A DNA stretch of 64,000 bases from Synechococcus sp. UW105 (GTDB lineage Bacteria > Cyanobacteriota > Cyanobacteriia > PCC-6307 > Cyanobiaceae), in contig NZ_UCNN01000019.1 in the NCBI RefSeq assembly GCF_900473935.1, forward strand, positions 1 through 64,000, read 5' to 3'. Under the pieces are notes generated by a model. The model searched no databases. It worked only from the letters and a program-made list of their open reading frames with translations, and was not told the origin of the DNA. Numbering within the stretch: the first letter of the stretch is position 1; each line of letters opens with the position of its first letter. This document shows positions 1-64,000 of the stretch, piece after piece. Both the position numbers and the translations under genes were made by a program.

Positions 1-217
1 GATGGGGGTGATGAGTGAGGTGGGATCGCTCCCTCCGATGCATTCACCATCTCCGGAATCACCAGCTGACCTGCTGATCTGACTCAAGGGCTGTTGTGAG
101 CTTGCTCACAACAGCGCAAACACCAGTCAGTGGCTGGGCTGAGAGCGCTTGATGCGCTGCCTCAGGCTCGGATCAGTTCTTGAACTTCCGGCGACAGTTG
201 ACCCTGCAACAACCCTG

Positions 218-403
218 TCAACGCAGCTGGGTGCCCTGAGGTGGCTCGTCACCTTCTTCTTGATTGAGCTGTTGCAGGCGCTCGAAAAGCTCTGCATCTC
301 CAACAATGACGCGCCGGCTGCCGTCCTCGGCCATGTAGGTGAGCCGTCCGTCTTGATCCAGCCTCAAAGCGGTCATTGGCGTGACTGGTTGCTGTTCAGC
401 CAT
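218..403 (-). CDS. Small conserved-type hypothetical protein
   Basis: This is a 61-residue acidic, soluble protein starting MAEQQPVTPM. It contains a short stretch, LRLDQDGRLTYMAEDG, that reads like a small beta-hairpin, followed by a charged helical tail (DAELFERLQQLNQEEGDE). I do not recognise a named family, but the composition, sensible codon use and compact fold-like pattern resemble the many small conserved proteins of picocyanobacteria. There is a second Met codon one residue upstream; I chose the inner one. It stands alone, with no gene close enough for an operon, and no function can be inferred. Confidence 0.5.
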   Translation of the reverse strand: MAEQQPVTPMTALRLDQDGRLTYMAEDGSRRVIVGDAELFERLQQLNQEEGDEPPQGTQLR

Positions 404-820
404 CACTCAGCTCTTGGGAAAAGACGTCAGCACGAACGTCAGGTCATCGACCCACTCAAGCGCGCATCCATGGTGATGTGCTGCATGCAGCAACCGCTAT
501 TTACAAGCAGTACTGGCTGCGCACAAGACGCCGTTCCGCTGCCTCGGTGCACGTTGAGCAAGAGAACGGTTGCTCACGACCAACGACCAGGGCTAGACCC
601 AGTCCAACCGCTTCTGGTGCTATGCCTTTCGGAAACCAAAGAGCAGAACAAGCCAAGCCGCAGATAGCCCCGAAGCAACCGAAGCTTTTGAATCGTCCCG
701 TCTATCCAGGCCCATCCCATCACGCCCATAAAGGATGACGAGGCCGAACCACTCGGTCGTACAAGCCGTACGTATTAATACTTACGCGACCTGTTAGAAC
801 AAAGTCACGTCATGAGACGG

Positions 821-851
821 AGCCCTGGGTCGAACACCAGGGCTTTTTCTT
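821..851 (+). terminator. Rho-independent terminator
   Basis: AGCCCTGG (821-828) pairs perfectly with CCAGGGCT (837-844) across an 8-nt loop, and a T-rich run (TTTTTCTT) follows on the plus strand. This is a textbook intrinsic terminator. No protein gene is evident just upstream on the plus strand, so it may end a short RNA transcribed from roughly 740-820. Confidence 0.75.
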
Positions 852-943
852 GACTTGTCGAAGACGGTCGCGGTCTGCCAATGCAACTCATCTGCGTGGG
901 TAAGAGGCGCTAAGGACTCCGCCTGACCCATTGCAAAGGGGAA

Positions 944-980
944 AGGGGCCACCACAAGGGGATGGAACTGGGTGGCCCCT
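944..980. repeat. GC-rich inverted repeat (hairpin)
   Basis: AGGGGCCACC at 944-953 is the exact reverse complement of GGTGGCCCCT at 971-980, with a 17-nt loop. There is no T-run after it, so it is not a standard intrinsic terminator. It may be an RNA stem or a binding site. Confidence 0.6.
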
Positions 981-1368
981 CGCGTCATGGCTCTGTTGGT
1001 TCCGTCCATGCTGAATCCATCGATCTTTCTTGATGGCCGCTGAAGTCTTCGTCGAGTCTTCATTCCCCTGCGGTGTAGGCATGGCCCAACCGGGAGGGGA
1101 CTGCAAAGGGCTCATCCCCTCGTTTTGCCAAGCGATTGTTCGATTTGGGTTGTTGTGGCTGTTGATGCTCTGATCAACCTGGATTGTGTCTGATCAACAT
1201 CGAGGTTCGCGATCACAGACGCTGAAAAAAATCATTGCAATGGAGTTTGGCTTTGCCTTTGACGTTGCATTGACTGGGCCTGGGCCTAATGAGGCTCTGC
1301 TATGAGCATGTGTTACGCCAAGTGGTCTCTGCCTTTCTCCCTGATCAAGATGGGTTTTTGCTTGAGTG

Positions 1369-1977
1369 ATGAAGCTTGAGGGTTGGGCGATTACTGCTTG
1401 GATTGCTGGTCTGATCCTTCTGGCCTTATTAATTCTATTTTGCTTGTCTGGCTGGAGCCCGACAACCATCACGAGCGGGATTGATGCCACGGGCCGTTGC
1501 TCTTTGCTGCTCTTTTCTGTTGCCTTCACCGCGTCTAGTCTTCACCGCCTTTGGGGGGTACCTCTTACAACTTGGACATTGCTGAATAGGCGTTGGATTG
1601 GTTTGGGTTTTGCTTCGTCTCATTTCATTCACCTCGCCTTGATTCTCTCGATGTCCTTGGCCTTCCCTGAACCTTTCTTGAGTCGGCAGTCCATGGGGCA
1701 GTGGATATTTGGAGGAATTGGTTATGGTTTTGTTTTTCTAATGGCAGTAACCTCAAGTGATCGGGCCCAGCATTGGATGGGAATGAAAAGTTGGAAAAGG
1801 CTTCATTTAACTGGTAGTTATTGGCTTTGGACGGTTTTTCTATTCACGTATATCAAGCATGTGAAGCAAGGTCCGGATTGGCTTTATCTGCCATTGCTTG
1901 TCTTCACAATCGCGCTGCTCCCAATCCGTCTGGCAAAGCAGCTCCCCCCTAGGCCATCCCTAGGCACGGCCGCCTAA
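1369..1977 (+). CDS. Ferric-reductase-like transmembrane protein
   Basis: A 202-residue integral membrane protein with about six hydrophobic segments, for example residues 7-28, 45-60, 79-98, 110-130 and 175-192. Histidines fall inside or next to membrane segments (LHRLWG, SSHFIHLALI, HLTGSYWLW, IKHVK), the pattern of bis-haem proteins in the ferric reductase-like/MsrQ (YedZ) superfamily. Members carry electrons across the membrane, MsrQ to a periplasmic methionine sulfoxide reductase. No MsrP gene is adjacent, so the partner is unknown. GTG three bases upstream is an alternative start; I chose the ATG. The superfamily call is by haem-histidine pattern and topology, not by an alignment. Confidence 0.6.
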   Translation: MKLEGWAITAWIAGLILLALLILFCLSGWSPTTITSGIDATGRCSLLLFSVAFTASSLHRLWGVPLTTWTLLNRRWIGLGFASSHFIHLALILSMSLAFPEPFLSRQSMGQWIFGGIGYGFVFLMAVTSSDRAQHWMGMKSWKRLHLTGSYWLWTVFLFTYIKHVKQGPDWLYLPLLVFTIALLPIRLAKQLPPRPSLGTAA

Positions 1978-2099
1978 GAGCATGGCGGTCTTTGACCGTT
2001 GCAGCTCAAGGGTGTCAGTGTTGAATTTGATGCCCTGATCGTCTCTTGCGGGCCTGGCCTGGATAGCGGCATCCTTTGTGAAACGAATGGATGCATTGC

Positions 2100-2372
2100 A
2101 TGTCTGTCACCAGCGTGATCAAAGTCAAAATCAACGTACCTTTCTCGCAGTGGGCGAAAGATTTTGACAGCGAGCTGGCGGCCGAGCGTCATTTTGAATT
2201 CGGAATCAAGCCTTTGTTTCGTGGTGTCAGTACAACAGATCCCTCGGAAATCATGATCATCCACCAGCACCCAGAGGGTGCGGCAGGTCAATTTATGGGC
2301 AAATATGGTGAATGGATCGCCAGCCATGGGGTTCTGCTTGAGACAGCAGAGGTTTCTGAGTGGTCGGCATGA
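2100..2372 (+). CDS. DUF3764 family protein
   Basis: A 90-residue soluble protein. The run KVKINVPFSQWAKDFDS followed by IKPLFRGVSTTDPSEIMII and a C-terminal WIASHGVLLETAEVSEW fits DUF3764, a ferredoxin-like (dimeric alpha-beta barrel type) family common in marine cyanobacteria and of unknown function. An ATG nine bases upstream would add MHC; I chose the inner Met because the conserved part begins right after it. It is monocistronic in appearance. Confidence 0.7.
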   Translation: MSVTSVIKVKINVPFSQWAKDFDSELAAERHFEFGIKPLFRGVSTTDPSEIMIIHQHPEGAAGQFMGKYGEWIASHGVLLETAEVSEWSA

Positions 2373-2579
2373 GTAGGTGGCTCAGGCTTACTTCCTCTGC
2401 GTTGTTCGATGCCGGCGACGCCGACATCGTTCTCTGTTGTCGTTGTCGACACACGTCTGTGAGGAGAGATCCCGTTCTTGCTTTCGTTCAATCTTGAAGG
2501 GTCAAGAAGTCTCTATTCCCCTCTGGAACGGTCTTGTTGTTGAGTCTTCCGACCATCTCAACCTTTTCAGCAGCCTGCT

Positions 2580-3272
2580 TCAGGCGGCGATTCTCTCCTC
2601 GATCAGCGTTGTGTCCCAGCCAATGGGTTGCATCGGAATGAGGGTTGCTCGTTCAGGCACTAGCTTTTTGATCTCCTCACAGGCCACTCGGTAGGCGTGC
2701 CAACCAATCATTCGTCTTGGGTCTGATTTGCCTGAATTTGCTGTTGCTTTGTCGACGGTCACTCCAGCATTCTCTGCTTTCTCAAAAGCGCTGAGAAGAG
2801 GAATCTGAGCTTTTAGAACTGGGATATCTGCTTCCTCAAGTTGGCGGCGTATCTTTTTCGCGACTTGGCTTTTCCTTGCGTCGACTTTGACTAGTAGTGC
2901 GGCAAATGGCACATTGAAACCTTTTAAATGTTCGGCCATCTCAAGAGTGAGCTCTAGTGAGCGAGTTTGTGCTGCTGTCGGCAGAATGATGACATCAGCG
3001 CCATCAACAAGATTTTTGATCTCTTCTTTGCTGCTACTTGCCTGACCATCCGTCACAATGACGTCTGCATAGCGGCTGGCTTTTGCAGCAGCTTCAATCG
3101 GTACGACTTCAAATTGAAGCAGTCCTCGAGCGGCATAGGCGCTGGCAGAACGGTTGCGGTCTGCATCGACGAGAACAACCGATGGGTAAGAGCTAGCAAG
3201 ACCTGCGGCTATGTGAACACTCGTGCAGGTCTTGGCAACTCCCCCTTTTTGACCAAAGACCGTAATAAACAT
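2580..3272 (-). CDS. Orphan ParA-family ATPase
   Basis: A 230-residue P-loop ATPase of the ParA/MinD class. The deviant Walker A (GQKGGVAKT, about residues 7-15) with its signature lysine is followed by the switch motif VVLVDADRNRSAS and a Walker B-like VIVTDGQAS. Such ATPases position plasmids, chromosomes, carboxysomes or other cargo by cycling on and off DNA. No ParB, McdB-like or plasmid partition gene lies beside it, so the cargo is unknown. The GTG/ATG three codons upstream is an alternative start; the chosen Met gives the usual short N-terminus before the P-loop. Length fits the small ParA subgroup. Confidence 0.8.
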   Translation of the reverse strand: MFITVFGQKGGVAKTCTSVHIAAGLASSYPSVVLVDADRNRSASAYAARGLLQFEVVPIEAAAKASRYADVIVTDGQASSSKEEIKNLVDGADVIILPTAAQTRSLELTLEMAEHLKGFNVPFAALLVKVDARKSQVAKKIRRQLEEADIPVLKAQIPLLSAFEKAENAGVTVDKATANSGKSDPRRMIGWHAYRVACEEIKKLVPERATLIPMQPIGWDTTLIEERIAA

Positions 3273-3527
3273 GGCGACCATCCATTTGTCGATTTATAGC
3301 GTCTATTCCCTGTTGAGCAACTGGCTTCTCTTCAGGAGGGAGGCTCGCCTAGTGGGTCAATGAGCGGATTGGCATGCTCGAGATTCTGTTGGCTTGGCGC
3401 TGTTTGTTTCTCTGCTGTGATCCACTCCATTGTGTGTGCACCAGGTGTCATGCCTGTGCATGCGCGATCCGTGTTGTGGTCAAGCACTGTTGATGAGTGG
3501 CTGTTGTTTCCGCAGAGTTCTTCGGCC

Positions 3528-3695
3528 TCATGAACGGGGCGAGTCGTTCTTTTTGGCATCGTTTGTCAGGTTGATGCCTAACTCCTTCATGGAATTGATC
3601 GTGTCACTCACCGCCGGAACATACGCAATGCGTCTCCTCACCTTGTCAATAAGTGCAATAAGCCTCTTTGGTATTGGCTTCGGATGGGTCGACAT
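3528..3695 (-). CDS. Small basic hypothetical protein (candidate)
   Basis: A 55-codon frame beginning MSTHPKPIPKRLIALIDK and containing a basic helix-like segment (KVRRRIAYVPAVSD). Its composition is protein-like, unlike the competing frames over the same bases. I see no clear ribosome-binding site and no family match, so this is a candidate only. It lies about 250 bases upstream of the ParA gene on the same strand. Confidence 0.35.
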   Translation of the reverse strand: MSTHPKPIPKRLIALIDKVRRRIAYVPAVSDTINSMKELGINLTNDAKKNDSPRS

Positions 3696-4279
3696 TCGGA
3701 TTATTTGCTGAAGCAGCCTTTCCGCTTGGCCCTACGATACGACCCCTCAATGCTCTGTGCATCCCCTTCAAGCGTTGGTGAAGACTGAATCGAGGGTCAC
3801 TTCTGATCCTCTCTAGTGCTGGGCATCAGCAAGGCTCTTCTCCTCCCACTCTTCTGGACCATCCAATCGTTGGATTCTCTCGCCACAGAGCAGCTCTTGA
3901 TTGTGTGTGACAGCTCCCACAACAAGATTGCAACTGATTGTCGACTGCAGGCAGCTGATCTTCATCCACCCTTTGCTTCGGGGCTGACGACCATGACAGG
4001 GATAGCTCCGGAGTCGGATTGATCACCTCGCTGGTTGGCTATGTCACCAGTTGGGTCTCCGCTCCAGGTGGGTGCTCCCTTTGCCTTTTTGGCCGATCAG
4101 TTTTCTTTTTGCCAAACAAATTGTTGGTGATGGATCATGCGCAAGCCCTGGCAGCGCCACAAAAAAGGGCGGCCCCACAACAGCCACCCTTCAGGTTTCA
4201 GTTAGGGGTGCTCGACGTCCCCTTGTATTCATTGTCTGTAGCCCTAGGAACATTTGCATGAGGTCTCTTACCTATTCCT

Positions 4280-4350
4280 GGATCCGTCCCTGACGACAAG
4301 AAAGGGGTGTACCCCTCGTACACCCCTTTCTTGTCGTCAGGGACGGATCC
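4280..4350. repeat. Perfect 33-bp inverted repeat with 5-nt loop
   Basis: The arm at 4280-4312 is the exact reverse complement of the arm at 4318-4350, separated by CCCTC. Both outer ends are GGATCC and the inner ends are GTGTAC/GTACAC. Sixty-six of 71 bases pair, far beyond a normal terminator. There is no T-tract on either side. Confidence 0.95.
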
Positions 4351-5055
4351 CCCCTTCAGTGTCTGCTCTCTTGTGAGCTTATGCCTGGGTATCTGTGCTC
4401 ATTGCGCGTTGGTTTTGTGTTGCTTGAGATCTTCCGCCCCTCTCCTGCGCGGTGAGATGCCCATCTCTCCAGCTGGCATTGCCTTCCTCCAGCTTCCTGT
4501 GTTCGGAACTCGACGGCTGTGGCGTTCATGGTTTGGTGCCATCTTTTGCCCCACTGCTGAGTCGCAGTCCATCGGCGACAGGCACCAGGATCCTTTCATC
4601 GCTCCAAGGGGACTCTTTGATGCGGTCTGTTTTTGGGCTCTGACTCAAACTTGATGTGGGCAAGGGTTTAATGGCTTCCCTTGGTCCGACCTGGTTAGTG
4701 GGGGATTGGTTGTCGCATCCTCTCCCCTGCTTTCCAATCCATTCGCTGCATCTGCTCGGCTTTGCAGTGCAGTTTTTGGAGCTAAAACAATCTCCGCCTA
4801 TGGCGTTCTGTCATCCCGCCTGTTCCGGCGAGTCTTGAAGCTCAGCTTTGGATCAAGTCAGGCTGGCACTTTGATGGAGACGTACGGAAGCAAGAGGATC
4901 CGCCTGTACTCGAATGGTGTGCGTGCGTTTTGTGGAGGCCTCGGGACATGGGCCACAGCACCTTTCGGTACTCAGCGATGCATCATCCCTTTCGCGATCT
5001 GCGCAGCTGATGGCGGACAATCATCGAACTCAGATGGAGTCGAATCAGCTGGGTA

Positions 5056-5095
5056 GAAGGTTCAGGAGAGGCGGTCGCGTCTCTCCTGAACCTTC
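5056..5095. repeat. 15-bp perfect hairpin
   Basis: GAAGGTTCAGGAGAG (5056-5070) and CTCTCCTGAACCTTC (5081-5095) are exact reverse complements around a 10-nt loop. It is the first of three hairpins within 120 bases. Confidence 0.9.
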
Positions 5096-5138
5096 CGCCA
5101 CGGAAGAGCTCAAACGGCTCTTCTGTTGGTGAACGGTT

Positions 5139-5172
5139 AACAGAGGAGGGATGACCTGTTCCTTCCTCTGTT
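5139..5172. repeat. 13-bp hairpin with one wobble pair
   Basis: AACAGAGGAGGGA (5139-5151) pairs with TCCTTCCTCTGTT (5160-5172) with a single G-T position and an 8-nt loop, followed by a pyrimidine-rich run (CTCCTCTCTT). It is terminator-like. A smaller 7-bp hairpin (GAAGAGC/GCTCTTC) sits just upstream at 5103-5123. Confidence 0.75.
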
Positions 5173-5497
5173 CTCCTCTCTTACTGCTAGGGGCGATGCC
5201 GCATCAGCCTCAGCTCAAAGTTGGACCAAATTGTGCTCGGTGCCCCAGCTTCGTGGCTTCTCGTTAGAAGCAATGTTCTGCTGGGAGAGTTAGAGATTGT
5301 TGATTGATATGGTTTAGACTGATCTTTTGATTGATGGTGTTCATGGCTGTTTCCTCAGTTCCGATTGCTGTCTGAATCAAGAGCCGGCCTTGTGTCTTTG
5401 TGGCTTACTAGGCATTGCTTGAAAGATATGCTGCTGCGCTGGATTGATCTAGCAATCGATAATCATTAGTGCGACCATCCCTGTCATTTCTGCTCAC

Positions 5498-5797
5498 TTA
5501 GCTTGTCGTCTGAATGTGGTCTAGATCGTGAAGGATGTGGATGATATGGTCTCTTTTTACCTGTTTGGTTCTTCCATCGGTGACGTTGGTAATCTCGAGC
5601 TTTGTTTCGCCTTTCAGAGCGTTTGGCTCTGGCCTGCCGCAGGTGACTTGACCCATCCACCATCGCTTGTCGTTTGTGATTGTGGGGTTGCCGTGTTCGT
5701 TGATGATCACGTAGTGACCGGTTTTCGGCAGCATGCAAATCTCGCTTGGTGCGTCGCTGCCGTTCTCGGAGCGGGTGGCGTCGTGGTTGACGGGCAT
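5498..5797 (-). CDS. Small conserved picocyanobacterial hypothetical protein
   Basis: A 99-residue protein whose centre, MLPKTGHYVIINEHGNPT followed by RWWMGQV, looks like a small domain I associate with marine Synechococcus and Prochlorococcus hypothetical proteins. The domain then runs through a beta-rich part (LEITNVTDGRTKQV) to a C-terminal IIHILHDLD. The N-terminal 20 residues are polar and may not be translated; Met22 (start at 5734) is a plausible alternative. No function is known. The match is recalled, not searched. Confidence 0.6.
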   Translation of the reverse strand: MPVNHDATRSENGSDAPSEICMLPKTGHYVIINEHGNPTITNDKRWWMGQVTCGRPEPNALKGETKLEITNVTDGRTKQVKRDHIIHILHDLDHIQTTS

Positions 5798-6118
5798 CAG
5801 TTCAATGCGATCTCTTCTGGTTTAGGGGTTGCTGGGCTGGGCGGTGTGAATCGATCTGGTGATATGTGCGACAGAATGCATCTCGCCTGAGATGGGACTG
5901 ATCTAAATTTCGCCCTGATGCTTGCTGATGACACAATTCCTCTTCTGTTTGGAGTGGCCCTGAGTGACTGTTGCAAGCGACTGGTCAGCCTGTTGTTTCT
6001 TGATAAGTGATCGTGTGTGGTTGCATGCAAGATGCGTAGTCTCTGCTGCCTTTGTCTTCCACTTCAAAACGATTGAATCATTGTCTTGAAGCCTCTATCA
6101 TGTGATGAGCTGTCAAAC

Positions 6119-6835
6119 ATGGGTCCAATGGATTCAGCTCTAAATACGCTCTCTGTTGATATTGGTGGTACAGGCCTGAAGCTGATTGTCCTTGACTCAA
6201 ATGGTGCTCCACTTTGCGATCGGAAACGTGTTGAGACACCCCATCCAGCAACACCTGATGCCGTTTTGAAGGCCCTTGTCGAGCTCACGCTTGACGTGCC
6301 AGTTTTCTCAAGGATTTCAGTTGGATTTCCAGGGGTCGTTCGGGCTGGTGTGGTTGTGACTGCTGTCAATCTCGATGAGAATTGGCCAGGTACTGAGCTC
6401 GGTTTGCAGCTCCAGCAGCTGCTCCATAAGCCTGTCAAGGTGGCCAATGATGCGGATGTTCAGGGGTATGGCTGCATCACTGGCGAAGGAGTGGAGATGG
6501 TGTTGACGTTGGGTACAGGAATGGGTTCTGCGCTCTTTATTGATGGGGTTTTGGTGCCTAATCTTGAGCTCGCGCATCATCCTTTGAAGAAGGGTTTGAC
6601 CTATGAAGACTATGTTGGTCGACAGGCTCTTGAGCTGATTGGCAAGGAGAAATGGGTGAAGCGGGTCAAAAAGGTTATTCGGCAAACCATGCCAATCTGG
6701 AATTGGGATCTCATGCATCTAGGTGGTGGTAATGCCAAGCTTTTAAAGGAAGTTGATCTGCCTGAACATGTTCAGCTCCATTCGAATAAAGCTGGGGTTC
6801 TTGGTGGATATTATCTTTGGAAGAGTGAGGATTGA
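6119..6835 (+). CDS. ppgK: ROK-family polyphosphate glucokinase-like kinase
   Basis: A 238-residue sugar kinase of the ROK family. The N-terminal phosphate-binding motif VDIGGTGLK, the catalytic VANDADVQGYG, and the second phosphate loop TLGTGMGSALFIDG are all present in order. Length and the C-terminal LGGGNAKLL motif match the polyphosphate/ATP glucokinase (PpgK) branch, which phosphorylates glucose to glucose-6-phosphate. ROK repressors have an N-terminal HTH, absent here. An upstream TTG (6086) and an ATG at 6128 are alternative starts. The polyphosphate preference is inferred from branch similarity; an ATP-specific glucokinase remains possible. It is monocistronic, with about 290 bases separating it from the divergent small gene at 5498-5797. 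Confidence 0.75.
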   Translation: MGPMDSALNTLSVDIGGTGLKLIVLDSNGAPLCDRKRVETPHPATPDAVLKALVELTLDVPVFSRISVGFPGVVRAGVVVTAVNLDENWPGTELGLQLQQLLHKPVKVANDADVQGYGCITGEGVEMVLTLGTGMGSALFIDGVLVPNLELAHHPLKKGLTYEDYVGRQALELIGKEKWVKRVKKVIRQTMPIWNWDLMHLGGGNAKLLKEVDLPEHVQLHSNKAGVLGGYYLWKSED

Positions 6836-7243
6836 TTTTGGGCTTCTAGTTTGATTGGCTTTCTTTGCTTTATTGCTCGGTCTGGGCTGCTGTCTTGCCT
6901 CTTGTTTGGGTGATAGCTCTCGGTGGCAGGTGTCGCTCTTGGCGTGTTTGATCCTGCCTGCTGCAGTGATGTGTGGTCTGCCGGCCCAATGGCCTTCAGT
7001 GATGATCGTCGTCGCCTCATCAATGGTCTGGGTCGTCAGATCAGGATCGCTGAGTTCTTCTCGTTCCTTGTGAGTGGATCTTGCCAGGATGTCTGCACGC
7101 AGGTTGATGACTAAACACTTTTTTGATGGCTGAATGACGTCGTGGTTGGCGGTTCGTTCTTTGCACTTCTTGAATCACGCCGTTGACTCCCAGGTCATGA
7201 CTGAAGCTGATGGCTAGCGTCCGAGAGCCTGCGCGGATTGGCC
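6836..7243. other. Intergenic stretch with one weak membrane-protein frame
   Basis: No firm gene. A plus-strand frame at 6855-7073 (TTG start, 72 codons) reads as two hydrophobic segments (FFALLLGLGCCLASCL, LLACLILPAAVMCGL) and might be a small membrane protein, but it lacks an ATG and any clear ribosome-binding site. Confidence 0.35.
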
Positions 7244-7933
7244 ATGACGGCAGTGGACTGGCTCTGGATTCTTCATCCTTGTCTGGCTGTGGTTCTGATC
7301 TATCCCCTCATCGGCATGGTGTTGCGCCTCGGTCTTCAGACCAGGGCACGCCGGCAGAAGACCAACCTCAAGCTTCCGCCAACGGTTGGCCGTAGTCATA
7401 CCGATTTGGGTCGGTGGTTAGCGGCAGGAGTGGTGGTGCTGGTGCTGCTGGCCCTCACTGTGGTGATTGCCACCAAGGCGTCCCTCGCCGATTTCTCGGG
7501 AGGTGCCCCCCGTGCCATTCAGCTCATGCTGGTTCTGCTCGGCACGCTGATGAGCTTGGTAGCCCTCTGGCGCAGTCGCGCTCCTGGCCTGCGCCTGGCG
7601 TTCTCGCTCATCACCTGGCTTGGAGTTTTCACCCTTGGAGCGCAGCCAGAGGTCTGGCGTCTTTCTGACAACCCTTGGACGCCTGCTTTCTGGCAATCGC
7701 ATTACTGGGCTGGTGTTGGCGTCACTGGACTGATGCTGTTTTCTCTTGGCGCCCGGCCAGAGATCCTGCGCGATCTTCGCCTGCGCCGTTTGCATGTCAC
7801 GGCGTCGGTGCTGGCAACACTGCTCTTTGTGATGCAGGGCATCACCGGCACGAGGGATCTGCTCGAGATTCCGCTGAGCTGGCAAAAACCAGCGGTGTAT
7901 GGGTGCGATTTCGTTCTACGGAGCTGTCCGTAG
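7244..7933 (+). CDS. DUF4079 family membrane protein
   Basis: A 229-residue membrane protein with about six transmembrane segments, starting WLWILHPCLAVVLIYPLIGMV. The order of segments, the conserved N-terminal histidine (LHPCLAV), a middle HYWAGVGVTGLML and a C-terminal GITGTRDLLEIPLSWQ fit DUF4079, a family confined largely to cyanobacteria and plants. These are predicted haem-binding cytochrome-like proteins of unknown role in thylakoid or plasma membranes. The ATG at 7244 lies two codons after a TTG; I used the ATG. It converges on the downstream regulator-like gene. Confidence 0.75.
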   Translation: MTAVDWLWILHPCLAVVLIYPLIGMVLRLGLQTRARRQKTNLKLPPTVGRSHTDLGRWLAAGVVVLVLLALTVVIATKASLADFSGGAPRAIQLMLVLLGTLMSLVALWRSRAPGLRLAFSLITWLGVFTLGAQPEVWRLSDNPWTPAFWQSHYWAGVGVTGLMLFSLGARPEILRDLRLRRLHVTASVLATLLFVMQGITGTRDLLEIPLSWQKPAVYGCDFVLRSCP

Positions 7934-7987
7934 AGCGTGATGACCGTCGATCAACAAGGCAACAGCTTTGCTTGGAACTCCACTGTC

Positions 7988-8842
7988 TTATTGGCCGATT
8001 TGCTGCTGAAGGCTCTCTAGCAAGGCCAGCACGGCCGGCTCATTGGCGTGTTGCGCCAAAACCACCAGGTGTTCGGTATAGGTGTACGGCTCAAAGTTTT
8101 GATCCACCTGCCAGGGCAGTGGTTGAGCCATTCGCATCTCTGGGGTGAGATAAGCCATCAGGAAGCTTTGTCCCGAATGCCTTGATGGCCGCAGGGCCAA
8201 GGTTTTGTGTCGCTCTGGCTGGTTGATCAAGAGCAACTCTTCAAACCATTCTTGGGAGCGCTCGCGACAACTGGCGGGAAGGAAGGGCATCAGCTTCAGC
8301 TGCAGATTGCCCTTCTCAAGGCTCCATTGGAAACGATCCGCGAGGTCGCTTTCGCTTTGATTGTTCCGGCACAGAAGCGTGAGGTCGATCGGGCGGTTGT
8401 GCAGCTCAAGGATGAAGAGATCGTCGCGATCGTCGGGAATCTGCGTTGGCGTGGCCAGGCAGGCGTCCAGGACGTGCTCTCTCAACAGCGTCACGGGATC
8501 TGTGCAGCTGAGGTCTGCTAGCTGCGGGTTCATTGTCCAGCCCTCGGGTGGAACAACGCCGTGTCTGTTCTGAAGCCAGAAGGGAGCCTGGAGACGAAGG
8601 CGTAACCGACGTTTGAGTCGAGCCATCTGGTGCACCTGGCGTTCTAGATCCAGAAGCTGAAGGTCGCCTGATACCTCCAACTCTCGCTTGGTGCGTTTCA
8701 GCTCAATTCCGAATCGACCAAGAACCTTGTGGTTGCGCCGAGAAATCGTGCTTTGGGTCGAGAAATCAGCTTCTGCTGCTCGATCTGTCGAGCCAAGCCA
8801 GAGGGTCAAATCTAGGGCTGCAAGTTGTTCCTCGGTGACCAT
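7988..8842 (-). CDS. HTH regulator-like protein (LysR-type N-terminus)
   Basis: A 284-residue protein. Its first 60 residues (LDLTLWLGSTDRAAEADF then STISRRNHKVLGRFGIEL) read like a winged helix-turn-helix of the LysR type, followed by a linker helix (LERQVHQMARLKRRLRLRL). The remainder (about 90-284) resembles a degenerate effector domain with alternating hydrophobic strands. I believe it belongs to a regulator-like family seen in marine picocyanobacteria, but it is divergent from classic LysR proteins and the target genes are unknown. It converges with the DUF4079 gene. Confidence 0.5.
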   Translation of the reverse strand: MVTEEQLAALDLTLWLGSTDRAAEADFSTQSTISRRNHKVLGRFGIELKRTKRELEVSGDLQLLDLERQVHQMARLKRRLRLRLQAPFWLQNRHGVVPPEGWTMNPQLADLSCTDPVTLLREHVLDACLATPTQIPDDRDDLFILELHNRPIDLTLLCRNNQSESDLADRFQWSLEKGNLQLKLMPFLPASCRERSQEWFEELLLINQPERHKTLALRPSRHSGQSFLMAYLTPEMRMAQPLPWQVDQNFEPYTYTEHLVVLAQHANEPAVLALLESLQQQIGQ

Positions 8843-8892
8843 TAAGCAGACTTGACCTGCCCAAATTTATTCGGCTTTCAACGAAGTGGTTC

Positions 8893-9138
8893 TCAAAGCA
8901 CCTGCACCACCTCGCTCACTTCAGGGATCGATTCGCGCATCTTGCGCTCAATCCCCATTTTGAGGGTCATGGTGCTGCTCGGGCAGCTGCCACAGGCGCC
9001 CTGCAGACGCACTTTCACCACAGGCCCATCGATCTCCACGACCTCGACGTTGCCACCATCGGCCATCAGGAATGGGCGCAGCTCATCCAGCACCTTTTCC
9101 ACGTTTTCGCTTGTGAGCGGCAGCGTTTCAGTACTCAT
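8893..9138 (-). CDS. nifU-like (nfu): NFU-type iron-sulfur cluster scaffold
   Basis: An 81-residue NifU C-terminal-domain protein. The conserved [19 protein letters not shown] segment precedes the cluster-binding C49-G-S-C52 motif in [20 protein letters not shown]. In cyanobacteria such stand-alone NFU proteins are the main scaffold that assembles and hands over [2Fe-2S]/[4Fe-4S] clusters, including to photosystem I. The length matches the cyanobacterial single-domain form. An upstream Met at 9165 would add nine residues; I chose MSTETLPL. It is divergent from mqo with an 87-base gap that must hold both promoters. Confidence 0.9.
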
Positions 9139-9225
9139 GACCGGTGATGAGGGATTGGAGTGCATTCAGCCTAGGAAGGCACCGTTACGGTCGACCCATA
9201 GCCTGAACAAAGCCACGCCGCCGCT

Positions 9226-10713
9226 GTGAACCGCTACGACGTCGTGCTGGTGGGTGCGGGGATCATGAGCGCCACCCTGGCGACCTTGCTCCAAGAGCTC
9301 GATCCGACCCTTCGCCTGCTGCTGGTGGAGCGGCTGGAAGGGGCGGCGATGGAAAGCAGCGCCGCAGGCAACAATGCCGGCACTGGCCATGCAGCCAACT
9401 GCGAGCTCAATTACACGCCAGTGCAGGCGGATGGGTCGATCGCCACAGCCAAGGCCTTGGCGATCAATGCCTCGTTTGAACTCAGCCTTGAGCTTTGGGC
9501 GTCGCTCGTTGAGCAGGGGCGCCTGGACCCCGGGGACTTTCTTCATCAGGTGCCGCATCTCAGTGCGGTTTGGGGCGAAGACGACATTGCCTTCCTGCGT
9601 CAGCGTCACCGTCAGCTCAGTGCTCTGCCGGCCTTCGCTGCGATGGAGTGGAGCGAGGATCCTGGAGAACTCGCCACCTGGATGCCCTTGGTGATGGCGG
9701 GCCGACAGGGCCGTGAACCTGTCGCTGCCACCCGAATTGGCCGCGGTACTGATGTGGACTTTGGCACCCTCACTAGGGCCTATCTGGCGACGTTGCAGAG
9801 CAGTGGGGCCGTGGAGGTGTTGTACGGCACCACGGTTTCCAAGCTCAGACGTTGTCGGGATGGGGCCATGGCCGAGGGCGATTGGCGTTTGGAGCTCCGT
9901 GGCCCGTCGGGACGTCGGCAGGTTGCGGCTCCGTTTGTGTTTCTTGGTGCCGGTGGCGGTGCTCTGCCGCTATTGCAGTCGTCCGGTATCCCGGAAGCGG
10001 CGGATTATGCCGGCTTCCCTGTGAGTGGGCAGTGGTTGGTGTGCAACGACCCCCAGCTGGCGCAGCATCACCATGCCAAGGTCTATGGCAAGGCAAAGGT
10101 GGGTGCTCCGCCGATGTCGGTGCCCCATCTCGATACCCGCTGGATCGATGGCCAGCGCTCGCTGTTGTTCGGACCCTATGCAGGCTTCAGCAGCAAGTTC
10201 CTCAAGCAGGGATCGCTGCTTGATCTGCCCAGTTCCGTGCGGGTGGGCAACGTGCTGCCAATGCTTCAGGTGGGGCTGAGCAACTTTGATCTGGTCACCT
10301 ACCTGATCGATCAGTTGCGTCAGAGCCCGGCTGACCGTCTGGAGGCGCTTCAATCGTTCTTGCCCACGGCCCGGGCTGATGACTGGACCCTGTCGGTGGC
10401 CGGTCAGCGGGTGCAGATCATCAAGCGCACCAAGCAGGGCGGCAGGTTGCAACTGGGTACCGAGGTGGTGGCCGCTTCCGATGGTTCGCTGGCGGCATTG
10501 CTCGGGGCCTCTCCCGGTGCGAGCACGGCGGTCACGATCATGCTCGAGGTGCTGGAGCGCTGCTTCCCGCTGAAGCTTGCTAGCGAGGCCTGGCAGTTGA
10601 GGCTGCGGCAATTGTTGCCGAGCTACGGGCAAGATCTGAGCACCGATGCCGAGTTGCTGGGGCGCACACGTCAGCGTGTGGATGCGGTGCTGGGGCTGTC
10701 GGGGTCGGGTTGA
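9226..10713 (+). CDS. mqo: Malate:quinone oxidoreductase
   Basis: A 495-residue FAD enzyme, the normal Mqo length. It opens with the Rossmann dinucleotide motif [13 protein letters not shown], followed by the Mqo-typical [22 protein letters not shown] region (about residues 44-66). The C-terminal FAD segment ([19 protein letters not shown]) is also present. It oxidises malate to oxaloacetate and passes electrons to membrane quinone, so it acts as a peripheral membrane protein in the broken cyanobacterial TCA cycle and respiration. It starts with GTG. It is transcribed alone; the downstream SMR gene converges. Confidence 0.95.
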
Positions 10714-10754
10714 CGGATTTGGATGGCGGCACCGGCTTCGGCGTTGAACCGGAT

Positions 10755-11090
10755 TTAGCCGCTTTGGCCGCCGAGGTTAACGCTCACCACACCAGCGGTG
10801 ATCAACCCCATGCCCAGCAGCTGCACCGGTGTGGGCACCTGGCGGTAGGCCAGCACGCCCACGATCACGATGGCCACGATGCCGATTCCGCTCCAGAGCG
10901 CATAGGTGATCCCAAGGGGGATGCTCTCCACCACCCGTGACAGGAGCAGCATGGCTATTGCGTAGGCCCCCAGTACCAGCAGGGTCGGCATGGGCCTACT
11001 GAAGCCTTGGGTGAGCTTGAGGCAAGACGTACCAACGATTTCTGCGCTGATCGCGAGCAACAGCAATAGCCAGGGTGAGAGGGATGGCAT
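10755..11090 (-). CDS. Small multidrug resistance (SMR) transporter
   Basis: A 111-residue protein with four transmembrane helices. The essential membrane-embedded glutamate (E17 in AISAEIVGTSCLKLT) and the loop tryptophan (about W66 in YALWSGIG) are in the EmrE positions. SMR proteins work as antiparallel dimers exchanging protons for cationic drugs, quaternary amines or guanidinium. The GITYALWSGIG motif fits the EmrE-type drug/polyamine subgroup better than the Gdx (SugE) guanidinium exporters. It sits just downstream of the first pilin operon on the same strand (8 bases), so read-through is likely, but there is no functional link I can see. Confidence 0.9.
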   Translation of the reverse strand: MPSLSPWLLLLLAISAEIVGTSCLKLTQGFSRPMPTLLVLGAYAIAMLLLSRVVESIPLGITYALWSGIGIVAIVIVGVLAYRQVPTPVQLLGMGLITAGVVSVNLGGQSG

Positions 11091-11098
11091 GACGGAGA

Positions 11099-12721
11099 TT
11101 ATTGCGAGGCACTCAGCACGTATTTCTTATCGATGTAGAGGTAATCACCTGTGGTTCGGGTGGCCAGGGTTTCCATCCAGCTTGATTTCGAGCCCAACGC
11201 AATGGTGTTGACCTTGAGGCTGGTATCTCGCACGTTATTGATGTCGGCGTAATACGCAGGGGCTGATGTGTGGTCAGCTGTGTTCCATTGGCCTCGATTG
11301 CGATCGTAGTTGGGCTCTCCATCGGAGAGGAAGTAGAGCGTGTCAGTACCTTCATCCGCAAATGCTTCATCCAGTCCCTCCCAGGGGGATGTTCCTCCCC
11401 AGCGATAGGCAACACCGTCATCCAGTGTGTTGATGAAGGCGATCGCTGAATCACGAGCACCGTCATTGCCGATTTTGGTGAGGGCTCGGGCTGAATCCTC
11501 CCAACTGCGGTGGTTTTGATAGCCAGCTGAACTGAACGAGCGCAGGCTGATGTGGGTGTCGTCGGGCAGATCGCTGATCAACGAAATCAGTTCATGCTGC
11601 AGTGATTCCATGCGAGTCAGTGCACAGCTTCGACGACTCCAGAAGTAATAGCGTCCGCCCCAATACACCTGCCAATTCCCGTATCCACTACCCCAGAGAA
11701 TGCAGGCACTCATCGAGCCGGAGCCATCAACAAGAAAGCGCATTCGCTTGCTGCTGACATTCCTGAAAAAGAGGCCATTCAAAACGCTGCCCTCTTCTTG
11801 ACCATTCTCGATGCGTTTGTCGGCACGGGCGTAGGCAATGAAATAGAAGGGTCGGGTCGTGATCTCTTTGTTGACAGACTCAACCTTAAGGAAGCTTGTT
11901 TCGATGTTGTCGCCTTCTTTGGTGGGGTCGATGAATCGAATGAGCTTTCTATTTTCGTCTGTCATTAGGCGGATTGCTGGCTCTCTCGATGTACGCTCTG
12001 GTGTTTTGTCATCAGAGAAGATGAACTTAATATTGGCGGCAATTTGTTTAAGAGGAACTTCCCCTTTTGATGTCGTTATTTTGCATTCGGGTTTGTCTGA
12101 GTCGCAGCGAATGCGGCCGATGTCATCGATGACAGTGGCGAGTGATTGTGTTTCTGTTTCGTTGTAGCGCCCGTCTAGGTGCATCATTGATCCGCACCGT
12201 TGTATCGCATAGCCAAGGCCGCTACTGCTGAGCGATAGGCCGTAGTAAATCGGCTGATTCAGTTCCGCCATCTTTGCTCCGAAAAGCGGGTTGAAGACTT
12301 TGTTGGATTGCTGGGCTAGTGCCTTGCATTGATTCAATGAGGTTTTGTAGTCTTGATGATTGAGGTCTGTATGGGCAAGATTCTCGCTAGGCGCTGTGTC
12401 GGTTGCGATCAGAAGATGCAGGCTGCGTTCAATCTCTGATCGCATCAAGCGTTTGCCGCCAGTTGTGTTCTGTTGCAAGGAGGCTTTTTGGTCCATTTTG
12501 TTGATCAAGCTTCCTGTTGATCGCAGCGCAAGTGTTGAGGCTCCGATCAGAACAACCCCTGCACTGGCAGCCACCAGTGCTTCCGGTAGGCCAAAGCCTC
12601 GTTGGCCCGGTTTGCTTGCGCTGAGCGCCTGGGTTTGGATCTTGTGATGGATAGGGTGGCGGTTCATGGTTGGGGAATCGGATGGATTATTGAGTCGGGT
12701 CTTTTGTTTCTGTGATGTCAT
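11099..12721 (-). CDS. Prepilin-like protein fused to a von Willebrand A domain (operon 1)
   Basis: A 540-residue protein. The N-terminus has a prepilin cleavage motif (G42-F43 with Glu five residues into the mature part, RGFGLPEALVAASAGV) and a single hydrophobic helix. A 270-residue central region ends in a vWA domain (about 327-540) with an intact MIDAS: DGSGSMS (D332, S334, S336), a later GGTSPW threonine and LSDGEPN. Pilin-dependent export would display a metal-binding adhesion-type domain at a pilus tip or surface, a role PilY1 fills in proteobacteria. The start gives an ATGA overlap with the upstream prepilin gene. It is paralogous to the protein at 18811-20466. Operon member 6 of 6. 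Confidence 0.85.
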   Translation of the reverse strand: MTSQKQKTRLNNPSDSPTMNRHPIHHKIQTQALSASKPGQRGFGLPEALVAASAGVVLIGASTLALRSTGSLINKMDQKASLQQNTTGGKRLMRSEIERSLHLLIATDTAPSENLAHTDLNHQDYKTSLNQCKALAQQSNKVFNPLFGAKMAELNQPIYYGLSLSSSGLGYAIQRCGSMMHLDGRYNETETQSLATVIDDIGRIRCDSDKPECKITTSKGEVPLKQIAANIKFIFSDDKTPERTSREPAIRLMTDENRKLIRFIDPTKEGDNIETSFLKVESVNKEITTRPFYFIAYARADKRIENGQEEGSVLNGLFFRNVSSKRMRFLVDGSGSMSACILWGSGYGNWQVYWGGRYYFWSRRSCALTRMESLQHELISLISDLPDDTHISLRSFSSAGYQNHRSWEDSARALTKIGNDGARDSAIAFINTLDDGVAYRWGGTSPWEGLDEAFADEGTDTLYFLSDGEPNYDRNRGQWNTADHTSAPAYYADINNVRDTSLKVNTIALGSKSSWMETLATRTTGDYLYIDKKYVLSASQ

Positions 12722-13323
12722 CGTCGTCGACATCGGTTGTTCTCCCAGGTGCCGCGGTGAAGATGGCCCGTTGTCGAAAGCCTGACGCAGCGCAGCGGTA
12801 ATGGGCGTTGAGGATCCTGGTCCCAGTGGGTCGATCGGATCACAACCAGCAACGGGCTTTCATCCGTACTTGTGCCTGGTGGTGAGAGTGAATACTGCGC
12901 TTTGGAGGCTTTCAGCTCGATCAGTTTTGAATTGGCAGTGCCTTCCCGGCTGATGAGCCGATAGGGCGGATCCCAAGAGCAGCCTGTTGCATCACAGCAT
13001 TGCAGCCTTTGGTCCCGTTGCTGTTGTGTGAGGTGGCTTGTCTCGATCATGTCTGTAGCACTGCCAAAGCCGGAATTGACATTGTCGATTCCAACAAATG
13101 CTGGATTGAAGTTGATTTCACAGCTGGTTCCCTCGGCTGATTGACGTGCACGCAGATTGAACAAGCCTGATTCAATTTGCTGTGTATATTGATCCAATTG
13201 GCTAAGGGCTAGTCGGCGGCGGTATTGGGGTAAGGCCCAGGCACTTGCCAGCGACACAATCACAATCACGATCAGTAGCTCGAGTAGAGTGAAGCCTTCA
13301 GGTGTGTTGGGAATGTTGTTCAT
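12718..13323 (-). CDS. Minor prepilin, GspH/FimT-like (operon 1)
   Basis: A 201-residue type IV prepilin. The leader MNNIPNTPEG is followed by FTLLELLIVIVIVSLASAWALP, the canonical cleavage/methylation site with Glu5 and the assembly helix. The C-terminal part is rich in cysteine and ends CVRLSTTGHLHRGTWEN, a GspH/FimT-like ending. The chosen ATG overlaps the previous stop (TAATG), showing translational coupling. It would be cleaved by PilD and joins the pilus as a minor subunit. The paralogue in operon 2 is 20573-21259, with the same CVQ/CVR...GTWE ending. Confidence 0.85.
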   Translation of the reverse strand: MNNIPNTPEGFTLLELLIVIVIVSLASAWALPQYRRRLALSQLDQYTQQIESGLFNLRARQSAEGTSCEINFNPAFVGIDNVNSGFGSATDMIETSHLTQQQRDQRLQCCDATGCSWDPPYRLISREGTANSKLIELKASKAQYSLSPPGTSTDESPLLVVIRSTHWDQDPQRPLPLRCVRLSTTGHLHRGTWENNRCRRR

Positions 13324-13841
13324 TATTCCAGGATGCAACGGGTTTGAAAGTTTGGATTGATCTCTAAAACCCGACGTTCTCTGCCGATGGAATGTTCTGG
13401 AGCAGAGAAAAGATAGGTGATCACTGTGATGCCAGGATCGTTGCTTTCTTGGATTGAACGGGAGATTGGATTCTTGCCATCCACGCCAGTGACGATGGGC
13501 GCAGGAACGGCAGTCTCACCCCCTTGCTTCTCCAGTTGTTGCTTCAGATAGAGGGCTGGATTAATGCAGGCTTGCCGTTGTTCCTTCGCGGGCATTGATT
13601 CAAGCGTCAGCTTGGCATCGGCTTGCTGGATCAATTGGATGTTGTTGTGAATTGCGGCTTCGATTCTGTCTCGTTCGATGCGATGCCGGCCACTGGTGAT
13701 CGATTGGATCGAGATCCTTGCCACGCCGATCATCACCATCAGCAAAAGGCCTCCGGCGATCATTACTTCCACCAAGGTGAAGCCACCCCCATCAGGCGGT
13801 TGATGGCGCGCGATTGGGTTGTTGTTGCGTTGGTTCGCCAT
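13323..13841 (-). CDS. Minor prepilin, PilV-like (operon 1)
   Basis: A 172-residue prepilin with the motif GGGFTLVEVMIAGGLLLMVMIGVARIS at residues 18-44, matching PilV/GspI-type minor pilins. The body includes SGRHRIERDRIEAAIHNNIQLIQQ and ends in a VLEINPNFQTRC motif that recurs almost exactly (VDVNPNFSSQC) in the operon-2 paralogue at 21256-21804. It starts 2 bases after the PilX-like gene and overlaps the next gene by one base. It is a structural or priming minor pilin of the same assembly. Confidence 0.85.
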   Translation of the reverse strand: MANQRNNNPIARHQPPDGGGFTLVEVMIAGGLLLMVMIGVARISIQSITSGRHRIERDRIEAAIHNNIQLIQQADAKLTLESMPAKEQRQACINPALYLKQQLEKQGGETAVPAPIVTGVDGKNPISRSIQESNDPGITVITYLFSAPEHSIGRERRVLEINPNFQTRCILE

Positions 13842-13843
13842 GG

Positions 13844-15577
13844 TTAGAACCGCTGGAATTGATCCAGGCCTGTGCCCCGAATGCCGCGGGTGATCCGGCG
13901 GCCATATCCGGAAAAGCCTTTGCTACCCCAATCCCACAGATTGGCGGCTTGCTGCGTCAGGGTTGATGAGCCGGCCGCTTGCGTGCGGGCGTTCAGGCTG
14001 AGGCGATGATTGTTGGAACAGAAGCTGTGGGCCCAGATCATTCCTTTGAGCTGGGTGTCTGCCTGGAGTGACACGGTGCCTTGCCGCATCAGAATCCAGG
14101 CAGCAGGCAGACTGTTCCCGGCAAGATTTAGCCTGTGATGCTGAGCTGAGCAGCGATCCGGTGCCGCAGTTGCTTCTGTGCTGATGATCAGCCGCTCTGG
14201 ACGTTGATTGCAGCTGGAGCTGTTTTTATCGACGCCACAGATCAGTGCATTGGTACTAAGCGACATTGAGGCTGTCTGGTCTCCTGAGGTGTTGCTGTGT
14301 CCCTGGGCTGGTCCAAGCAGGTGAAGCACAACAGGCCTTGAATCGTTCTCGATCAGCAGTTTTGAATGCTTGAGATTGAGGCGATCGAGAAAGACGTGGC
14401 AATCCCCGGTCTGGCTTGAGCAGATGTCGTTTGTCCGTAATCGGATCGTGGTTGTGGCTTGCCACCTTCCCTGGATGTAGTGCCATCTTTCCAGCCTTTC
14501 AATCCCGGAGGGACGGCTGTAGGCGTTGTCATTACTGCCCCGCTGGCAGGCCACTCGCCATGCGCAACCTGGGGGGTTCATGTATTCATCATCAATGCGC
14601 CAAATTCGGATGTTCCCTGCTCGGCTAGGAATGCTATCTTTCACTCCTTTTGTTTTGAAAATGGTTGTTGGCGGTTGCTTTTGATTGACCACTGGCCAGA
14701 TCCTTGCCGCTAAGTTTCTCGTGTTCCTTGCATTGCCACCCAGCCTTTGAACCAGACTGGCTGTTTTGCACTGCCCCACAATTTGGCTGGCCATATTTTC
14801 ACTGGTGTGCCAGAGAATTTGCCCAGGGCTGTTGAGTTGAACGGGACCCAGTTCGAAGTGATGGGCCGCCAGAATGGCCCAGTCATCCGACCGGCTGATG
14901 TCGACCCATGATTGGATGTAGAGAGATCGCTCCAGGCGGCTTCGTGCCAGATAGGAGTTCGGAGAGGCTCCTTTTCGACGCACAATGCCTTCGATAATGA
15001 ATTTTGCTTCGCCACTATCGGTGCTGCCTGAGGTGCCAGGACTGCTGTATCCCCTCAGTCGATAAAAGGTCTCGATTTTCGAGATCCCATCTTCACGCAT
15101 GTTGATGCTTTCATGGGACTCAAGTGCTACTTCCGTTGTTGGCCAAAAAGCCGCTGCTTTGCCCAGTGGATGCTTGGGTAGGCCGATCGATGTATCCAGG
15201 CAGACTTCAGAGAATTGTGGTGATTGTTTTGTATTGAGAAGTTCCCAAAGGAAGCCGTTGTTGGGCTCGTTGAGATTCTCTCGATTATCCAATGTGTACA
15301 GGAATCCTCTGTTCTGCGATGGATGTGGATTGTTGAGTTGCCCCAGAACCCTGTTCAAACCATTGTTTGCCGCCCCTTCTGCCATCTGCTGATAGCTTTC
15401 TTTTGCACTCAGCCTCCTGGACATCAAATGTCTTGCTAACAGGCTGCTAACGCCTGCGAGCAAGACCATGCCCAGCATGAGAGCGAGCACGAGGGTCACT
15501 CCCTGTTGATCATTGGAGACCCTTTGTTGCAGGCGCTGCCTGAAGAATGGCAGATGGCGCAGCAATGACCTCTTCAT
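13844..15577 (-). CDS. Large PilX-like pilus assembly protein (operon 1)
   Basis: A 577-residue protein with an N-terminal PilX-like signal, QQGVTLVLALMLGMVLLAGV (residues 25-44), in place of a strict prepilin site, then a conserved helix (KESYQQMAEGAANNGLNRVL). The long C-terminal part is beta-rich with several Cys pairs and closes with GYGRRITRGIRGTGLD, near identical in the operon-2 homologue. It overlaps the upstream prepilin by 4 bases (ATGA). By analogy with PilX it would take part in pilus priming with the vWA protein. It is much larger than proteobacterial PilX (about 200 residues), and I know no named family for the extra domain. Confidence 0.75.
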   Translation of the reverse strand: MKRSLLRHLPFFRQRLQQRVSNDQQGVTLVLALMLGMVLLAGVSSLLARHLMSRRLSAKESYQQMAEGAANNGLNRVLGQLNNPHPSQNRGFLYTLDNRENLNEPNNGFLWELLNTKQSPQFSEVCLDTSIGLPKHPLGKAAAFWPTTEVALESHESINMREDGISKIETFYRLRGYSSPGTSGSTDSGEAKFIIEGIVRRKGASPNSYLARSRLERSLYIQSWVDISRSDDWAILAAHHFELGPVQLNSPGQILWHTSENMASQIVGQCKTASLVQRLGGNARNTRNLAARIWPVVNQKQPPTTIFKTKGVKDSIPSRAGNIRIWRIDDEYMNPPGCAWRVACQRGSNDNAYSRPSGIERLERWHYIQGRWQATTTIRLRTNDICSSQTGDCHVFLDRLNLKHSKLLIENDSRPVVLHLLGPAQGHSNTSGDQTASMSLSTNALICGVDKNSSSCNQRPERLIISTEATAAPDRCSAQHHRLNLAGNSLPAAWILMRQGTVSLQADTQLKGMIWAHSFCSNNHRLSLNARTQAAGSSTLTQQAANLWDWGSKGFSGYGRRITRGIRGTGLDQFQRF

Positions 15578-16119
15578 GCGTCATTCCTCACACAACGCAG
15601 ATCGGCTCGTGATGCTGCTTTGCTCCCTGATCCTTTCTTCAGATCACTGGATCCGGTGCGCAGGTCTAGGCAGGCCACGACGTTGTAGGTCGTGGCATCG
15701 GCATGCTTGGACTGTGCTGTGAGGATGAAGATTTGATCGGTTTCCTTTGCATTCACCTCATAGCAATGATCCTGTTGCGTCTCGGTACAACCACCATTCG
15801 CAATCTTGACCCAATTAAAATGATTTTGATTGGCAGGCCCTTCCGGCGTCATTAATGGGGTGATCTTATTGAGATCTTGCCAGCTTGTTGGCAAGATTCC
15901 CATTTCATCCACAAAGGCAGCGATCGTTGTTTGAATCTGGGAGAGCACGGTCGCTGCCTCGTTCTGCCTGTTTTTCTGAACTTGGCTGAAATATTGTGGT
16001 AAGGCGATCGCTCCAAGAATGCCGATAATGGCAACAGTGACCAACAGTTCCACCAGCGAGAAACCTTCAATTCTCAGGTGAGAATCAAGGAGGTTCTTGT
16101 TGGTGATGGCTGTTGCCAT
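15574..16119 (-). CDS. Type IV prepilin (operon 1)
   Basis: A 181-residue prepilin with leader ending IEG and mature start FSLVELLVTVAIIGILGAIALPQY, the standard PilA/PilE-type helix. The body carries the pattern VLSQIQTTIAAFVDEMGILP then TSWQDLNKITPLMT and a C-terminal VACLDLRTGSSDLKKGS; the same elements recur in 23783-24274 (ISSYIDETGKIPKSWKEIN; ACLDISNGASDL). It lies 12 bases after the major pilin gene and overlaps the PilX-like gene, so all six are one transcription unit. Confidence 0.9.
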   Translation of the reverse strand: MATAITNKNLLDSHLRIEGFSLVELLVTVAIIGILGAIALPQYFSQVQKNRQNEAATVLSQIQTTIAAFVDEMGILPTSWQDLNKITPLMTPEGPANQNHFNWVKIANGGCTETQQDHCYEVNAKETDQIFILTAQSKHADATTYNVVACLDLRTGSSDLKKGSGSKAASRADLRCVRNDA

Positions 16120-16131
16120 GATGGTGGAAGC

Positions 16132-16590
16132 TTAGATACCAGTGACGACAGGTTTGTCGAAGGTGCCGTCTGTCAAATTACCTGTGAAGGTGACTGTCAC
16201 TCCTTTGGTATTGTCGTTGTCAGTTTTACCTGTTGCGATAACTTTAAATTTGTCTTTTGTTCCTTCACAGGCGTATGTGAAGTTGGTGTTGGTGGTGTTC
16301 AGCGCTCCGGCGTACGTTGCGCAAGATTTATCGACAGTTCCAAGAGATCCCTGCTCTAGGTAATAAGCCGCAGCTTGCTTGGCGATCGATGACGCCGTTT
16401 GGGTGCCCTCAGTGGCAGCAGCCTTTTTGGTTTGGCTGAAAAACTGTGGCAGGGCGACAGCGCTGAGGATGCCAACAATCACCACAACAATCAGCAGTTC
16501 CACCAGGGTGAAACCCTTGATGTCACGTGCTTCTGCATCCCTCGATCGAGTGGCAAGCGTCTGAAGCAGCTTGGATTTGAGTGTCGTCAT
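16132..16590 (-). CDS. pilA-like: Major type IV pilin, PilA-like (operon 1)
   Basis: A 152-residue pilin beginning MTTLKSKLLQTLATRS, with cleavage motif KGFTLVELLIVVVIVGILSAVALPQF. The mature part has two cysteines (SCATYAG, YACEGTKD) in the usual disulfide-loop position. The longer upstream frame is replaced by this Met because the homologous pilin at 24337-24747 begins almost identically (MTTLNSRLQ). As the first gene after a 368-base promoter region it is the likely major subunit. Marine Synechococcus pili of this class have been linked to buoyancy and grazing avoidance; natural transformation is the other classical role. Confidence 0.9.
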   Translation of the reverse strand: MTTLKSKLLQTLATRSRDAEARDIKGFTLVELLIVVVIVGILSAVALPQFFSQTKKAAATEGTQTASSIAKQAAAYYLEQGSLGTVDKSCATYAGALNTTNTNFTYACEGTKDKFKVIATGKTDNDNTKGVTVTFTGNLTDGTFDKPVVTGI

Positions 16591-16958
16591 AGTGTCTGAG
16601 GGGTGAGTCGTCTGAATTTCAGTGGCATTGCCAGCCAGAGTTGTGGATGCCTTCACTCAAAAGTGTGAATGCACTCACCAGTTTCTGAGAACCTTCTCAT
16701 AGTTAAATACTACCGGAAGTTCCCCTGAGAATTGGCTGAGAGCTGTCTGAAATGCTCATGATGATGCTGAGGAATTTAATTTTTCGGGAAATATTCCTTA
16801 AGACTTCTAACTTGATGTGTTTGAAGTCACCATTGCCCCTTTCCCAGTCGCTGCTGTGGGATAGGGCCATTGCTTTCTGCTGCCTCAGCGCTAGAGGGCA
16901 GGCCTTCTAGGATCGCTTCAAGAAGACTTCGTGACCCGAGACGGGCCTCAGCCGCTGC
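16591..16958. promoter_or_regulatory. Divergent promoter region between pilin operon 1 and lepA
   Basis: A 368-base region serving pilin operon 1 (minus strand) and lepA (plus strand). At 16686-16699 there is a palindrome TGAGAACCTTCTCA about 96 bases before the pilin ATG. On the minus strand an AT-rich TAGTATTTAACTAT lies just upstream of it, a candidate -10 area. A closely related palindrome is found at the same distance before the operon-2 pilin. Confidence 0.55.
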
Positions 16959-18773
<1,815 letters not shown>

Positions 18774-18810
18774 AGCAGGCGCCTATCACCTAACCAAATC
18801 GAGTTACGGC

Positions 18811-20466
18811 TTAAAGGCCATCCACCTTGATGTATTCCCCGGATGTACGACTGGAGAGCAGCTGCATCCATTCCGAATCGAGCCCCACGCTGGTGGAATT
18901 GATCTTGATCGATTCTTTTTGGTTGGAGATGCGGCTGGCATTGAGGCCTGCATAGTAATCGGCTACATCCTCATAGTCGCTGCTGTTCCATGAACTTCGA
19001 GAGGGATCGTAGTTTGGTTTGCCATCGGAGAGGAAATAGATTGTGTCGGTGGAATCATCCTCGAACGCTTTGTTGAGGGTGTTCCATGGCATCGTGCCTC
19101 CCCAGTAACGAGGATCACTGTTGCTCAGGCTGAGTACGAAGTCGATTGCTGATTGGCGCTCTGCCGAATTGACTGGGCCGAGTTGTACAAGATTGCTGCG
19201 GCTCTGTTCCCAGGTTGTGTGGTTGCGATATCCATCTGAACTGAAAGCTGCCAGGCCAATTTTTGTGGCATCTGGCAGGTTTTGGATAATATCGATCATC
19301 TCATTTTGCAGCGCTTCCATTCGGGTGTAACTACAGATTTGATAGGTTCTGAAGTAGCCCTTTTGGGGGTCATAAAAACGCCGCCGTGTGTTTCCATATT
19401 CTCCGCTCCAGGCCACGCAGGCACTCATTGAGCCTGAACCATCCAGAACAAAACGCAGATTTTGACTGGTGATGTTTTGGAAGAAGGCGCCACCGGGGTA
19501 GCCTTGACCTTCTGCACTCTCGGCTGAGTTGTAGCCAAAGCGCACGCGTTTGTCTGCACGTGCGAAGGCGGCAAAGTACAGATTTTGTCTGGTTTGTGTC
19601 TTCACTCCTGATGATGTTTCCAGATAGCTCGCTGAGATTTTTTTGTACTCTGCACTTTTGTTGTCATCAAGCTCGTAAGGATCAATAAACTTAATTAGCT
19701 TGGTGTTCTGATCAGTTTGAATCCGTAGGGCAGGTTGCTGCGCTGTCCTTGCCGGTGTTTTGTCTCCGCTGAATGCAAAGCTTGTTCCCGCTAAAACCTC
19801 TTTGAGAGGCTTGGGATCTGGGCAGGTCTCAGTATCAGGAAGGTCGTTGGCATTGCACTGGATCATGCCGATATCATCCAAAATGTGGCTGATGAAGATC
19901 CCGGATTGATACTGCTCAGCCCCATTGTTTGCGGCTGCATCTTCACTGTCTGCGTAGGTGCCATCCATGTTGAGTGGGGCCCCACAGCGCAGTAGCGCGT
20001 AGCCTCTGCCGCCAGTGCTGAGGCTGATTCCATCGGCACTGATGACGTTTCTGCTGACGCCGATTCCATAGATCACCGGTTCATTCAGCTCTACCATATT
20101 GACTGCAAAGAGAGGATTGAAGCCTTGAACTCCTGCCATCTCTTTGCACTGATTGACGACTGTGGCATGGTTGCTTATCAGGTCTTTATCTTCTTCTCCG
20201 GGCTGAATGGCTTCGGTGCGGGTGATCAGCACATTCATGCTGCGTTCAATCTCTGATCGCATTAACTTCATGCCATTCGTCGTGTTCTGGCGCAATGTGG
20301 CCCTTTCTTGTGATTCGGAAATGATCGTTTGGGTGGAGCGCAGAGCCGTTGCAGAGGCTCCAAGGATCATGGTTCCAGCGGCCACTCCTACGAGCAGTTC
20401 GGTTGCTGTGAAGCCATTGCGCCTTTGTGGATGCGATTGGCGTTTGCGAAGTGCTAGGTAAGACAT
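18811..20466 (-). CDS. Prepilin-like protein fused to a von Willebrand A domain (operon 2)
   Basis: A 551-residue paralogue of 11099-12721. The prepilin site is NGFTATELLVGVAAGTMIL (G18-F19), and the central region shares motifs such as LRQNTTNGMKLMRSEIERS and KLIKFIDP with the first copy. The vWA domain (about 337-551) keeps the complete MIDAS: D342-x-S344-x-S346 in DGSGSMS, T458 in GGTMPW and D481 in LSDGKPN. Metal-dependent ligand binding is therefore expected. It is the last gene of operon 2, separated from the upstream prepilin by about 110 bases rather than overlapping, unlike its counterpart. Confidence 0.85.
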   Translation of the reverse strand: MSYLALRKRQSHPQRRNGFTATELLVGVAAGTMILGASATALRSTQTIISESQERATLRQNTTNGMKLMRSEIERSMNVLITRTEAIQPGEEDKDLISNHATVVNQCKEMAGVQGFNPLFAVNMVELNEPVIYGIGVSRNVISADGISLSTGGRGYALLRCGAPLNMDGTYADSEDAAANNGAEQYQSGIFISHILDDIGMIQCNANDLPDTETCPDPKPLKEVLAGTSFAFSGDKTPARTAQQPALRIQTDQNTKLIKFIDPYELDDNKSAEYKKISASYLETSSGVKTQTRQNLYFAAFARADKRVRFGYNSAESAEGQGYPGGAFFQNITSQNLRFVLDGSGSMSACVAWSGEYGNTRRRFYDPQKGYFRTYQICSYTRMEALQNEMIDIIQNLPDATKIGLAAFSSDGYRNHTTWEQSRSNLVQLGPVNSAERQSAIDFVLSLSNSDPRYWGGTMPWNTLNKAFEDDSTDTIYFLSDGKPNYDPSRSSWNSSDYEDVADYYAGLNASRISNQKESIKINSTSVGLDSEWMQLLSSRTSGEYIKVDGL

Positions 20467-20572
20467 GGCTTTTACTCAGGCTTGTCTTGTGGTGGTTTTA
20501 ATCTGGCATTTCTACAGCTCTTTAAGAACAGCAGCTTCTGAATTTGATCTGAGAATTGACTGAACTTCTGGC

Positions 20573-21259
20573 CTAATGCTTCTTGCAAGACCCACTTCTG
20601 GTTGGTGATGATGGACTTGTCACTTCCCATGTGCCTTTTGCGATTGCCCCTGTTCCATCAATCTGTACGCAGCGCATTTTTAGCCGGTCGTGATCGGGAA
20701 GGCACCTGCTAGTGCTGCCTGCAGTTTGAGATCTGTTGTGGCAGATCAGAAAAGTGAGGGTCCCAGAGTTTGCGGTTGTACCTGGTGGGGTGAATCCAAA
20801 CTCTTTGCCTGAGACGGCAACACGAACTGCATTGCTTTCTGGCGTGGATTCATGCAGGAGCAGTCGTAGATTGTCGAGTGGTCGATTGGTCAGAGAACTG
20901 AGTTGGTAGCCAGGATGGCCGATATTGCAATCAGGATCTTGCTTCAGTCTGCTGATTTCGGAATCGCAGCATTGGAAGCTGGTTTGATTGTTGCTGTTTG
21001 ATTGGCTGAATTCTACGAGCTCGTTTGGTGGTGCAAAATTGAATGTTCCAGGAAAGGTGATGATGCAGCTTGTTTTACGGGCGCCTAGTTTTGCTCTCAA
21101 ACCATAGAGCCCTGATTCCAGCATCGAGGCATAACGGTCGACCTCTCCCTGCCAACGATTGCGGGTAATGATTGGTGCTGTCATCGCTGTCGCGACTGCC
21201 AGGATCGCGACCGTTACGACCATTTCAATCAGGGTGAATCCGGTTTCTGTTCGCTTCAT
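20573..21259 (-). CDS. Minor prepilin, GspH/FimT-like (operon 2)
   Basis: A 228-residue prepilin: leader MKRTETG, mature FTLIEMVVTVAILAVATAMTAP. It has paired cysteines (TSCIITFPG; FQCCDSEISR) matching CEINFNP/LQCCDATGC of the operon-1 paralogue, and the same terminal pattern MRCVQIDGTGAIAKGTWEV. The chosen start overlaps the preceding stop (ATGA); an upstream Met (21274) would add five residues. It is a minor subunit of the second pilus system. Confidence 0.85.
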   Translation of the reverse strand: MKRTETGFTLIEMVVTVAILAVATAMTAPIITRNRWQGEVDRYASMLESGLYGLRAKLGARKTSCIITFPGTFNFAPPNELVEFSQSNSNNQTSFQCCDSEISRLKQDPDCNIGHPGYQLSSLTNRPLDNLRLLLHESTPESNAVRVAVSGKEFGFTPPGTTANSGTLTFLICHNRSQTAGSTSRCLPDHDRLKMRCVQIDGTGAIAKGTWEVTSPSSPTRSGSCKKH

Positions 21260-21804
21260 GGCACGTCGTAACACTGGGATGAAAAGTTTGGATTCACGTC
21301 CACAATCCGTTTTTCGATACCGATGGATGATTCCGGCGCCTCAAAGCTGTAAGTGAGCACGAGCAACGATCGATTTGCATCGTTCCAGTCGATTGTGACT
21401 GCTGGATGTGGGGTCTCTCCGGCAATGGTGGGGTCTTGCAGGTGGTTCTTTAGATAGGTGCTTGGAGAACTAGCAGTGTCACCTGCATTTTGAGTTTTAT
21501 AGCCGCAGGCAATTTCTAGTGCATCTGTTGTGTTACTCATCCCAGTTTTTACAACAAGGGCTTCTGGCGTGAGATAGGAGTCTTGCATCTGCACAAGCTG
21601 AATATGATCATTAATGGCGGCTTCAATCGCGTTACGTGATGACTGATTGCGGCTGGTCGCCATGGCAGACAGGCTCAGTCTTGCAACGGCGGTCATCACG
21701 CTGGCCACCACAAGGCCTGCGATCAAGGCTTCAATCACTGTGAAGCCCGAGCTGCCCCTCCAGGAGGTGACTCTGCGTTGACTCGGTAGAACTTGAGGCT
21801 TCAT
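21256..21804 (-). CDS. Minor prepilin, PilV-like (operon 2)
   Basis: A 182-residue prepilin with SSGFTVIEALIAGLVVASVMTAVARLS at residues 19-45. Its NAIEAAINDHIQLVQMQDSYLTPEAL and C-terminal VDVNPNFSSQC match the PilV-like protein of operon 1, as does a central NHLQDP-like disordered segment. Val replaces the usual Leu next to Glu5, which is tolerated in minor pilins. About 200 bases separate it from the PilX-like gene upstream, so a second promoter may exist there. Confidence 0.85.
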   Translation of the reverse strand: MKPQVLPSQRRVTSWRGSSGFTVIEALIAGLVVASVMTAVARLSLSAMATSRNQSSRNAIEAAINDHIQLVQMQDSYLTPEALVVKTGMSNTTDALEIACGYKTQNAGDTASSPSTYLKNHLQDPTIAGETPHPAVTIDWNDANRSLLVLTYSFEAPESSIGIEKRIVDVNPNFSSQCYDVP

Positions 21805-22001
21805 GGTTGTCCGTGTGGTGTTGGACTAACCCGTCGTAAAGGATTAGATCATCTTGAGTGGATAATGCGAGTGTTCGCTCTTGATCCTTTCAGTCTCGCT
21901 TCAGTTAATTCTGCTCTTGTGATTGGGAGCCGAGTCTTTGCTAGGAGTTCTCTCTGGTTTGTGTGAGAGTTGGCTGAGATTGCGTGTGTTGAATTTGAGC
22001 A

Positions 22002-23777
22002 TTACCAACGCTCAAAGGTATCGAGGCTGGTACCCCGAATGGCGCGGGTGACCATCCGCCCATAACCGGGGTAATGGAATCGGCTGTTCCAGCCCCAAGC
22101 TTCATCGGCCTGCTGAACGATGGATTTGTTTGCACCATTGCTATTGAGTGTGAAGGTGGAGGGAAACCCCTGTTGATTCACAACGCAGATGCTGCTTGCC
22201 CAAGCAACACCATTCAGGGTCGCGCCATTGGGCCGAACTGTCCCCGTTGGCAGATACAGCAATGCATGGGGCAGCGTTTCACCGGTGAAGCTCACGGACC
22301 GCACGCTGCTATTGCATGCATCGGTTGGAGTGGCTCCGGAAGTGGCCATAATCACAAGCTGTTCAGCTCTGCCATTGCAGCCTGTGTTGGCTCCATCCAC
22401 GCCGCACAGTTTTGCCGTGCCTGATAACTGAATTGCCCTGGAGATGCTGCCGTCACTTGGGTACGCCTCAGGTTGTTCAATGTGGAGGACTACCGAACGG
22501 CTGCTGGAGGTTTGGATCTGCAACTTGGTCTGGTTGAGCTTGATGTGATCGAGATAGACATGGCAATCAAATTTGTCGGATCCGGCGCAGAGCACATCAG
22601 GCTTGAGAGTGATGGTTGAGCCACTTTGATGAATGCTGATGCCTTCTTCGGCGAGGGTTCGAAAGTCTGATGATGCTGTTTTATCCGCATCCCTCACGCA
22701 GATGGATTCACCGCAGGGAAGCGCTGGGTAGAGGATGAGATTGCCTTCGGCATCCACGTCATTGCCGGCGATGTTATCTCTGTCACCAGGAGCAGCTGGG
22801 CTGTCATCAAAGCTCCACATGCGGATGGTATTGCCGCCGCTTGCCCTAGTGGTGTCTTTGACGGGCTCTTTCTCAAAGAGAGTGATCGGAGGCATACCAC
22901 CGACTCCCCGCTTTGTTTCGTCGATATTACGAGGCCAAATCTGATTGCGGAGGTTTTTTCCAGCAAGAGAGTGATTGTCTGATCCCACATCATTCAGCAG
23001 TGCAGAGCTGCTGCACCGATTGGCGTATTGCAGGGCTGAGTACTGGTCTGGATTAGTGGTGAGATAGAAGATGTTTCCGGGGCCATTGATGGTGGTGTCG
23101 TTAAGGCGAAGATTGTTGCCGCTGATCACAGCCCAATCACTGGCACCAGCTACTTTTGAGCTGATATAAAGTGAGCGCCTTAGTAGGGCACGGGCGAGAA
23201 TATTGTTGCCTCGACTGACTATGCCTTCGACGTAAAAGGTTCCTTCGCCATTGCCTGATACTGCTGTGGTGTTATAGCTTCTAAGTCGATAGCCAATCTG
23301 AATTGGCTTGACATTGCCTTGGTCATCTTCAACTCCATCTGAACGCATAGTGCCGGTGTTGATGGCCACTTCTGGTGGAGCATCATTGCTTCCTAGTGGA
23401 TAGGCACTGATGTATTTTGTGACTGGTGTGCAGAGGTCGACGAGTTGGAAGCCGCTGGTGTTTGGCGTTGCCCAACCTCGTCTGCCTTCGTCATTATTGA
23501 GAGATAGCAAAAACCCTGTGTAATGGTTGCTGTCATCGCGGTTGAGGTCGCTCAAAATACGGTTGAGGCCATTCAAGGCGGCTGATTCAGCCATTTGCTG
23601 ATAGCTCTCTGCCGCTCCCAACTTGCGTGCTGCTAATTGGCGAATCATCAAGCCTGTGGTTCCAGCTAGCAAGACAACACCCATAAGGAGTGCTGCGACC
23701 ATGGCCATGCCTTCTTCTTGTGGATCGGCTTTGCTCGCGATTGTTTTCCAGAGCTTCTTTTGCTGGCGTTGATTCAT
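22002..23777 (-). CDS. Large PilX-like pilus assembly protein (operon 2)
   Basis: A 591-residue paralogue of 13844-15577. The N-terminal hydrophobic helix EEGMAMVAALLMGVVLLAGTTGLMIRQ (residues 22-48) is followed by the shared KLGAAESYQQMAESAALNGLNRIL helix. The C-terminus ends GYGRMVTRAIRGTSLD. The middle contains repeated beta-strand segments and Cys pairs (CAGSDKFDCHVYLD; ICGVD-type CGVDGANTGC) that recur in the first copy. It starts 6 bases after the preceding prepilin. Its probable role is initiation or tip assembly together with the vWA protein. Confidence 0.75.
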   Translation of the reverse strand: MNQRQQKKLWKTIASKADPQEEGMAMVAALLMGVVLLAGTTGLMIRQLAARKLGAAESYQQMAESAALNGLNRILSDLNRDDSNHYTGFLLSLNNDEGRRGWATPNTSGFQLVDLCTPVTKYISAYPLGSNDAPPEVAINTGTMRSDGVEDDQGNVKPIQIGYRLRSYNTTAVSGNGEGTFYVEGIVSRGNNILARALLRRSLYISSKVAGASDWAVISGNNLRLNDTTINGPGNIFYLTTNPDQYSALQYANRCSSSALLNDVGSDNHSLAGKNLRNQIWPRNIDETKRGVGGMPPITLFEKEPVKDTTRASGGNTIRMWSFDDSPAAPGDRDNIAGNDVDAEGNLILYPALPCGESICVRDADKTASSDFRTLAEEGISIHQSGSTITLKPDVLCAGSDKFDCHVYLDHIKLNQTKLQIQTSSSRSVVLHIEQPEAYPSDGSISRAIQLSGTAKLCGVDGANTGCNGRAEQLVIMATSGATPTDACNSSVRSVSFTGETLPHALLYLPTGTVRPNGATLNGVAWASSICVVNQQGFPSTFTLNSNGANKSIVQQADEAWGWNSRFHYPGYGRMVTRAIRGTSLDTFERW

Positions 23778-23782
23778 GATTA

Positions 23783-24274
23783 TTATGAACAGAGGTTCAT
23801 CACTTCAGAGCTTGAAGAGCTTGTTGTCAGATCACTTGCTCCATTGCTGATGTCTAGGCAGGCATGAATATATTGCTGCCCGTTTGTATTTGTTGGGCTA
23901 GCTATGATTGTGAAGATTGTGCCTGTTCCGCTTGGTGGTTTGACTTCCAGCTTGTATTTTTCTCCTGGCAGTGTTATTTGGCTGAAGTCAGTTTTCAGCG
24001 CCTGTCTAGAAGTGCCGTCGCCATTTGAGGTCATGATTGCGCTTATGCTGTTTATTTCTTTCCAGCTTTTGGGTATTTTGCCTGTCTCGTCGATGTAGCT
24101 GCTTATAATTGTTTGAATTCCTGCTACTGTCGCTTTCGCTGAGCTTTGTTCGTTTGATTTAAGGGCATTGACAAAACTTGGGGTGGCCAATGTGCTCAAT
24201 GTCCCGATGATCCCAACGGTTACTAGGACTTCTGTTAGTGTGAAGCCGCTTACCTGTTGTGAATGACTTTTCAT
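23783..24274 (-). CDS. Type IV prepilin (operon 2)
   Basis: A 163-residue prepilin with a short leader (MKSHSQQVSG) and mature start FTLTEVLVTVGIIGTLSTLATP. It shares IQTIISSYIDETGKIPKSW and CLDISNGASDL with the operon-1 counterpart. I chose the Met at 24274; three residues upstream lies another (MCA). Longer upstream reading would overlap the major pilin gene. The body is AT-richer than the flanking genes. Confidence 0.85.
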   Translation of the reverse strand: MKSHSQQVSGFTLTEVLVTVGIIGTLSTLATPSFVNALKSNEQSSAKATVAGIQTIISSYIDETGKIPKSWKEINSISAIMTSNGDGTSRQALKTDFSQITLPGEKYKLEVKPPSGTGTIFTIIASPTNTNGQQYIHACLDISNGASDLTTSSSSSEVMNLCS

Positions 24275-24336
24275 TGCGCACATTGGCCTAGAGTTGTTTG
24301 TGTATTTGAAATGTTCCTGTATCGCCGATTGAGCTA

Positions 24337-24747
24337 TTAGCTCACGGTGCCGTCGTCGTTCGCTATGTAAGTATTTGTTCCATTTGTAGAAGTGAAGGTC
24401 GCTAAGTTTGCGCAATCTGTGGTGCTGCCTTGATTTGTAAAAGCTGTTTCATTTGCTGGCCCTGGTTGAGTGCGAGAGCCCAAAGCGGCATCGCCAAAAT
24501 TAGCTGCTTCATTGGTAAGTAAAAGTGTTGCGCATGCCTGTGCGTTTGCTTTGGCCCATGCATCGCCCGCAGCTGCTTCGGCTTTGTCTTGCTGGTTAAG
24601 GAAGGCCGGTAGAGCAACGGATGAGAGTATCCCAACAATCACAACAACAACAAGAAGTTCAATCAAAGTGAAGCCTTTTTCGAGTGCATTACGGCTCTTT
24701 TTGCGGTTGAGCATGGCCAGTTGGAGGCGGCTGTTGAGAGTGGTCAT
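24337..24747 (-). CDS. pilA-like: Major type IV pilin, PilA-like (operon 2)
   Basis: A 136-residue pilin: MTTLNSRLQLAMLN leader, then KGFTLIELLVVVVIVGILSSVALPAF. The mature domain is short and polar with two cysteines (AQACATLLL, TTDCANLA). The near-identical leader start with the operon-1 pilin supports the chosen Met over one 15 codons upstream. It is the first gene of operon 2 and so the likely major subunit of a second, related pilus. Confidence 0.9.
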   Translation of the reverse strand: MTTLNSRLQLAMLNRKKSRNALEKGFTLIELLVVVVIVGILSSVALPAFLNQQDKAEAAAGDAWAKANAQACATLLLTNEAANFGDAALGSRTQPGPANETAFTNQGSTTDCANLATFTSTNGTNTYIANDDGTVS

Positions 24748-24847
24748 GGCTGGTGATTGGGTGAATGGTTGAACGGCACGTTTCGTGCTCACAGATTCAC
24801 CATCTCTTGTTTGCTTGGCCGGTAGAGGAAGAAACGGCTAGAGCTCT

Positions 24848-24863
24848 CTAAGAACCCTCTTAG
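24848..24863. promoter_or_regulatory. Palindrome upstream of operon-2 pilin
   Basis: CTAAGAACCCTCTTAG is a palindrome with 6-bp arms, 101 bases upstream of the operon-2 pilin ATG and 16 bases before the divergent histidine kinase start. It aligns with TGAGAACCTTCTCA at 16686-16699 before operon 1. It may be a shared operator or 5'-UTR hairpin. Confidence 0.5.
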
Positions 24864-24878
24864 TTTTGTGCTCAGGCT

Positions 24879-26162
24879 TTGAAACACCAGTCACTGCCAT
24901 CACTGCGGGCTTGGCTGCAGAACACCGCCCTGCTCACGGTGATCGCTGGTTACACCGTGCTCTTGGTGGTGAATGGTGCTTTGGCGGATTGGCAGCGCCG
25001 CCAGAACCATCAACGCTTGGTGGCTGCTCTGGCGCAGCAGTCGACTCTTGAGCAACTCGATTCCGTGCCGCTTCGCACGGTGGGATTGGAAGCGAGCCTT
25101 CGAAGCAAGGGGCCGGAGCAGTCTCCTCGCCTCACAGCCGGCCCCGCAGGGGAGCAGTGGCTTGAGAGCCGCAACCGCGTGTTGTTGCCCAGTGGTGACA
25201 TCCGTTGGCTGGCGCTGCGCCAGAACGTTTCCGGTTCCCTGGAGCAGGAGCGCTTCAGCCAACTGCTGTTGATCGCTGCTGCTGGCGTTTCCATCCTGTT
25301 CACCTCAGTGTTGCTCCGCCCTGTGCTGCGGCGTGGCTTGGTGGTGCCCCTGAATGAGCTTGATCAACAGCTGCAAGCGCTTGAGGCCGACAACCTCGGT
25401 GAGCATCTGCTCGATCCAGCCAGCCAACCTCAGGAACTGGAAGGGATTGCCATCGCGATCAACAACCTGCAGCAACGTTTGGCAGCTGCTTGGCAGCGGG
25501 AGCGTCAGTTTGTGGATGGTGTGGCCCACGAACTGCGCACGCCGATCACGTTGATTTCTGGCCGTTCGCAGCAATTACTGCGCAAACCCCATGCGCCAGA
25601 ACAGCACCAACCGCTGCAGCAGATTGCAGAGGAGGCCTCACGCATGGCGGCGCTAATCACATCCATGTTGGAGTTGGCCCGTCGTGATTCGGGTCGTTTG
25701 CAGCTTGATCTGCAGCCTTGTGAGCCCGAGCAGGTGCTGTTGGAAGCGTTTGAACGACTGTCTTCTGTGGCCGCTGGCCGCTTGCAATTGGGGCCAGCGA
25801 CAGAAACTGGCCTTCCTGCGATTGCGGCGGACCCGCAACGCTTGCAGGAATGTCTACTGGCGCTCGTCGATAACGCTCTGGCCTACAGCGACGGCTCAGT
25901 GCAACTGAGTGCCAGCAGCGAGTGCCGGGAGCAACAGCGATGGCTGGTGTTGCATGTGCTCGATCGCGGCCCTGGAATTTCGTTGGGTGAACGCAGCCAG
26001 GTGTTGCGTCGGTTCGCGCGGGGTAGCAGTTCAGTCGGAACGCGCGGTAGTGGCATCGGCCTGGCAGTGGTGCAGGAGATGATCACCGCCATGGGGGCAG
26101 AGCTGGTGATTGCCGATCGCGCCGGTGGTGGTGCAGATCTGCAGCTGGCTTTCAGGGTTTGA
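24879..26162 (+). CDS. Sensor histidine kinase
   Basis: A 427-residue membrane histidine kinase starting at TTG. It has two transmembrane segments (about 18-34 and 128-146) flanking a roughly 90-residue periplasmic sensor domain, a HAMP-like linker, the H-box with H217 (FVDGVAHELRTPITLISG), the N-box LVDNALAYS and a G-box GTRGSGIGLAVVQ. It is divergent from pilin operon 2 and convergent with the response regulator, overlapping it by 11 bases at the 3' ends. The pair probably forms one two-component system; its position suggests, but does not prove, control of pilin genes. Confidence 0.9.
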   Translation: MKHQSLPSLRAWLQNTALLTVIAGYTVLLVVNGALADWQRRQNHQRLVAALAQQSTLEQLDSVPLRTVGLEASLRSKGPEQSPRLTAGPAGEQWLESRNRVLLPSGDIRWLALRQNVSGSLEQERFSQLLLIAAAGVSILFTSVLLRPVLRRGLVVPLNELDQQLQALEADNLGEHLLDPASQPQELEGIAIAINNLQQRLAAAWQRERQFVDGVAHELRTPITLISGRSQQLLRKPHAPEQHQPLQQIAEEASRMAALITSMLELARRDSGRLQLDLQPCEPEQVLLEAFERLSSVAAGRLQLGPATETGLPAIAADPQRLQECLLALVDNALAYSDGSVQLSASSECREQQRWLVLHVLDRGPGISLGERSQVLRRFARGSSSVGTRGSGIGLAVVQEMITAMGAELVIADRAGGGADLQLAFRV

Positions 26163-26913
26163 CGTCACCGACCCGTGCCATGAAGCCCACACCGCGCACG
26201 GTGTGCAGGAGCTGCTGGAGCCCGGGTTGCTCCAGCTTTCGGCGCAGATAGCCCATGTAGACATCCAGCGTGTTGGGGTCGCCGACGAACGGATCGCCCC
26301 ACACCGTGCTCAAGATTTGCTCCCGGCTCAGCACCGTGCCGGCTGCCTCCACCAAACACACGATCAGATCGAATTCCCGCTGCGACAGATTGATGGCGCT
26401 CTCGCCTCGCATCACCTGGCGGCTGATCAGATCAATCGAAAGATCGCCGAGGTCTAGTGAGCTGTTGGCCTCTCGATCGGCGGCATAACCGCCGCGGCGT
26501 AGTTGGGCCCGCACTCGCGCGTGCAGTTCCTCCAGTTCAAAGGGCTTGGTGAGGTAGTCGTCTGCACCAGCATCAAGGGCCGAAACGCGCTCCTCGAGGG
26601 CATCATGCGCGGTGAGCATCAGCACCGGAGTGGTGTCACCACTGCTGCGCAGGCGCCGGCAGATTTCGATGCCATCAAAATCTGGCAGGGTCCAGTCCAG
26701 AACGACTAGGGCAAAGTCGCCGTTGCGCAGCTGCATCAGTGCGTCTTGGCCACTGGGTACGGCAATGCATTGGTGGCCTTCCCCTTCCAGTTCCTCCTGC
26801 AGAAAATGCAGCAGTTCGGGGTCGTCATCCACCACCAGCAGCTGCGCTGTTGAATCGCTCACCCCCGTCACCACCACTCCCCGCAGGCTATCCACGCTGT
26901 TTTGCCGTGCCAT
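26152..26913 (-). CDS. OmpR/PhoB-family response regulator
   Basis: A 253-residue two-domain regulator. The receiver domain (about 24-138) carries the acidic pocket VVDDDPE, phospho-acceptor D73 (VVLDWTLPDFDG), T101 (LMLTAHD) and K123 (LTKPFE). The winged-helix domain follows, with INLSQREFDLIVCLVEAAGTVLSREQIL and DVYMGYLRRKLE. The N-terminal 20 residues are not part of the fold and a shorter start near VSDSTAQ is possible. Its 3' end overlaps the convergent histidine kinase gene, an arrangement that favours them as partners. Confidence 0.92.
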   Translation of the reverse strand: MARQNSVDSLRGVVVTGVSDSTAQLLVVDDDPELLHFLQEELEGEGHQCIAVPSGQDALMQLRNGDFALVVLDWTLPDFDGIEICRRLRSSGDTTPVLMLTAHDALEERVSALDAGADDYLTKPFELEELHARVRAQLRRGGYAADREANSSLDLGDLSIDLISRQVMRGESAINLSQREFDLIVCLVEAAGTVLSREQILSTVWGDPFVGDPNTLDVYMGYLRRKLEQPGLQQLLHTVRGVGFMARVGDVKP

Positions 26914-26957
26914 GGCATCCGATCACGTCGGCTTAGGGCGCGTTCAGAGCAGGGGGA

Positions 26958-27566
26958 ATGCTTTCGCCACTTGGTTCCTGGCCCATGCCGAACTGCCTGC
27001 TTGTTTCTGCGTCTCGCTGGCATCCCAGCCATCACTACCGCCCCAAGCCCAAGCCGGGATCGCTGCGCATCCTTCATGCCCAGCCCAACACAGGCTTTGT
27101 GCTGCCCCTGGCGCTTGGTACCTCGCTGGTGCTGTTGCTCGGCAGTGCCTCGATGCATAGCCTGGCGCTACATGGCCGTCTGCGTGCCCGCATCGACGCG
27201 CAGCAACATCAGCGCCGTGATCAGCTCCGCTCTGCCGCGATGGCGTTTGCGGCACAGGCTGCTGCGCCAGGCCAGGATTGCCTGCTGGCCTGGGGATCCA
27301 GTGACTGGGATGGCTTGAACCGTGCCTGCCCAACGGCAGACGTCAAGGCGTTGCGTGCAGGCCAGGTGGGCGAGACCCGATGGCGACTGCTGGATTGGCA
27401 GCCCAACGGTGAGCAGGCGCAGCTGCAGTTGGTGATGGTTGCGAGCGGTAGTGCTGCTCAGCTGCCGCTGCGGCGCACGGATGCGTGCTTCCAGCTGCAC
27501 TCTGGTTTAGAGCTGTTGCCGGCGGTCGATGTCGCCATCGCCAGCCCCGATGAGGCGGCGCCATGA
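26958..27566 (+). CDS. PilX-like minor pilin component (operon 3)
   Basis: A 202-residue protein whose hydrophobic segment QPNTGFVLPLALGTSLVLLLGSASMHSLAL (about 42-71) mimics a PilX/prepilin helix without Glu5. The rest is soluble with several Cys. The true start may be the Met at 26985, because the leader is otherwise long. It overlaps the next gene by 4 bases and heads a four-gene minor-pilin operon, 44 bases from the divergent response regulator. Confidence 0.65.
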   Translation: MLSPLGSWPMPNCLLVSASRWHPSHHYRPKPKPGSLRILHAQPNTGFVLPLALGTSLVLLLGSASMHSLALHGRLRARIDAQQHQRRDQLRSAAMAFAAQAAAPGQDCLLAWGSSDWDGLNRACPTADVKALRAGQVGETRWRLLDWQPNGEQAQLQLVMVASGSAAQLPLRRTDACFQLHSGLELLPAVDVAIASPDEAAP

Positions 27567-27952
27567 CCCTCGCCGAAGTGCTTGTGGCTGGCGTCATTGT
27601 CAGCTCCAGTTGCTGCGCCTCATTGCAGGTGTGGAGTCAAACGGTCCAGACCACCCAGGCCGCCCGCGACCTGGTGCAGGCCGGAGAGCGGTTGGAGTTG
27701 CAATGGTTGCTCAGTCGTCGCTGGTTGGCGGCTGCAGAGCTGGGGTGTCCGTTGGATCCCTTCGCGCTTGAGGTGGGTCTGGATCAGGCCCTGCCGCGTG
27801 AGGCGGGGATCAGCCGTCGCTTGGCGATGGATCCCAACCGTGAGGGGGTGTGGTTAACGCTGGAGCACAACGCCACCGGTCTGCTGCGCCGCCAGTTGTT
27901 CACGGCGGCTGGTAGCGGCTGGTGCAGCTCCAGCCGCGAGACCTCGTCATGA
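27563..27952 (+). CDS. Minor pilin with apparently no leader peptide (operon 3)
   Basis: A 129-residue protein starting MTLAEVLVAGVIVSSSCCASLQVW. This is the mature part of a prepilin (T-L-x-E pattern with Glu5), but the expected basic leader and Gly are missing: the in-frame codons upstream are GGC GGC GCC preceded by TGA. Translation starts in a 4-base overlap with the previous gene. Either the protein is used without PilD cleavage, the leader has been lost, or an unusual start operates. The C-terminal half resembles PilV/GspI-like proteins. Confidence 0.6.
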   Translation: MTLAEVLVAGVIVSSSCCASLQVWSQTVQTTQAARDLVQAGERLELQWLLSRRWLAAAELGCPLDPFALEVGLDQALPREAGISRRLAMDPNREGVWLTLEHNATGLLRRQLFTAAGSGWCSSSRETSS

Positions 27953-28464
27953 CCCATCGCTCCTGTGATGGCGGTTTCTCGTTGCTGGAATGCCTGCTCG
28001 CCATCACGCTGCTGGCCATCCTCAGCAGCGTGGTTGTTGTCCACACCGGTGGCGATCGTGCTCGCCAGCAGTTGGCTGCTGCGGCTCAACGCTTGCAGGT
28101 GGCGATCGACCGCGGCCGCCTCTCGGCAATGCATCGCCAACAGGCCTGTGCCCTTCGTCTCACTGATGTCGGTTTGCAGCCGGATGGTGCAGGGGCGCTG
28201 CCGTCTTGCCAAAGCAGCGGCGTTGACATTGTGGAGCCACTGGCCACCTCTGGAGTGAGCCTGCACACCAATGTTTCCGGCCTGCTTCGCTTCAGCACCA
28301 ATGGTTTGCTGCTGGATGGCGGTTTGGTGGTGTTCAGCCATCCGGCGTCGCAGCATCGGCCTTGTGTGGTGGTGAGCCTGCCCCTCGGCGTCACCCGCCA
28401 GGGTGTCTATGGCGCTGATCCTGCGGCGCAGTTGAGTAGCAGCCACTGCCTGCCACGGTCATGA
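27949..28464 (+). CDS. Minor prepilin, GspH/FimT-like (operon 3)
   Basis: A 171-residue prepilin with leader MTHRSCDGG, mature FSLLECLLAITLLAILSSVVVVHT (Glu5 present, with Cys at position 6). The following helix (ARQQLAAAAQRLQVAIDRGRLSAMHRQQACALRL) and late FSHPASQHRPCVVVSLPLGVTRQG are typical of GspH/FimT minor pilins. The ATG overlaps the preceding TGA (ATGA), and the 3' end overlaps the next gene by 4 bases. Confidence 0.85.
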   Translation: MTHRSCDGGFSLLECLLAITLLAILSSVVVVHTGGDRARQQLAAAAQRLQVAIDRGRLSAMHRQQACALRLTDVGLQPDGAGALPSCQSSGVDIVEPLATSGVSLHTNVSGLLRFSTNGLLLDGGLVVFSHPASQHRPCVVVSLPLGVTRQGVYGADPAAQLSSSHCLPRS

Positions 28465-29078
28465 CCAGTCTGCAGTCATGTCCGCGGCATCGCTCTGCTG
28501 CGGGATTCTCCCTGGTGGAACTGTTGCTGGCCGCCTCTCTCGGCACGGTGTTGTGTGGTTTGTTCGTTCAACTGTTGTTGGGAGATCTTCGCTTTACGGG
28601 GGCGATGGCTCAGCGCTTGCAAGCCCGGCGCATTCAGCAACGCACCATCGCCTTGATGCGGGCTGAGCGGGAGCTGGGGCATGCGCTGGTGACCGACCCA
28701 CCGCTGTCATCCACCTGGCCCTGCAATCTGGCCGGACGGCGGCCAGTGTTGGCGCTGGCGCTCTCCGCCCATGACCCGGAGGCGCGACAGCAGGCGATCG
28801 TGTACACCGTTGGCAAGCCTCCCTCCGCTATCTGGCGTGGTGAGGTGCTGATGCGCTGCGGTCCGGCCTATGGCCTGGATGGCCAGATCAATCTGAACAG
28901 CCGCTTCCAGAATCGGGTGCTGCTGGATGGCCTGCCCGCTGGAGAAGGCAAGGGCCTGCAGGCGCTGCCCCATCCTCAGCTGCCCGTGGTGGCCATCACC
29001 CTGGAGCAAGAGCTGCCCGCGTCGGGGCGCGCTGATGGATCGACTGCCATCCATCTGAGCAGTCGCGCTGCTCTCTAA
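28461..29078 (+). CDS. Minor prepilin, PilW-like (operon 3)
   Basis: A 205-residue prepilin: leader ending AAG, mature FSLVELLLAASLGTVLCGLFVQLLL. It continues with a long helical stretch (AQRLQARRIQQRTIALMRAERELGHAL), as in PilW/GspJ proteins, and the AERELGHALV section parallels MRSEIERS in the two vWA fusions, which suggests those fusions grew from a PilW-type pilin. No vWA domain is present here. It is the last gene of operon 3. Confidence 0.85.
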   Translation: MTSLQSCPRHRSAAGFSLVELLLAASLGTVLCGLFVQLLLGDLRFTGAMAQRLQARRIQQRTIALMRAERELGHALVTDPPLSSTWPCNLAGRRPVLALALSAHDPEARQQAIVYTVGKPPSAIWRGEVLMRCGPAYGLDGQINLNSRFQNRVLLDGLPAGEGKGLQALPHPQLPVVAITLEQELPASGRADGSTAIHLSSRAAL

Positions 29079-29162
29079 ACGACGACCGCAATCGATCATG
29101 TGACGGGCTTGCGGTACGGGATTGCGGAAAGTGGTGCGCGCAGCCGTGGTGTCTTGATCGTG

Positions 29163-29537
29163 TTAGTCGGTCTGATCCACAACTTGGTTCGGCAAGGGCG
29201 TCGTGGCGTTGGGCTCAAGCAAGTAGTAGGCCTCCACACTCAGGGCCGCGAGGGCGAGGAAGAGGTGATCAATCCAGCCGAATTCCACCCCCATCCCTTG
29301 GGCGGCGATCTGCACATTCACCACCACCATCACGCACAGGAAGATCGCCAGCACCACCGCCGGTACTGACCGGATGGAGCTGCGATCACTCCACAGCGAG
29401 ATAAGTAAGGGAAGCAGCAACACGACCGACACCGCATGCAGGGCTCGCATCGACAGCTCGTTGTGCAGGTGCGGGGTGATGGCGGCCCAGAGATTCACCG
29501 GGATCAGCAGGGAGGTGAGCAGCAGATACAGGATCAT
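29163..29537 (-). CDS. Small membrane protein, hypothetical
   Basis: A 124-residue protein with four hydrophobic segments (residues 2-20, 31-48, 56-78 and 88-106) and a short polar tail. I recognise no family. Its ATG overlaps the end of the histidine kinase gene upstream by 4 bases, so they are co-transcribed and it may assist or be controlled with that kinase. Confidence 0.6.
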   Translation of the reverse strand: MILYLLLTSLLIPVNLWAAITPHLHNELSMRALHAVSVVLLLPLLISLWSDRSSIRSVPAVVLAIFLCVMVVVNVQIAAQGMGVEFGWIDHLFLALAALSVEAYYLLEPNATTPLPNQVVDQTD

Positions 29538-31024
29538 TCCGTCACGTTCCTCGCGGTGACTGCAGCACCATCGTTGCTGAGGGGCAGTCGCACAGTGAAG
29601 GTGCTGCCCTGATCCAGTTGGCTGCGCACGCTCACCGCACCCCCCATCGCCTCGACCAGCAGCTGCACAATCGAGAGTCCCAGGCCACTGCCGCTGCTCA
29701 CTCTGGCATTGGCTGCACGGTGGAAGCGGTCAAACACTTTGGCCAAATCGTCTGCGGGAATGCCGATGCCTTGATCCTCCACTTCCACCACGGCCATGGC
29801 ATCTTCCTGGCGCAGACGCACAGTCACAGGTGTGGCGGAAGGGGAATATTTGTGGGCGTTCTCGATCAGATCCAGGAGCACCTGACGCAGGCGATCTGGA
29901 TCGGCCATGGCCACCACTGCCTGCTGATCGTGGCTGGGCTGGGGCAGCTCCAGCAGCACATCCCGCTCCAGGCTGCTGCGGGCCAGATCCACGGCTTCGT
30001 GGAGGGCAATCCCCATCGCGACGGGTTCACTGTTCACGCGCAGCTGCCCGCTGTCGCTGCGAGAAAGGTCGAGTAGGTCATCGAGCAGATGGCGCATGCG
30101 CACGCTCTCCTCTTCGGCGGTGCGCAGGCCCTTGCGCTGGCCTTCGCTGAGGTTGTCGCCGCGTTTGATCGTGCGATGCAGATAGCCCTGCACGATCGTC
30201 AGGGGGGTGCGAAGTTCGTGGCTGACTGCACTCACAAAGCGGCGCTGGTCTGCCCAAGACTTGGCGAGGCGGGCTCTGAGGTCGTTGTAGGTATTGGCCA
30301 GCTGTGTCACTTCCAGCGGCGCTCCTTCAATGGTCAGCGCTGAAGTGTTGAGGGTGTCTGCGGTGAGTTGGGCTGAGGCGTTGGTGAGCTGGCGCAGCGG
30401 GCGAATAATCCGCCGCACCAGTCCGTTCACGATCCAGAGCGACAGCAGTAAGCAGCTCCCCCAGATCACGATCATCCAATTCAGAAAGGCGCTCTGGGCG
30501 CGATTGATGTTGGTGACCTCTGCGCTGCTCCATACCCGCTGGCCTGAGGGATAGACCCGATTGAGCACAGCGATGTAATCCAACCCATTCACGCTCAGGG
30601 ATTGGGTGATGCCCGGTTTATTCAGCGAGCCGTTCACGGCCTCTGCCACCGCCTTCTTCCCCGGTAGGCGGGCATCGGCTGGCAGCAGCAGCTCGCCATC
30701 GGGCTCTTCGATCCAGAGCGTGTGACGCATGGTGGAATGCCAGCGCAGCTCTTCACGGATGGCTTGCTTGCGTCGTTGTCTGGCCGTTGCACTTTCTGTT
30801 GCTGGTTTCTCCAGCAGTCGATCAGCCAGCAGGTGCGTCTCGAGTGAACGAGCATTGGCGCGCAGCTCAGTGTCTCGGGAGATGGCCTGGTTGCGCTGGG
30901 TCAGCCAGAGACCTCCGATGCTGGCTCCGCTGAACCCGAGGAACACCGCCAGGTAGGTGGCGAGCTGCAGCTGACCGGTCAAGCTGCCGAGCAGGTGGTC
31001 GCGCCAGTGAGGAGAGGTGGCCAT
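29534..31024 (-). CDS. Sensor histidine kinase with HAMP domain
   Basis: A 496-residue kinase with transmembrane helices near 21-42 and 182-204, a periplasmic sensor of about 140 residues between them, and a HAMP domain (RRIIRPLRQLTNASAQL). The H-box H269 (FVSAVSHELRTPLTIVQG), N-box LIENAHKYS, and G-boxes DQGIGIPADD and GSGLGLSIVQ follow. All catalytic motifs are intact. No response regulator is adjacent, so it is an orphan here. The signal is unknown; I considered the manganese sensor ManS but cannot support it. Confidence 0.92.
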   Translation of the reverse strand: MATSPHWRDHLLGSLTGQLQLATYLAVFLGFSGASIGGLWLTQRNQAISRDTELRANARSLETHLLADRLLEKPATESATARQRRKQAIREELRWHSTMRHTLWIEEPDGELLLPADARLPGKKAVAEAVNGSLNKPGITQSLSVNGLDYIAVLNRVYPSGQRVWSSAEVTNINRAQSAFLNWMIVIWGSCLLLSLWIVNGLVRRIIRPLRQLTNASAQLTADTLNTSALTIEGAPLEVTQLANTYNDLRARLAKSWADQRRFVSAVSHELRTPLTIVQGYLHRTIKRGDNLSEGQRKGLRTAEEESVRMRHLLDDLLDLSRSDSGQLRVNSEPVAMGIALHEAVDLARSSLERDVLLELPQPSHDQQAVVAMADPDRLRQVLLDLIENAHKYSPSATPVTVRLRQEDAMAVVEVEDQGIGIPADDLAKVFDRFHRAANARVSSGSGLGLSIVQLLVEAMGGAVSVRSQLDQGSTFTVRLPLSNDGAAVTARNVTE

Positions 31025-31095
31025 TTCTCCATCTTCATCATCTTGGCGGGGATCTGCAGCAAGAATGCTGATAGGGCGATTGGATCGAGTCGGCG

Positions 31096-31965
31096 TTGAG
31101 CTTTGGTTTCTCCCCCCTGGGGCTGTCGCGCCCCAGCCTTTCGGCCCGGATGGCCCGTTGGGGTTTGGTGATCGTGGCCATCTACGCCTTGGTCGCTCTG
31201 GTCACGCCCTTGCTGCTCTGGGCCGGTTGGCTGCCGGATCCGAATGCTGGGCTCGATAACCCGATCTATGCCTCTCCCTCCTTGCAGCATTGGTGCGGAA
31301 CCGATCGACTTGGTCGTGATGTGTGTGTGCGCACCCTCCAAGGCAGTGGTGTGGCCTTGCAGGTGGTGCTCTTGGCGGTGGCTCTCGCCTTAGTGATCGG
31401 CGTGCCGTTGGGCATGGTGAGCGGCTATCTCGGCGGCCCTGTGGATCGGGTCTTGGTGCTGTTGATGGACACCCTGTACACCCTGCCTGTCCTGCTTCTT
31501 TCCGTGGTGCTGGCCTTCTTGCTGGGTCGAGGCATCCCCAATGCTGCCGCTGCTCTGTGTGTGGTTTACGTCCCCCAGTACTTCCGCGTGGTCCGTAACC
31601 AGACCGCTCAAGTCAAAGCGGAGCTGTTTGTGGAGGCGGCCCGTTCGCTCGGGGCCGGGCCAGCGTGGATCCTGCGTCGGTATCTACTGCGCAATGTGAT
31701 CACCTCGGTGCCGGTGCTCGTCACGCTCAACTCTGCTGATGCCGTTCTCGTGCTGGGGGGGCTTGGCTTCCTTGGGCTCGGCTTGCCAGAAACCGTGCCG
31801 GAATGGGGCAGCGACCTCAACTTGGCCCTGGCGGCGGTGCCCACCGGCATCTGGTGGACTGCCCTCTATCCAGGACTGGCGATGTTTGTGCTGGTGCTTG
31901 GCCTCTCCTTCCTTGGCGAAGGGTTGGAGGCTTGGGTGAGCAGTGGTGATGCTCCTACCGGCTGA
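31096..31965 (+). CDS. DppC-like ABC transporter permease
   Basis: A 289-residue permease with six membrane segments and the OppC/DppC landmarks: the periplasmic HWCGTDRLGRDV motif and the cytoplasmic EAA loop (EAARSLGAGPAWILRRYLLRN). It would form the membrane channel of a peptide, nickel or similar importer together with a DppB partner, ATPases and a binding protein. None of those genes is adjacent, as is common for cyanobacteria where these subunits are scattered. It starts at TTG; an ATG at about 31149 would shorten the N-terminal tail. Confidence 0.88.
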   Translation: MSFGFSPLGLSRPSLSARMARWGLVIVAIYALVALVTPLLLWAGWLPDPNAGLDNPIYASPSLQHWCGTDRLGRDVCVRTLQGSGVALQVVLLAVALALVIGVPLGMVSGYLGGPVDRVLVLLMDTLYTLPVLLLSVVLAFLLGRGIPNAAAALCVVYVPQYFRVVRNQTAQVKAELFVEAARSLGAGPAWILRRYLLRNVITSVPVLVTLNSADAVLVLGGLGFLGLGLPETVPEWGSDLNLALAAVPTGIWWTALYPGLAMFVLVLGLSFLGEGLEAWVSSGDAPTG

Positions 31966-32056
31966 GATGTTGCGTTTGCCTGACAGGCACTCTCAGGCCT
32001 GAATCCCGCATTCGCTCCACCTGCGCCACACTGGAAGCACTACGCATTCCGCTCCC

Positions 32057-32317
32057 ATGCCCTGGTGGGCCACTCTGGTGCTGTTGGTCATGGGCACGTA
32101 CTTGTGGCTGTCGGGGCGTTCCAACCCGGACGATGTGATCGGCCTGCTTGAGCAGATGCTGGCCATCGCCCTGGGTTTGGTGGTGCTGTTTGTCGGCCAG
32201 AACATGCTTCTGGAGTCACTGGTGTTGGTGGTGGCCCTGCGCTTGCCTGCTGCCCGTCGCAACCAGCCGGTCACTCAGCGATCCAAGGCACGCAAAGACG
32301 TGCTTATTCCTTTTTGA
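32057..32317 (+). CDS. Small membrane protein, hypothetical
   Basis: An 86-residue protein with two hydrophobic segments (residues 3-20 and 34-62) and a basic C-terminal tail (ARRNQPVTQRSKARK), predicted to sit in the membrane with the tail in the cytoplasm. I do not recognise the family. It stands between the permease and a convergent glutaredoxin-MauE gene. Confidence 0.5.
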   Translation: MPWWATLVLLVMGTYLWLSGRSNPDDVIGLLEQMLAIALGLVVLFVGQNMLLESLVLVVALRLPAARRNQPVTQRSKARKDVLIPF

Positions 32318-32355
32318 TCTGGATCCGTCTTTGATCTGGACACGTCGTGCCTGGA

Positions 32356-33093
32356 TCAGAACGCCAGTTGGAAGGCCACGGCAACACCCATCACGGTCAG
32401 GATTGCGTATTCGCTGAAACTGATAATTCCTAGGGGAGTTTTGCTGTTGCCTCCCACGCAGGCGCAGTTCAGCGCCAGCTTGTCGACATAAACGGCTTTG
32501 AGCACGGATGCCATGCCTGGCACACCGATGGCCAACGCCACCCAACCGGCGAGCGCGACGGGTGGGTGATGCAGAAATCCCAGACCGATCAGCAGTTCCA
32601 CGCCGGGATAGAGACGAGCCCAGAGCCGAAACCGCTGGGTGATCAGATCGTATTTGCCAAAGCTGCTAGCGAACGACTCCACATCCATCAGCTTCAGCAT
32701 CGCCAGAGCGCATACCGAAAAGCCCATGAAGCGCTGCAGGGTGTCTTCTCCCAGCACCAGCGCCATCAGCAGCGTGGTGCCGAACACGGCGAGTACAGGT
32801 GTGTAGGAGTAGTCGGCTGCTTCCGCCGTCTCGCCCAGTTGGGCTGCTAACTCGCTGTAGCCGCCGAGCCGCTGCTCACCCGCAAACAGCTGGGGAGTGG
32901 TGGCAACGCCGTGCTTCTGCTTGAAGCTGTCCACTTGCTCCTGGTTGATGAGCCTGTGGTCCTGGAAGGGGATGCCGTGTTGTTGCAGGAGGCTGATCGC
33001 CTTCAGGCCCCAGGGGCATTCATGGTCGGGGGTCGACATCCGGTACAGATGCACCTCGCCGAGGGAGGAGAGGGTGGTTTTGGGGCTCAACAC
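32356..33093 (-). CDS. Glutaredoxin-like domain fused to a MauE/DoxX-type membrane domain
   Basis: A 245-residue protein (GTG start). Residues 12-85 form a glutaredoxin-like fold: VHLYRMSTPDHECPWGLKAISLLQQHGI then TTPQLFAGEQRLGGYSEL. The redox motif is changed to a lone Cys in ECPWG. Residues 95-245 form about four membrane helices, with a CACVGG motif near the C-terminus, like the MauE/methylamine-utilisation family used in disulfide maturation. A thiol-redox role in the membrane is likely. The domain fusion is known among cyanobacteria; the substrate is not. Confidence 0.75.
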   Translation of the reverse strand: MLSPKTTLSSLGEVHLYRMSTPDHECPWGLKAISLLQQHGIPFQDHRLINQEQVDSFKQKHGVATTPQLFAGEQRLGGYSELAAQLGETAEAADYSYTPVLAVFGTTLLMALVLGEDTLQRFMGFSVCALAMLKLMDVESFASSFGKYDLITQRFRLWARLYPGVELLIGLGFLHHPPVALAGWVALAIGVPGMASVLKAVYVDKLALNCACVGGNSKTPLGIISFSEYAILTVMGVAVAFQLAF

Positions 33094-33152
33094 ACCGTGA
33101 TCGCACCAGTGCTCTAGACCGTAGCGATGGCGAGTCGATCGGGACCCAGCCC

Positions 33153-33842
33153 TTAGCAGCGCAGTTTGAGCGTGCGCGGCAGTTGCTCCTGAATTTCACC
33201 TGACGCGTTCAGGGCGGGGTAAGGGCGCTTCTCCTGGCGACACCAGTCCGCCACCTCCGGGTAGGCCCACTCGAACAGCCGTTGTTCATACAGCTCTCCG
33301 GGTAGTCCCTCGCCCTTGGTGGGCAGCACTCCTGCGGCCCGGCGTTGTCTGGCTGCCTCAAACAGCAGGGTCGCCGCCGCCACAGACACGTTCAGCGACT
33401 GGACCATGCCTGTCATCGGGATCAACACCGCTTCATCCATCAGTGCCTGAGCCCGATCACTCAGTCCCCATTTCTCTGCCCCGAGCACGAAAGCTGTGGG
33501 GCCGGTGAAGTCGCAGTCGCGGTAGTCGCGGGCATTGACACCCAGATGGGTGCCGTAGAGCTTCAATCCCTGAGTCTTGAGGCTGGTGACAGCGTCTTCA
33601 ATGCTGGCGTGATCGATCAGGGGAACCCATTTCTGGCTGCCCTGGGCCGTGCTGTTGAAGGTGCGCGATCGGCCACTCAGGCTGACGACGTGGGCCTCAA
33701 GGGCCCCAACGGCATCGCAGCTGCGCAGGATCGCTGAAAGGTTGTGTGGTTTCTCCACATGCTCAAGCAGCACCGTGAGATCACGCATGCGGCCATCGAG
33801 AACAGACTTCAGACGTTCAAACCGACGGGGGAGTAGGGGCAT
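33153..33842 (-). CDS. trmH: tRNA (guanosine(18)-2'-O)-methyltransferase
   Basis: A 229-residue SPOUT methyltransferase. The N-terminal RRFERLKSVLDGRMRDLTVLLEHVEKPHNLSAILRSCDAVG contains the SPOUT motif 1 (N-x-x-x-x-x-R), and the knot motifs are VLGAEKWGLSD and IPMTGMVQSLNVSVAAATLLFEAARQR. TrmH methylates the 2'-OH of G18 in the D-loop of tRNAs. Length fits. A 43-codon membrane-protein frame starts upstream on the same strand, 7 bases away. Confidence 0.93.
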   Translation of the reverse strand: MPLLPRRFERLKSVLDGRMRDLTVLLEHVEKPHNLSAILRSCDAVGALEAHVVSLSGRSRTFNSTAQGSQKWVPLIDHASIEDAVTSLKTQGLKLYGTHLGVNARDYRDCDFTGPTAFVLGAEKWGLSDRAQALMDEAVLIPMTGMVQSLNVSVAAATLLFEAARQRRAAGVLPTKGEGLPGELYEQRLFEWAYPEVADWCRQEKRPYPALNASGEIQEQLPRTLKLRC

Positions 33843-33848
33843 CGCGCG

Positions 33849-33980
33849 CTACCCCTGGATCGCTGGAAGGATCATGAACCAAGCCGTTGCGGCGAGCAGC
33901 AAAGAGAGCACGCCCCAAGGCATCAGCAGGGTCAGCCCAAGGCCAACCACGAACAACAGCAAGGCCCTAAGCAGTGTCAT
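33849..33980 (-). CDS. 43-residue membrane protein (candidate)
   Basis: A short frame starting MTLLRALLLFVVGLGLTLL and ending in another hydrophobic stretch (VLSLLLAATAWFMILPAIQG), giving two transmembrane segments. It ends 7 bases before trmH on the same strand, consistent with an operon. The pattern is very protein-like for such a short frame, but no family is known to me. Confidence 0.6.
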   Translation of the reverse strand: MTLLRALLLFVVGLGLTLLMPWGVLSLLLAATAWFMILPAIQG

Positions 33981-34065
33981 GAAGCTGTTTCATCAAGCAG
34001 TGTCATGGCTTGATCACGCCATGCCTCGAGCGAAGCATGGCGGCTGAATCCCTGTGATGGTGTGA

Positions 34066-34395
34066 TCAGCGGGCGCCGGAGCGTTTGCGAACAACCCGGG
34101 GCGCATTGCGGGATTCATCGACGCTGGCTTTTGTGTCGCTCATGCTTGCGTCGCTGACGGTGGAATCGTCACCGCTCTCCTTGCTCTCGCCTGCGGGTTC
34201 GTCATCGGGCTCCTGGTCCGCAATGATCCCGAGAATCATTCCGGCCTGCAGTTGGTCCTGGAGGTCGCCGATGGTCATCAGCGCCTTGAGGACCAATTGG
34301 GAGCGCACGATCTTGGGCAGGCCAGGGCGGAGCTTCTTGGTGGTGTCCCACAGCTCCTGAGCCACCTCTTTGATCAGCTCCTTGTCAGCCGTCAT
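34066..34395 (-). CDS. Small conserved-type acidic protein
   Basis: A 109-residue protein starting MTADKELIKEVAQELWDT. The first 60 residues (KKLRPGLPKIVRSQLVLKALMTIGDLQDQLQAGMILGIIAD) form a helical module. The C-terminal half is disordered, rich in Glu, Asp and Ser, with a basic end (RVVRKRSGAR). A longer reading from 34521 is unlikely because it would run into the start of the divergent ATL gene. Function unknown; the helical part might bind protein or nucleic acid. Confidence 0.6.
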   Translation of the reverse strand: MTADKELIKEVAQELWDTTKKLRPGLPKIVRSQLVLKALMTIGDLQDQLQAGMILGIIADQEPDDEPAGESKESGDDSTVSDASMSDTKASVDESRNAPRVVRKRSGAR

Positions 34396-34493
34396 TGCGT
34401 TCTTTCTGAGTCCGAGCACACCAGCATCCCACCACGCCGTTCCCGCAGTGGTCCTCACCCCTGCCAGCCTGGAGTGCAGAGGCTTCTGCGGGC

Positions 34494-34907
34494 ATGGCTG
34501 CATTACCCCTTGCTGCGTCAAGCCTGGCTGCTCAGCGCGGCGGTTTTGACCAGCGGGTGCTTGAGGTGGTGGCAGCGATTCCCCGCGGCCGTCTGGTCAC
34601 CTATGGCCAGGTGGCTGACTGGATCGGTGCCTACGGTTGTGCACGCCAGGTGGGCTGGGCCCTGCGCCGGCTGTCGTTGCCGTCCGAGCTGCCTTGGCAT
34701 CGGGTAGTGAATGCCCGCGGCTGTATCGCCATGAGCCTCAGCCGTGAGGGGTCCGACTGGATGCAGCGAGACCTGCTGCTTGCGGAAGGCATCCCCGTGG
34801 ATGGGGATGGTCGTCTTTCCCTGCAGCGCTTCCTTTGGCGCCCAGCCCAACCTCCCGGTCTGTCTGCGCTGGAGGATGTGGGTGTGATGCCTGCTGCCCG
34901 TGAGTGA
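34494..34907 (+). CDS. Alkyltransferase-like (ATL) protein lacking the active-site Cys
   Basis: A 137-residue protein with the MGMT/Ogt DNA-binding fold: VLEVVAAIPRGRLVTYGQVADWIG is the helix-turn-helix, CARQVGWALRR the arginine-finger region, and LPWHRVVNARG the active-site position. Here Trp replaces the PCHR cysteine, the hallmark of ATL proteins, which bind O6-alkylguanine and flag it for nucleotide excision repair rather than repairing it. It overlaps rsmB by 8 bases. Function is inferred from this substitution. Confidence 0.9.
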   Translation: MAALPLAASSLAAQRGGFDQRVLEVVAAIPRGRLVTYGQVADWIGAYGCARQVGWALRRLSLPSELPWHRVVNARGCIAMSLSREGSDWMQRDLLLAEGIPVDGDGRLSLQRFLWRPAQPPGLSALEDVGVMPAARE

Positions 34908-36261
34908 TCCATCCGCCCGGAGCGCGTCGCCGGCCGCTGGCGTGGCCCCACGTCACATCGCTTGGGAGGTCTTGGAAGCGGTGGCTGCTGGTGCCTATGC
35001 CGATGTGGCGCTGGAGCGAGCCCTGCGCGGAAAGAACCTTGCCTCGGTCGATCGCGGCTTGGTTACTGAACTCGCCTATGGCGCCATCCGTCAGCGGCGA
35101 TGGCTGGATGGCTGGTTGGATCGCCTCGGTCGTGTTCCTGCCCGTAAACAGCCTCCTCGGCTGCGTTGGCTGCTGCATCTCGGGCTTTACCAACTTCTCT
35201 TCATGCAGCGGATTCCGGCCGCGGCAGCCGTGAACACGAGTGTGGAGCTGGCCAAACAGCACGGGCTGGCCCGTCTGGCCCCGGTGGTGAATGGTCTGCT
35301 CCGGGCTGCCTTGCGGGCCCGGGACCTGGGGGAGGAGCTTGAGCTCCCGCTTGATCCGGCCCTGCGCCTGGCCCTGCAGCAGTCGCTGCCGGACTGGTTC
35401 TGCCAGGAGTTGCAGCAATGGTGCAGTCCTGAGCAAGCAGAGCGGGTGGCTCGGGCATGCAATCAGGTGCCGCCCCTTGATCTGCGGGTCAATCGCCTGC
35501 GCAGCAGCCCCGCTGAGGTCCGCGCTGCTCTTGAGCAGGCGGGGTTGGAGGTCGTGCCGATTTCGGAGTGTCCCGATGGTCTGCAAGTGTTGAGCAGTGG
35601 TGGCGATTTACGTCGCTGGCCTGGCTACGACGAGGGCCATTGGTGCGTGCAGGATCGCGCCGCCCAATGGGTGTCGCCTTTGTTGGATCCTCAGCCGGGG
35701 GACCGGGTGCTCGATGCCTGCGCGGCCCCAGGGGGTAAGGCCACCCACATCGCCGAGCTGATGGGTGATCGGGGTGAGGTGTGGGCTGTGGATCGTTCGG
35801 CGGGGCGTCTGCAGCGGGTTGCTGCCAATGCCGCCCGCCTCGGCACTGGCTGTCTGCAGGCCATGACCGCTGATGCCGCCGAACTTCTGGAGCACAAGCC
35901 CCAGTGGCGCTCTTCCTTTCAGCGCATCTTGCTGGATGCACCCTGTTCAGGCCTTGGCACCTTGGCCCGCCATGCGGATGCCCGTTGGCGCGTCACTGCG
36001 GCCACAGTGGCGGAGTTGCTGCCTTTGCAGACGCGATTGTTGGAGGCGATGCTGCCTCTGCTAGCCCCGGGAGGCACCCTGGTCTATGCCACCTGCACGA
36101 TTCATCCATCCGAGAATGGCGATCGGATCAAGGCCTTCCTCGCAGCACATCCAGAGCTGACACTCACCCAGCAGCAGCAGCGCTGGCCCGATCCTGATGG
36201 TGGAGATGGCTTCTATGCCGCTGTGATCGAAGGACCGGCTACTGCACCGGCATTGGCCTGA
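34900..36261 (+). CDS. rsmB: 16S rRNA (cytosine(967)-C5)-methyltransferase
   Basis: A 453-residue protein, GTG start, with an N-terminal NusB-like helical domain (residues 12-150: WEVLEAVAAGAYADVALERAL) and the RNA m5C methyltransferase domain. SAM motif I is LDACAAPGGKATHIAEL, motif IV LDAPCSGLGTLARHADARW with the resolving PC, and motif VI VYATCTIHPSENGD with the catalytic TC cysteine. It methylates C967 of 16S rRNA. Translationally coupled to the ATL gene; its 3' end overlaps the convergent PBP gene by 23 bases. Confidence 0.96.
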   Translation: MSDPSARSASPAAGVAPRHIAWEVLEAVAAGAYADVALERALRGKNLASVDRGLVTELAYGAIRQRRWLDGWLDRLGRVPARKQPPRLRWLLHLGLYQLLFMQRIPAAAAVNTSVELAKQHGLARLAPVVNGLLRAALRARDLGEELELPLDPALRLALQQSLPDWFCQELQQWCSPEQAERVARACNQVPPLDLRVNRLRSSPAEVRAALEQAGLEVVPISECPDGLQVLSSGGDLRRWPGYDEGHWCVQDRAAQWVSPLLDPQPGDRVLDACAAPGGKATHIAELMGDRGEVWAVDRSAGRLQRVAANAARLGTGCLQAMTADAAELLEHKPQWRSSFQRILLDAPCSGLGTLARHADARWRVTAATVAELLPLQTRLLEAMLPLLAPGGTLVYATCTIHPSENGDRIKAFLAAHPELTLTQQQQRWPDPDGGDGFYAAVIEGPATAPALA

Positions 36262-38263
36262 AGAATTCGTCCACCGGGGGGCCGCCTGGAGGCACCACAT
36301 TCCGCTGCGGTGCTGTGGCATTGGGGTCCGCTGGGGTGCTCGTGTCCCAGCTGGTGTCGGGTTTGGTGGGATCGTCGGGCTTTTTGGTGGGATCGTTGTT
36401 GCGTTCGGGCAGGGCACGCTTGGTGCCTCGGTTATCCCGGAACAGTCTGGTGAGTACAGGTTTGGGCGGGAACTGCTGGACTGGGAAGTTGCCCTTGATG
36501 GTGTTCATGAACTGCTTCCAGGCCCAAGCCGCCTCGCCACTGCTGCTGTTGGTTTCGCGGTTGTTGTCGTAGCCAAACCACACGGCGGTGGTGAGCTGGG
36601 GAATGGATCCAATGAACCAGAGGTCCCTCCCTCCCTCCGAGGTGCCGGTCTTACCAGCCACGGGGCGGTCATCGAGCTTCGCCGCCACGCCGGTGCCTCC
36701 AGTCACCACGCGTTGCAGCATCCAGTTCATCGTGTCAGCCACATCACTGTCGACGGCGCGACGCCCCCTGGCACCGTCGCTGCGGCGGCTCCAGATCATC
36801 TGGCCGCCAGGGCCGCGGATGTCTTCGAAGGCGGTGGGCTTGACGTAGACGCCGCGATTGGTGACGGCGGCATAGGCAGCGGTCATATCGAGGATCGTTT
36901 GCTCGTAGGCGCCGATGGCCATCGGGTAGTACTTGCCCAGCGGCCGGGTGGTGCCGATCCCCAGGTTGTTGGCCATGGCGATGATCGCGTCAAAGCCCAC
37001 CTTGTCTTGCAGCTGCACTGCCACGGTGTTGAGGGAGTTCTTCAGAGCTTCCGCCAGTGAAATCTTGCCGAAATACTTGTTGCCGAAGTTCTTGGGGCAG
37101 TAGCCGTTCCAGCAGCGCGGGGCATCCACGAAGATGTCTTCCGGTTTCACACCCGCATTGATTGCTGCGGCATAGGGGAAGAGCTTGAAGGTGGAGCCTG
37201 GAGAGCGCAGGGCTTGCGTGGCGCGGTTGAACTGACTCGCCTGGAAGTTTTTGCCGCCTACCATCACCCGCACCAGCCCAGTGCCGGGTTCAATCGAGAC
37301 GATCGAACCCTCAGCGTTACCTGGGGCGAACTCACGCACCACCTGCTGGGCCCGCTTCTGCCACTTCAGATTGAGGCTGGTGCGGATCTTGAGGCCACCC
37401 ACTTCCAGTTGTTCAGGGGTGAGCATCTGAGGCAGTTGTTGCGCCACCCAACTGGTGAAGTAAGGCGCTGCACTGTTGAAGTATTTCGGGGTGGCAGGTT
37501 TGAGATTGAGAGGAGTGTTGCGGGCCGTTTCGGCTGCGCTGGCGGTGATGAAGCCGGCTTGTTGCATGCGGTTCAGCACGATTGCTCGGCGTTCGCGCGC
37601 AACGGATTCATTCACCAGCGGTGAATACACCGAAGGTGCTGGAGGCAGACCGGCAATCAGTGCCGCTTCCGGCAGGCTGAGCTGATTGGGGGTTTTGGAG
37701 AAGTACACCCAAGCGGCATCGGCGACGCCATAGGCACCGGATCCCAGGTACACGTAATTGAGATATTGCTCAAGGATTTGCTCCTTGCTCAGCTGGCGTT
37801 CCAGCTTGTAGGCCAGGGCTGCTTCCCGCAGCTTGCGGGTGATGGTGCGGTCTTGACTCAGAAACACCGTGCGGGCCAGTTGCTGAGTGATCGTGCTGGC
37901 GCCCTCACGCACCGCGCGTTGCTTGAGGTTGGTAACAAGCGCACGACTGATTCCCCAGAGGTCGACGCCGTCGTGCTCATAGAAACGCCGATCTTCCGCG
38001 GCCACGAAGGCCTCCTTCACCAGCAGCGGCATCTCCCCTGGATTGACCTTTTCCCGGGTGGCTGGACCCAGCTTTTGGATCACCTGTCCATCGCTGGACA
38101 GCAGGGTGATGGTGCCTGGACGGTTGAAGCTGGCAATCTCGCGTGCATCCGGCAGCGTGGCATCAAGTGCCTCGGTCAGAGCTCCCTGGCCAAGGGCCAC
38201 ACCGCAACCAATCGCCGCAGCGGAGCCGGCTAGCAGGACCCAATGACGGCGGGTGCGCTTCAC
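36239..38263 (-). CDS. Class A penicillin-binding protein (PBP1A-type)
   Basis: A 674-residue bifunctional cell-wall synthase. A single N-terminal membrane anchor (8-27) precedes the GT51 glycosyltransferase domain with catalytic E90 (AAEDRRFYEHDGV) and TITQQLARTVFL. The transpeptidase domain has S357-x-x-K360 (PGSTFKLF), the SLN motif (KNSLNTVA) and KTGTSEGG. The Pro-rich C-terminal tail is disordered. It polymerises and cross-links peptidoglycan. Its ATG-side overlaps chlG's start by 4 bases. Several class A PBPs occur in cyanobacteria; I do not assign a number. Confidence 0.94.
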   Translation of the reverse strand: MKRTRRHWVLLAGSAAAIGCGVALGQGALTEALDATLPDAREIASFNRPGTITLLSSDGQVIQKLGPATREKVNPGEMPLLVKEAFVAAEDRRFYEHDGVDLWGISRALVTNLKQRAVREGASTITQQLARTVFLSQDRTITRKLREAALAYKLERQLSKEQILEQYLNYVYLGSGAYGVADAAWVYFSKTPNQLSLPEAALIAGLPPAPSVYSPLVNESVARERRAIVLNRMQQAGFITASAAETARNTPLNLKPATPKYFNSAAPYFTSWVAQQLPQMLTPEQLEVGGLKIRTSLNLKWQKRAQQVVREFAPGNAEGSIVSIEPGTGLVRVMVGGKNFQASQFNRATQALRSPGSTFKLFPYAAAINAGVKPEDIFVDAPRCWNGYCPKNFGNKYFGKISLAEALKNSLNTVAVQLQDKVGFDAIIAMANNLGIGTTRPLGKYYPMAIGAYEQTILDMTAAYAAVTNRGVYVKPTAFEDIRGPGGQMIWSRRSDGARGRRAVDSDVADTMNWMLQRVVTGGTGVAAKLDDRPVAGKTGTSEGGRDLWFIGSIPQLTTAVWFGYDNNRETNSSSGEAAWAWKQFMNTIKGNFPVQQFPPKPVLTRLFRDNRGTKRALPERNNDPTKKPDDPTKPDTSWDTSTPADPNATAPQRNVVPPGGPPVDEFFRPMPVQ

Positions 38264-39213
38264 ATCACCTGGGTCAGAGGACTGTGGCCAATGGCCAGTG
38301 CGGTCACAAGCATGCCGAGCACCAGGAAGGGTTGAGCGCTGGCCTGATACTTCACGTCGAACTCGACCGGATCACGCAGAAGCCAGATGTCCTGAAATGT
38401 GATCTGGGGAACGATGAGAAGCACAAGCAGCACTGCTGCGAAATGCTGTCCGATCGCGATCAGAACGGCAACCATCAGCAACTGGAAGACATCAATCATC
38501 CCGGCGCTGATCCAGCTGGCACGTTTGATGCCGAACACCACAGGAAGAGACTGGAGGCCAAGAGCCCGATCGCCTTCGACGCTCTTGAAATCATTGACAA
38601 CGGCAATGCCGAGGCCGGCCAGGCTGTAGGCGAGGGTGAGCAGGGCGGTGGCCCAGGTGAGTTGACCGAACAGAGCCTGGCCTGCCCACCAGGGCAATGC
38701 GATGTAACTGGCTCCAAGGGCGTAGTTCCCAAGCCAGCCGTTTTGCTTCAGTTTCAGTGGTGGGGCTGAGTAGATGAAGCTCACAAAGGAGCCGCCAAGG
38801 GCGAGCAGAAAGACCACGGGCGTGGTGTGCCCGGCCCAGAGGTCAAGGCCATAAGCAACGCCGAGGCCCGCGAGCAGCAGCAGCCAGATTTGAACCTTTA
38901 CCTGGAACAGCGGGATCGCTCCACTTGGAATGGGCCGGTAGGGCTCATTGATCGCGTCGATCTCGCGGTCGTAGTAGTCGTTGATCGTCTGGGTGTAGCC
39001 GGCCAGAAGAGGGCCGCTCATCAGCATGCAGGCGATCGCTGCGGCCAGATGGTCAAGACGCCATTGGTAGTTGCCACTTGCAGCGGCACCGCAGACAACA
39101 CCCCAGATCAGGGGAATCCAGGTGACGGGCTTCATCAGCTGCAAGCGCAGCTTCCAGATGTTGGAGGTGCCACTGGCACCTTTCATGCCAAGCAGTTGAC
39201 GGGCGTCACTCAC
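38260..39213 (-). CDS. chlG: Chlorophyll synthase
   Basis: A 317-residue UbiA-type prenyltransferase with about nine membrane helices. The prenyl-diphosphate-binding motif QTINDYYDREIDAINEP (residues 95-111) and the second Asp-rich motif VVNDFKSVEGDRALGLQSLP are intact, and the N-terminal QLMKPVTWIPLIWGVVCGAAAS is typical of ChlG. It esterifies chlorophyllide with phytyl/geranylgeranyl diphosphate in thylakoid membranes, the last step of chlorophyll synthesis. Overlaps the PBP gene by 4 bases; a DUF2862 gene is immediately upstream. Confidence 0.97.
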   Translation of the reverse strand: MSDARQLLGMKGASGTSNIWKLRLQLMKPVTWIPLIWGVVCGAAASGNYQWRLDHLAAAIACMLMSGPLLAGYTQTINDYYDREIDAINEPYRPIPSGAIPLFQVKVQIWLLLLAGLGVAYGLDLWAGHTTPVVFLLALGGSFVSFIYSAPPLKLKQNGWLGNYALGASYIALPWWAGQALFGQLTWATALLTLAYSLAGLGIAVVNDFKSVEGDRALGLQSLPVVFGIKRASWISAGMIDVFQLLMVAVLIAIGQHFAAVLLVLLIVPQITFQDIWLLRDPVEFDVKYQASAQPFLVLGMLVTALAIGHSPLTQVM

Positions 39214-39224
39214 AGCCTGAGGCC

Positions 39225-39437
39225 TCAGGCTGCAGCAATTTCGTCGTCGAAGAACCAGCAGGTGGTGCCATTGCTGAGTTCCACCACAACACCGATGCCC
39301 TGGCCATCGACGGTGCGGAAATCGACGACTTCGCCACTCGCATCCTTTTGGAGCAGCTCGACGAGGGTGGTTGGGATGCGGTCACGAACGCGGGTGACCC
39401 GAACCTTGGAGCCGATGTTGATCGCCGCCTGGGACAT
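39225..39437 (-). CDS. DUF2862 family protein
   Basis: A 70-residue protein starting MSQAAINIGSKVRVTRVRDRIP. It is a small beta-barrel-like domain (VVDFRTVDGQGIGVVVELSNGTTCWFFDDEI) that fits DUF2862, conserved in cyanobacteria next to chlG. Upstream in-frame residues (from 39503) are probably not translated because they would overlap hisF. It lies 11 bases before chlG on the same strand, so it is likely co-transcribed; the function is unknown. Confidence 0.75.
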   Translation of the reverse strand: MSQAAINIGSKVRVTRVRDRIPTTLVELLQKDASGEVVDFRTVDGQGIGVVVELSNGTTCWFFDDEIAAA

Positions 39438-39501
39438 GGCCTGCAAGGCTTGGAAAGTGGGCGTCACCCTAACAGCCGCCTCGTGATCTCCTTTCGTTGT
39501 C

Positions 39502-40287
39502 ATGGTCGCCCTTCGCCTGATCCCTTGCCTTGATGTGGCCGAAGGCCGTGTGGTGAAAGGTGTGAATTTTGTGGGACTTCGCGATGCCGGAGACCCGGTG
39601 GAGCTGGCTTGCCGTTACAGCCAAGCTGGAGCGGATGAACTGGTGTTTCTCGATATCGCTGCCAGTCATCAGGGCAGGGCCACGTTGGTGGACATGGTGC
39701 GGCGCACAGCAGAGGAGGTGACGATTCCCTTCACGGTTGGAGGGGGGATCTCGTCCGTAGACGGCATCACAGAGTTGCTGCGGGCCGGAGCCGACAAGGT
39801 CAGTCTCAATTCCTCGGCGGTGCGTGATCCAGAGCTTGTGGCGCGTGGCGCCGACCGCTTCGGCTGCCAATGCATCGTGGTGGCGATCGATGCAAGGAGA
39901 CGTGAGCAGGGCACTGATGGCTGGGATGTGTTCGTGAAGGGAGGTCGGGAGAACACCGGCCTTGATGTGGTGGCTTGGGCGCGTCGTGTGGCGGAGTTGG
40001 GCGCTGGTGAGATCTTGCTCACCTCGATGGATGGTGATGGCACCCAGGCCGGTTATGACCTGACGCTCACAAGGGCTGTGGCCCAGGCGGTGCCGGTACC
40101 GGTGATCGCGTCCGGTGGGGCTGGCTGTTTGGATCACATCGCCGCGGCTTTGGATCACGGGCCGGAGGGGGGGCAGGCGTCGGCGGCCCTGTTGGCTTCG
40201 CTCTTGCATGACGGCGTGCTCACCGTGGAGGAGATCAAGCAAGACCTGCTGCAGCGGGGCATGACCATCCGCCCTGCGCAGGCTTGA
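39502..40287 (+). CDS. hisF: Imidazole glycerol phosphate synthase, cyclase subunit
   Basis: A 261-residue TIM barrel. The catalytic D ([14 protein letters not shown]) and the phosphate-binding loops VGGGISS and [27 protein letters not shown] and ASGGAG are in order. HisF uses ammonia from HisH to convert PRFAR to imidazole glycerol phosphate and AICAR in histidine synthesis. Length and motifs are normal. The start (ATG) is divergent from the DUF2862/chlG operon. Confidence 0.98.
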
Positions 40288-40326
40288 GCGTCTTCTCTAA
40301 AGTTTCAACAAGTTCCTGAAAAGGTT

Positions 40327-40572
40327 GTGGTTGATGGATCCACCGGCTTTCCACCTGATGGGGTGCCTTTAATTGCCCATCAATGGATGCTCCCGCTGGG
40401 ATTGCTCAGTTCTGTTGTGGTGGTTGGCTTGGTGGTTTGGGCTCTGAAATTGATGCAGTCCGCGATTGATCAGAGCGAGTTTTCGTTAATGCTGGCTGGA
40501 TGTTTGGTGTGTTCGGCCGCTGTTGGGCTCGCGTTGGTGATGGTGATGACCCTCAACGGTCTGCCGGTTTGA
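40327..40572 (+). CDS. Small membrane protein between hisF and ubiE
   Basis: An 81-residue protein (GTG start; an in-frame ATG at 40387 is an alternative) with two transmembrane segments (PLGLLSSVVVVGLVVWALKL and LAGCLVCSAAVGLALVMVM). It starts 39 bases after hisF and ends 4 bases before ubiE, so it belongs to that operon. I recognise no family. Confidence 0.55.
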   Translation: MVDGSTGFPPDGVPLIAHQWMLPLGLLSSVVVVGLVVWALKLMQSAIDQSEFSLMLAGCLVCSAAVGLALVMVMTLNGLPV

Positions 40573-40576
40573 ACGG

Positions 40577-41284
40577 ATGGATGTGAAACCTGGAGATGCC
40601 GCTGCCGTTGAGCAGCTTTTCAATGATGTGGCGCCTCGCTACGACCGCTTCAATGATCTGCTCAGCCTCGGCCTGCACAGGCAGTGGAAGCGTCAGCTGA
40701 TCGCCTGGCTGCGACCGTGTGAGGGAGAACGCTGGTTGGATCTCTGTTGCGGCACCGGTGATCTGGCACTGGCGTTAGCCAGAACGGTTCGGCCCAGTGG
40801 GGAGGTCGTGGGCCTTGATGCTGCCGGGGCGCCATTGGAACTGGCGGAGGAGCGCCGTTCTGTTGAGCCCTGGCTGAATGTTGAGTGGCTGCAAGGTGAT
40901 GCCATGGCCACGGCTCTTCCTGACGCCAGTTTTGATGGTGTTGTGATGGCCTATGGCCTGCGCAACCTTGCTGATGCCGGAGCAGGCCTAGCGGAAATGC
41001 ACCGTTTGCTTAAGCCGGAGGGTCGGGCTGGGGTTCTCGACTTCAACCGTTTGCCCGAGGCCAGCTGGTCTGCTGCTTTTCAACGTCAGTACCTGCGCCG
41101 CGTGGTGGTACCAGCGGCGGCCCTGGCCAATCTGGAGCCCCAGTATGCATATCTCGAGGCAAGCCTTGAACGTTTTGCGAGCGGCGCTGAGCAGGAAGCG
41201 ATGGCAAGGGAAGCTGGCTTTGCTTCGGCACGACACAGGCCACTGATGGCAGGCCAGATGGGTGTGCTTTTACTGCAAGCCTGA
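40577..41284 (+). CDS. ubiE/menG: Demethyl(phyllo)quinone methyltransferase
   Basis: A 235-residue SAM-dependent methyltransferase. N-terminal FNDVAPRYDRFNDLLSLGLHRQWK is the UbiE signature 1; SAM motif I is WLDLCCGTGDLALALA; then MAYGLRNLADAGAGLAEMHRLLKPEGR is signature 2. In cyanobacteria it methylates 2-phytyl-1,4-naphthoquinol in phylloquinone synthesis (photosystem I cofactor). Length and all motifs are intact. Confidence 0.95.
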   Translation: MDVKPGDAAAVEQLFNDVAPRYDRFNDLLSLGLHRQWKRQLIAWLRPCEGERWLDLCCGTGDLALALARTVRPSGEVVGLDAAGAPLELAEERRSVEPWLNVEWLQGDAMATALPDASFDGVVMAYGLRNLADAGAGLAEMHRLLKPEGRAGVLDFNRLPEASWSAAFQRQYLRRVVVPAAALANLEPQYAYLEASLERFASGAEQEAMAREAGFASARHRPLMAGQMGVLLLQA

Positions 41285-41361
41285 GCCGGGCCAGATCGCC
41301 GACCGCTTGCGATCAGGGCGCCAGGGAGATTAGAAAGAAAACCTTAAGACGCAGAAATGTG

Positions 41362-41712
41362 ATGGCCTTCCCGCTTCCCTCTCTGCTGGCCTCGATCGAG
41401 GATCTGTTGCTCGAGGTGCAGTGGTTGGACGGGATGATCCTGGTCACCGATGCCCAGCGGGCCACGTTCGTGTCGTTTTCCCAGGTGGATCCAGTGCTGC
41501 GCCGTCTGAGGGCCCGGCCTAAGGGCATGGAAGTGGCGGAGAAGCTCTGCATGTCGCTGTTGGAATCCCATGGCAAGGCAGTCTCCAAGCCTGTCTTGGT
41601 GTTTCAGGGCGATGGCAGTTTCTGGCTGGGAATGATGAGCCCGAGCCGAAGTAATCCGCATCGTCATCACGCCATTGCCCATCTGCATCGCTGCTTGGCT
41701 CAGAGCGGTTGA
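41362..41712 (+). CDS. Conserved-type hypothetical protein
   Basis: A 116-residue soluble protein starting MAFPLPSLLASIEDLLLEVQ. It continues with a beta-rich portion (WLDGMILVTDAQRATFVSFSQVDPVLRRLRARP) and ends with a histidine-rich helix (HRHHAIAHLHRCL). I recall similar small proteins in picocyanobacteria but no function. It is the last gene before the integrated element. Confidence 0.5.
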   Translation: MAFPLPSLLASIEDLLLEVQWLDGMILVTDAQRATFVSFSQVDPVLRRLRARPKGMEVAEKLCMSLLESHGKAVSKPVLVFQGDGSFWLGMMSPSRSNPHRHHAIAHLHRCLAQSG

Positions 41713-41968
41713 TGCAGGGCTTGTTAAAGCAATGGCTGGCACTCTTTTGGCTTGAAAAGAATGCAGTCGTCAAGCTTTTCAATCGATCAGTTCGATCGCT
41801 TTGGGGTTTTGCCTTCTGATCGAAACAGATGCGAAGCAGTGCTTATTGAAGGCTTATTGAACTTAGTGATTGGGTCTCTTCCTTTTTGAGCACAGAGCGA
41901 AGGCCAAGTCTCAATCAGGTTGATGACCTAGAAACTTGCACATATCGACCGTCTGCCCTCATCTGCTG

Positions 41969-42037
41969 ATGACGAGCCCTGCCCCGATTCATTTCCAGGA
42001 CATCAGTGCATTAGTCCAGTTGCAGCAGTGGGTTTGA
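41969..42037 (+). pseudogene. glyQ': Displaced 5' remnant of glyQ
   Basis: An ATG-led frame reading MTSPAPIHFQDI followed by a short unrelated tail and TGA. The HFQDI part matches the first residues of the working GlyQ ([10 protein letters not shown]), and the DNA TTCCAGGACATCA is identical in both places. This is the original glyQ start, cut off from the gene body by insertion of the 5.6-kb element. Confidence 0.8.
41993..42005. repeat. Left att copy of the glyQ-integrated element
   Basis: TTCCAGGACATCA, identical to 47630-47642. It is the 13-nt direct repeat bounding the element and lies inside glyQ codons 8-13. Confidence 0.8.
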
Positions 42038-42041
42038 AGGT

Positions 42042-42060
42042 CTGTCCAACTTTGTCCAAC
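42042..42060. promoter_or_regulatory. Left-end GTCCAAC repeats (putative recombinase arm sites)
   Basis: Two direct GTCCAAC copies (42044-42050, 42054-42060), the first within CTGTCCAACTTT, which recurs at the right end at 47579-47590. A third, degenerate inverted GTTGGAT follows at about 42068. They start 37 bases inside the left att copy. Confidence 0.5.
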
Positions 42061-42092
42061 CTCGATAGGTTGGATGAAGAGTCTCTATTGGT

Positions 42093-43631
42093 TTGCCAAA
42101 GCTCGTAGTCGGAGAAGACGGAAAGCCAGTGAGGCACAGCGTTCTTGGTGGAAGAGCGCAGATAGTCAAATTCGACAGACAACCAGATGTCTTTGTCTAT
42201 CGCCAGCTAATCAAGGGTTCGAAGTCCTACTACCACCAGCAACTCTCAGCGCTGGACGTGAACAGTGCTCTTAGAGAGGCGGAGGACGTCTTCCTAAGGC
42301 TCCAAAGCGAGCTGGAGGTAGATGGCACCAAGAAGCTCAGTTCAATGCCTTTAGAGGACGTTCTGAAGGGTTGGATACGAGTCAAAGAAGGGAAGCAGTC
42401 CGCTGGATTGATAGGGGAAGACGCATTGCGTGGTTGTGTTGCTCATCTAATGGGCTCAATTAAGGAGTATTTGCTGACATACAAGAAGCTAAACAAGGTT
42501 GCTGACTTAAAGAAAGACACTTATATGGACTATGTGAATTGGCGTATGACTGAGGGTTGGAAGAAGTCCAATGTCAGCGGTAAACCCAGTCCAGTAAAGG
42601 AAAGTACGGTGAAGCGTGACTTGACTCACCTAAAGGATTGGTATCAAAACTATCTAATTCCTAGAGGTTATGTCGATTCGATGCCAACTCTGGAGAGGAT
42701 TGTCATCCGACAAGATCAATTAGATGCTAATCCTCCTATCCCATTGTCACCAGACTGGACATTAATCCACAATTATCTGAAGACTTGGGCGGAAGATGGA
42801 GCATCTCACCCTAATCCTCGGGTTGAGTATTGGCGTCAGTTGTTTAGACACTTCTGCCTTATCTCGTATAACGCTGGCACACGTCCCAAGGAATTGGTGG
42901 GGAAGATAGAGAAGCAGAGGCAACCCACTGCTGATGGTTCATATGTCATCAAAGAAGTCTTGAAAGGAGGGTTGCGTTGGGATGACGTAACTGTCGAGAT
43001 GGCAACACATAAAGCAGAGAGTGGCAAAGAGTTTGAAGTTGCTGAAGCGACTTTGCACATCCGATATACAAAGACTGGTGTCCCTCGTGATGTCCCTTGC
43101 AACACTGGTGCCTTCTTTATTCGTTGGCGCGAATTCTGTAATGAATGGCGGAAGAGGAATGGATTCTCTCCTTTGAAATCAACTGACTACATTTTCTTTA
43201 ACCCCAATAGTGGTAAGCCATATACATACACACAATTCACTAATGCTTGGAATGCAATGCGTACAGCGTTAGCAGATAAGCTTTCGCCCATTCGTTCTGA
43301 GCAAAAATACACTATGTACAGTATGCGTTCTTCCTACATAACCAATCAGATTGATGAAGGTAAAGATGTCTATTTGGTTAAGCAGCTGACTGGACATTCA
43401 CTTGAAATCCTTGTGAGGCACTACGACAGAAGCAATGTCAAGCGTAGGAGTGCAGAAGCAACGGCAAGGAGTTATGCCAAACAGAAGAAGAATGATAAGT
43501 CAATTGACTTAGAATCACTTGGAGAGGTAGTGAGCAAATCCCAGCAACAGCAACGGGTTACGGCAATTAGCGATACTAACAAGCGTGCTGCTGCTAGGTG
43601 TAAAGCTGGCAGCAAGCTCAGCACTAAGTAA
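42093..43631 (+). CDS. int: Tyrosine recombinase/integrase
   Basis: A 512-residue site-specific recombinase (TTG start). Catalytic residues are visible: R264 (SYNAGTRPKELVG), K327 (IRYTKTG), the box-II R412 (YSMRSSYITNQ), H435 (LTGHSLEI) and nucleophile Y444 (VRHYDRSN). Residues 30-200 form the arm-binding and core-binding region, and a basic, Lys/Gln-rich tail ends the protein. It would integrate and excise the element at glyQ. It is the first gene inside the left end, reading inward, and is AT-rich. The intact active site suggests recent activity. Confidence 0.95.
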   Translation: MPKLVVGEDGKPVRHSVLGGRAQIVKFDRQPDVFVYRQLIKGSKSYYHQQLSALDVNSALREAEDVFLRLQSELEVDGTKKLSSMPLEDVLKGWIRVKEGKQSAGLIGEDALRGCVAHLMGSIKEYLLTYKKLNKVADLKKDTYMDYVNWRMTEGWKKSNVSGKPSPVKESTVKRDLTHLKDWYQNYLIPRGYVDSMPTLERIVIRQDQLDANPPIPLSPDWTLIHNYLKTWAEDGASHPNPRVEYWRQLFRHFCLISYNAGTRPKELVGKIEKQRQPTADGSYVIKEVLKGGLRWDDVTVEMATHKAESGKEFEVAEATLHIRYTKTGVPRDVPCNTGAFFIRWREFCNEWRKRNGFSPLKSTDYIFFNPNSGKPYTYTQFTNAWNAMRTALADKLSPIRSEQKYTMYSMRSSYITNQIDEGKDVYLVKQLTGHSLEILVRHYDRSNVKRRSAEATARSYAKQKKNDKSIDLESLGEVVSKSQQQQRVTAISDTNKRAAARCKAGSKLSTK

Positions 43632-43744
43632 CTACCAAGTAGCACAAGTCTTGTATGGCAATTGACAAACTGTCATATCAAGTTACGCGTATTGATTATA
43701 TCAGTGTATGATGCTCAAGGGGATGAAGCTTTGACAAGCAAGAG

Positions 43745-44227
43745 TCAGTTGTTGCGGTACATACCGTCTTCAATATCAGCCCAAAGCTTTCTGTCTTTCT
43801 CTGGAATCTCGTTGAAGTCAGAAGGGTTGGTGCATCTTCTGTTTGCACCACGTACAAAGCAATATCTTTGTATTGGCGTTGATGCTTCTCTTCTGTCTTC
43901 CCGTTGCTTTGCATCTGGAAGTCTGACTGAATGGAATCCATAAGTCTTGACTAGATAATCCCACATTCCACTCCAATCAATAAACATTCTTCCGAAGTCT
44001 CGAAGTAATTTGAATTGCACGTTCCTCGATATGCGGAAGACGTTATTCCAAAGGTAGTTTTCGATTGCTTTTAGTTCTGTTTTTCCCATATCTCTTCCTA
44101 CATATTTTGTCTCATTCAAGTCAAATTGCTCTTCAACCAGCTTTGAACATACCCATCCTATTTCAAACTCTGACATCCCAGCACCTCTGAGCTTCTCAGC
44201 AAATGATGACTGTGGAAGTTCTTGCAT
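43745..44227 (-). CDS. Hypothetical protein of the glyQ element
   Basis: A 160-residue protein starting MQELPQSSFAEKLRGAGMSEFEIGWVCSKLVEEQFD. It has an amphipathic helical N-terminal half, which could be a small helical DNA- or protein-binding module, and a C-terminal region with KTYGFHSVRLPDAKQRED and several aromatic residues. No family is recognised. It is the only gene besides the lipoprotein on the minus strand of the element, and it is divergent from the coiled-coil gene with a 40-base gap. Confidence 0.55.
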   Translation of the reverse strand: MQELPQSSFAEKLRGAGMSEFEIGWVCSKLVEEQFDLNETKYVGRDMGKTELKAIENYLWNNVFRISRNVQFKLLRDFGRMFIDWSGMWDYLVKTYGFHSVRLPDAKQREDRREASTPIQRYCFVRGANRRCTNPSDFNEIPEKDRKLWADIEDGMYRNN

Positions 44228-44267
44228 AACTGTTGGACGGCTTCCTTAAATCTATATCAAAGAATCA

Positions 44268-45389
44268 ATGACAACTAACAAATTCAATGCATCTAAGCGT
44301 CTCGGTGCTGTGGGTGCTTCTCTTCTTCAATACTTTCCAATCAAGAGGTTTCGATTCGACACCTCGCGTCATCCAGTTATCCAGTCACCCCAGCGCTGTA
44401 ACTCATCAGTTGCTGCCCTTCTGTCCTTCCAAGAGGTGCAGATGGTTGAAGGACTTACTAACTACCTTGAATGTGAAGAGAGAGAAGCAATTCGAATCGC
44501 TCTCTATGAGGCATCTAGGAGCGCCTCTAATGCCTCAGAAATACTTATTAGACGCGCTAAGTCTGGAAGCAAAGAACAAGGGCATACAGCACGTTCTAAG
44601 AAGCAGCGTTGGAATTTGGCTAGGGATGAGAAAGACTCTTTGTTGAGTGCTTCTAAGCAGCTAAAGATTACTGACAAGGAATTTGTACGGTTTGCCATTA
44701 TCCGTTTGTCTAGAGGAATCCACGACGGTTCAATTACTCACCTAACTGATTCCAAGATGCGTAGTCAGATGGAATTATTTAGGGATTGGAGTAAGACACA
44801 CGATGGTGCTCCTTCGAAACTTACCCGCCTTAAGAAGGCAGCACAATCTTCTTGGGATGACATTGAAGATATGTATGAGGCAGAGGGTGAGTGGATGGAA
44901 CAAGTCAAGGAATTACGCCGTCTTTATAGAAGCGATAGTCCAGCAGCTACTAATGAAGAGATTGACATTTGGATTGAAGAATCACTATCTCCTACTCCCT
45001 TTGTGTTTGAGGATATGTTCCCAGAAGCTGTCCTTTCTGACTCTGAATGGATGATTATTGAGAAACAACTTTCTGATATGTGGGATGCGCTTGAGCACTA
45101 TCGGGTAGAGGAGAGACTCCTTCTTAAATTCAATAATGATTTGACGAACCTAACTGGTGAGTTGCTTGGAATTGAATATGATAAAGCTAAGCAAGAGATG
45201 GAGGAAGAAAGACGGAAGAGAACGAGACAGATGAATGAGGAGATTATGCCTCTTTGGAAAATACGCAAGCTCGAATGTCATAAAGTTAATAGCGAGTTTG
45301 TTAATAGGGAGAGAATCTCTGACTATATAGTCAATGCTTTAATCAATGACTTCTTCACTCCCTTCGCTGTGAAGCATTTCTGTCACTGA
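44268..45389 (+). CDS. Coiled-coil hypothetical protein of the glyQ element
   Basis: A 373-residue protein. The first 55 residues are of uncertain reality, and MVEGLTNYLECEEREAIRIALYEASRS (from 44442) is a credible alternative start. The segment EEREAIRIALYEASRSASNASEILIRRAKSG resembles a helical DNA-binding region, and a similar helix, DKEFVRFAIIRLSRGI, follows. Residues about 260-340 form a charged coiled coil (YDKAKQEMEEERRKRTRQMNEEIM). It may be the element's regulator or replication-associated protein, but I see no catalytic motif. Confidence 0.55.
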   Translation: MTTNKFNASKRLGAVGASLLQYFPIKRFRFDTSRHPVIQSPQRCNSSVAALLSFQEVQMVEGLTNYLECEEREAIRIALYEASRSASNASEILIRRAKSGSKEQGHTARSKKQRWNLARDEKDSLLSASKQLKITDKEFVRFAIIRLSRGIHDGSITHLTDSKMRSQMELFRDWSKTHDGAPSKLTRLKKAAQSSWDDIEDMYEAEGEWMEQVKELRRLYRSDSPAATNEEIDIWIEESLSPTPFVFEDMFPEAVLSDSEWMIIEKQLSDMWDALEHYRVEERLLLKFNNDLTNLTGELLGIEYDKAKQEMEEERRKRTRQMNEEIMPLWKIRKLECHKVNSEFVNRERISDYIVNALINDFFTPFAVKHFCH

Positions 45390-45791
45390 CTTCTGTGCCT
45401 TACCCTCCTACCACGTAGTGGGGAATGACAGTTAGTCAATTCCAACTGCATAAGACACAAATCAGTGAGAACCTAGTCTTGCTAAACCGAGCACGCGAAG
45501 CGTGGGAGGTTTCCCTAAAGGCATCAATACTTGTATTTATATATGTCTAGGTGAACGAATGAACGAGTGAGCGAAGCGAGCGAGTGAATGAGTGAACAGA
45601 CATCTTGTAATACATATATTGAACTACGGTTGTCTAATGACTTGATGACGTTAAAAGCTAAGTAAGTGATTGAGGTATTCAGAGGGTGGACTGACTGCCT
45701 CATTGCGTCCATAAGTGAAATATGTGCCAAGGGGATGGATGCCATTCATTCCTTAGTACATATCACTATTCATATTTACATCAAAGAACTA
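45390..45791. other. Non-coding stretch with iterons and mini-hairpins
   Basis: Between the coiled-coil gene and the cluster at 45792 lies a CACGC-GAA-GCGTG hairpin (45492-45504) and a 48-base run of 8-nt repeats with consensus RTGARCGA (45551-45598), itself containing GCGAAGC. It contains no convincing gene. It looks like a replication-origin or regulatory region of the element. Confidence 0.5.
45551..45598. repeat. Iteron-like 8-nt tandem repeats
   Basis: Units read GTGAACGA, ATGAACGA, GTGAGCGA, AGCGAGCGA, GTGAATGA, GTGAAC. The third and fourth units contain GCGAAGC, a sequence known to form an unusually stable DNA mini-hairpin and seen at phage replication origins. Confidence 0.75.
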
Positions 45792-46430
45792 ATGGCATAC
45801 ACAGTAACTCCAACATTTAATCAAGTAACTGGTGAGCAAGGAGACACAGAAGTGTCTACATCTCTGCATCACTCACCTCAATTCAAAGAGGATTCATTCA
45901 TTCAAGATGAAGCCTTTGAACCCTTTGAAGCGCACACTCCAATCCTTGATTCACTAAGTGGTGACAAGGCACAGAAGTTTGCTGACTCACTACTTCAATC
46001 TGGCAAGCAACTCACCAGCAGTGAGGTGTCTTTTATTCAGCAACAAGTATTCAATGCACCCAACAGTGATGACGAACAACGTCTTGCACGTCTCTTGGAT
46101 GCACGAGTAACTGGCAGCACTGAGGCACTAATGCCAGATGACTTCAGTCATTTGGGTATTGAGATGCCTAATCCAGATGCACCTAAGCCAGAGCAAATTG
46201 ATCAAATTATTCTTAGCAGTGAAGCCAAGCCAGACTCAGCAGTTGCTTCACTAGTTTTGAATTCAGATATTGGACAAGACAATGCTGCAGTTGTCGTAAA
46301 GCATCTTGCCTATCAAGTATTCGATGGACAGATGTCTTCTCAGCAAGCATATGCAAAAGCATATTCAAGTGGTGTTCCACATAATGAACTATATGCAGCT
46401 TTCAGTCGTCTTCAAGAGGTAATTGGTTGA
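45792..46430 (+). CDS. Hypothetical protein of the glyQ element (cluster gene 1)
   Basis: A 212-residue acidic, Gln/Ser/Asp-rich protein starting MAYTVTPTFNQVTGEQ. The C-terminal part (QQAYAKAYSSGVPHNELYAAFSRLQEVIG) is helical, the middle is low-complexity. No family is recognised. The upstream frame from 45666 is not preferred. Its TGA overlaps the ATG of the next gene, so the three genes 45792-46917 form a translationally coupled unit. Confidence 0.55.
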   Translation: MAYTVTPTFNQVTGEQGDTEVSTSLHHSPQFKEDSFIQDEAFEPFEAHTPILDSLSGDKAQKFADSLLQSGKQLTSSEVSFIQQQVFNAPNSDDEQRLARLLDARVTGSTEALMPDDFSHLGIEMPNPDAPKPEQIDQIILSSEAKPDSAVASLVLNSDIGQDNAAVVVKHLAYQVFDGQMSSQQAYAKAYSSGVPHNELYAAFSRLQEVIG

Positions 46431-46588
46431 TGGATAAGAAATCACGACAAGTACGTAGTCCCTTTGACTTCACAGAGGAACAACTAAAAGAGGCAGCAGT
46501 CCACTATGAACCAGTCAAAGTTGACCCAGACTTAGAGCGTCTAAAGAAATTACATCCCAACGAACTCTTCAAATATGGAGAGGAGTGA
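46430..46588 (+). CDS. Small coupled protein of the glyQ element (cluster gene 2)
   Basis: A 52-residue protein, MDKKSRQVRSPFDFTEEQ..., with a basic N-terminus and acidic helical remainder (DPDLERLKKLHPNELF). Start and stop each overlap the neighbouring genes by one base. Coupling on both sides is strong evidence that it is translated. Function unknown. Confidence 0.6.
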   Translation: MDKKSRQVRSPFDFTEEQLKEAAVHYEPVKVDPDLERLKKLHPNELFKYGEE

Positions 46589-46917
46589 TGCTGACTGTTA
46601 ATCGCTACGGGAATGTCACACCTTCAGCAATTCAATCCAATGGTGTAGTTGTGTCTACTCCAATCTATGTGGCACCTACAAAGGAGCAGAACAAACAGCT
46701 GCTCAATGCCGTACGTAATGTCGTAAGAGAAGGTACAGAGGACATAGAGGAGCAGCTAGGCATCAATGAGGAGTACCTCAGACACCTTTTGTTTAGTCGT
46801 AACGGAATACCAGAGCGTCTCCTTGTCAAGCTTCAAGCATTGACGGGTATAGATGTCGTCACTAGAGAGGACATTGAAAAGACGTACACCGACTGGTGTG
46901 ACTACCTTTTTGGCTGA
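46588..46917 (+). CDS. HTH-like protein of the glyQ element (cluster gene 3)
   Basis: A 109-residue protein starting MLTVNRYGNVTPSAIQ. Residues 38-95 (VRNVVREGTEDIEEQLGINEEYLRHLLFSRNGIPERLLVKLQALTGI) have the spacing of a Cro/CI-type helix-turn-helix or of a phage regulatory domain. It could be a DNA-binding regulator of the element. The ATG overlaps the previous stop. Confidence 0.55.
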   Translation: MLTVNRYGNVTPSAIQSNGVVVSTPIYVAPTKEQNKQLLNAVRNVVREGTEDIEEQLGINEEYLRHLLFSRNGIPERLLVKLQALTGIDVVTREDIEKTYTDWCDYLFG

Positions 46918-46922
46918 TTGAT

Positions 46923-47384
46923 TCAGTAGCGGAAGTGTCTGACGACTTTAAAGTCAGTAGCTTCTGGGTAATCGCGACTATATCCATCCCCGAATTTCTG
47001 ATTTGCCTTTTCTCTATCTTCATCACTGAATACACCTTCTCTGCCTAAGTATTGATTAGTGGACGATTCATTTTGACATCTTCTATTATGATTAGTTTCT
47101 GAATAACTGTCAAAATATTTATCTGCTCCATTAATAGGTTTATCAGTTGGAAGCGGGATAAAAGGATCATTACCATTACCCTCATTATATATAATTCTTT
47201 CAGATATAAATTCGTAGGATATTGACTCTCCCTCCAGTCGCCATCTATCACAAGCTTCTGCTGCTTGTGTCTGAGAGGGGTACGTACTGCTATTGCATCC
47301 AATTAATCCAAGCAGAAGAAGAGGGGTAAGAAATTTCAACGAAGAAAAATTTGGCAGAAATGTCTGAAGCCATATTACGTACAT
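46923..47384 (-). CDS. Putative lipoprotein of the glyQ element
   Basis: A 153-residue protein starting MYVIWLQTFLPNFSSLKFL and reaching a lipobox-like LLLLGLIGC about residue 30. The mature part is polar, with several cysteines (EACDRW, RCQNES) and a charged C-terminus (DREKANQKFGDGYSRDYPEATDFKV). A start further upstream (47579) would prefix unlikely residues. The lipid anchor puts it in the envelope; the cysteines may form disulfides. Convergent with the coupled cluster. Confidence 0.6.
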   Translation of the reverse strand: MYVIWLQTFLPNFSSLKFLTPLLLLGLIGCNSSTYPSQTQAAEACDRWRLEGESISYEFISERIIYNEGNGNDPFIPLPTDKPINGADKYFDSYSETNHNRRCQNESSTNQYLGREGVFSDEDREKANQKFGDGYSRDYPEATDFKVVRHFRY

Positions 47385-47467
47385 ACAAGGACGCGGATTT
47401 ACCCCATACCCCTTTCTTTCGTCACCATTCCTCTCTCTCGCAATCTGTGCTTTGTGTCTTGTTTGAG

Positions 47468-47590
47468 GTTGGACAGAGGACGGTTTGGGAAAATATGTCC
47501 AACTCACGTCCAACTCGGTTGGACAGCGCGCATTGGTGCGGAGTGCAGACAACACTTTGTTGCTTCTCTGTCCCACCACTGTCCAACTTT
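47468..47590. promoter_or_regulatory. Right-end GTCCAAC/GTTGGAC repeats (putative recombinase arm sites)
   Basis: Five copies in both orientations: GTTGGAC 47468-47474, GTCCAAC 47497-47503 and 47508-47514, GTTGGAC 47518-47524, and GTCCAAC 47581-47587 inside CTGTCCAACTTT. The last sits 40 bases inside the right att copy, mirroring the 37-base distance on the left. The cluster is also where glyQ must now be transcribed from. Confidence 0.5.
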
Positions 47591-47623
47591 CCTTGAGTTG
47601 TAAACCCAGTCACGGCAACTACA

Positions 47624-48514
47624 GTGCACTTCCAGGACATCATTGGCACCCTCAACCGTTTCTGGGCGGATCAGGGCTGTTTGCTCCTGCAGCCTTACGA
47701 CACGGAAAAGGGTGCCGGCACGATGAGTCCCCACACGGTGCTTCGTGCCATCGGCCCGGAACCTTGGGCTGTGGCCTACCCCGAGCCCTGCAGGCGCCCC
47801 ACCGACGGCCGTTACGGCGATAACCCCAATCGCGCCCAGCACTATTTCCAGTACCAGGTGCTGATCAAACCCTCTCCGGATGGGATCCAGGAGACCTATC
47901 TCGCTTCCCTCGAGGCTTTGGGTATTAAGGCAGCCGATCACGACATCCGTTTCGTGGAGGACAACTGGGAGTCGCCCACCCTCGGCGCCTGGGGTGTGGG
48001 CTGGGAGGTGTGGCTCGATGGCATGGAAGTCACCCAGTTCACCTATTTCCAGCAGTGCGGCGGCATTGACTGCCGGCCTGTCTCGATTGAGATCACCTAT
48101 GGCCTGGAGCGACTGGCGATGTATCTCCAAGATGTGGAGAGCATCTGGGATCTGAGCTGGAATGCGGAGCGCAACTATGGAGACATCTGGTTGCCCTTTG
48201 AAAAGGGTCAGTGCCATTACAACTTTGAAGCCTCTGATCCCGATCGGCTCAAGCAGTTGTTTGCGATCTATGAGGCCGAAGCCGCTGATCTGATTGAGAA
48301 GCAGCTGCCCGCCCCAGCGCTCGATTTCGTCCTCAAGTGCTCCCACACGTTCAACTTGCTTGAGGCCCGAGGGGTGATTTCAGTAACGGAGCGCACCGCC
48401 ACGATCGCCCGTATCCGCAATCTGGCTCGCAAGGTTGCCGAAGCTTGGCTTGAGGAGCGTCAAGCCCTCGGCTTCCCCCTCCTCAAGCAGCAACCTGCTG
48501 CCGTGGCTGGCTGA
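47624..48514 (+). CDS. glyQ: Glycyl-tRNA synthetase alpha subunit
   Basis: A 296-residue class II synthetase subunit with [32 protein letters not shown] at the N-terminus, the motif 2 region [21 protein letters not shown], and motif 3 [15 protein letters not shown]. Together with GlyS it charges tRNA-Gly. It starts at GTG; the only in-frame codons between an upstream TGA (47594) and this GTG are not canonical starts. The native start was cut off by the element at 41993-47642, so N-terminal residues and promoter differ from the ancestral gene. The enzyme is otherwise complete and essential. Confidence 0.95.
47630..47642. repeat. Right att copy of the glyQ-integrated element
   Basis: TTCCAGGACATCA, identical to 41993-42005. 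It lies inside the first codons of the working glyQ. Confidence 0.8.
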
Positions 48515-48584
48515 GGCAGCCACGGCCGAGGGCGGCGACAGGCAAGGTCTGGGGAATGCTTCAGCAACCGTTGTTTGTTCTCGG

Positions 48585-50482
48585 ATGCCCGCCGCTGTGG
48601 CCGTTGCGGCTCTTGTTCTCTTCAGCCTTTTCGGTGCAGCCCTGGTTGACAGTGCTGTCCATTGGGCGCTCTTGCTGCTCGCGCTGGCTTGGAGCAGCTG
48701 CTGTCTGGTGCGTCGTCAGCGGTGGTCGCGCCGTCAGGCGCTGCTGTTGCTTCTGCTGCTGGTCTTGAGCCTGTCGCGGGCAACGTTTGGACTGGAGCAT
48801 GGCCCTGGGGAGCTTGATCCGTTTCATGCGTTGGCACCTGACTCCCGGCTGCAGCGGCTAGAGGGGCGATGGCACCAAGACTCCCATCCTCGTGATGGTC
48901 GCTGTCGTGGATTTGTGGGTGTGCAGCGCATTGATGGGAAACGGATGAGCGGTGTCACCGAGGTGCTGCTTGAGCCTTGTTCAACCCCGGTTCTTGCCGG
49001 CACTTGGATCAGGGCGGATGGGCATCTGCGCCGCCCGGCTCAGGCCATTCATCCTTTGCTGCCGTCTCCGTCCGAACGGCTCTCAAGGCTGGGCTGCTGG
49101 ACACAATTCAAGGTCTCACGCTTGGAGCGGATCGCGAATGGATGGGCTCCCTTAGCAATGGCCCGGCGACGAATCATCACCCAACTGTCTGCTCACCTAG
49201 GCCCTAATCATGGGGCGATGGTGGCAGCCTTGGTGCTTGGAGGGGCTTAGGTTGACCTTCCGGACAGTGTGAGACAGGCCTTCAGGGTGGCTGGCCTCTC
49301 CCATGCCCTGGCCGCATCAGGCTTCCATCTCTCGGTGTTGTTGGGCAGTGTGTTGCTGCTGAGCAGCCGTTGGCTGGCCTCCTGGCGGATGTTCGCAGGC
49401 TGTGGCCTCATGGTTGTGTTTTTGCTGCTGGCGGGACCGCAACCCTCAGTGGTGCGTGCTGTGCTGATGGGTGCATCGGCTCTGTTGATCCGCGAAGGAG
49501 GAAGCCGCAGTCGACCCATCGGCTTGTTGCTGGCCACCCTGGTGCTGATGTTGTGGTGGCAGCCCGGCTGGGCTCGGTCGATCGGATTTCAGTTCAGTGC
49601 TGTTGCGACAGCAGGGTTGGTGTTGAGCGCACCGGTCATTGAAACGTGGTTGACATCTCGGTTGCCGAAGGCACTGAGCAGCATGGCTCCGGCGTTGGCC
49701 GTTCCCTTGGCAGCCATGGCCTGGACGTTGCCGTTGCAGTGGCTTCACTTCGGTGCCATGCCCCTCTATGGCGTGCTGGCGAATTTGTTGGCCTCGCCCT
49801 TCTTGATGGCACTCACCCTTGCTGCGATGTTCTTGGCCACGCTGGTGCTGTTGTTGCCGCAGGCCGTGGCGAGCCTGCTTCTCCCGGTGTTAGCCGTGCC
49901 TGTCAAAGTCCTTGCGGCTTGCTTGCAGGGGCTGGTCACCGCGATCAGCAATTGGCCTCATGCACAGCTATTGATCGGACGCCCATCGGGGTGGATAGTG
50001 CTGGTGATCGTGGTGGCGGTTGCCTCGTGTTGGCTGTCTGGTTCGCGACGCTGGCGCTGGGTGTTGATGCCCCTGGCGTTGATGGCTCTTCTGGTGCATG
50101 GAGCAGGTCTGCTGGCGGATGCTGTGGAGCAGGTTGATCAATGGGGCCGGCAATGGGTCTTGTTGCGCCATCACGGACGGGCAGCCCTGATCAGCAGCCA
50201 TGGAGACCGGCTCAGCAGTTGGCGCACGGCCATGGTCATGCTCGCCTCGATTGGATTGCGGTACTCGACCCCGTTGCCGCGTCAAAGCTGGACTGTTGGC
50301 ACAGCCTGGCCAGAACGTTGCACGCTGAGCAGTTGGGGCAGTTCCCTTTGCTGGCAGGCCAGCGCTTGGCTTCCGCGGGCTTAGTACTGCAACCGATTGG
50401 GAGTAGCGGCCGTCGTTTTGTGCTGCAGGCAGGCCATCGCCGGGTCAGCCTGCAGCGCTCTCAGTTGAGACTGCAGCCGTAA
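48585..50482 (+). pseudogene. comEC: Broken competence channel gene comEC
   Basis: Three frames together encode a ComEC/Rec2-type protein: an N-terminal membrane and OB-like part (48585-49250), the Competence channel domain beginning LSHALAASGFHLSVLLG, and a C-terminal metallo-beta-lactamase-like end (RLDWIAVLDPVAASKLDCWHSL). The first break is an in-frame TAG at 49248-49250 followed directly by the conserved VDLPDSVRQAFR, as if a CAG (Gln) had mutated. The second is a frameshift near 50205-50220 before QQLAHGHGHARLDWI. With both, DNA uptake by this ComEC should be lost. It follows glyQ by 70 bases. Confidence 0.85.
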
Positions 50483-50531
50483 CGAGCATCATGCATTGAC
50501 CGTTACTATGACGAAGCGTCTAACGACGCAT

Positions 50532-50618
50532 GGAGAGGTGGCAGAGTCCGGTTGAATGCGCACGACTCGAAATCGTGTAGGGGTAACACCCTCGTGGGTT
50601 CGAATCCCACCCTCTCCG
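50532..50618 (+). tRNA. trnS-CGA: tRNA-Ser (anticodon CGA)
   Basis: An 87-nt class II tRNA. The acceptor stem GGAGAGG/CCTCTCC closes with discriminator G, the anticodon arm ACGA-CTCGAAA-TCGT presents CGA (reads UCG), a long variable arm follows (GGG-TAACA-CCC), and the T-loop is GTTCGAATC. There is no encoded CCA. Its 3' end is the attachment site of the adjoining element. Confidence 0.97.
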
Positions 50619-50624
50619 TTTTGA
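50608..50624. repeat. attL at the tRNA-Ser 3' end
   Basis: CACCCTCTCCGTTTTGA, identical to 57941-57957. It covers the last 11 bases of the tRNA gene plus six flanking bases. Confidence 0.9.
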
Positions 50625-51188
50625 CCAATTCACTCAGGGTCACCTGTAGTCCCAGATAGCCAGCCGTCATGTGGATCTTAAAGAATTAAGGGACCCGCAA
50701 AGTGACGCTTAGTCCTAAATCTCGGTAAGGGTTAAATCCTTGACGGATAGGGAAAAAATTTACGATTAGGGTATTTGGTGGTTACCTTTTTCTGAATCGA
50801 TCTACAAGTGCTTGAGGTCAAGACCAATCGTAATTGCATCGCGACTGGTAATGGCTAGTTTGTAAACGTCTACCCAGGTCCAGGTAAGTACTTTCTTGGT
50901 CGGATGTTTTCACCCTGGGACTGGGGGAAGCAGGCCAACATTCGGATTGGTAGCAATGGCAAAGGGCGAGGAGTGGCCTATTGAAGGCATCCCCTGCCTT
51001 CCGACTAAATAAAACTTAGACTGTTATTACTAATTAGATTGTTTCATGAATTGTAGCGAAAAGGTTTCGATTGCCCAGAAAAATTAATTCGGTAAAAACA
51101 TTTAAAATTTATATATTTCGCGAATTGCATCTTTTTTTATTTCCTTGCCCTTTATTAGAATGCATCTTTTTTTTTTGATGTTTTAGTG
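50625..51188. other. Left end of the tRNA-Ser element, no gene seen
   Basis: About 560 bases from the tRNA to the MBL gene. It contains no good frame on either strand and no strong repeat. The last 180 bases are very AT-rich and precede the end of the minus-strand MBL gene. Confidence 0.5.
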
Positions 51189-52475
51189 CTACAGATGAAA
51201 AAAACTCATTGCACAGTGTAGATCAGGACTCCACTTGGGATGACACGATCGTGAAAATTTAAGATGACAGCCGGTTTGAGCATTGTCCCAATGAAATTCA
51301 CGATTAAGAATCCCCTCCATCAGCCTAGTGTCAAGTTGTACTTTTAGTACAAACTTAGGTTTAGATTCATGGTTAATAACCAACTTATAAATAAATTTAT
51401 CATCATTTGAGTAAAAATCAACCTCCCAATCAAGGATGCTTGATTTGTCGTACCATCCAATATTTTGAAGACGCTGAATTAATCGAGCCTCAGCTTTCTT
51501 TGCCTTACTACGTAAATCGATTAATGAAGGAAAATCTCTACATTCGTAGGGGTATTTAACGTTCGTAAGATCATTGCCACGCTTGAAAGCCTCTTCAATG
51601 CTATAACATCTTCCCTGCCTACTCATGGCTAAAGTCTTTGCATCGAAAATACCTCCACTTCCCGGGTTTATTGCGTTATATTTGTTTTTAACTAATATTT
51701 CGGCTGCAATTGTTGGAGTAGAGACTGGAAGATATTTGTTGAGCGAAGAATTTTTACCTTGCAAAATATAATCACCAGCAAAAGGTACTATGATCGTTTC
51801 CTCATCTACTGAGCTAAGGACATCAAGCATAGACTTGATGCAGTTGGATATAAGAGATGACTTGAGTGAAATTTTTTCTTCATGCGTTAGATCTTGGTCA
51901 CATTGCGGATAAAAACCTGCACTGTTATAAAGTATAGTAATTAGACTAATCTTGCCAAGTTCTTTTTGAAGAGCCAATAGTGATTCCTTGGTTGGGAAGT
52001 TGTCGTTTGTATTTAGCATTGTGAAGTTGCCATTCTGTATTGCAATGGCAGAATCAATAACATTCTCAGTGTCGAGTATCTCTTTATCGAAGCGGGGGCT
52101 TTCAAATGGAAGATACATTGTTAACTTAAAACCATTGATATTGAGGTTTTCGCGATCTTTCAGTCTAATTACATTTGAAAATTTATTTGTTAATAATGCC
52201 CTGTACAGAATAGGGATTTTTTCGTGGGGTATGATTATGGGTATATCCTTCGGTTGATGGCACAAAAATTCTAAATCATAATGGTCCGGATGTATGTGTG
52301 ATACATATATGCAATCGAAATCTATTCCGTAGATAGGTGTTCTGTGCGGCTTTTGCGGAAGAGCCCATGATCCAATAAAAGCACCATCATTAAACCACGG
52401 GTCGCAAAGAATACCGGAACCTTCGTTGCCTTGGAATAGACAACAAGCATTTTGGAAAAATTCTATGTGCGGCAA
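51189..52475 (-). CDS. Metallo-beta-lactamase-fold protein (CMAH-like family)
   Basis: A 428-residue protein with a metallo-beta-lactamase fold. The metal motif H60-I-H62-P-D64-H65 (SHIHPDHYDLEF) is intact, preceded by GILCDPWFNDGAFIGSWALP, and later metal-ligand candidates lie in NTNDNFPT and PFAGDYILQG. The C-terminal HWDNAQTGCHLKFSR resembles the end of proteins related to the CMP-N-acetylneuraminate hydroxylase-like MBL family. It has no Rieske motif. A role in modifying an activated sugar or glycan is plausible given the downstream sugar genes, but the substrate is unknown. Confidence 0.75.
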   Translation of the reverse strand: MPHIEFFQNACCLFQGNEGSGILCDPWFNDGAFIGSWALPQKPHRTPIYGIDFDCIYVSHIHPDHYDLEFLCHQPKDIPIIIPHEKIPILYRALLTNKFSNVIRLKDRENLNINGFKLTMYLPFESPRFDKEILDTENVIDSAIAIQNGNFTMLNTNDNFPTKESLLALQKELGKISLITILYNSAGFYPQCDQDLTHEEKISLKSSLISNCIKSMLDVLSSVDEETIIVPFAGDYILQGKNSSLNKYLPVSTPTIAAEILVKNKYNAINPGSGGIFDAKTLAMSRQGRCYSIEEAFKRGNDLTNVKYPYECRDFPSLIDLRSKAKKAEARLIQRLQNIGWYDKSSILDWEVDFYSNDDKFIYKLVINHESKPKFVLKVQLDTRLMEGILNREFHWDNAQTGCHLKFSRSCHPKWSPDLHCAMSFFHL

Positions 52476-53318
52476 TTAAGACAAGAGCAAAGGGATCAGT
52501 ATAATGGGTTTTTATTTGTATTAATTAGTGTCGCAACCAACTCTAGCCTAATTGCTGTTCAGGTTTCGTCTATTGCACTCAAGAGACTCTTTTCTTCTAA
52601 TAAGCAGTTTCAACGTGCCTTGTCACCTGCAAATAATTACCCAAAAAGTAAATTTTTCTAACTGACATCACCTGGCTTATTGATAACATCAATATAATAT
52701 CAAAATAGACTCCTCTTCGCAGATGTGTTGACTAATTAAATCAACTGTTGAAGAACATTGATGGCTCAACACAGAGTAAGTCTAATGATTTGAGTTGGCC
52801 AAAAAATTTTCCATGGACGTTCGCTTAAGTATACAAATAAATTAGCCTGATAAATATTGATCTATATAGGACTTCCATTATTCTGTAGTCCGTATTGATT
52901 AGATTCTGATCACGAACTCTCTGAGTTTGGTCCTTTCCATAGTCATGTTAATTCCTGAGTGCCATAATATAAACAACGGTCTTTTTACGGTTAAGAACCA
53001 CTACAACATGCTGTTCAAACAGGTATTGCCTGTACTTGGTACTGACCCTCTCGTAAGCCGCTTGGAGTGGATCAATGCTGATAAGCAGCATATCTTTTCT
53101 TGTTTCTCAGGGGACCCATTGTTGGTAGGCAGGGTAGGTAGGGTAGGTAGAGACTCTTCTGTAAAAATTTCTGAGGGGGATGTCCAGTGATTAGAATCTT
53201 TGACAGCACATGGATTTACTCTTGACAATAGATCAATTAATCACAATTTACACATAATTGTCATTCTCAATGCTCAAACCCAACTTGCTATATCAAGACT
53301 ACACAAGAGCATCCTCTT
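52476..53318. other. Region with an integrase remnant and GGTAG repeats
   Basis: About 840 bases between the divergent MBL gene and the ATP-grasp gene. It holds the integrase fragment at 52987-53070 and a short GGTAG-rich run at 53127-53150. Other frames, including 52452-52661 on the plus strand, are not supported. It may contain the promoter for the divergent cargo genes. Confidence 0.5.
52987..53070 (+). pseudogene. Fragment of an integrase gene
   Basis: In the plus frame this reads TVKNHYNMLFKQVLPVLG then TDPLVSRLEW. Over 28 positions it matches the degraded integrase at 57582-57920 (TVNDYRNMLFNQVLPVLG) at 16, but on the opposite strand and 4.6 kb away. It is a remnant of a second integrase-like gene or a partial duplication with inversion; no start, stop or active site is present. 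Confidence 0.7.
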
Positions 53319-55034
53319 ATGGTAATTAAATACTGCACTTATACCGAATATTCTTTTTTATTCACAGGTGTAGGCCAAACTTTGGATGATGATTTCCTAA
53401 GTATTTTCCAGTCTCTTGACACTTTTGTGAATTTATTCCAAGCAAGTACAGATACGCTTGGTGATCGGAATAAAAATATTATTTCTTTCTTGGTTAGTTC
53501 TAATCAAGATCCTGCCTATAAGCTTCAGCTAGAAACAATTATCAGTAAATATCATATAACAGACATAATCCCTATGATTGATTCTGAGGTTTGCTATTTG
53601 CACGACAACAAATTATTCTTTGAGCATTTAGGTGTCCGTCTTTGGATTAATCGATTTGAAAACCCTTCTAGATACTCAATCAAGTCTAATGTTTATAAAT
53701 TATCACCTAATTTATCCCCCCAATACAGTGTTGCCAACAGTTCCGATGATTTACTTCGAGTTGCATCAGAACTAAATTACCCGAAGCAAAAAATAGCGGT
53801 TAGACCTAACGAAGGCGTCAACGGTAGTGGTAAGGGTTTTCGGGTTATTGATGCAAGTTCTGATTTTTGTGTCAATACATTTATATCAGAGCCTTCACGT
53901 CATATGAGCATTGAGAGATATTATCAAGATGCATTAATTGCGGAAAAGCTGAATCAATTACCCCCGCTGCTGCTTTGTGAGTATCTTCCTGGAGTTGAAT
54001 ACAGCTGCTATGTATTAGCGGACAGAGGTAATCTGATCGCCTGTTCAATCCACGAAAAGCAAAGTAACCTAGGGAGCACTACTAACTCTGCTAGTGCTGA
54101 TCATGTATATAGTGAATCAATATTGTCCATCTGTAAAACCATTTGTAAAGAGCAGTCTCTAGATCTTTTGAATAATATTCAACTTAAAGAGGATTCAGAA
54201 GGATTGCATAAGCTGATTGAAATTAATCCACGTATCGCTGGCACCCAATTGTTGCCAGAATATGTAGGTTGTAATTTGCTTAAATCATGTTTTGATCTTC
54301 TAAATGGCAAAGAGCCTCCTCTCTCACTAGCTCCTCTTGTTCCTCATAAAATAGAACGTTCCATCAAATCTAATTTTTATTCATCATTGTATAGTATTCC
54401 CTGTAACCTGTCATCTAAGTCTAATGATTATAAAATTGACGTATCACACTCTGACTTATATGGTTTACTGCTAAAGTATGATCTGGTTATTTTTGACCTT
54501 GATAATACTCTAATCGATGAATTATTTTATTTGAAATCATCAGTTCTTCAGCTTTTGAGCGAGATCGGCTACCCCAAAGTTGATATTCAACCATTGCTTC
54601 TAGAGCTAGAAGTTTGGTACAAAATAAATGGTAATTATCTTATTTATGATGCTGTTCTTGAAAAGCATATCGGAAAAAATCTTATTCAACGTTTTTTAGA
54701 AATTCTCCGCTCTGATTCATCAGAATTGTCTGTTCGTTATCTCCCTAATAGGGAAATTTTGCTAAAAAATCTGAAACCAAGTTGCGAATTATATGTACTT
54801 ACCGATGGAAACAAAATCCAACAAAAGCGAAAAATTGCATTAGCCAATTTGGATTCATACATCTGCACTGAAAATATTTATTTTGCTGTTGATTCAGGAG
54901 GCAAGCCTTCCCCTAAATGTGCAAAATTATTTGCGAATTGTGACTTTAAGAGTATTGTCATGGTAGGCGATAGTAAGGTAGATTTTGATATGGCACAACA
55001 AATGAATGTTGATTTTGTTAAAGTAATTAATTAG
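53319..55034 (+). CDS. ATP-grasp enzyme fused to a HAD-family phosphatase
   Basis: A 571-residue two-domain protein. Residues about 110-340 are ATP-grasp: the nucleotide loop IAVRPNEGVNGSGKGFRVI, the PPLLLCEYLPGVEYSCYVL core, and the metal-binding LIEINPRIAGTQLLPE. Residues about 385-571 are a HAD hydrolase: motif 1 LVIFDLDNTLID, motif 2 YVLTDGNK, the Lys in SGGKPSPKCAKLF and motif 4 IVMVGDSKVDFDMA. ATP-grasp enzymes ligate carboxylates to amines, so this fusion may make and then dephosphorylate a carboxylate-derived product. The substrate is unknown. Confidence 0.85.
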   Translation: MVIKYCTYTEYSFLFTGVGQTLDDDFLSIFQSLDTFVNLFQASTDTLGDRNKNIISFLVSSNQDPAYKLQLETIISKYHITDIIPMIDSEVCYLHDNKLFFEHLGVRLWINRFENPSRYSIKSNVYKLSPNLSPQYSVANSSDDLLRVASELNYPKQKIAVRPNEGVNGSGKGFRVIDASSDFCVNTFISEPSRHMSIERYYQDALIAEKLNQLPPLLLCEYLPGVEYSCYVLADRGNLIACSIHEKQSNLGSTTNSASADHVYSESILSICKTICKEQSLDLLNNIQLKEDSEGLHKLIEINPRIAGTQLLPEYVGCNLLKSCFDLLNGKEPPLSLAPLVPHKIERSIKSNFYSSLYSIPCNLSSKSNDYKIDVSHSDLYGLLLKYDLVIFDLDNTLIDELFYLKSSVLQLLSEIGYPKVDIQPLLLELEVWYKINGNYLIYDAVLEKHIGKNLIQRFLEILRSDSSELSVRYLPNREILLKNLKPSCELYVLTDGNKIQQKRKIALANLDSYICTENIYFAVDSGGKPSPKCAKLFANCDFKSIVMVGDSKVDFDMAQQMNVDFVKVIN

Positions 55035-55086
55035 AAAAGCTATTTGTGTTTTTGTTCTTAAGCATCTTCGCAAACGGATTTAATAA

Positions 55087-56292
55087 ATGACTTTCAAGCG
55101 ATTCCTTCGTATTTGCCTTTTTCGGTATCAAGTTTGCTCTACAAAAATATTGCTGTTTGCATTAAAACCATTTTCTCATTATTTTTTGGCGATATTTGCC
55201 GATAAAACTGTTATTGGCTTTTATGAACACTGTAGCAACATACTATCGATCTCATCTTCTGTTCAAAATTCAATACCAATAGCCTTTAATAAGGAATCTG
55301 CAGACTTAAAGGCTCATCCGCAAAAGTATATCTTTGGAAATGCCATACTACGTTTTGGTTATTCCCTCCATCTTTTGCGGCCTTTATGGCTAGCTTGCAT
55401 TTTAATAGGTCGCCCTAAATGCATTCTCTACTTTTCAAGAAGTTCCATACTTTTGGATTCTGTCGATTTCAGAAGCTGGGAGTTTAAAATTGTTAGCCGG
55501 TTTAGAATTCCTATTATTTGTCAGTTCACTGGCAATGATATAAGGTCTATAGAAATGCAAAAGAATAAATTCCCTGACCTTCGACTAATCAATTCCTATA
55601 TGGGTTGGACTGTTAAAATAGCCCGCCAAGAGAACTATGAGCAAATTCTCAAACAGTACGCGAAAATATCTGAAAAATATGCCAGCTTGATCATAAATGA
55701 TGACTTTTGCCAGATATCTTATTTTTCAAAACCCTCACTTCCCGTAAGATTTTTTCTAGAAGATTATGTATACATACCAATTGAAAAAAGTATGTCCCAC
55801 TTCTATTCAAAGGAGTTAATATTGCTACATTGTCCACGTGATCCCATCTCTAAAGGCACTCAAGTCATTCACTCAGTCATTGACAGATTAAGAATTGAAG
55901 GGTTTTTATTTGAATATATTGAGCTTGTAGATCTTTCACGCGAAGAAGTATTGAGGGCTTTGCGCTCTTCTCATATCGTCATTAATGAACTTTATTCAAT
56001 GGCTCCTGGATTGTTTGCTTATGAAGCTTTGGCTAACCATAACGCCCTCATAACATCCGCTGATCCAGAAAGGAATACTTCTATCTCATGTGAAAAGGGT
56101 CTATGGGTAACTGCTTATAATCATAATCTATATTGCAAATTGAGAGATTTATTGTGTGATCGCTCACTTATATATAAATATGCAGATCTAGGGCTTCAAT
56201 ACACTAAAAAATACATGAACTCACGAAAAGCAGAGCAATATTATAATAATCTTTTTTCGTCTATATCTAACAAGAAGGACATCCTTGGTTGA
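55087..56292 (+). CDS. GT-B glycosyltransferase-like protein
   Basis: A 401-residue protein starting MTFKRFLRICLFRYQ. The C-terminal half has the GT-B nucleotide-sugar pattern: LILLHCPRDPISKGTQVI, VDLSREEVLRALRSSHIVINEL and SMAPGLFAYEALANHNALITSADPE, the family-4-like glutamate region in a divergent form. The N-terminal half is hydrophobic (LHLLRPLWLACILIG), as for a membrane-associated acceptor domain. It lies 52 bases after the ATP-grasp gene, so they are probably one operon, and it may add a sugar to a surface glycan. Confidence 0.7.
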   Translation: MTFKRFLRICLFRYQVCSTKILLFALKPFSHYFLAIFADKTVIGFYEHCSNILSISSSVQNSIPIAFNKESADLKAHPQKYIFGNAILRFGYSLHLLRPLWLACILIGRPKCILYFSRSSILLDSVDFRSWEFKIVSRFRIPIICQFTGNDIRSIEMQKNKFPDLRLINSYMGWTVKIARQENYEQILKQYAKISEKYASLIINDDFCQISYFSKPSLPVRFFLEDYVYIPIEKSMSHFYSKELILLHCPRDPISKGTQVIHSVIDRLRIEGFLFEYIELVDLSREEVLRALRSSHIVINELYSMAPGLFAYEALANHNALITSADPERNTSISCEKGLWVTAYNHNLYCKLRDLLCDRSLIYKYADLGLQYTKKYMNSRKAEQYYNNLFSSISNKKDILG

Positions 56293-56808
56293 ATCGCTAA
56301 TTGGCTTAAGCATAGTTTATTGATTTGCTTAATCCTGAGGCTCTAATTATATTCTTTGCTGCATATCTGCCTAGTCTTGATTCTTTTTGCGTCCGTTTCT
56401 CTTGAAGTCGATAAATCATTCTGCTGCCTGATTTATCGGCTCAAGATTACCCTTTTTATTTGTATTTTGAAGGCTTTTCAGTTTTGAAATATTATATTGT
56501 ATCCGTACGGCCTATATTTTGTTGCTTCTTATTTTGTGCACTTCTTGTATTTTGCTTAGTCCGGTCTGGAAACATAATGGAAGTTATAGACTCAACTCTT
56601 TTCTCTATGTCTCTTGGCATTGAGATATGGAAACCTTGTTTTCATGTGATAATCTACCCCTGCAGGCCATGAAATCTGCTGAGGAAGAACTGAAGGCTGA
56701 TATTTTGTGCAAAGTATTAAGCCAATTATCAATTCAATGGCCTAAGTTGGGCAGCTTTCGTATAAAAAGTTGAGCAAATTCAACTCGTTGCCTGGATTTC
56801 TGTACCAG
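56293..56808. other. AT-rich stretch, no supported gene
   Basis: About 520 bases after the glycosyltransferase. A 70-codon plus-strand frame (56460-56672) with hydrophobic, Cys-rich residues exists, but nothing supports it as a gene. It leads into the integrase pseudogene. Confidence 0.5.
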
Positions 56809-57920
56809 TTAATTGACTGAATTCTGTAAACATTCCATCCAATCCTCGCTAGAATTTGCTGGCACAAATGGCCACGAGACATTAGAACCTGAACGGCCTG
56901 GGACGGCACACAACAGCTTTAGTAGAATCTTCCTTGTTTCTTCAGGAGCAAATCCCAGCACCTCTTGACCTGACGTCAGTGGGATTGCTCGCACTCCATG
57001 CCCGACAAGGATCCCATGTATCCCAACTTGATCAGGTGGGCGTTGATCGATGAAGGGTTCATGTAGGGGTGCTTCCCCGTTCTGCCTGTGAAGAACGCAT
57101 AGTCCTGATGACCGTTCAGCGTCCTGAGGTCCTCGAGGACATCAAGGATCTGATTGGTCAGTGGGACGTGATGGTCCTTGTTGTTCTTCATCCGTGAAGC
57201 AGGGACAGTCCAGATCCCTTTCTTCTCATCCAATTCATCCCACCTCAGACCTGCCAAGGAGTTCACCCTCAGGAAAGTGAGGAACAAGACCTTGACCGCT
57301 GACACCACAACGAACGAACCCTTTGGATCGTTCCTCTGCAGAGCGTCAAAGAAGTCAGGCAACTGGTTCCACTCCAGCGTTGGGTGGTGCTTGGGTTCGT
57401 GCATCGACTTGGCACCCTTCGACCCCAGTGCTGGCTTCGGTGGTTGCATCCACCCGTTGTCGATGGCTTGCTCAAACATCGACCTCATCACCATGAGGCA
57501 CTTGTCGGACTGATAGAGCGACCCTCTTGCCTCTATCCCCTTCTTCAGATCCAGGACTTTCTGCCTGCCGCCTTTGTCCCACTAAAAGCGGTTCACAGGT
57601 GACTCCTCACCCAGAACAGGCAACACCTGGTTGAACAGCATGTTGCGGTAGTCGTTCACGGTTGATTGGCGATTCCGTGAACGCTCCAGGTAGTCCTCAG
57701 CGACCGCCTTGATGTTGGGAACAACTGCTTGCTTCTCTACTGCTCTCTTGGCATCTTCCTTTACTGCCCTGGGGTCTTGCCCTTCCTTCCTCTGAAGGTC
57801 CAGACGATCCTTCTCATCCAGTGCTGTCCTGCACCGTCTATTGCTTGTGGTAGGTAAAAAGGTAGGTAATTTCAAGCGATATCGCCCTGAAGTTGTCCAG
57901 GACTGTGTGAGAGCGCCCAA
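56809..57920 (-). pseudogene. int': Degraded tyrosine recombinase of the tRNA-Ser element
   Basis: About 370 codons of an integrase reading toward the element interior from attR. Residues of the N-terminal domain (KAVAEDYLERSRNRQSTVNDY) run into an in-frame TAG (57582-57584) right where the other copy has Glu, and the same frame continues with WDKGGRQKVLDLKKG. The catalytic core keeps LTFLRVNSLAGLRWDEL and QDYAFFTGRTG. A one-base deletion near 56995-57010 then shifts the frame away from GHGVRAIPL, which resumes in the next frame to the end. So it is non-functional as read. Confidence 0.85.
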
Positions 57921-57940
57921 AAATTGGTGAATTGGACTTT

Positions 57941-57957
57941 CACCCTCTCCGTTTTGA
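57941..57957. repeat. attR copy of the tRNA-Ser 3' end
   Basis: CACCCTCTCCGTTTTGA, the exact 17-nt copy of 50608-50624. It lies 20 bases beyond the start of the integrase pseudogene and marks the right edge of the element. The CA4 genes begin 290 bases further on. Confidence 0.9.
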
Positions 57958-58246
57958 ATTTGTTTCTGGACTGATCAGACAAAGAGAATGATCGATGTCT
58001 ATGCAATAGATCTTTCTCTTGGTCTTGATTCAGTGGATTTCGGTGCAGAACACGTTGTCACCCCGATTCGGTGAATTGAATTATTGGCGGTAATGTCCGT
58101 GATCTTGTTGCTAAAAAATGCTTGTGGTCGAAGATCAAGATGCCCCTCTAGGAACGTCAAACCGACGGTGCTAGAAGAGCAATCATTTGTGGATCAAAGC
58201 CGACTCACTCCTGAGAAGGCATGATTCAAAAATCTGACACTTCAGT

Positions 58247-59476
58247 TCAATATCTTGCAGATAATTGTTGCTTTTCAACCAGACGGGCAAACACTTGTTG
58301 GCATGTCCAGCGGAGAGGTTGCCAATAGGCTGAATTGGCTAGCTCATAGATGATCTCCATCTGGTCATCAAGGCCAAGTTCAAGGCAAGCCCAGGCTGCC
58401 GCGATCCTTGACTTTGAATATTGGGGAGTTGTTTCTGAAAGAGCTGAACGGACTAAATCACTTTTTTGCTGGAATTTACGTAATCCTATGATGCATGTCA
58501 GGTAATAATGAGTGACATAGTCAGACCAGAGCCTTTCTTGCATGCTTTCGATCAAGTTCAAGCAGCTGTCTTGATCAATCGCCATCAGGCTTAAGGCAGC
58601 CCCATACTGACGCGCCTCATCTCGATGGCTCAGATTTCGCTCGATCTCCGCTGCGTCAAGGTCACATTTCCATTCATCTCGAATGGCGAGATGCTCTGGA
58701 TTATCCGTCAAAAGCTGTTCAAGTAGGGATTGATTCTTTGAGCTTGAAATCGAGCCATTGTAATCAACAATCTCAAAAAAACTTTTTGCTCTTAAAGACA
58801 TCGAAACTGGTGCACGAACTAATCCTTCAAGTCTGCTTTCGTCTCCAGCATCACCGAGATCAATAACTGCGGAGCGCCTTTTGCCTGCAATCAGGTCTGT
58901 AAGTTGTGGAATTAAAGGGTCTAGAAGGTGAGTGTTTCCATAAACCTTGGCTTGATATGCCCTTGCTGCCCCTGCCACTAAAGCACTCTCATGCTGGCAA
59001 AGTGTATTGATCACAGTGCTAGATTTTGAATTTTTTATCTTCAGTCTTGTATGGGCTTGAATGACAGCACGAATCTTTGTCACCTCACCATCAAGTAACG
59101 ATACAAGTATCTCTTGCTCAGCTAGTGTTGGCTCCCAACTGATTCTAACAAGGGCAGAAATCGCATTAATAACAGCCTCTGTATCTGTACATGTTAATAC
59201 TTTTACTAGGGAAGGTATTGCTCGTTTGTCCTTGCGTCTGCCCAGTGCTTCAATGGATTTACGACGGGTTATTCTGTCATATAATTCGTCTATACTAAGG
59301 TTATTGGTGGCTTGAAGTAGAGCATCTAGTGACTCTTCTGTTTGACTAAGACCAAGTCTTGTTGCTGCAAAATATCGATCGGCGGGTCTTTGAACGTTTG
59401 ACGTTTTTTCAAGTAAAAGTGTCAATGCATCGTTCTCACTCATGCCCTCAACAAGAACATCAAATCTCTCAGCCAT
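58247..59476 (-). CDS. mpeW: Phycoerythrin bilin lyase (MpeW/MpeZ/CpeY family, HEAT-repeat)
   Basis: A 409-residue all-helical HEAT/PBS-lyase repeat protein. The N-terminus MAERFDVLVEGMSENDALTLL and the segment ITRRKSIEALGRRKDKRAIPSLVKVL are diagnostic of the CpeY/MpeY/MpeZ/MpeW group, and later GKRRSAVIDLGDAGDESRL, HRDEARQYGAALSLM and SRIAAAWACLELGLDDQ follow the same pattern. These enzymes attach phycoerythrobilin (some isomerise it to phycourobilin) to Cys of phycoerythrin II alpha. Its island context points to MpeW (CA4-B); MpeZ is the alternative and the sequence alone does not separate them for me. A putative operator lies about 160 bases upstream. Confidence 0.75.
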   Translation of the reverse strand: MAERFDVLVEGMSENDALTLLLEKTSNVQRPADRYFAATRLGLSQTEESLDALLQATNNLSIDELYDRITRRKSIEALGRRKDKRAIPSLVKVLTCTDTEAVINAISALVRISWEPTLAEQEILVSLLDGEVTKIRAVIQAHTRLKIKNSKSSTVINTLCQHESALVAGAARAYQAKVYGNTHLLDPLIPQLTDLIAGKRRSAVIDLGDAGDESRLEGLVRAPVSMSLRAKSFFEIVDYNGSISSSKNQSLLEQLLTDNPEHLAIRDEWKCDLDAAEIERNLSHRDEARQYGAALSLMAIDQDSCLNLIESMQERLWSDYVTHYYLTCIIGLRKFQQKSDLVRSALSETTPQYSKSRIAAAWACLELGLDDQMEIIYELANSAYWQPLRWTCQQVFARLVEKQQLSARY

Positions 59477-59841
59477 CGGAACTAATTGATTATTTTTTTA
59501 TTCTATCTAGAATAGGATTCAATATTTAAATTTATGTATTTCATATCTCCTGTCTAGCGCTTTCCTTATTTGCGAGGGAATGTAAACCATAAATTCAATA
59601 TTTCCATATGCGTACAAAAGCATTTTTGCTCTGCATCAACGCATGATTGACATCTGACGCAATTGTGCAAATGTGTTTCCTCATGTGATCACGGCGAAGA
59701 GGGAGCCAGTGGCAAGCCCAAGCAGACGCATTAATCACAAGGCGGATTCGCATAATCATCTCAGCAATGATTGCGATCTACCTGTTGAAATCGATGTCGG
59801 TTTTAATGGATTTAGTTCTTCTGAATATGTATTCTAGAAGA
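59477..59841 (-). promoter_or_regulatory. Regulatory region upstream of the bilin lyase
   Basis: A 365-base intergenic region containing, in lyase orientation, AATTGCGTC, a 12-nt spacer and TGCGTTGATG (plus-strand coordinates 59634-59664), and the wider 15-mer TGACGCAATTGTGCA at 59655-59669. The same pieces occur in the fci/Nif11 divergent promoter. It also contains two CGCAT(TA)ATCA-like repeats around 59725-59750. No gene is evident. Confidence 0.6.
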
Positions 59842-60012
59842 CTATTTTGAACGGTTGTCAATCAATTCAATTAAATGTGCATCATGCTTGACGCAAAAGT
59901 CGGAAACGCACTGCCTTAAGATATGTCCGATTGAAACTGATTCTGTATAGCAAAGTAGCTTTAGCTTTTTGTGCAGCTCGTCACTTAGCTCAAAAGTTAC
60001 CCTTTTCATTCT
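59842..60012 (-). CDS. Small ribbon-helix-helix-like protein (unk10 position)
   Basis: A 56-residue protein starting MKRVTFELSDELHKKLKLLC. The beta strand plus two helices (VTFELSDELHKKLKLLCYTE and SIGHILRQCVSDF) are the signature of ribbon-helix-helix (Arc/MetJ-type) DNA-binding proteins. The inner Met is chosen over a start 32 codons upstream because the RHH strand begins right there. It lies between the lyase and the AraC genes, the place held by the uncharacterised unk10 in CA4 islands, but I cannot confirm homology to it. It could be a third regulator. Confidence 0.55.
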   Translation of the reverse strand, partial: RMKRVTFELSDELHKKLKLLCYTESVSIGHILRQCVSDFCVKHDAHLIELIDNRSK

Positions 60013-60204
60013 TGACTGAGCAATAAACGCAGGTGTTAATGGCACTCGAAAGAGCCATGTTTTAACTATTTTACTCTTTTTGATAAGAAATGGATACGCC
60101 CTTGTCAAGCTTCACTAATTGTTGCAATTGCCCTCGCGTTGGGGCGGATGTGTCGTAGCAGGCCCTCTCAGCATCCTGTCTTTGGCTGCAAAAAGATGAT
60201 TTCT

Positions 60205-61149
60205 TTAGTCATCAAGTGTTTGACTCGGTAATTCACCAAAGGCTGTGAAATATCTCCTCGAAAATCTGCCTTGATGCTTAAAGCCAAAACGGATTGCTAT
60301 TTCACGTATCACACTAGTAGTATTAGGCATATTGACCTTTTGATATAACATTTCTCTTCTAGCCTCCTCCAGTCGTACCTGGGTCATCATTTCTATGACT
60401 CCCATACCAAAATGATCCTGACACACTCTGTATAGAGAGGCCTGACCAGCATTTAACTGCTGACAAACATCCGATAATGTCATTGGAGTTTTCATCTTAT
60501 TGATATCATGTGAAAGGTTGACAATTTCACCGAGTAAGCGTTGATTTTTAGCCTCTCCCTTCTTGTACAACCTTTTTCCACCTTCTTCCAGGCAAGCAAT
60601 CATCAGATCATAATATTTAGATGGGTTAGAGATGCCTTTGATAAGGTCTCTGCGTGTTAGCCGTCTTAATTGTGAGAATGCTTCGGTATTGACATCAATC
60701 CCTCTGGATTTGCTTAGATTTTCGATGGCTGTTTTGGCATGACACTTTTTGAGAGCGTCTAATAATATTTGCTTATTAAGCATGCAAGCAGTAGAGGAGC
60801 ACGCCCCTGAGTATTTACCCCAAGAGCCACCTGGCATTGTATTCAGAGTATTCAATCCTCCGATACTATTCGGACTCATTTCATAGCCTTCACAGTAGCC
60901 AAAGGGTGTACTTGATTTATGTTTCGGAGTAATCCAATTGAAATCAACTGACCAATCCGTACCCCAGCCCTCATATAACAACGGTTTGGTCGCGCTGATC
61001 TCTGCGATCGCAATGCCAGATGATCTTTTGTGGGCCATTGTATATTGACCCTCTCCATTTTCAAGCTGTGTAATTCTGGTGACTTGACCAAGTTCCTGCA
61101 GAGTTTCAGAAAGTTGCAGTGGATCTTCGTAGGCGAGTGATATTTTCAT
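60205..61149 (-). CDS. fciB: AraC-type regulator, second of tandem pair (FciA/FciB-like)
   Basis: A 314-residue AraC/XylS-family protein. The C-terminal dual HTH domain (about 215-314: MTLSDVCQQLNAGQASLYRVCQDHFGMGVIEMM then RLEEARREML and VIREIAIRFGFKHQGRFSRRYFTAFGELPSQ) is complete. The N-terminal 200 residues form a sensor-type domain with Trp-rich YEGWGTDWSVDFNWITP. Its ATG overlaps the upstream AraC gene by 4 bases, so both are made together. Tandem AraC regulators on a CA4 island are FciA and FciB; which of the two this is I assign tentatively by order. Confidence 0.7.
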   Translation of the reverse strand: MKISLAYEDPLQLSETLQELGQVTRITQLENGEGQYTMAHKRSSGIAIAEISATKPLLYEGWGTDWSVDFNWITPKHKSSTPFGYCEGYEMSPNSIGGLNTLNTMPGGSWGKYSGACSSTACMLNKQILLDALKKCHAKTAIENLSKSRGIDVNTEAFSQLRRLTRRDLIKGISNPSKYYDLMIACLEEGGKRLYKKGEAKNQRLLGEIVNLSHDINKMKTPMTLSDVCQQLNAGQASLYRVCQDHFGMGVIEMMTQVRLEEARREMLYQKVNMPNTTSVIREIAIRFGFKHQGRFSRRYFTAFGELPSQTLDD

Positions 61150-62180
61150 GCCCTACTCCCTCTAAATAGGTCAGAAATTAAGACATTGATCTTACTCGCC
61201 TTCTCAATTGTCTCTTCTGGACTTTCTTGATATGTCTTATAATAAAGACGTTGAAATGAGTTCCAATTTTTAAATCCATAGTATAAAGCATTATGCTGCT
61301 TGGTAAATTGCTTTAGACCTTTAGGTACGTGTGGATTCAAATATGATTTTTTGACTTGTTCTAGCCTGATGCTTTTTATTAAATCAAGGATATTCATATT
61401 GAAGTTCGTTCTGCAAGCTTGACCAAGCGAATCCTTTTCAGAATTTAGGTATTTGCTGATTTGCCCCACTGTCAATGGTGGCAAGCCTTCCCTGTCTTCA
61501 TGCAATAACTTCACTAGGTCTTCAATCAGTTCAGTGGTTTCTGATCTCTCAGTTAACTGGTTTTGCTTTTCACAAGGTTCTTCTAGTGTTGCTATTGCTA
61601 AATCATAAAAATCATCGGATCTTCTCACTCCCTTTGTAAAATGCGTTTGGAATAGCATTTTAAGTTGTTTGCTCGCATTGCTGTTTGAGTCAATCCCGAT
61701 ACATTCTTCAAGCCGAGCATAGGCATTGTAAGCATTCATGTTGTCTATCTTTTCTTTCATCTTTTCCCACTTCAGGCTCATGCAGCACAGCAGAGTATTG
61801 GCTCCAACAATATCCCATATATTCCCACCTGTTTTGTTGATGCGATTGAAGCCAGCAATGCTTAAATCTTTCATTTTATGGCCACTTATAATTGTATTGC
61901 TCCCGAGGCTTTCCCCTTGGTTATTTATCCAGCAAAATGCAACAGAGTTTTGATTTGCCTCTTCTTCGTAGAGTAATGTTTGATTTGACTTGAAAATTTC
62001 AAGATGCACATTGTTGATTGGTGCGCAGATTGAACTCGTTAGCAGCTCACCTTTGCTGAGCTGCGTGATATTGCATGAAAAATTTGACTTGGAATAGTAT
62101 TCATTGTAGTGATTCTTGCAATATGACTCCATTCCAAGTAAATCGCTGAAGATATATTCTTTTGCTTTTCTTGCTTTCAT
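61146..62180 (-). CDS. fciA: AraC-type regulator, first of tandem pair (FciA/FciB-like)
   Basis: A 344-residue protein with a more divergent AraC-like C-terminus (PPLTVGQISKYLNSEKDSLGQACRTNFNMNILDLI then NALYYGFKNWNSFQRLYYKTYQESPEE, about residues 235-325) and a paralogous N-terminal half. A similar ILYEEEANQ/CCMSLKW and GGNIWDIVGANTLLC layout parallels the downstream regulator. The divergence of the second HTH from the AraC consensus (no clear IAxxxGF) may alter DNA binding. Divergent from the Nif11 gene with a 330-base intergenic region. The FciA label follows gene order only. Confidence 0.65.
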   Translation of the reverse strand: MKARKAKEYIFSDLLGMESYCKNHYNEYYSKSNFSCNITQLSKGELLTSSICAPINNVHLEIFKSNQTLLYEEEANQNSVAFCWINNQGESLGSNTIISGHKMKDLSIAGFNRINKTGGNIWDIVGANTLLCCMSLKWEKMKEKIDNMNAYNAYARLEECIGIDSNSNASKQLKMLFQTHFTKGVRRSDDFYDLAIATLEEPCEKQNQLTERSETTELIEDLVKLLHEDREGLPPLTVGQISKYLNSEKDSLGQACRTNFNMNILDLIKSIRLEQVKKSYLNPHVPKGLKQFTKQHNALYYGFKNWNSFQRLYYKTYQESPEETIEKASKINVLISDLFRGSRA

Positions 62181-62510
62181 CTTTGCTGTCCCCTAAAGAG
62201 TTGGTTGAGCATTTCTATAGGTTTTTATATATTAGCCTCTTTTTTGACTGTTTTCAGTTGCGTGAACTTCTTTGACTGTTGCGCTTTCCGGCCAGGCGAG
62301 CTCCCGAATGCTCCATGTTGCGTTATGTTGTGTTGCTGGGGATCCAGCCATGCCCTGTGCAATGACGCAAGTGTGCATTGACGCTCCTCTTATTTTCTAA
62401 ATTGCGTCCTTCTTAGGTGCGTTGATGATTCACTATTAAAAACAGTACTTCTATTTGGGCTCCCATTTCTGACTGGTTCGGTGTATGAATGACCTAGAGG
62501 TGCAAATGCC
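62181..62510. promoter_or_regulatory. Divergent regulatory region of fci genes and Nif11 gene
   Basis: Plus strand: TGACGCAAGTGTGCA at 62363-62377, another TGACGC at 62379-62384, then AATTGCGTC at 62400-62408, a 9-nt gap, and TGCGTTGATG at 62418-62427, 84 bases before the Nif11 ATG. The last two are the same composite found upstream of the lyase. It contains no gene. Confidence 0.65.
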
Positions 62511-62834
62511 ATGTCTAAAGAACAGTTGCATGCATTTATTGACAGGGCACGCGCTGATGAAAACTTTCGTTCTCAGCTTGCCACGCTAGATCCTCAGCAA
62601 ATCATCGACTTTGCTGCTCAAAATGGCTTTGATTTTTCGGATGAAATCAAAGGGAGATTTATTAATCGGTGGAAAGGTGTTTATTTTTGCCCACAGGCCA
62701 TTGAGGTTGGCCAACTGTGTCCGGGATTGGTGCCAGAAGGTTATAAAAATCTGATTCACTATGCGCAAACCACCTGTAGTTCTTCCACTCTCAAGGAAGA
62801 GGAGAATGATTTTCGATCAGGTCAGCGATATTAG
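62511..62834 (+). CDS. Nif11-type leader-domain protein
   Basis: A 107-residue protein. Residues 1-49 (MSKEQLHAFIDRARADENFRSQLATLDPQQIIDFAAQNGFDFS) are a Nif11 domain, known as the leader of many RiPP precursors in cyanobacteria. The rest (about 50-107) has three Cys (VYFCPQ, QLCPGL, QTTCSS) and no GG cleavage site at the domain end, so it may not be a matured peptide. No lanthionine synthetase or transporter is in this window. It is divergent from the regulators. It could be a signalling or precursor peptide tied to chromatic acclimation. Confidence 0.8.
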   Translation: MSKEQLHAFIDRARADENFRSQLATLDPQQIIDFAAQNGFDFSDEIKGRFINRWKGVYFCPQAIEVGQLCPGLVPEGYKNLIHYAQTTCSSSTLKEEENDFRSGQRY

Positions 62835-63196
62835 TGGTTTTGTGTAGAAAATAATTTTAGGATTGCAAGTGGGATTGCTCGAGCTGCAGAGCAGTCTGTT
62901 GATTCGAGCATCACAGGTGGTGCCATTCCGTCACGCCTTGCTTGATCCCATCGTGACGAGCATAAACACCAATGATCACCAGGTTTGAGTCCTGGAAAAT
63001 CGAGGAATGGGATCGGATCAATGAGATTATTGCCCTGAGAATACGTGTAGGAAAGAAAGTTTTCAGTCATGATGCAACACACTGAATGGTTGCCTAAGTC
63101 TGAGGGGTCTGTTCTGCAGTAACCATCCAAGTACCACCCCGTTATTGGCTTGCAGCCACATTCGAGCAATGGTTCTCCGAATACATTTAATAGCAT
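62831..63196 (-). CDS. DUF2237 family protein
   Basis: A 121-residue cysteine-rich protein: NVFGEPLLECGCKPITGWYLDGYCRTDPSDLGNHSVCCIMTENFL, then FPGLKPGDHWCLCSSRWDQARRDGMAPPVMLEST. This is the DUF2237 pattern, found in many bacteria, whose function is unknown (the conserved cysteines suggest metal or redox chemistry). It overlaps the 3' end of the Nif11 gene by 4 bases on the opposite strand and marks the edge of the island. Confidence 0.9.
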   Translation of the reverse strand: MLLNVFGEPLLECGCKPITGWYLDGYCRTDPSDLGNHSVCCIMTENFLSYTYSQGNNLIDPIPFLDFPGLKPGDHWCLCSSRWDQARRDGMAPPVMLESTDCSAARAIPLAILKLFSTQNH

Positions 63197-63648
63197 CTCT
63201 CAGTCGCTTAAGGCCCTGTACCTAAGGCTCATATGATCCCTTGAATTGTAAATTTAGGCCCTTAAGTTGTTCAATCAGCACTAATGCTCACAGTGGCTTG
63301 TTGCACTGCTGTTGTGTTTTGCTGCACTTGCATTCTTTCTTTCCTGGACTGTTTCATGGCTCTGTCTGAACGTCCTGATGCTTTTCGTTGGATTGACCAT
63401 GCTGTTCGCTGCAGTTTTGGTTGGTTGCTAACGACATGATTGGCTTGTTTTTCTGCCGCTTCATCGCATGCCCAGCTCTTGCCTCGGGATCAATGCTTTT
63501 ATTCATATGATCTTCTTCCTGTGGTCTAGATGTTCGTGGTGATCATGTCTATGAATTTCGTCTTGATTGTTTGGTGTTTCTAAGTTTTTCTTTCCCACTC
63601 CCCCTTTGGAAATGGTGGTATTGCTTGAGATGCCTATTTTTACTCTCG
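63197..63648. other. Intergenic stretch, nothing recognised
   Basis: About 450 bases upstream of the DUF2237 gene. I see no gene, RNA or strong repeat. It is AT-rich and Thr/Cys-coding frames look random. Confidence 0.5.
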
Positions 63649-63996
63649 TTAGTTGCGGCAGCAGCTCAAGGCAATGGAGCGGTAATTGAAGTAATCGTTG
63701 TTGATGATGAAATCAACATCGCCTGAAACGAATTCCTCAGACTGAATGCCGAACAAACGGAATTGGAAGCTTTCCTGTGGAGCGATCACTTTGTTGATCG
63801 TGTATGAAATTGTGTTGTCGATTGGGGTGAAGCTGCCGCGTGCTCCATCGGCTGTCTGTAGCTGTAGGGCGTTGTGCAGGCGTTGATCGACATCGAGATC
63901 ATTGAAGGTTTTGGGTTCAGCTGAGAAATTGCTGACTTCTGCGATCAACTCCAGTTGGCGGCTGCCTCGCTCTTCGATGGATGCTTTGAAGCTCAT
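63649..63996 (-). CDS. Hypothetical protein, possibly truncated by window edge
   Basis: A 115-residue beta-rich protein with the segment LELIAEVSNFSAEPKTFNDLDVDQRL and FQFRLFGIQSEEFVSGDVDFIINN. Only four bases remain upstream of its Met, so a longer protein may begin beyond the window. No family is recognised. The alternating strand pattern looks like an immunoglobulin-like or beta-sandwich domain. Confidence 0.5.
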   Translation of the reverse strand: MSFKASIEERGSRQLELIAEVSNFSAEPKTFNDLDVDQRLHNALQLQTADGARGSFTPIDNTISYTINKVIAPQESFQFRLFGIQSEEFVSGDVDFIINNDYFNYRSIALSCCRN

Positions 63997-64000
63997 CTCA

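Follow-up and report, generated by a model that had tools for sequence, protein, structure and literature searches.

In CA4-A islands, a predicted AraC-type operator, TATCC-N6-TTATCA, almost certainly lies upstream of the regulator gene fciC, and a shared YGCA element that is probably real occurs in the promoter of the lyase gene mpeZ and in the divergent unk10/fciA promoters. CA4-A islands are activated in blue light and CA4-B islands in green light, the reason being described as open in PMC10904595, which also reports that, on the Tara Oceans transect, chromatic acclimaters account for over 40% of marine Synechococcus. The AraC-type operator, the second and clearer of the two elements, indicates how an extra regulator could explain the opposite responses of the two versions of this blue/green switch. 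An 18-bp conserved operator, with a different target in each island type and decayed where the regulators were lost, provides a concrete and testable wiring diagram.

The window, a stretch of 64,000 nucleotides of Synechococcus sp. UW105 (contig NZ_UCNN01000019.1), contains an island of the CA4-A type, whose gene order matches the published layout (CA4-A/CA4-B islands with fciA, fciB, fciC, unk10 and mpeZ or mpeW; Humily et al. 2013, PMC3877281). The mpeZ-type lyase product carries HEAT/PBS-lyase repeats (Pfam) and has a CpeY match below the cut-off (NCBIfam). The initial annotation described a composite of AATTGCGTC and TGCGTTGATG shared by the lyase and unk10/fciA promoters; this motif is probably the window's copy of the degenerate CA4-A YGCA element, whose boxes often stand in 8-bp steps (about YGCA-RTTN-TGCR-NTKR-YGCA) in a loose, partly 8-bp-periodic arrangement. 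The features of the locus are as follows.

58247-59476, minus strand: mpeZ-type phycobilin lyase gene, the name resting on the CA4-A island layout
59629-59680, minus strand: candidate YGCA element of the mpeZ promoter, including AATCATGCGTTGATGCAGAG (59629-59648) and the octamers TTGCACAA and TTGCGTCA; it encloses the composite at 59634-59664
59845-60009, minus strand: fciC, encoding a 55-aa ribbon-helix-helix (RHH) protein (MKRVTFEL...)
60068-60073, minus strand: -10-like TAAAAT of the fciC promoter
60080-60097, minus strand: predicted AraC-type operator GTATCCATTTCTTATCAA upstream of fciC (24.4 bits with the CA4-B-trained matrix)
60205-61149, minus strand: fciB, AraC family (HTH_18, E 4e-16)
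61146-62180, minus strand: fciA, AraC family (HTH_18, E 4e-6, below the cut-off)
62356-62387, plus strand: candidate YGCA octamer array in the fciA-unk10 gap, TGTGCAATGACGCAAG and TGTGCATTGACGCTCC, including the TGACGCAAGTGTGCA of the initial annotation
62400-62427, plus strand: composite AATTGCGTC-N9-TGCGTTGATG of the unk10/fciA promoter
62511-62834, plus strand: unk10, Nif11 domain (E 2e-12)

Homologues of FciA were found in 28 of 400 genomes of the family. The motif sets comprised 19 unk10/fciA and 17 mpeZ promoters of CA4-A islands, together with nine CA4-B islands; L063 (whose FciA row in the alignment is a fragment, with a stop in the gene) and L076 have no MpeZ match and gave no mpeZ promoter. 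Four apparent repeats of genomes already in the set (L003 and L005-L007) and a short contig that stops after fciB (L004) were mapped and kept outside the motif counts. A search of IMG/VR yielded no further CA4 islands.

The TATCC operator has two TATC half-sites 11 bp apart. Joint EM on the nine CA4-B islands gave a log-likelihood of 124.3 at width 18, against 94.0-106.1 with one promoter set reversed. ATC/GAT spacings of 11, 21 and 32 were three of the top four among 704 tests in these islands, spacing 11 being the highest of all (z 10.2), and a lag of 21 was the highest in the unk10-mpeW regions (z 6.4) and was not seen in the fciA upstream regions. The operator is present at unk10 in 9/9, at mpeW in 8/9 and at fciA in 8/9 of the CA4-B islands (L085 has no site at fciA). 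In CA4-A islands there is a single copy, located at the predicted -35 position of the fciC promoter: at an 11-bit cut-off, a matrix built from CA4-B islands only matched the fciC upstream region in all 19 islands (17.2-27.5 bits), and the 3' end of the operator is separated from a TANNNT box by exactly 7 nt in every one of them. The other CA4-A matches at 11 bits numbered three, all of 13.3 bits or less, and the reversed control gave one match in 328 kb. With scores of at least 11 bits, this matrix never matched the mpeZ or unk10/fciA promoters of CA4-A, where it stayed at control level except for one 7.6-bit match (L068).

The strict pattern, which was composed after the sites had been seen, has a single match in the window's own genome (60080-60097) and is present in 26 of the 28 FciA genomes versus 5 of 372 others (Fisher p 1.3e-33, a value that ignores phylogeny). 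The predicted operator thus co-occurs with the AraC genes, apart from three genomes without fciAB that retain an AraC-type site at unk10. In five islands that keep fciC and mpeZ and have no fciAB, both TATC half-sites at fciC are mutated. FciA and FciB had been put forward in the initial annotation as the proteins acting at the lyase and unk10/fciA promoters; they are no longer the obvious binders there and probably act elsewhere, as the AraC-type element that tracks fciAB is TATCC-N6-TTATCA, which in CA4-A lies upstream of fciC. This element, and not the YGCA element, is the probable main FciA/FciB operator.

AraC/XylS class II operators, such as araI and the MarA boxes, have half-sites about one helical turn apart and overlap the -35 region. 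The predicted TATCC operator resembles them in its half-sites about one turn apart (with copies 21 bp apart at CA4-B unk10), in its position at the predicted -35 and in its fixed distance from the -10-like box of fciC, whereas it differs from araI and the MarA boxes in having its own sequence, in being single in CA4-A and in fronting a regulator gene instead of the lyase gene. The main text of Humily et al. 2013 (PMC3877281), as far as it was covered, names no operator in CA4 islands and uses the word 'promoter' once and 'intergenic' never; nor was such an operator found in the part of the open-licence PMC literature that was covered.

From the computed elements, their distribution and their geometry, we infer the binders, the signs of regulation and an inversion of the output as follows. 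In CA4-B islands, FciA and/or FciB would act directly on mpeW via TATCC-N6-TTATCA; the acting protein is probably FciB, since its recognition helices are nearly identical in the CA4-A and CA4-B sequences of the alignment. In CA4-A islands, FciA and/or FciB would act on fciC and not on the lyase promoter, while FciC would bind the tandem YGCA octamers and repress mpeZ and the fciABC/unk10 promoter, and insertion of this repressor would change the output from green-on (mpeW) to blue-on (mpeZ). To the whole explanation (YGCA element, TATCC operator and FciC cascade) we assign about an even chance. FciC as the binder of the YGCA element falls slightly short of that, and the inversion of the logic through FciC is likewise a tentative proposal, just under even; the combined statement that the same FciA/FciB and the same site serve both island types, the CA4-A site having moved to fciC, with FciC reading the octamers and inverting the response, is more tentative still. 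If true, one small added gene and one moved operator would have switched an island that is exchanged horizontally from a green-on to a blue-on response, giving an example of a sensory switch inverted by these two changes. Humily et al. 2013 (PMC3877281) already suggested that FciC might be involved in the opposite expression patterns of mpeZ and mpeW, and also raised the analogy with the tandem AraC cascade RhaR-RhaS. CA4 islands resemble the latter in their two adjacent AraC regulators and staged control, but the second stage proposed for CA4-A would be an output-inverting RHH protein instead of a second AraC activator.

The gene fciC is present in 19/19 CA4-A and 0/9 CA4-B islands. Humily et al. 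2013 (PMC3877281) state that FciC has an RHH domain, and we found a ParG match in Pfam (E 0.0018, below the cut-off). The best AF2 model has a pLDDT of 87 (the other four 68-77) and, as a monomer, is without an assigned strand; its Foldseek neighbours include CopA_SO, CopG and Arc, with E-values of 0.037 or higher, so that the model search points weakly to RHH proteins. Only three matches were obtained with the FciC sequence against PDB (E 0.26-0.98, ParG at 0.35). The met boxes of MetJ are an RHH operator of tandem short repeats. ParG uses tetramer boxes with AT-rich spacers (PMC7308502), and the heptads of omega/ParB are a further tandem-repeat RHH operator (PMC9499535). The YGCA element is like these in its short boxes and spacers, often in 8-bp steps, and in its occurrence in an island with a gene for an RHH protein that weakly matches ParG; it is unlike them in its degenerate, irregular boxes, and binding by FciC is putative. 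In the five islands without fciAB, the conservation of FciC equals that in other islands (87-93% identity) but the YGCA element scores no higher than the controls, i.e. it is not kept wherever fciC is kept, which counts against FciC as its binder.

This last observation would be expected if the two AraC proteins divided the labour, the YGCA element being the operator of an A-type FciA and TATCC-N6-TTATCA that of FciB, with FciC acting elsewhere, a reading that we consider somewhat unlikely. The recognition helices of FciA differ between CA4-A and CA4-B in the alignment while those of FciB hardly vary, which parallels one differing and one constant element; the YGCA element could then be an A-type FciA site, in keeping with the original idea of an AraC protein linking mpeZ, unk10 and fciA. 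On the other hand, the two helices of AraC proteins read boxes about 10-11 bp apart, so that an eight-bp phasing would be unusual, and the five islands without fciAB may represent one ancestral loss, i.e. a single event.

It is improbable, in our judgement, that the YGCA likeness is an effect of composition or sampling and the composite a chance match, the TATCC operator alone being real. The joint log-likelihood at width 20 (98.8) was far above the reversed (69.5) and 12 block-shuffled controls (at most 70.5), and a GCA/TGC spacing of 8 was the highest of 949 tests (z 7.3, compared with z 0.4 in control intergenic DNA), both of which argue against chance. In the mpeZ promoters the strongest lag was period 8 (z 4.8); for the unk10/fciA promoters it reached z 2.3 only, below lag 23 (z 3.3). 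Many individual promoters lack a spacing of exactly 8, and control intergenic DNA also shows an excess of spacing 16 (z 2.1). In 35 of the 36 regions the held-out score exceeded that of the reversed control, 4 of the 36 scores stemming from a run that converged on another motif. Compared with intergenic DNA, 16 of the 36 held-out promoters reached p<0.05, against the chance reading, while 20 did not, in its favour (median empirical p 0.098); the element is weak in single promoters.

With a 20-bp matrix trained without the window's clade, the mpeZ site scored 17.3 bits versus 6.7 reversed, none of 56 intergenic controls being as high, and the array at 62356-62387 scored 9.7 versus 5.4 bits (empirical p 0.18, weak alone); the second-best match with this matrix, at 62405-62424 and of 7.9 bits, overlaps the composite at 62400-62427. 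EM without this clade converged on another motif with 120 starts and recovered the element in 4/4 seeds with 250 starts at width 20, whereas at width 16 (250 starts) one of four seeds put the window under its reversed control. On CA4-B promoters and the fciB-fciC gap, the YGCA matrix remained at control level except for one 11.9-bit match (L070).

As for the composite, the strings are real and correctly placed (AATTGCGTC-N12-TGCGTTGATG at 59634-59664, minus strand; AATTGCGTC-N9-TGCGTTGATG on the plus strand at 62400-62427), and with spacers of 6-16 they occur in two copies only, in the window and in its 2.66-Mb genome alike. TGACGCAA-N-TGTGCA was likewise confirmed at 59655-59669 and 62363-62377 (plus strand), the two copies agreeing at 14 of 15 positions. 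The composite and this string are not independent of each other: AATTGCGTC at the mpeZ site is the same TGACGCAATT read on the opposite strand. Such sharing had been judged unlikely by chance: the chance is indeed small but not negligible, as 27 of 20,000 random draws were as good, which favours the chance reading (330/368-nt segment pairs of the window, scored by two collinear shared words of at least 19 letters in total; draws less than 800 nt apart were skipped, leaving slightly under 20,000 scored). The best ungapped match between the mpeZ and unk10/fciA promoters of the window had p=0.033 (60 shuffles). Within single genomes, the best local match of the two promoters reached p<0.05 against shuffles in 3/17 CA4-A islands (W, L059 and L074), and that of the unk10-mpeW region with the fciA upstream region in 2/9 CA4-B islands. 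The sharing is therefore invisible to simple alignment and a motif model is needed. Of the regulon proposed in the initial annotation, a cis element common to the lyase and unk10/fciA promoters survives, degenerate across the CA4-A set, and suggests common control; the exact composite does not.

FciC might also be an activator of mpeZ, with FciA/FciB acting on fciC with the opposite sign and the rest as in the main explanation, with which its probability overlaps; we regard this as quite improbable. RHH proteins of about the size of FciC (55 aa) are mostly repressors, and the YGCA element is lost in the five fciAB-less islands; these same islands keep an intact FciC together with mpeZ, in favour of an activator. 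BIOS-E4-1, likewise without fciAB, keeps an unregulated mpeZ and is locked in the blue phenotype (PMC3877281); expression may therefore require FciC. Against an activator, Humily et al. suggested repression of mpeZ in green light (PMC3877281).

That AATTGCGTC-N-TGCGTTGATG as such serves the island as its FciA/FciB operator is very improbable: both promoters of the window's genome share it exactly, but a different AraC-type operator tracks fciAB, and the exact composite, expected at orthologous lyase genes of other CA4 strains, is absent from 27/27 other FciA-bearing genomes, its restriction to its own genome among these favouring chance. A regulon based on the exact composite was dropped; the relaxed form TTGCGTC-N6-22-TGCGTTGATG occurs in 2 of 400 family genomes, the window's own and G210, where FciA gave no match. 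For G029, the nearest relative (FciA 98% identical), the counterpart of the composite reads AATTGCATT..TACATTGATG at unk10 and TTTGCGTC..TGTGGTTATG at mpeZ, and TGACGCAA-N-TGTGCA is retained at 4/4 sites in the window's genome and this sister strain.

The window carries a CA4-A (blue-on) chromatic acclimation island, whose genes, named after Humily et al. 2013 (PMC3877281), are listed below with two predicted elements upstream of fciC.

58247-59476, minus strand, mpeZ-type lyase gene
59845-60009, minus strand, fciC
60068-60073, minus strand, -10-like box of fciC
60080-60097, minus strand, predicted AraC-type operator of fciC
60205-61149, minus strand, fciB
61146-62180, minus strand, fciA
62511-62834, plus strand, unk10 (Nif11 domain)
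62831-63196, minus strand, unk14 (DUF2237 gene)

Of the 400 genomes of the family, 28 contain an FciA homologue (at E 1e-40 or better). Judged by layout, 19 of these islands belong to the CA4-A type, in which unk10 diverges from fciA and fciC is present; an MpeZ hit was obtained in 17 of the 19. The remaining nine are CA4-B (green-on), where unk10 diverges from an mpeW-type lyase gene and fciC is absent. Two islands are broken. In L063 (genome G006) fciA is interrupted by a stop and MpeZ gave no hit; in L092 (G021) fragments are all that is left of fciA, fciB and fciC, and neither unk10 nor mpeZ was hit within the 18 kb examined. CA4-A unk10, fciA and fciB also lie on a contig (L004, JAAGZR010000292.1) from a MAG labelled Aliivibrio sp., which looks like a case of misbinning. 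Near the mpeZ end of the window's island lies a partial phage-integrase ORF (56976-57494, minus strand; Pfam E 1.7e-11); no tRNA was found between 55000 and 64000.

In CA4-B promoters, ATC/GAT spacings of 11, 21 and 32 stand out (z 10.2, 6.0 and 5.8), and an 18-bp motif, NTRTCCRSTWMTTATCAR, of an AraC-type operator (TATCC-N6-TTATCA) was recovered with a log-likelihood of 124.3, against 94.0-106.1 with one promoter set reversed. All nine islands have this motif at unk10 and eight of them at fciA; at mpeW it is present in all eight whose unk10-mpeW region is full-length. In the ninth (L085) that region measures 138 nt, and the sites lie close to unk10, with none at fciA. When a matrix built from CA4-B only was scanned at a threshold of at least 11 bits over all 28 islands (328,026 nt), it matched directly upstream of fciC in 19/19 CA4-A islands (17.2 to 27.5 bits) and nowhere in the CA4-A mpeZ or unk10/fciA promoters. 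Three further CA4-A matches were each of 13.3 bits or less, and the reversed control gave a single match. In each CA4-A island a -10-like TANNNT hexamer starts exactly 7 nt past the end of the operator; class II activators have their sites at this position.

A strict form, TATCCRNTTYTTAYCAR, composed after the sites had been seen, occurs in 26 of the 28 FciA genomes versus 5/372 others (backward-pattern control, 4/400), with only one match outside an island among the FciA genomes (in G001). Among the five exceptions, G186, G139 and G010 carry the operator directly upstream of unk10 and lack fciAB; no CA4 genes were present in the 12 kb examined from the remaining two. The operator-like CTATCCGCTTTTTACCAG kept directly upstream of unk10 in those three (L086 6062, L087 6065, L088 5955) is possibly a remnant of the CA4-B arrangement. 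A 24.5-bit operator copy outside the CA4 island of a CA4-A genome (L089 5998-6015, G001:C1) is flanked by divergent LysR-like genes, one on each side, and has a Nif11-domain ORF in its vicinity.

The location of this operator, which is at the lyase gene in CA4-B islands and upstream of fciC in CA4-A islands, is a stronger result than the composite of two spaced strings that the initial annotation had proposed as an FciA/FciB operator common to the mpeZ and unk10/fciA promoters. The composite and the second shared string, which ends in TGTGCA, are both real and lie exactly where claimed, but they are not independent coincidences, because they overlap at the mpeZ site. Pairs of window segments of the same sizes, drawn 20,000 times with those closer than 800 nt left out, shared two collinear words of at least 19 letters in total in 27 draws. 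Within its own genome the composite is found twice; it is in none of the 27 other FciA genomes, is altered at both promoters of the sister strain (G029), and elsewhere in the 400 genomes appears only in G210, which lacks an FciA match. It is a single genome's copy of a loose element.

This degenerate, partly 8-bp-periodic element (YGCA) was sought in 19 unk10/fciA (R1) and 17 mpeZ (R2) promoters of CA4-A islands with our own both-strand, clade-weighted EM motif finder. The joint 20-bp motif, about YGCARTTNTGCRNTKRYGCA, had a log-likelihood of 98.8, against 69.5 with R2 reversed and at most 70.5 in twelve block-shuffled R2 sets. Independently of any motif model, same-strand GCA/TGC at a spacing of 8 bp ranked top of 949 trinucleotide-by-spacing tests (18.4 observed, 5.7 expected, z 7.3), ranking first in R2 alone (z 6.1) and ninth in R1 alone (z 3.3); it was not seen in CA4-B promoters (z -1.4), and intergenic DNA elsewhere in these loci gave z 0.4 at spacing 8 and 2.1 at spacing 16. 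Period 8 was likewise the top lag of self-similarity in R2 (z 4.8), while in R1 lag 8 reached only z 2.3 and lag 23 was higher. A 20-bp matrix trained on the other eight clades, without that of the window, picked out these stretches within the elements of the initial annotation:

59629-59648, 17.3 bits against 6.7 reversed
62361-62380, 9.7 bits against 5.4 reversed
62405-62424, 7.9 bits

Held-out scores exceeded those of the reversed sequence in 35/36 regions, four coming from a run with another motif, and promoters within one clade are not independent of each other. When 56 real intergenic segments served as controls, the median empirical p was 0.098, with 16/36 regions below 0.05 (window: 0.18 for R1, 0.00 for R2). 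The element is thus supported as a set, yet weak promoter by promoter.

Between the two island types the recognition helices of FciB hardly vary, and those of FciA differ; the simplest candidate to bind the TATCC operator common to both would therefore be FciB. Relative to the gene, the operator has the same orientation at fciC as at mpeW, and the opposite one at unk10 and fciA, so fciC expression probably follows that of mpeW, reported to be 36- to 1150-fold higher in green light (Humily et al. 2013, PMC3877281). We infer the binding, the regulatory signs and the inversion of the response as follows: FciB would bind the TATCC operator in both island types, fciC would be higher in green light, like mpeW, and FciC, a small ribbon-helix-helix (RHH) protein, would then repress mpeZ in green light, producing the reported blue-on behaviour. 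The differing target, lyase or fciC, offers a testable reason for the opposite light responses of CA4-A and CA4-B. In a 2016 PNAS study, fciA and fciB knockouts reportedly had opposite effects, which fits a shared target. MetJ, an RHH protein, has boxes of 8 bp. Proteins of this family can coat rows of short DNA boxes, as ParG does on boxes separated by AT-rich spacers (PMC7308502) and omega/ParB on heptads (PMC9499535). Each island is described as encoding one activator and one repressor (PMC9705338), and FciC was suggested earlier as a possible cause of the opposite responses (Humily et al. 2013, PMC3877281; PMC10904595); the novelty would lie in the cis-element evidence, as far as the open-licence PMC literature on CA4 operators shows. 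The probabilities assigned to this explanation and to its alternatives overlap, since several of them have components of the wiring in common.

Five genomes have unk10, fciC and mpeZ adjoining without fciAB, and these islands may descend from one event. Their fciC promoters keep the operator middle, CCATTTCTT, with both TATC half-sites mutated in 5/5, a decay that fits the loss of a binder. BIOS-E4-1 is likewise described as lacking fciAB and as locked in the blue phenotype with mpeZ unregulated (Humily et al. 2013, PMC3877281; PMC9705338). The FciC proteins of the five islands share 87-93% identity with that of the window and their YGCA element is at control level, which is the main evidence against FciC as its binder. 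A near-palindrome, GCTTTGTAAAGC, occurs about 20 nt upstream of the operator at fciC in the fciB-fciC gaps of L070, L071 and L073. The related GCTTTGTRAACTG persists between unk10 and fciC in the fciAB-less L093-L097, where the operator has decayed. The near-palindrome might serve as a binding site for FciC itself.
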